From assembly GCA_002701875.1 (NCBI GenBank), contig NZWI01000058.1:1-12869 (forward strand): 12,869 nt of DNA. The letters are read 5' to 3'. Numbering within the stretch: the first letter of the stretch is position 1; the number at the start of each line of letters is the position of its first letter. A program made the translations under genes and the position numbers. The notes beneath the pieces were generated by a model, which saw only the letters and a program-made list of their open reading frames with translations, was not told where the DNA came from and ran no database searches. This DNA is from Fidelibacterota bacterium. Lineage in GTDB: Bacteria; Fidelibacterota; Marinisomatia; Marinisomatales; TCS55. This document shows positions 1-12,869 of the stretch, piece by piece.

Positions 1-44
1 CCCAAAAATGGATATGATTGACTGTGATTGACTAAAATAGACCT

Positions 45-74
45 AAAACAGAAATCCCCGCCTTTCGATGGGGA
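45..74 (-). terminator. Probable intrinsic terminator of the tRNA-His/tRNA-Pro transcript
   Basis: Reading the minus strand, a five-base-pair G/C stem (TCCCC at 70-74 with GGGGA at 55-59, ten-base loop) is followed at once by a T-rich run (TTTCTGTTTT). It lies about 30 bases past the 3' end of tRNA-Pro, where a terminator is expected. The stem is short and the T-run interrupted, so it may be weak. Confidence 0.45.
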
Positions 75-80
75 ATCTGC

Positions 81-100
81 TTCTATTAGACGAAATAGAA
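81..100 (-). repeat. Perfect 7-bp inverted repeat between tRNA-Pro and its terminator
   Basis: TTCTATT (81-87) and AATAGAA (94-100) are exact reverse complements around a six-base loop. The hairpin sits four bases beyond the 3' end of tRNA-Pro, inside the presumed 3' trailer of the precursor. It could mark a processing site or simply be an AT-rich chance pairing. Confidence 0.4.
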
Positions 101-104
101 TAGT

Positions 105-178
105 CGGGGTGAGAGGATTCGAACCTCCGACCCCCTGCTCCCAAAGCAGGTGCGCTAACCGGACTGCGCCACACCCCG
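105..178 (-). tRNA. tRNA-Pro (anticodon TGG)
   Basis: The reverse complement folds as a full cloverleaf. The acceptor stem CGGGGTG pairs with CACCCCG. The anticodon stem CCTGC/GCAGG encloses the loop TTTGGGA, giving anticodon TGG (proline). The T-arm carries the conserved GGTTCGAATCC. CCA is not encoded. It is the second gene of a two-tRNA unit, 27 bases after tRNA-His. Open frames running across this stretch are spurious. Confidence 0.96.
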
Positions 179-205
179 AAATTTATTTTTTATTGACTCA
201 CTGTG

Positions 206-280
206 GGTGAGTGATGGGACTTGAACCCACAGCCTCCGGAACCACAATCCGGTGCTCTAACCAGTTGAGCTACACCCACC
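206..280 (-). tRNA. tRNA-His (anticodon GTG)
   Basis: The reverse complement folds as a cloverleaf with acceptor stem GTGGGTG/CACTCAC (one G-T wobble). The anticodon stem CCGGA/TCCGG encloses TTGTGGT, giving anticodon GTG (histidine). The T-arm holds GGTTCAAGTCC. An extra G at the 5' end (complement of 280) can pair with the discriminator C (complement of 206); this G-1:C73 pair is the identity element of bacterial tRNA-His, which supports both identity and ends. It is first in the tRNA unit and precedes tRNA-Pro. Confidence 0.96.
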
Positions 281-286
281 ATACTA

Positions 287-311
287 CTTCAAATAAATAT
301 ATCATTTGAAG
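287..311 (-). repeat. Perfect 8-bp inverted repeat just upstream of tRNA-His
   Basis: CTTCAAAT (287-294) and ATTTGAAG (304-311) are exact reverse complements with a nine-base A/T loop. The repeat ends six bases before the mature 5' end of tRNA-His, so it would lie in the 5' leader if transcription starts near 361. It could be a processing hairpin or an operator; no function is shown by the sequence. Confidence 0.45.
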
Positions 312-367
312 CCACGCAAATTAGTGGATTTAGATTGATTATATGAAAATAAATTTCCAGGAACACT

Positions 368-396
368 TATATAGCATTTTCTATTCAAGATGGTAA
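368..396 (-). promoter_or_regulatory. Candidate sigma70-type promoter for the tRNA unit
   Basis: On the minus strand TTACCA (391-396) and TATATA (368-373) are separated by 17 bases, and the -10 is preceded by TGC, an extended -10 form. Transcription would start near 361, giving a leader of about 80 bases before tRNA-His. The region is AT-rich, so chance matches are likely, and the host sigma factor preference is unknown. Confidence 0.35.
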
Positions 397-426
397 TAAT
401 AAAATGGAACTATTGTAATTTTTCAT

Positions 427-1818
427 ATGCGCCTACTTACTAGATATATACTTAAACAACTATTTATGCCGTTTATTTTTTCTTTACTAATTATTGTTTT
501 TGTATTATTTACTCAATTCCTTCTACGAGCAATAGATCGCTTTATAGGTAAAGGGCTTGATCTTGGAACAATATTTGAATATTTATTTCTAAATCTAGGA
601 TGGATAAGCGCCTTGGCTGTCCCTATGGCTGTACTAGTAGCAGCACTTATGGCCTTTGGTCAATTTTCTGAGGATAATGAGATTACTGCTATGAGATCAT
701 CAGGCATTAGTTTCACAACAATAATCCTTCCAGCTTTAACAATGGGACTCCTTGTCTCTATAACATTAATATTATTTAACGCCTTCATCATGCCTGAAAT
801 GAATTTCAAAGCACGTATGTTATCAGGTGATATCTATCGGAAACGTCCAGGCCTAAATATTGAACCGGGCTACTTTATGGATGACCTGCCAGATTATAGT
901 ATGATTATACGTGATAAAGAAAATGAAACTCTAAAAGATGTCCGGATTTTTAGTAAAGGAATAAACAAATCTCAAACTAGCATTCATTCTAAAACAGGTA
1001 AACTTTCAACTATAGATGATGCTATTATTTTAGATCTCTATGATGGTGAAATTCATGAGCTTGATCTTAATGATTATGGGAATTATCGTCGAATTGAGTT
1101 CGAAAAACACAAAATCACTATACCTGCTGATGACCTTTTCTTAAACCGAAGAGATACAACTAGTCGATCAGATCGCGAAATGACAATACCTATGATATTG
1201 GCAAAAAGATCAAATATTAATGATCGAAAAAATATTGTTAATGGCAGAATAGGGCGCGCTTTTTTGAGAACAGGGATGGATAGCCTTGTCCCGCCATCAT
1301 TAGAAGCTTCTCAATTAATAATTAAGAAAGAGATAGAACGATTTAGTTCAGATCCGATAAACACTGCAGATGATATTTATAGAAAAGAAAAAGATGTAGA
1401 TATAGTAAAAAGACAATTGAGAAATGAATATAATTTATTGAGGAGTTACAACAAATCTAGTAACAAATATAATGTAGAATTACATAAGAAATTTTCTCTA
1501 CCTGTTGCGAGCATTCTATTCATCATGACTGGTGCTTCACTGGGAGTTCTATTTAGGAAGGGAGGTTTCACTATAGCTACAGGCCTATCGTTTGGATTTT
1601 TTCTCATATATTATATACTAATGATTGGTGGAGAAGATCTTGCCGATCGAGGTATTCTCACACCCATGGTAGGTGTATGGTCACCTAATGCAATTCTTTT
1701 AGTTATTGCAACCTATTTAATGTTACATACTGTTAGAGAGCAACCTCCTTTGCGTTTTAATTTTAACTTTTTAAAACGCTTTAAAAAGAAAAAAGATGAA
1801 TCTAAAAAACCTAATTGA
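427..1818 (+). CDS. LptF/LptG (YjgP/YjgQ) family LPS export permease
   Basis: Inner-membrane permease of the LptB2FG transporter, which extracts lipopolysaccharide from the inner membrane toward the LptA bridge. The 463-residue protein has the family layout: membrane helices near residues 12-32, 56-78 and 98-120, a long hydrophilic periplasmic domain (about 130-345), then three helices near 355-435 and a very basic cytoplasmic tail. The stretch SEDNEITAMRSSGIS (about 80-94), with EITAMR, is the conserved cytoplasmic loop that contacts the LptB ATPase. It is about 100 residues longer than the E. coli proteins, with the surplus in the periplasmic part. LptF cannot be told from LptG here, and no partner gene is in the window. 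The ATG at 427 has no obvious ribosome site. The last 23 bases overlap the phosphorylase gene, implying co-transcription. Confidence 0.88.
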   Translation: MRLLTRYILKQLFMPFIFSLLIIVFVLFTQFLLRAIDRFIGKGLDLGTIFEYLFLNLGWISALAVPMAVLVAALMAFGQFSEDNEITAMRSSGISFTTIILPALTMGLLVSITLILFNAFIMPEMNFKARMLSGDIYRKRPGLNIEPGYFMDDLPDYSMIIRDKENETLKDVRIFSKGINKSQTSIHSKTGKLSTIDDAIILDLYDGEIHELDLNDYGNYRRIEFEKHKITIPADDLFLNRRDTTSRSDREMTIPMILAKRSNINDRKNIVNGRIGRAFLRTGMDSLVPPSLEASQLIIKKEIERFSSDPINTADDIYRKEKDVDIVKRQLRNEYNLLRSYNKSSNKYNVELHKKFSLPVASILFIMTGASLGVLFRKGGFTIATGLSFGFFLIYYILMIGGEDLADRGILTPMVGVWSPNAILLVIATYLMLHTVREQPPLRFNFNFLKRFKKKKDESKKPN

Positions 1819-3076
1819 TTCAAAAATAAACGGGAAAGATATTTCCCAATCAGATATAGAGTCATTAATAAATGCATTTGTAAATAATAAAATAAATGAT
1901 AAATCAATGACAGTATTCTTGAAAGCAGTTCAAACGCATGGTATGACAACAAAAGAGACAATAGCATTAACAAATGCGATGCTAAACTCTGGCGAGAGAA
2001 TTGAATTTCCTGCAAGTGATAATTATATTGCGGACAAGCACTCTACTGGAGGTGTTGGAGATAAAGTTTCACTTATTCTAGGACCACTATTAGCTGCGGG
2101 AGGCCTCACAATACCTATGTTAGCAGGCAGAAGCCTAGCACATACTGGTGGTACTATTGATAAATTAGAATCAATACCTGGTTTTCAGACTAATCTTTCT
2201 ACAAAAGATTTTAAGAATAATGTTGAAGAGATAGGAATTTGTATTATGTCTCAAACAGATTCTATATGCCCGGCAGATAAAAAAATGTATGCATTAAGAG
2301 ATGTAACAGATACAATTAATTCAGTGCCGCTTATTTGCGGTTCAATTATGAGTAAAAAGATCGCGGAAGGAATAGATGGATTAGTTCTAGATATTAAGAT
2401 TGGAAATGGGGCATTTATGAAAACTATAGATCAGGGGATTAAACTTGGTAGCGCCTTACAAAATATTGGTAAAACCTTTGATGTTAAAACAGATGTCGTT
2501 TATTCTAGCATGGATCAACCTTTAGGAAAAACAGCAGGCATGTGGTGTGAGGTTAAGGAATCGATAGAAGCACTTAAAGGGAAAGGGGCTTCAGATCTAA
2601 TGCATGTTGTATTTGAGCTTGGCAGTAAATTACTTGTACAGGCTGGAATATCTAATGACTCAACTGCAGCTGTTTCTATTCAGAAAGATCTAATCGCTTC
2701 TGGCAAAGCATATAATAAATTTGAAGATATGGTTCGCCAACAAAAAGGGTCCATAAATAAAGTAAATAAAATTCATTCACCAAAATATGAACAAATAATC
2801 TTTGCTCATGAAAGTGGTTTTATTGAAGAGATGGATAGTTTAAATATAGGTTGGGCTACAGTTGAATTAGGATGTGGTCGAAGAGCTAAACCTGATATAC
2901 TTGACCCATCTGCTGGTATTGATTTCATTTATAAAATTGGTGATGAAGTAAAGATGGGTGATCCAATCTTTAAATGTTTTAATTCTAATAAACAGAAATT
3001 ATTATCAGCCACAAAATTATTAAACGACTCAATTAAAATTGGACCGAGTCAAGTCAATCACAGTTTATTTTTCTAA
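1796..3076 (+). CDS. deoA: Pyrimidine-nucleoside / thymidine phosphorylase
   Basis: Cleaves thymidine (and possibly uridine) with phosphate to base plus (deoxy)ribose 1-phosphate, a cytosolic salvage step. The 426-residue protein has the helical N-terminal domain, the signature KHSTGGVGDK at 81-90, HTGGTIDKLES from 116 (T120), and R168, S183 and K187 at the family's phosphate- and pyrimidine-binding positions. The C-terminal domain contains GCGRRAKPDILDPSAG. Agreement of residue numbering with known family members supports the ATG at 1796, although it lies inside the upstream gene; a purine-rich AAAAAGAAAAAAG run precedes it. The usual SGRGLGHTGGT is AGRSLAHTGGT here, a mild departure close to the active site. 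Sequence alone does not separate a strict thymidine phosphorylase from a broad pyrimidine phosphorylase, so the symbol is tentative. It ends four bases from the convergent PBP1A gene. Confidence 0.9.
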   Translation: MNLKNLIDSKINGKDISQSDIESLINAFVNNKINDKSMTVFLKAVQTHGMTTKETIALTNAMLNSGERIEFPASDNYIADKHSTGGVGDKVSLILGPLLAAGGLTIPMLAGRSLAHTGGTIDKLESIPGFQTNLSTKDFKNNVEEIGICIMSQTDSICPADKKMYALRDVTDTINSVPLICGSIMSKKIAEGIDGLVLDIKIGNGAFMKTIDQGIKLGSALQNIGKTFDVKTDVVYSSMDQPLGKTAGMWCEVKESIEALKGKGASDLMHVVFELGSKLLVQAGISNDSTAAVSIQKDLIASGKAYNKFEDMVRQQKGSINKVNKIHSPKYEQIIFAHESGFIEEMDSLNIGWATVELGCGRRAKPDILDPSAGIDFIYKIGDEVKMGDPIFKCFNSNKQKLLSATKLLNDSIKIGPSQVNHSLFF

Positions 3077-3080
3077 ATAA

Positions 3081-5216
3081 TTAATTCCTACGGTGTACCT
3101 TACAGACTTGTGATGGCTCCGTGCCCTGGATAAATATTTCAGACTCAACTGTGCATAGATTTGTTGGCATATCTTTTGTAATTGAACAAATTTCAAAATT
3201 GATCACTCCACTAGGTCGAACAAAATTCATTCGCTTAAGTCTCAATGTATCGTGCGCTACTGCCATAAAATTTGCCCATGCTGGAAGAGCAGCGCGAGAA
3301 CCATCTTGACTTGTACCTAAACTTACAATAGGATCATCCACTCCAATCCATACTCCAGCAGCCAATTGTTTTGAAAACCCAACAAACCAAGCATCAGTCC
3401 AATTTTGAGTCGTACCTGTTTTACCTCCAGCAGGATGATAAAAGTTATGTCTCCAACGGGCACTTCCCCCTGTGCCTGCATCCATCACTGTTTGTAACAT
3501 TGATGTCATTACATAGGCTGATTCTTCTCTGAGAACTTCTTCTCTAATAGGATCATATTCTTTAATAATATTTCCATATCGATCTTCTACTTTAGTTATC
3601 CCAAAAGCTTTATTAAGAACTCCTTTATTTGCAAAGGCAGAGTAAGCATTTACTATATCTAATAAATAAACTTCTGAAGTACCAAGGGCAATTGCATCTA
3701 CTGCACGAATATCTGTTGTGATACCCATTCGTTTAGCCATTGATTTTACTTCAGATGCTGGCACAAGTTCTTTTACTACTCTTACCGCAACTAAATTAAT
3801 TGATTTGCGAATTCCCTCTCTGAGTGTTGTTAGTCCACTTGTCGTTCCATCATAATTTCTTGGCATCCACTTTTCCCACTCTCCATTTGCATTTAGTACA
3901 CGAAGAACCAAGGGTTGGTTTAATAATTGTTTTGTAACTGAATATCCATTATCTATAGCAGTCGTATATACGAAAGGTTTAAAAACTGAACCAGGTTGGC
4001 GCTTTGCTTGAACAGCTCTATTATACTGATCATGATAATCAGGACGCCCACCAACCATCGCTAAAATAGATCCACTTGAAGGATCCAAAGCTACAAAAGC
4101 TCCTTGAACTAAAAGTTTATTTCGAAGATCTTCATAGAGTAATGTGTCGCCTTCCATCATCATTCTTACTGAATCTTCGGGAAAAATATTAAGGTAGGCT
4201 AATCGTGAAAACTCCTCAGGATCATTAAAAATGCGCTGATTTAATTTTTCCTGATTAGTCTTAATAGCATTCATCAAGGCTTCTTCTGCTACAGATTGAA
4301 CTCTGGTATCAAGCGTGGTATAAATCTTTAATCCATCTCTGTAAATGTTAACGCCAAGACGATCATCTTCTTTCTCCATAGTTCGTCGAATATATTCAGT
4401 AAAGTAAGGAGCTCTACCTTTAGCTATAGATTCAGAAATGTTCTCAGACTCAATAACTCGAGCTTCAGAATACATATCTTTAGTTATAAATTTTTCATCT
4501 CGCATTACTCTAAGGACAACATTCCGTTTAAAATGAGCTCTTTCAGAATGATTTATTGGAGAATAAGTTGCTGGTGCAGGTAGGATTCCCACAAGCATCG
4601 CAGATTCGCCTAATGTCAATAAAACTGCATCTTTTCCAAAGTAACGTTTTGCTGCAGCCTGCACACCATATGTCCCGTGACCAAAGTGAACATTATTTAA
4701 ATACATTTCAAGTATTTCATCCTTTGTATAAGTTCGTTCAATTTGAATAGCTGTAATTATTTCCTTAATTTTTCTAATAATCGTTTTTCTAAATCCTATT
4801 GTATCATAAAGAGTGCGAGCCACTTGTTGAGTTAGAGAACTAAATCCCTGTTCATAACCTAAACTTATAATATTTACTACAATTGCTCGGATGATACTCC
4901 TAGAATCAATACCCCAATGATTATAAAATCGACGATCTTCCGAACTAATCACTGCATTTTTCATATTATTAGGAATTTGATCCAAACTAATAAAGATTCT
5001 TTTTTCTAAAAATAATTCATCTAAAATCTCTCCATCTGCAGAATAAATCCTTGTTACTAGATCTGGATCATAATTTTCTAGTTGATCTAAAGAGGGGAGA
5101 TCTTGGGCTAAATAAATAATGTAACCAATTATTATTCCCAATCCGATTAATACAGTTATTAATGCGCTTTTTAAATATTTGGTTAAAGTCGGAATGGAAA
5201 GGTTTACAGCCATCAT
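3081..5216 (-). CDS. Penicillin-binding protein 1A (class A, bifunctional)
   Basis: Polymerises glycan strands and cross-links peptidoglycan outside the inner membrane. From the ATG at 5216 the protein has 711 residues: a short cytoplasmic start, one membrane anchor (about 15-38), a GT51 glycosyltransferase domain with SSEDRRFYNHWG (catalytic Glu about 93) and SSLTQQVAR (about 126-134), then a transpeptidase domain with all three motifs: S410-VFK, S472-IN and K599-TGT. GT51 proteins usually read STITQQLA, so SSLTQQVA is a small variation. An in-frame TTG at 5237 would add seven residues; ATG is preferred, and a second ATG follows at once (5213). Neither start has a strong ribosome site. It lies 82 bases downstream of fumC on the same strand, so it may be read through from that operon or have its own promoter. 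The symbol (ponA/mrcA) is left open. Confidence 0.93.
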   Translation of the reverse strand: MMAVNLSIPTLTKYLKSALITVLIGLGIIIGYIIYLAQDLPSLDQLENYDPDLVTRIYSADGEILDELFLEKRIFISLDQIPNNMKNAVISSEDRRFYNHWGIDSRSIIRAIVVNIISLGYEQGFSSLTQQVARTLYDTIGFRKTIIRKIKEIITAIQIERTYTKDEILEMYLNNVHFGHGTYGVQAAAKRYFGKDAVLLTLGESAMLVGILPAPATYSPINHSERAHFKRNVVLRVMRDEKFITKDMYSEARVIESENISESIAKGRAPYFTEYIRRTMEKEDDRLGVNIYRDGLKIYTTLDTRVQSVAEEALMNAIKTNQEKLNQRIFNDPEEFSRLAYLNIFPEDSVRMMMEGDTLLYEDLRNKLLVQGAFVALDPSSGSILAMVGGRPDYHDQYNRAVQAKRQPGSVFKPFVYTTAIDNGYSVTKQLLNQPLVLRVLNANGEWEKWMPRNYDGTTSGLTTLREGIRKSINLVAVRVVKELVPASEVKSMAKRMGITTDIRAVDAIALGTSEVYLLDIVNAYSAFANKGVLNKAFGITKVEDRYGNIIKEYDPIREEVLREESAYVMTSMLQTVMDAGTGGSARWRHNFYHPAGGKTGTTQNWTDAWFVGFSKQLAAGVWIGVDDPIVSLGTSQDGSRAALPAWANFMAVAHDTLRLKRMNFVRPSGVINFEICSITKDMPTNLCTVESEIFIQGTEPSQVCKVHRRN

Positions 5217-5298
5217 CAAATTTAAGTTACTACCCAACTAATCATAGGTAGGAATTCTTTCTAATTAACTTCTGAATAACAAGATACTTTAATTACAA

Positions 5299-6693
5299 CT
5301 ATTCTTTTGAGGGATGAATCATTTTCTCTGGCTGAACCAACTTATCAAAGTCTTCTCCACTCATATAATCCAAGGCAATTATAGTATCTCGAAGTGAAGT
5401 GTTATCTTCATATGCTTTCTTTGCCACTTCAGCTGCTTTATCATATCCAATATGTGAATTTAAAGCAGTTACTAACATAAGAGAATTATACAAATTGGTA
5501 TTTATTCGTTCTTTATTAGGTTTAATACCTTCCACGCAATTCTTTCGAAATGAGCTAGTAGCATCAGAAAGAATACGAATTGACTGAATAATATTATATG
5601 CTAAAACTGGTCGATATACATTCAGTTCAAAATTCCCACTTGCACCAGCTACAGTAATCGTGGTATCATTTCCCATAACTTGACTACATACCATTGTCAT
5701 AGCTTCGCACTGGGTCGGGTTTACTTTACCAGGCATTATTGAAGACCCTGGCTCATTTGAAGGGATTACTATTTCACCAATACCTGAACGTGGGCCACTA
5801 GCAAGCCAACGTATATCATTGGAAATTTTAAATAGAGACCCAGCAACTGTTTTCAAGGCACCGGATAACTCAACTATACAATCTTGGCCTCCTAAAGCCT
5901 CAAATTTATTTTCTGCAGTTTTAAAGGGAAGTTTAGTAATAGATGATATTTCTTTTGCTACAGCTTCTGCATAACCTTCAAATGAATTAATACCTGTGCC
6001 AACAGCAGTACCTCCTATGGCTAACTCATAGCAACTTTCAAGTGAGTTATTAATTCGTTTAATTCCGTGATGAAGTGCGGAACTATACCCTGAAAATTCT
6101 TGCCCTAAACTCAAGGGAGTAGCATCCTGAAGGTGAGTTCTACCTAATTTGATAATTGAGTTAAATTCTTTTGATTTCTTTTCGAAAATTTCTTCTAACT
6201 TTTCTAACTCTGGTATTAATTCATCTATAACTAATTGTACTACGGCAATATTAATTGCTGTTGGGAAAGTATCATTTGTTGACTGGCTCATGTTTACATG
6301 GTCATTAGGATGGACGGGATCTTTAGTCCCAATTTCTCCACCCATCATTTCAATTGCTCTATTTGATATAACTTCATTGAAATTCATATTTGATTGAGTT
6401 CCTGAACCAGTTTGCCAAATAACAAGCGGAAAATGTTTATCTAAATCACCATTAATAACTTCATCAGATGCTTTTGAAATGGCATTAGCTATATTTTTGT
6501 CCAGCTTACCTGCTGAAGTATTAACCTTAGCTGCAGCTTTTTTTACAATCCCATAAGCACGAATAAATTCACGTTGGAATCGCTCACTACCAATTTTAAA
6601 ATTGTTAATAGATCGTTGAGTTTGGGCACCATAATATTTTCCATTGGGGACTTCTACCTCACCCATGCTATCTTTTTCTTTACGGTATCCCAT
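5299..6693 (-). CDS. fumC: Fumarate hydratase, class II
   Basis: Reversible hydration of fumarate to L-malate in the TCA cycle; the class II enzyme is an iron-free homotetramer. The 464-residue length is typical. The start [16 protein letters not shown] matches the family N-terminus, supporting the ATG at 6693. [16 protein letters not shown] carries the catalytic His (H187). The signature [15 protein letters not shown] has S317-S318, the second being the catalytic-loop serine. [11 protein letters not shown] is fumarase-like, which argues against aspartase or argininosuccinate lyase, although relatives in this superfamily are similar. It begins nine bases after the korB stop and is almost certainly co-transcribed with korAB, placing two TCA-type steps in one operon. 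No strong Shine-Dalgarno precedes it, so translational coupling to korB is plausible. Confidence 0.95.
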
Positions 6694-6702
6694 ATGATTA
6701 AC

Positions 6703-7722
6703 CTATTTTACTACCCAGGTATCTCCCGCGTTGATTATATCCTGAATGGTTGATTTACCTTTTTTCTTCGTGGCTTCTCTAATCTGATCCATCATCATAT
6801 CTTCATACCTAGTGTCTTCTATGGAATAGAGCACTCCAATAGGATCAGGAAAGCCATCATTATAAGTCATATTAGAAAGTAATGATGCTATAACATAATC
6901 TGACTCATCGTGTAAAAGAATATCATCCACACTAAATTTATCTCCAATCTCAACAACTGTAGGAGTATTACCATCAAGCCTTATACCTTTATTTTTTTCA
7001 ACTCCAAAAATCATTGGACTTTTGTTTTCTAACCAAAGTACCGTATCTAATTTAGTTTCTTTATCAGTTAATGATGAAAAAGCACCATCATTAAAAATAT
7101 TACAATTTTGATAAATCTCCATAAAGGATGTTCCTTTATGGGCGTGTGATTTGGTAATCATTTCCTGCAAATGCTTTGTTTCTTTATCAATAGTTCTGGA
7201 TACAAAGGTAGCTCCAGCGCCAAGAGCAAGAGTCAATGGATTAAAGGGGCGATCCAAAGAACCCATTGGTGTTGATTTTGTTACTTTGCCAATTTCAGAA
7301 GTTGGAGAGTATTGACCTTTGGTAAGGCCATAAATTCTATTATTAAATAACATCACATTGATATCTAGATTTCGACGCAACAGGTGAATTGTGTGATTTC
7401 CACCAATTGAAAGTCCATCGCCATCACCAGTTACAACCCAAACGGATAAATCTGGATTTGCAAGTTTTACACCAGATGCGATTGCAGGAGCGCGCCCATG
7501 GATAGTATGGAATCCATATGTATCCATGTAATAAGGAAAACGACTGGAACAACCAATACCTGAAATAAATACAAGGTCCTCTTTGTCAACACCTAGATCA
7601 GGAAAGACTTTCTGAGTTTGAGCTAAAATGGCATAATCGCCACACCCAGGACACCATCTAACCGCTTGATCAGAGGTAAAATCTTGTTTTGTATACGTTT
7701 TTTTTACTTTTGCTTCAGACAT
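6703..7722 (-). CDS. korB: 2-oxoacid (2-oxoglutarate):ferredoxin oxidoreductase, beta subunit
   Basis: Thiamine-diphosphate and Fe-S subunit of the enzyme that converts 2-oxoglutarate plus CoA to succinyl-CoA, CO2 and reduced ferredoxin, or the reverse. The 339-residue protein shows W-CPGCGDY (C24, C27), GIGCSSR (C58) and a later Cys (C207 in YQNCN), together matching the four [4Fe-4S] ligands of this family. GDGDGLSIGGNH (99-110) followed by FNN (126-128) is the Mg-TPP binding motif. IHGRAPAIASGVKLANP is a typical KorB block. The start is well supported: AGGAT lies 8-10 bases before the ATG, formed by the last codons and stop of korA. The length and fused korA point to the two-subunit Kor type. 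Other 2-oxoacids such as pyruvate cannot be excluded from sequence alone. Confidence 0.93.
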   Translation of the reverse strand: MSEAKVKKTYTKQDFTSDQAVRWCPGCGDYAILAQTQKVFPDLGVDKEDLVFISGIGCSSRFPYYMDTYGFHTIHGRAPAIASGVKLANPDLSVWVVTGDGDGLSIGGNHTIHLLRRNLDINVMLFNNRIYGLTKGQYSPTSEIGKVTKSTPMGSLDRPFNPLTLALGAGATFVSRTIDKETKHLQEMITKSHAHKGTSFMEIYQNCNIFNDGAFSSLTDKETKLDTVLWLENKSPMIFGVEKNKGIRLDGNTPTVVEIGDKFSVDDILLHDESDYVIASLLSNMTYNDGFPDPIGVLYSIEDTRYEDMMMDQIREATKKKGKSTIQDIINAGDTWVVK

Positions 7723-7726
7723 TTTT

Positions 7727-9571
7727 TTATCCTATTAATGAGTTTGCTGCTTGTTGAATATCAGCAGAACTTATTGGTTTTCCTCGAACTAAGTTTAATC
7801 CTTTAACATCTACTAAAAATTCTGCTCTAATTATTTTACTTAACTGACCAGAATTAATTTCAGGCATCAGAACATTTTTAAATTTAATTAATATCTCACC
7901 CAAATCTTTAGGTAATGGATTAATCCATCGGATATGAAGATGGCTCACCTTTTTCTTTTTTGCCCGTAGTGCTTCTACTGCAGATCGACACGCCCCCCTA
8001 GTTCCGCCCCAACTTAGAATCAATAAATCACCATTTTTATTACCAAAAATTTCAGATTTACCTAATTCATCAGCAATCGATTCAACTTTTTTAGCACGTG
8101 TTTTAACCATGTAATGATGGTTATCAGGCTCGTAATTCACATTACCAGTAACATCTTCTTTTTCTATACCACCTATTCGATGTTCTAGATCTTTCATACC
8201 TGGTATGGCCCATGGACGTGCTAATGTTTTCTTATCTCTTAAATAAGGCATAAACTGCCCATCAACCACTGAAGACTTATCCGCAAATTTTACATCAATT
8301 GATTCAAGATCATCGATATTAGGTACTTGCCATGGCTCAGAACCATTTGCTAAATAACCATCAGTTAATAGCATAACTGGGGTCATATATTTAATTGCAA
8401 TTCTACAAGCTTCGTAAGCGGCGTAAAAACAGTCTCCAGGAGTAGAAGATGCTAAAACAGGCATTGGCGCTTCGCCATTTCGACCATACATTGCCTGAAG
8501 TAAATCAGATTGCTCAGTTTTTGTTGGAAGTCCCGTGCTTGGTCCACCACGTTGAACATTGATGATAACCAAAGGCAATTCAGCCATAACAGCTAAACCC
8601 ATGGATTCTCCCTTTAACGAGATTCCAGGTCCAGATGTAGCTGTTACACCTAAACTGCCAGTAAAGGCAGCCCCAAGTACCGATGTAATACCTGCAATTT
8701 CATCTTCTGCTTGAAATGTTTTAATTCCTAAATGTTTCCAAGCAGATAATGTATGGAGAATATCACTAGCTGGAGTTATAGGATAACCTCCGTAAAATAA
8801 ATTTAATTTTGACTTTTCAGCTGCCGCGGCTAATCCCATTGATAAAGCATAATTACCCACTACATTTCGATAGGTTCCTGGGGGTAAACTTGCTTTATCT
8901 ACTGTATATCGTGTTGTAAAAATTTCAGTTGTTTCACCATAGTTATATCCTGCATCCATAGCTCTTACATTTGCTTCAACAAGTTCAGGTTTCTTGGAAA
9001 ATTTTATTGCTAGCCAATCTTTAGTAGGTTGTGTTGGTCTATCATAGATCCAAAATAAAAGGCCGAGTGCAAAAAAGTTTTTGGTTCTATCAACAAGTTT
9101 AGGTGTAAGCCCTAAATCTTCACAGGCTAACGCAACCATTTTGCTCATCTCAACTGAGTAAACCGTATAGTGATCATCCAGAGTTTTATCTTCTAGAGGG
9201 TTTGTCTCATAGCCCGCTAATTTTAAATTCTTTGGTGTAAAAGCATTCGTATTACAAATGATTGTTCCACCTGGTAAAATTTCTTTTTGATGTGCTTTTA
9301 ATGCAGCTGGATTCATAGCAACCAATATATCAGGTGCATCCCCGGGGGTATGGATATCTCTTGAACTAAACTTAATTTGAAAAGCACTTACGCCTGCTAA
9401 GGAACCAGCAGGTGCTCTAATCTCTGCAGGAAAATCAGGCAATGTGCTTAGATCATTGCCTACAATAGCTGTTGTTTCAGTAAATCTTCCTCCCGTAAGC
9501 TGCATCCCATCTCCTGAATCTCCAGCAAAACGAATCACAACTTCATCAACTTGTTTTGTAGTTTTACTCAT
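7727..9571 (-). CDS. korA: 2-oxoacid (2-oxoglutarate):ferredoxin oxidoreductase, fused gamma-alpha subunit
   Basis: Partner of korB. The 614-residue protein is a natural fusion: an N-terminal gamma domain (about 10-190) opening with FAGDSGDGMQ (15-24), then the alpha pyrimidine-binding domain (about 225-420) with YGGYPITPASD, QAEDEIAG (E289, E291, the region contacting the TPP aminopyrimidine) and VQRGGPSTGLPTKTEQSD (R341), and a C-terminal transketolase-like domain (about 500-614). No ferredoxin-like delta domain is present, so electrons would pass through the KorB cluster to a separate ferredoxin. Four bases separate its stop from the korB start. It is the first gene of the korA-korB-fumC unit, with AAGG upstream of the ATG at a somewhat long distance (about 14 bases), and faces selD across 154 bases. 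Such ferredoxin-linked enzymes serve oxidative or reductive TCA cycles; direction is not decidable here. Confidence 0.94.
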   Translation of the reverse strand: MSKTTKQVDEVVIRFAGDSGDGMQLTGGRFTETTAIVGNDLSTLPDFPAEIRAPAGSLAGVSAFQIKFSSRDIHTPGDAPDILVAMNPAALKAHQKEILPGGTIICNTNAFTPKNLKLAGYETNPLEDKTLDDHYTVYSVEMSKMVALACEDLGLTPKLVDRTKNFFALGLLFWIYDRPTQPTKDWLAIKFSKKPELVEANVRAMDAGYNYGETTEIFTTRYTVDKASLPPGTYRNVVGNYALSMGLAAAAEKSKLNLFYGGYPITPASDILHTLSAWKHLGIKTFQAEDEIAGITSVLGAAFTGSLGVTATSGPGISLKGESMGLAVMAELPLVIINVQRGGPSTGLPTKTEQSDLLQAMYGRNGEAPMPVLASSTPGDCFYAAYEACRIAIKYMTPVMLLTDGYLANGSEPWQVPNIDDLESIDVKFADKSSVVDGQFMPYLRDKKTLARPWAIPGMKDLEHRIGGIEKEDVTGNVNYEPDNHHYMVKTRAKKVESIADELGKSEIFGNKNGDLLILSWGGTRGACRSAVEALRAKKKKVSHLHIRWINPLPKDLGEILIKFKNVLMPEINSGQLSKIIRAEFLVDVKGLNLVRGKPISSADIQQAANSLIG

Positions 9572-9725
9572 TAATTAACATACCTTAAATCAAATATTTT
9601 ATTATTTATAGTTTTGCGAATAAGAATTTACTTATCTGAATAAAATGAAACCAACGTATTGTGTGTGTTTTTTGTAGATACCCAGAACCACTTATTTACC
9701 TCATTATAAAGCTTTAAATTTATAT
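9572..9725. promoter_or_regulatory. Divergent promoter region between korA and selD
   Basis: Both flanking genes start outward, so promoters for the korAB-fumC unit and for selD should lie in these 154 AT-rich bases. No convincing pair of -35/-10 boxes stands out. TATAAA near 9706 has no good -35 partner for selD. A small inverted repeat ATAAG/CTTAT (9620-9635) is the only symmetrical element seen and is too short to interpret. Confidence 0.4.
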
Positions 9726-10775
9726 ATGACAAAATTTGATAAAATTAAACTAACTCAATTTTCTCATGGATCTGGATGAGCATGCAAAATTGGTCCTGAA
9801 GACCTTGCTCAGGTACTGAGCAATATTAATTCAAAATACCAAGATAATGTTATAGTCGGGTTTAATGAATCTGACGATGCAGCTGTAGTTTCTTTCAGTG
9901 ATGATAAACTTTTAGTTCAGAGTGTAGATTTTTTCACACCCATTGTTGATGACCCTTATCAATTTGGACAAATTGCTGCTGCTAATGCTTTATCTGATAT
10001 TTACGCCATGGGTGCAAAACCTTTATTCGCATTAAATATCGTTGGATTCCCAATCAATGAATTACCAAAAGAAATTTTATCAGAGATTCTTAAAGGAGGG
10101 TCAGATAAAACTCAGGAAGCGGGCATACCCATAGTTGGAGGTCATTCAATTGATGATAAAGAACCTAAATATGGTTTAGTCGTTAGTGGTGAAGTAAAAA
10201 AAACAAGATTAATTAAAAATTCTGAAGCAAAAGAAGGTGATGTATTAGTCCTTACAAAACCATTAGGCACTGGCATTATTTCCACAGCAATTAAAAATGA
10301 TAATGCTACACAGGCAATGATTAATGAAGCGGTTATTTGCATGAGCACATTGAATGCATTTGCTGGAAAACTAATGAATGAATTTTCAGTTCATGCTGCC
10401 ACAGATATTACTGGATTTGGATTATTAGGTCATCTAAGTGAAATGTGCCAAGCAAGTCAGTTAACAGCAGAAATTAACTATAATAGCATTCCATTATTGA
10501 ATGATGTGCAATCTTTAGCTAAAAGCGGCAATATATCGAGTGGGACTAAACGTAACTTGGATTATGCTACTCAGTTCACATCATTTAACAAAACAATGCA
10601 TATGGAAGAAAAACTAATGATTGCAGATGCCCAAACATCTGGAGGATTATTAGTTGCCATGCCTGAAGAAGAAGCTGATGAATATGCAAAGAAGTGCGCT
10701 GAAGAGACAGGACTCAATGCAAAACAAATCGGTTTTCTTACCACATTAAAAGAGAATAGAATTATAATCAATTAA
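9726..10775 (+). CDS. selD: Selenide, water dikinase (selenophosphate synthetase), itself a selenoprotein with Sec at codon 18 (TGA)
   Basis: Makes selenophosphate from selenide and ATP, the selenium donor for selenocysteine and selenouridine synthesis. From the ATG at 9726 the frame is open to 10775 apart from one TGA at 9777-9779. Reading that as Sec gives 349 residues, close to the usual SelD length, and the context LTQFSHGSG-U-ACKIGP matches E. coli LTQYSHGAG-C-GCKISP, so U18 sits on the catalytic Cys. Further support: SDDAAV, VDFFTPIVDDPYQFGQIAAANALSDIYAMGAKP-type sequence spanning 9918-10025 (VDFF, ANALSDIYAMG), IVGGHSIDDKEPKYGL and TDITGFGLLGHL. A hairpin follows the TGA (separate entry). 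A start at 10008 would remove the catalytic loop and is wrong. No Shine-Dalgarno is visible. The host must carry selA, selB and selC, none of which is in this window. Confidence 0.95.
9777..9821 (+). promoter_or_regulatory. Putative bacterial SECIS element of selD, with two alternative folds
   Basis: Bacterial Sec insertion needs a hairpin right after UGA for SelB binding. Fold A: TGAGCA (9777-9782) pairs with TGCTCA (9806-9811), and above a lopsided internal loop GGTC (9792-9795) pairs with GACC (9801-9804) around CTGAA; the apical loop begins 16 bases after the TGA, much as in E. coli fdhF. Fold B: GCTCAG (9807-9812) pairs with CTGAGC (9816-9821) around GTA, 33 bases after the TGA. The two share bases and exclude each other. 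Position supports A; the longer unbroken stem and a G opening the loop support B. Confidence 0.6.
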
Positions 10776-10776
10776 T

Positions 10777-10850
10777 CATCCAAATATATTATTATTAAGG
10801 GGAAATTTTATTTATATACGATAAAATTAGTCCTATTTAATTCTTGGATG
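10777..10850 (+). other. Nested inverted repeats in the selD-rrf2 gap (possible structured leader or transcript end)
   Basis: Outer arms CATCCAA (10777-10783) and TTGGATG (10844-10850) are exact reverse complements. Inside them AGGG (10798-10801) can pair with TCCT (10831-10834, one G-T), and after a 2x2 mismatch AATTTTAT (10804-10811) pairs perfectly with ATAAAATT (10821-10828) around nine bases. Together they give one long irregular hairpin beginning one base after the selD stop. It lacks a terminal T-run, so it is not a classical terminator. Arms of this length in AT-rich DNA can occur by chance. Confidence 0.35.
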
Positions 10851-10871
10851 CAAACTCATAGAATACGTAAT

Positions 10872-10886
10872 TTTCCTTTAAGGAAA
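10872..10886 (+). promoter_or_regulatory. 15-bp palindrome overlapping the ribosome-binding site of the IscR-like gene (candidate operator)
   Basis: TTTCCTT-T-AAGGAAA has exact 7-bp arms about a single central base. Its right arm AAGGAAA is the Shine-Dalgarno sequence, 4-10 bases before the ATG at 10891. It is the strongest ribosome site seen in the window. A symmetrical site ahead of a dimeric Rrf2-type regulator gene suggests autoregulation, or SD masking by a short RNA hairpin. It does not match the E. coli IscR type 1 or type 2 sites in any obvious way. Confidence 0.45.
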
Positions 10887-10890
10887 TATC

Positions 10891-11289
10891 ATGCTTAATA
10901 TTACAAGAAAAGTGGAATATGCATTAATTGCGTTACGCCATATGCAGTCAAAGAGTGATAACACACTAACAAGCGCTAATGAAGTTGCTAAGCAATATGG
11001 TGTACCTAGAGAGTTACTTGCAAAAACTCTGCAGCAAATGGCTCATCATAATATTCTTGAAGCAGTTCAAGGCCCCACTGGAGGATATAAGATTGTTGCT
11101 GAGTTAGACCAAATTTCATTAAAAGATTTTTTCGAAAAACTTGAAGGTCCATTGGGTATGATGGATTGCTATTTTGATTCAGACTGCGTACAGATTGCCA
11201 ATTGCAATATCAGGGTACCTATTCAGCGAATTAATAATAATATGAGAGATATGTTTTCTCAGATGACACTTCAAGAGGTTACACAATAA
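10891..11289 (+). CDS. Rrf2-family transcriptional regulator, IscR-like, probable Fe-S sensor of the suf operon
   Basis: The 132-residue protein has the Rrf2 layout: an N-terminal winged helix-turn-helix (about 1-70; ITRKVEYALIAL, VAKQYGVPRELLAKTLQQM as recognition region, GPTGGYKI as wing), a linking helix, and the cysteine trio C93, C99, C105 with five residues between each. This is exactly the spacing of IscR C92/C98/C104, so an oxygen-sensitive [2Fe-2S] cluster is likely. The His ligand of IscR three residues after the last Cys is replaced (R108), so the fourth ligand must differ. It heads the suf genes and its stop overlaps the sufT start by one base (TAATG), which fits a regulator of Fe-S assembly acting on its own operon. 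The start has a strong AAGGAAA site inside a palindrome. Whether it should be called iscR or sufR is uncertain. Confidence 0.9.
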   Translation: MLNITRKVEYALIALRHMQSKSDNTLTSANEVAKQYGVPRELLAKTLQQMAHHNILEAVQGPTGGYKIVAELDQISLKDFFEKLEGPLGMMDCYFDSDCVQIANCNIRVPIQRINNNMRDMFSQMTLQEVTQ

Positions 11290-11663
11290 TGGCTCAGGTT
11301 AAAGAAGAACAAATAATTAATATACTAAAGCAATGTTACGATCCTGAATTACCAGTCGACCTTTGGAATTTAGGATTAATTTACAATATCAAAATTCAGG
11401 AAGCTTATGATGAAAGTAAATCTGACGTAAATATTGTTATGTCATTGACTACACCTGGCTGTACTATGGGTGGGCAAATGTCAGATGATATAAAAACTAA
11501 GCTTGAAATGCTTGATGAAGTTAAACAAGCATTTGTAGAGGTGACTTTTGACCCTCCTTGGAATCCAGAAATGATTACTGATGAAGCTAAAGAAAAACTC
11601 GGTCTTAATTTATCTGAGCCAAAGGAGCGAACGGAGCCCAAAATAGAAAAGGAATGGGAATAA
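11289..11663 (+). CDS. sufT: SufT-like DUF59/MIP18-family Fe-S maturation protein
   Basis: Small cytosolic protein of the DUF59 (PaaD/MIP18) family; members encoded with suf genes assist Fe-S cluster maturation or delivery to client proteins. The 124-residue product shows the family hallmarks: YDPELPVDLWNLGLIY (17-32), TTPGCTMGG with the conserved Cys (C58), and VTFDPPWNPEMITDEAKEKLG near residues 98-118. The C-terminal tail is rich in charged residues (EPKERTEPKIEKEWE). The ATG overlaps the regulator stop in TAATG and AGAGG lies upstream, indicating translational coupling; the same arrangement joins it to the next gene. The operon context favours SufT over phenylacetate-pathway PaaD, and no paa genes are visible. 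The exact biochemical role is not defined by sequence. Confidence 0.87.
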   Translation: MAQVKEEQIINILKQCYDPELPVDLWNLGLIYNIKIQEAYDESKSDVNIVMSLTTPGCTMGGQMSDDIKTKLEMLDEVKQAFVEVTFDPPWNPEMITDEAKEKLGLNLSEPKERTEPKIEKEWE

Positions 11664-12025
11664 TGGAAAAACAAAGCAACACAAAAGAAATATTTGATGC
11701 TGGTATAAAAATGACAAAAAAAGCAGCGGAGCGACTTTCTGCTGTCATGGAAGCTGAAGATAAAAAAGGTTTTGGTCTGCGAATGGACGTAACTACTGGT
11801 GGTTGCTCTGGCATGAACTATAATATGTCATTTGAAAAAGAACAAAAAGAATTTGATAAAGTATTTAACAGTCAAGGAATGCAAATATTTTGTGATTTAA
11901 AAAGCTACCTTTATCTTAAAGGAATTGAAATTGATTTCTCAAATGATATCCTTAATGGTGGGTTTCAAATTGTAAACCCAAATGCTGAACGTACCTGCGG
12001 TTGCGGGACTTCTTTCTCAGTTTAG
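11663..12025 (+). CDS. sufA: A-type Fe-S cluster carrier (SufA/IscA/ErpA family)
   Basis: Binds Fe-S clusters and passes them to target enzymes. From the ATG at 11663 the protein has 120 residues and the HesB/IscA fold, with three invariant cysteines: C48 in [12 protein letters not shown], and C112 and C114 in [10 protein letters not shown] close to the C-terminus. [22 protein letters not shown] is the usual strand-turn block before the CGC motif. This start makes a TAATG overlap with sufT and has AAGGA at suitable spacing. An in-frame ATG at 11654 would add three residues but sits directly on that ribosome site. Placement between sufT and sufB favours the name sufA, though erpA- or iscA-type function cannot be excluded. 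Confidence 0.9.
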
Positions 12026-12030
12026 AGTCC

Positions 12031-12869
12031 ATGAAAAAAGATCAGAATATTATTGATTTGGCGATTAGCCAAGAATATAAATACGGCTTTACAACCGATA
12101 TAGAGCAAGAAACAATTCCACCTGGATTGAGTGAAGATGTAATCCGAATTATTTCATCAAAAAAAAATGAACCTGATTGGCTACTAAATTGGAGATTAAA
12201 GGCTTATAAACAATGGTTAAAAATGGATGAGCCTGATTGGTCTAAATTGAATTATACAAACATTGATTTTCAAGCTATTTCATATTACGCAGCCCCAAAA
12301 CAAAAAGAGAAGCTTAAAAGTTTAGATGAGGTCGACCCAGAATTATTAGATACCTATAATAAACTGGGAATCCCATTGGAAGAACAAAAGTTGCTAGCGA
12401 ATGTTGCTGTAGATGCAGTGTTTGATAGTGTTTCAGTAACAACTACTTTCAAGGAAGAGCTTAAAAAACATGGCGTTATTTTTTGTTCTTTTTCTGAAGC
12501 AGTGCACAATCATCCAGATATAATAAAAAAGTATCTAGGCAGTGTTGTTCCAACAACAGATAATTATTTTGCTGCGCTTAATTCAGCAGTATTTAGTGAT
12601 GGTAGTTTCGTTTATATACCAAAAAATGTCAGATGTCCAATGGAGCTATCTACTTATTTCAGAATTAATGCGGCAAAAACAGGCCAATTTGAACGGACCC
12701 TTATTGTTGCTGAAGAAGGAAGTCATGTAAGTTATTTAGAAGGTTGCACTGCGCCAATGAGGGACGAAAATCAACTTCACGCTGCAGTTGTTGAATTAGT
12801 TGCACACAAAAATGCGCAAATAAAATATTCCACTGTCCAAAACTGGTATCCCGGAGACCCTAAAACTGG
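12031..12869 (+). CDS. sufB: SufB, Fe-S cluster assembly scaffold subunit (partial, cut by window end)
   Basis: Core subunit of the SufBC2D scaffold on which Fe-S clusters are built from sulfur delivered by SufS(E/U). The frame opens at the ATG at 12031, five bases after the sufA stop, and stays open for 279 codons to the end of the window, so the C-terminal part (about 40 percent) is missing from view only. Recognisable blocks are [16 protein letters not shown] near the start (about 47-62), [19 protein letters not shown] with the conserved RCPMEL Cys, [23 protein letters not shown], and [35 protein letters not shown] sequence near the end. The second key Cys lies beyond the window. A TAGAG upstream is a weak ribosome site. 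sufC, sufD and sufS are expected next. Confidence 0.95.

Follow-up and report, generated by a model that had tools for sequence, protein, structure and literature searches.

SelD (selenide, water dikinase or selenophosphate synthetase) generates selenophosphate from selenide and ATP. The hallmark of the family is an active-site cysteine or selenocysteine (Sec), with a catalytic lysine placed closely after it. The self-dependence of the versions that carry Sec (Sec-SelD/SPS2) is established biology. According to passages of a survey of 223 prokaryotic genomes, 19% of the SelD genes carry Sec, always at the same position (PMC4561486), and excerpts of a second study name SelW-like proteins and SelD as the most widespread selenoproteins of marine communities (PMC2398784).

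We analyzed a stretch of 12,869 nucleotides, here called the window, which comprises positions 1 to 12,869 of contig NZWI01000058.1 (forward strand) in the Fidelibacterota bacterium assembly GCA_002701875.1. The phylum of this organism is, we take it, the one also called SAR406. Three SAR406 genomes are placed under ‘orphan SelD’ in an excerpt of PMC5029168; the mentions of Marinimicrobia in an excerpt of PMC8318568 concern genome bins; and the main text of PMC13188914 contains none of the terms Marinimicrobi, Neomarinimicrobiota or SAR406. A literature search combining Marinimicrobia/SAR406 with selenoproteins returned, judged by title, no paper devoted to the selenoproteins of this phylum.

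The SelD encoded in the window resembles Sec-SelD/SPS2 in its family, in the UGA at the position of the active-site cysteine, in the SECIS-like hairpin 3' of it and in the presence of other Sec machinery in the genome. We found no difference in kind: it is a further sequence of this type, from an uncultured marine lineage. Three kinds of marine selenoprotein from the Global Ocean Sampling (SelD, SelW-like and peroxiredoxin) have counterparts in this one genome; unlike the SelD of that sampling, the gene is seen here in its genome context. The Cys-SelD of PDB 3u0o shares the family and the active-site motif, but has cysteine in its active site where the present protein has a predicted Sec (TGA). 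Because Sec-SelD is already reported in the consulted sections of PMC4561486 and PMC2398784, the locus presents neither a new kind nor a new mechanism.

The selD locus and its reading frame

The features of the window that concern us are:

103-279: tRNA-Pro and tRNA-His
9726..10775, plus strand: selD, selenide, water dikinase (selenophosphate synthetase), recognized by TIGR00476, NF002098, PDB 3u0o and its AIRS and AIRS_C domains
9777..9779, plus strand: in-frame TGA, codon 18, predicted to encode Sec from the translation and the conservation of the TGA
9792..9823, plus strand: two successive hairpins, likely a bacterial SECIS (9792-9804, then 9805-9823 with the apical loop GTA)
10008..10775, plus strand: the sole conventional ORF of selD in the standard ORF list, 255 aa
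10891-12867, downstream on the same strand as selD: an Rrf2-type regulator, a SUF-associated protein, an IscA/SufA-type protein and SufB

The genes at 10891-12867 are an iron-sulphur cluster assembly group. Upstream of selD, and divergent from it, lie genes for the alpha and beta subunits of a 2-oxoacid:acceptor oxidoreductase, a class II fumarase and a PBP1A-family protein; farther to the left are an LptF-like permease and a pyrimidine-nucleoside phosphorylase.

An earlier note, made from the letters of the window, had held that only the part from 10008 looks like a conventional ORF, that the 94 codons before it also belong to SelD, that these contain a single TGA at codon 18 with an intact frame beyond, and that this TGA aligns with the catalytic cysteine of SelD. 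All of this stands. The ORF list gives just 10008-10775 for the gene, and position 10008 is the first base of selD codon 95; the translation of 9726-10775 has 349 residues with a single TGA (SHGSG*ACKI) and ends at a terminal TAA. If the TGA is counted as a residue, the protein obtains 413.4 bits with TIGR00476, the NCBIfam selD model (cut-off 125), and its residues 8-316 cover positions 1-310 of the 311 in the profile, i.e. practically its full length; the read-through protein also reaches 395.9 bits against NF002098 (cut-off 299). Profile searches recover both the AIRS and the AIRS_C domains, with PF00586 at residues 50-157. The read-through SelD matches PDB 3u0o (‘Selenide, water dikinase’) with an E-value of 6.4e-82, and in the alignment SHGSG-U-ACKI lies over SHGAGCGCKI, codon 18 being opposite the first cysteine of the latter. 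We take 3u0o to be the SelD of E. coli and the aligned residue to be its catalytic Cys17.

The selenocysteine machinery of the genome

The earlier note had also proposed a search of the same genome for selA, selB, selC and other selenoproteins. A tRNA-Sec, the 3' part of selB and three further frames with TGA were recovered; selA gave no match. The assembly is a draft, 67.6% complete and in 66 contigs, and we compared it with genomes of its own genus, family and order, 61 in all with itself included, and with 14 control genomes.

The tRNA-Sec (selC) lies at G000:C12:14560-14651, where it scores 61.1 bits (cut-off 47) and is also called by ARAGORN as tRNA-SeC with the anticodon TCA. The model exceeds its cut-off in 48 of the 61 genomes and stays below it in the two same-genus genomes, G001 and G002. 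It is not fully specific, because five of the 14 controls pass and SelA passes in only two of them. Indeed, the selB and tRNA-Sec searches respond in every one of the 14 controls, with two passing the selB and five the tRNA-Sec cut-off; since these searches ring on other genes, we counted only matches above the cut-off.

The curated selB model exceeds its cut-off in 50 of the 61 genomes, the present one not being among them. Contig C58, however, opens with 561 bases (L133:1-561) that encode the counterpart of SelB residues 427-613 as numbered in G002, where the protein has 616 residues; the identity is 56% and the E-value 6e-69. Directly after these bases comes mutS (C58:572-3151), which is the next gene in G002 too. 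As this selB sequence occupies the contig start ahead of mutS, the gene is present and has been cut by the contig end, only its 3' part being recovered. The curated search misses this fragment; hence contig ends should be checked before selB is called absent from a draft genome. A separate observation concerns G006, in which a two-piece selB match (G006:C28:1278-3094) contains an internal TGA and TAG.

For selA, a strong match (E-value 1.4e-56 or better) was found in 51 of the 61 genomes; the remaining 10 include the present one, whose 67.6%-complete assembly yields no match. The gene order of G002 is a 390-aa transporter-like frame, selA, selB and mutS, with the outer two named by eye; in G001, frames of 390, 455 and 616 aa follow one another in the same way, and the selA and selB matches fall in the latter two. 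In each of the two same-genus genomes, then, selA immediately precedes selB. Given that selB is cut at a contig edge and that selA comes next in the same-genus order, selA probably lies in an assembly gap, and we infer the same for the rest of selB. The 390-aa frame that flanks selA on its other side in G002 was likewise not matched in the own assembly, in a search run without a positive control; this fits such a gap. One genome of greater completeness, G020 (93%), has a TGA-containing SelD and a tRNA-Sec match and neither selA nor selB over the cut-off.

Targeted family searches located three further frames in the same genome, each with one internal TGA:

G000:C44:8891-9109 (L123), minus strand: SelW-like (Rdx) frame with CNKU
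G000:C34:422-808 (L124), minus strand: peroxiredoxin (AhpC/TSA) frame with PGUT
G000:C6:3954-4316 (L125), minus strand: peroxiredoxin (AhpC/TSA) frame with PGUT

The TGAs in CNKU and PGUT belong to motifs of known selenoprotein families. Two of these three frames were checked against Pfam with cysteine substituted for U, and all three are likely to be further selenoproteins, as judged from their sequences. The genome has five matches to the AhpC/TSA family, three of them lacking TGA, and none to the CMD (AhpD-like) family. A selenouridine synthase, ybbB/mnmH, is encoded on contig C64 (321.7 bits, cut-off 219.75).

These results bear on the possibility that the organism has lost the Sec trait: selA would be gone, UGA18 would be passed by near-cognate suppression or avoided by a restart at 10008, and SelD would serve selenouridine only. 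The missing selA match and the presence of ybbB are in keeping with such a loss. It is opposed by the selB 3' end at a contig edge, followed by mutS just as in G002, by the place of selA directly before selB in both same-genus genomes, and by the retention of the tRNA-Sec along with three more TGA frames. Moreover, a product starting at 10008 (residue 95) would be without the Sec loop and would retain the AIRS domain only in part. We consider a loss of the trait highly improbable and favor Sec decoding.

Conservation of the TGA and selection on the upstream codons

Relatives were retrieved by tblastn with search patterns that left out residue 18. Codon 18 is TGA in 98 of the 99 aligned loci, the own one included; the one exception has TGT (L092, Saliterribacillus persicus). 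These loci derive from the best 80 of 403 relatives and 20 loci of a genome-wide SelD search that are mostly on the same contigs; because many contigs are shared by both sets, they amount to fewer than 99 independent genes, and the distinct stretches around the TGA number 80. Locus L094 ends short of codon 18 and is outside the 99. The closest named relatives among the matches listed are Candidatus Marinimicrobia/Neomarinimicrobiota, and among the best 80 of 403 there are more distant ones from several other phyla. UGA stands at the Sec/Cys position of the homologues, as befits a bacterial selenoprotein gene.

At the level of genomes, a strong SelD match is present in 54 of the 61, and 53 of these have the one internal TGA; the 54th (G023) is truncated before the site. 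Sec-SelD is thus the usual form among the relatives of this organism. The seven genomes with no strong SelD match are G003, G025, G042, G049, G050, G054 and G060, four of which (G003, G042, G049 and G054) have strong selA and selB, a combination that may reflect gaps or a divergent source of selenophosphate. Three bins have two TGA-containing SelD matches each: G020 (C18, C5), G016 (C14, C31) and G051 (C191, C132); these are either paralogues or mixed strains. In addition to its TGA copy, G058 has a SelD-like match with no internal stop (G058:C50:17712-18722) in a 748-aa frame, which is perhaps the Ndh-SelD fusion known from marine samples in a passage of PMC2398784.

The gene was compared, position by position, with that of two same-genus relatives (L027 and L028, whose contigs have the lengths of G002:C5 and G001:C4, respectively). 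Codons 1-94 have pN/pS values of 0.149 and 0.180, lower than the 0.313 and 0.284 of codons 95-348; codons 1-17 alone give 1.35 and 0.67, values that are uninformative as the sites are too few. The substitution pattern indicates that codons 1-94 are under purifying selection, so that the part upstream of 10008 behaves like functional coding sequence.

A Cys-SelD with a nonsense mutation or a miscall at this codon might be suspected from the draft state of the assembly (67.6% complete, 66 contigs) and from the truncated ORF of the conventional reading. Such an error would have to recur in 98 of 99 loci across many assemblies, beside a frame that is intact to its terminal stop and upstream codons under purifying selection; hence, we give a pseudogene or sequencing error scarcely any credence against Sec decoding. 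A genome-wide reassignment of TGA to a standard amino acid, for which the several genes with in-frame TGA might speak, can be practically dismissed: the code is not simply reassigned because TGA also terminates the LptF-like gene (one of 10 gene frames listed for the window), no internal TGA occurs in the other eight complete gene frames of the window or in the open frame of SufB, the internal TGAs sit in motifs of known selenoprotein families, and a tRNA-Sec is present.

A putative SECIS element downstream of the TGA

Two hairpins, with a minimum free energy of -14.4 kcal/mol, are predicted for the 51 nt from the TGA. Among 1000 synonymous resamplings, this value was attained 10 times for a stretch of 48 nt, 14 times for one of 54 nt and 25 times for one of 63 nt. 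The distance from hairpin to UGA is presumably within the range of bacterial SECIS elements. We extended the comparison to relatives from more than one phylum: 85 complete stretches were available with the window included, of which 80 are distinct (the window and 79 relatives). Against synonymous resampling, the mean z across these 80 is -1.95, with z < -1 in 70; p <= 0.05 is attained in 47 and missed in 33. For six control stretches elsewhere in selD, each evaluated in 46 to 50 sequences out of the first 50, mean z lies between -0.69 and +0.06.

When the structure of the window itself is imposed on the 80 sequences, the positions of the first hairpin are paired in 70 to 76 of them and those of the second in 45 to 75. 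Columns 33 and 43 pair in 70 of the 80, as C-G (39), T-A (13) or G-C (13), among others. The minimum-energy shape is partly different among the relatives. A scan of 9650-9950 with Rfam at a lax threshold matched no SECIS family and gave three chance-level matches. Taken together, the folding statistics lend moderate support to the hairpins after the TGA being a putative bacterial SECIS.

Predicted selenocysteine decoding and its place in selenium metabolism

UGA18 of selD is almost certainly decoded as Sec, under the direction of the putative SECIS. The claim of the earlier note that Sec decoding, and not a pseudogene, explains the TGA is borne out by the conservation of the TGA, the purifying selection, the hairpin, the tRNA-Sec, the 3' part of selB and the three TGA frames. 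In the mechanism that we infer for Sec insertion, with its function for the hairpins, SelB and Sec-tRNA-Sec would recode UGA18 as directed by the stem-loop just 3' of it, placing Sec18 in the N-terminal loop in lieu of the active-site cysteine. The selenophosphate made by the enzyme would feed SelA, and so provide Sec for SelD itself, the SelW-like protein and the two peroxiredoxins; it would probably also feed YbbB/MnmH, encoded in the same assembly, for tRNA selenouridine. Since UGA18 would be recoded by the Sec machinery, the synthesis of SelD would require Sec, a dependency that the earlier note had pointed out and that agrees with the biology of Sec-SelD/SPS2, where it is long known and common. 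SelD enzyme inherited by the cell could keep such a Sec loop primed.

Implications

For annotation, a gene caller that takes TGA as a stop records only the 255-aa fragment from 10008. A contig edge can make selB seem missing from a draft genome, and the present case illustrates how an incomplete assembly can mimic an orphan SelD. By extension, we see an even chance that the order is near-universally equipped with Sec-SelD, and so dependent on a self-referring loop, with the SAR406 ‘orphan SelD’ genomes in the excerpt of PMC5029168 being artefacts of incomplete genomes. The organism itself is marked as a selenium user by its gene set: a Sec-SelD, SelW-like and peroxiredoxin selenoproteins, all predicted as such, and a selenouridine synthase.
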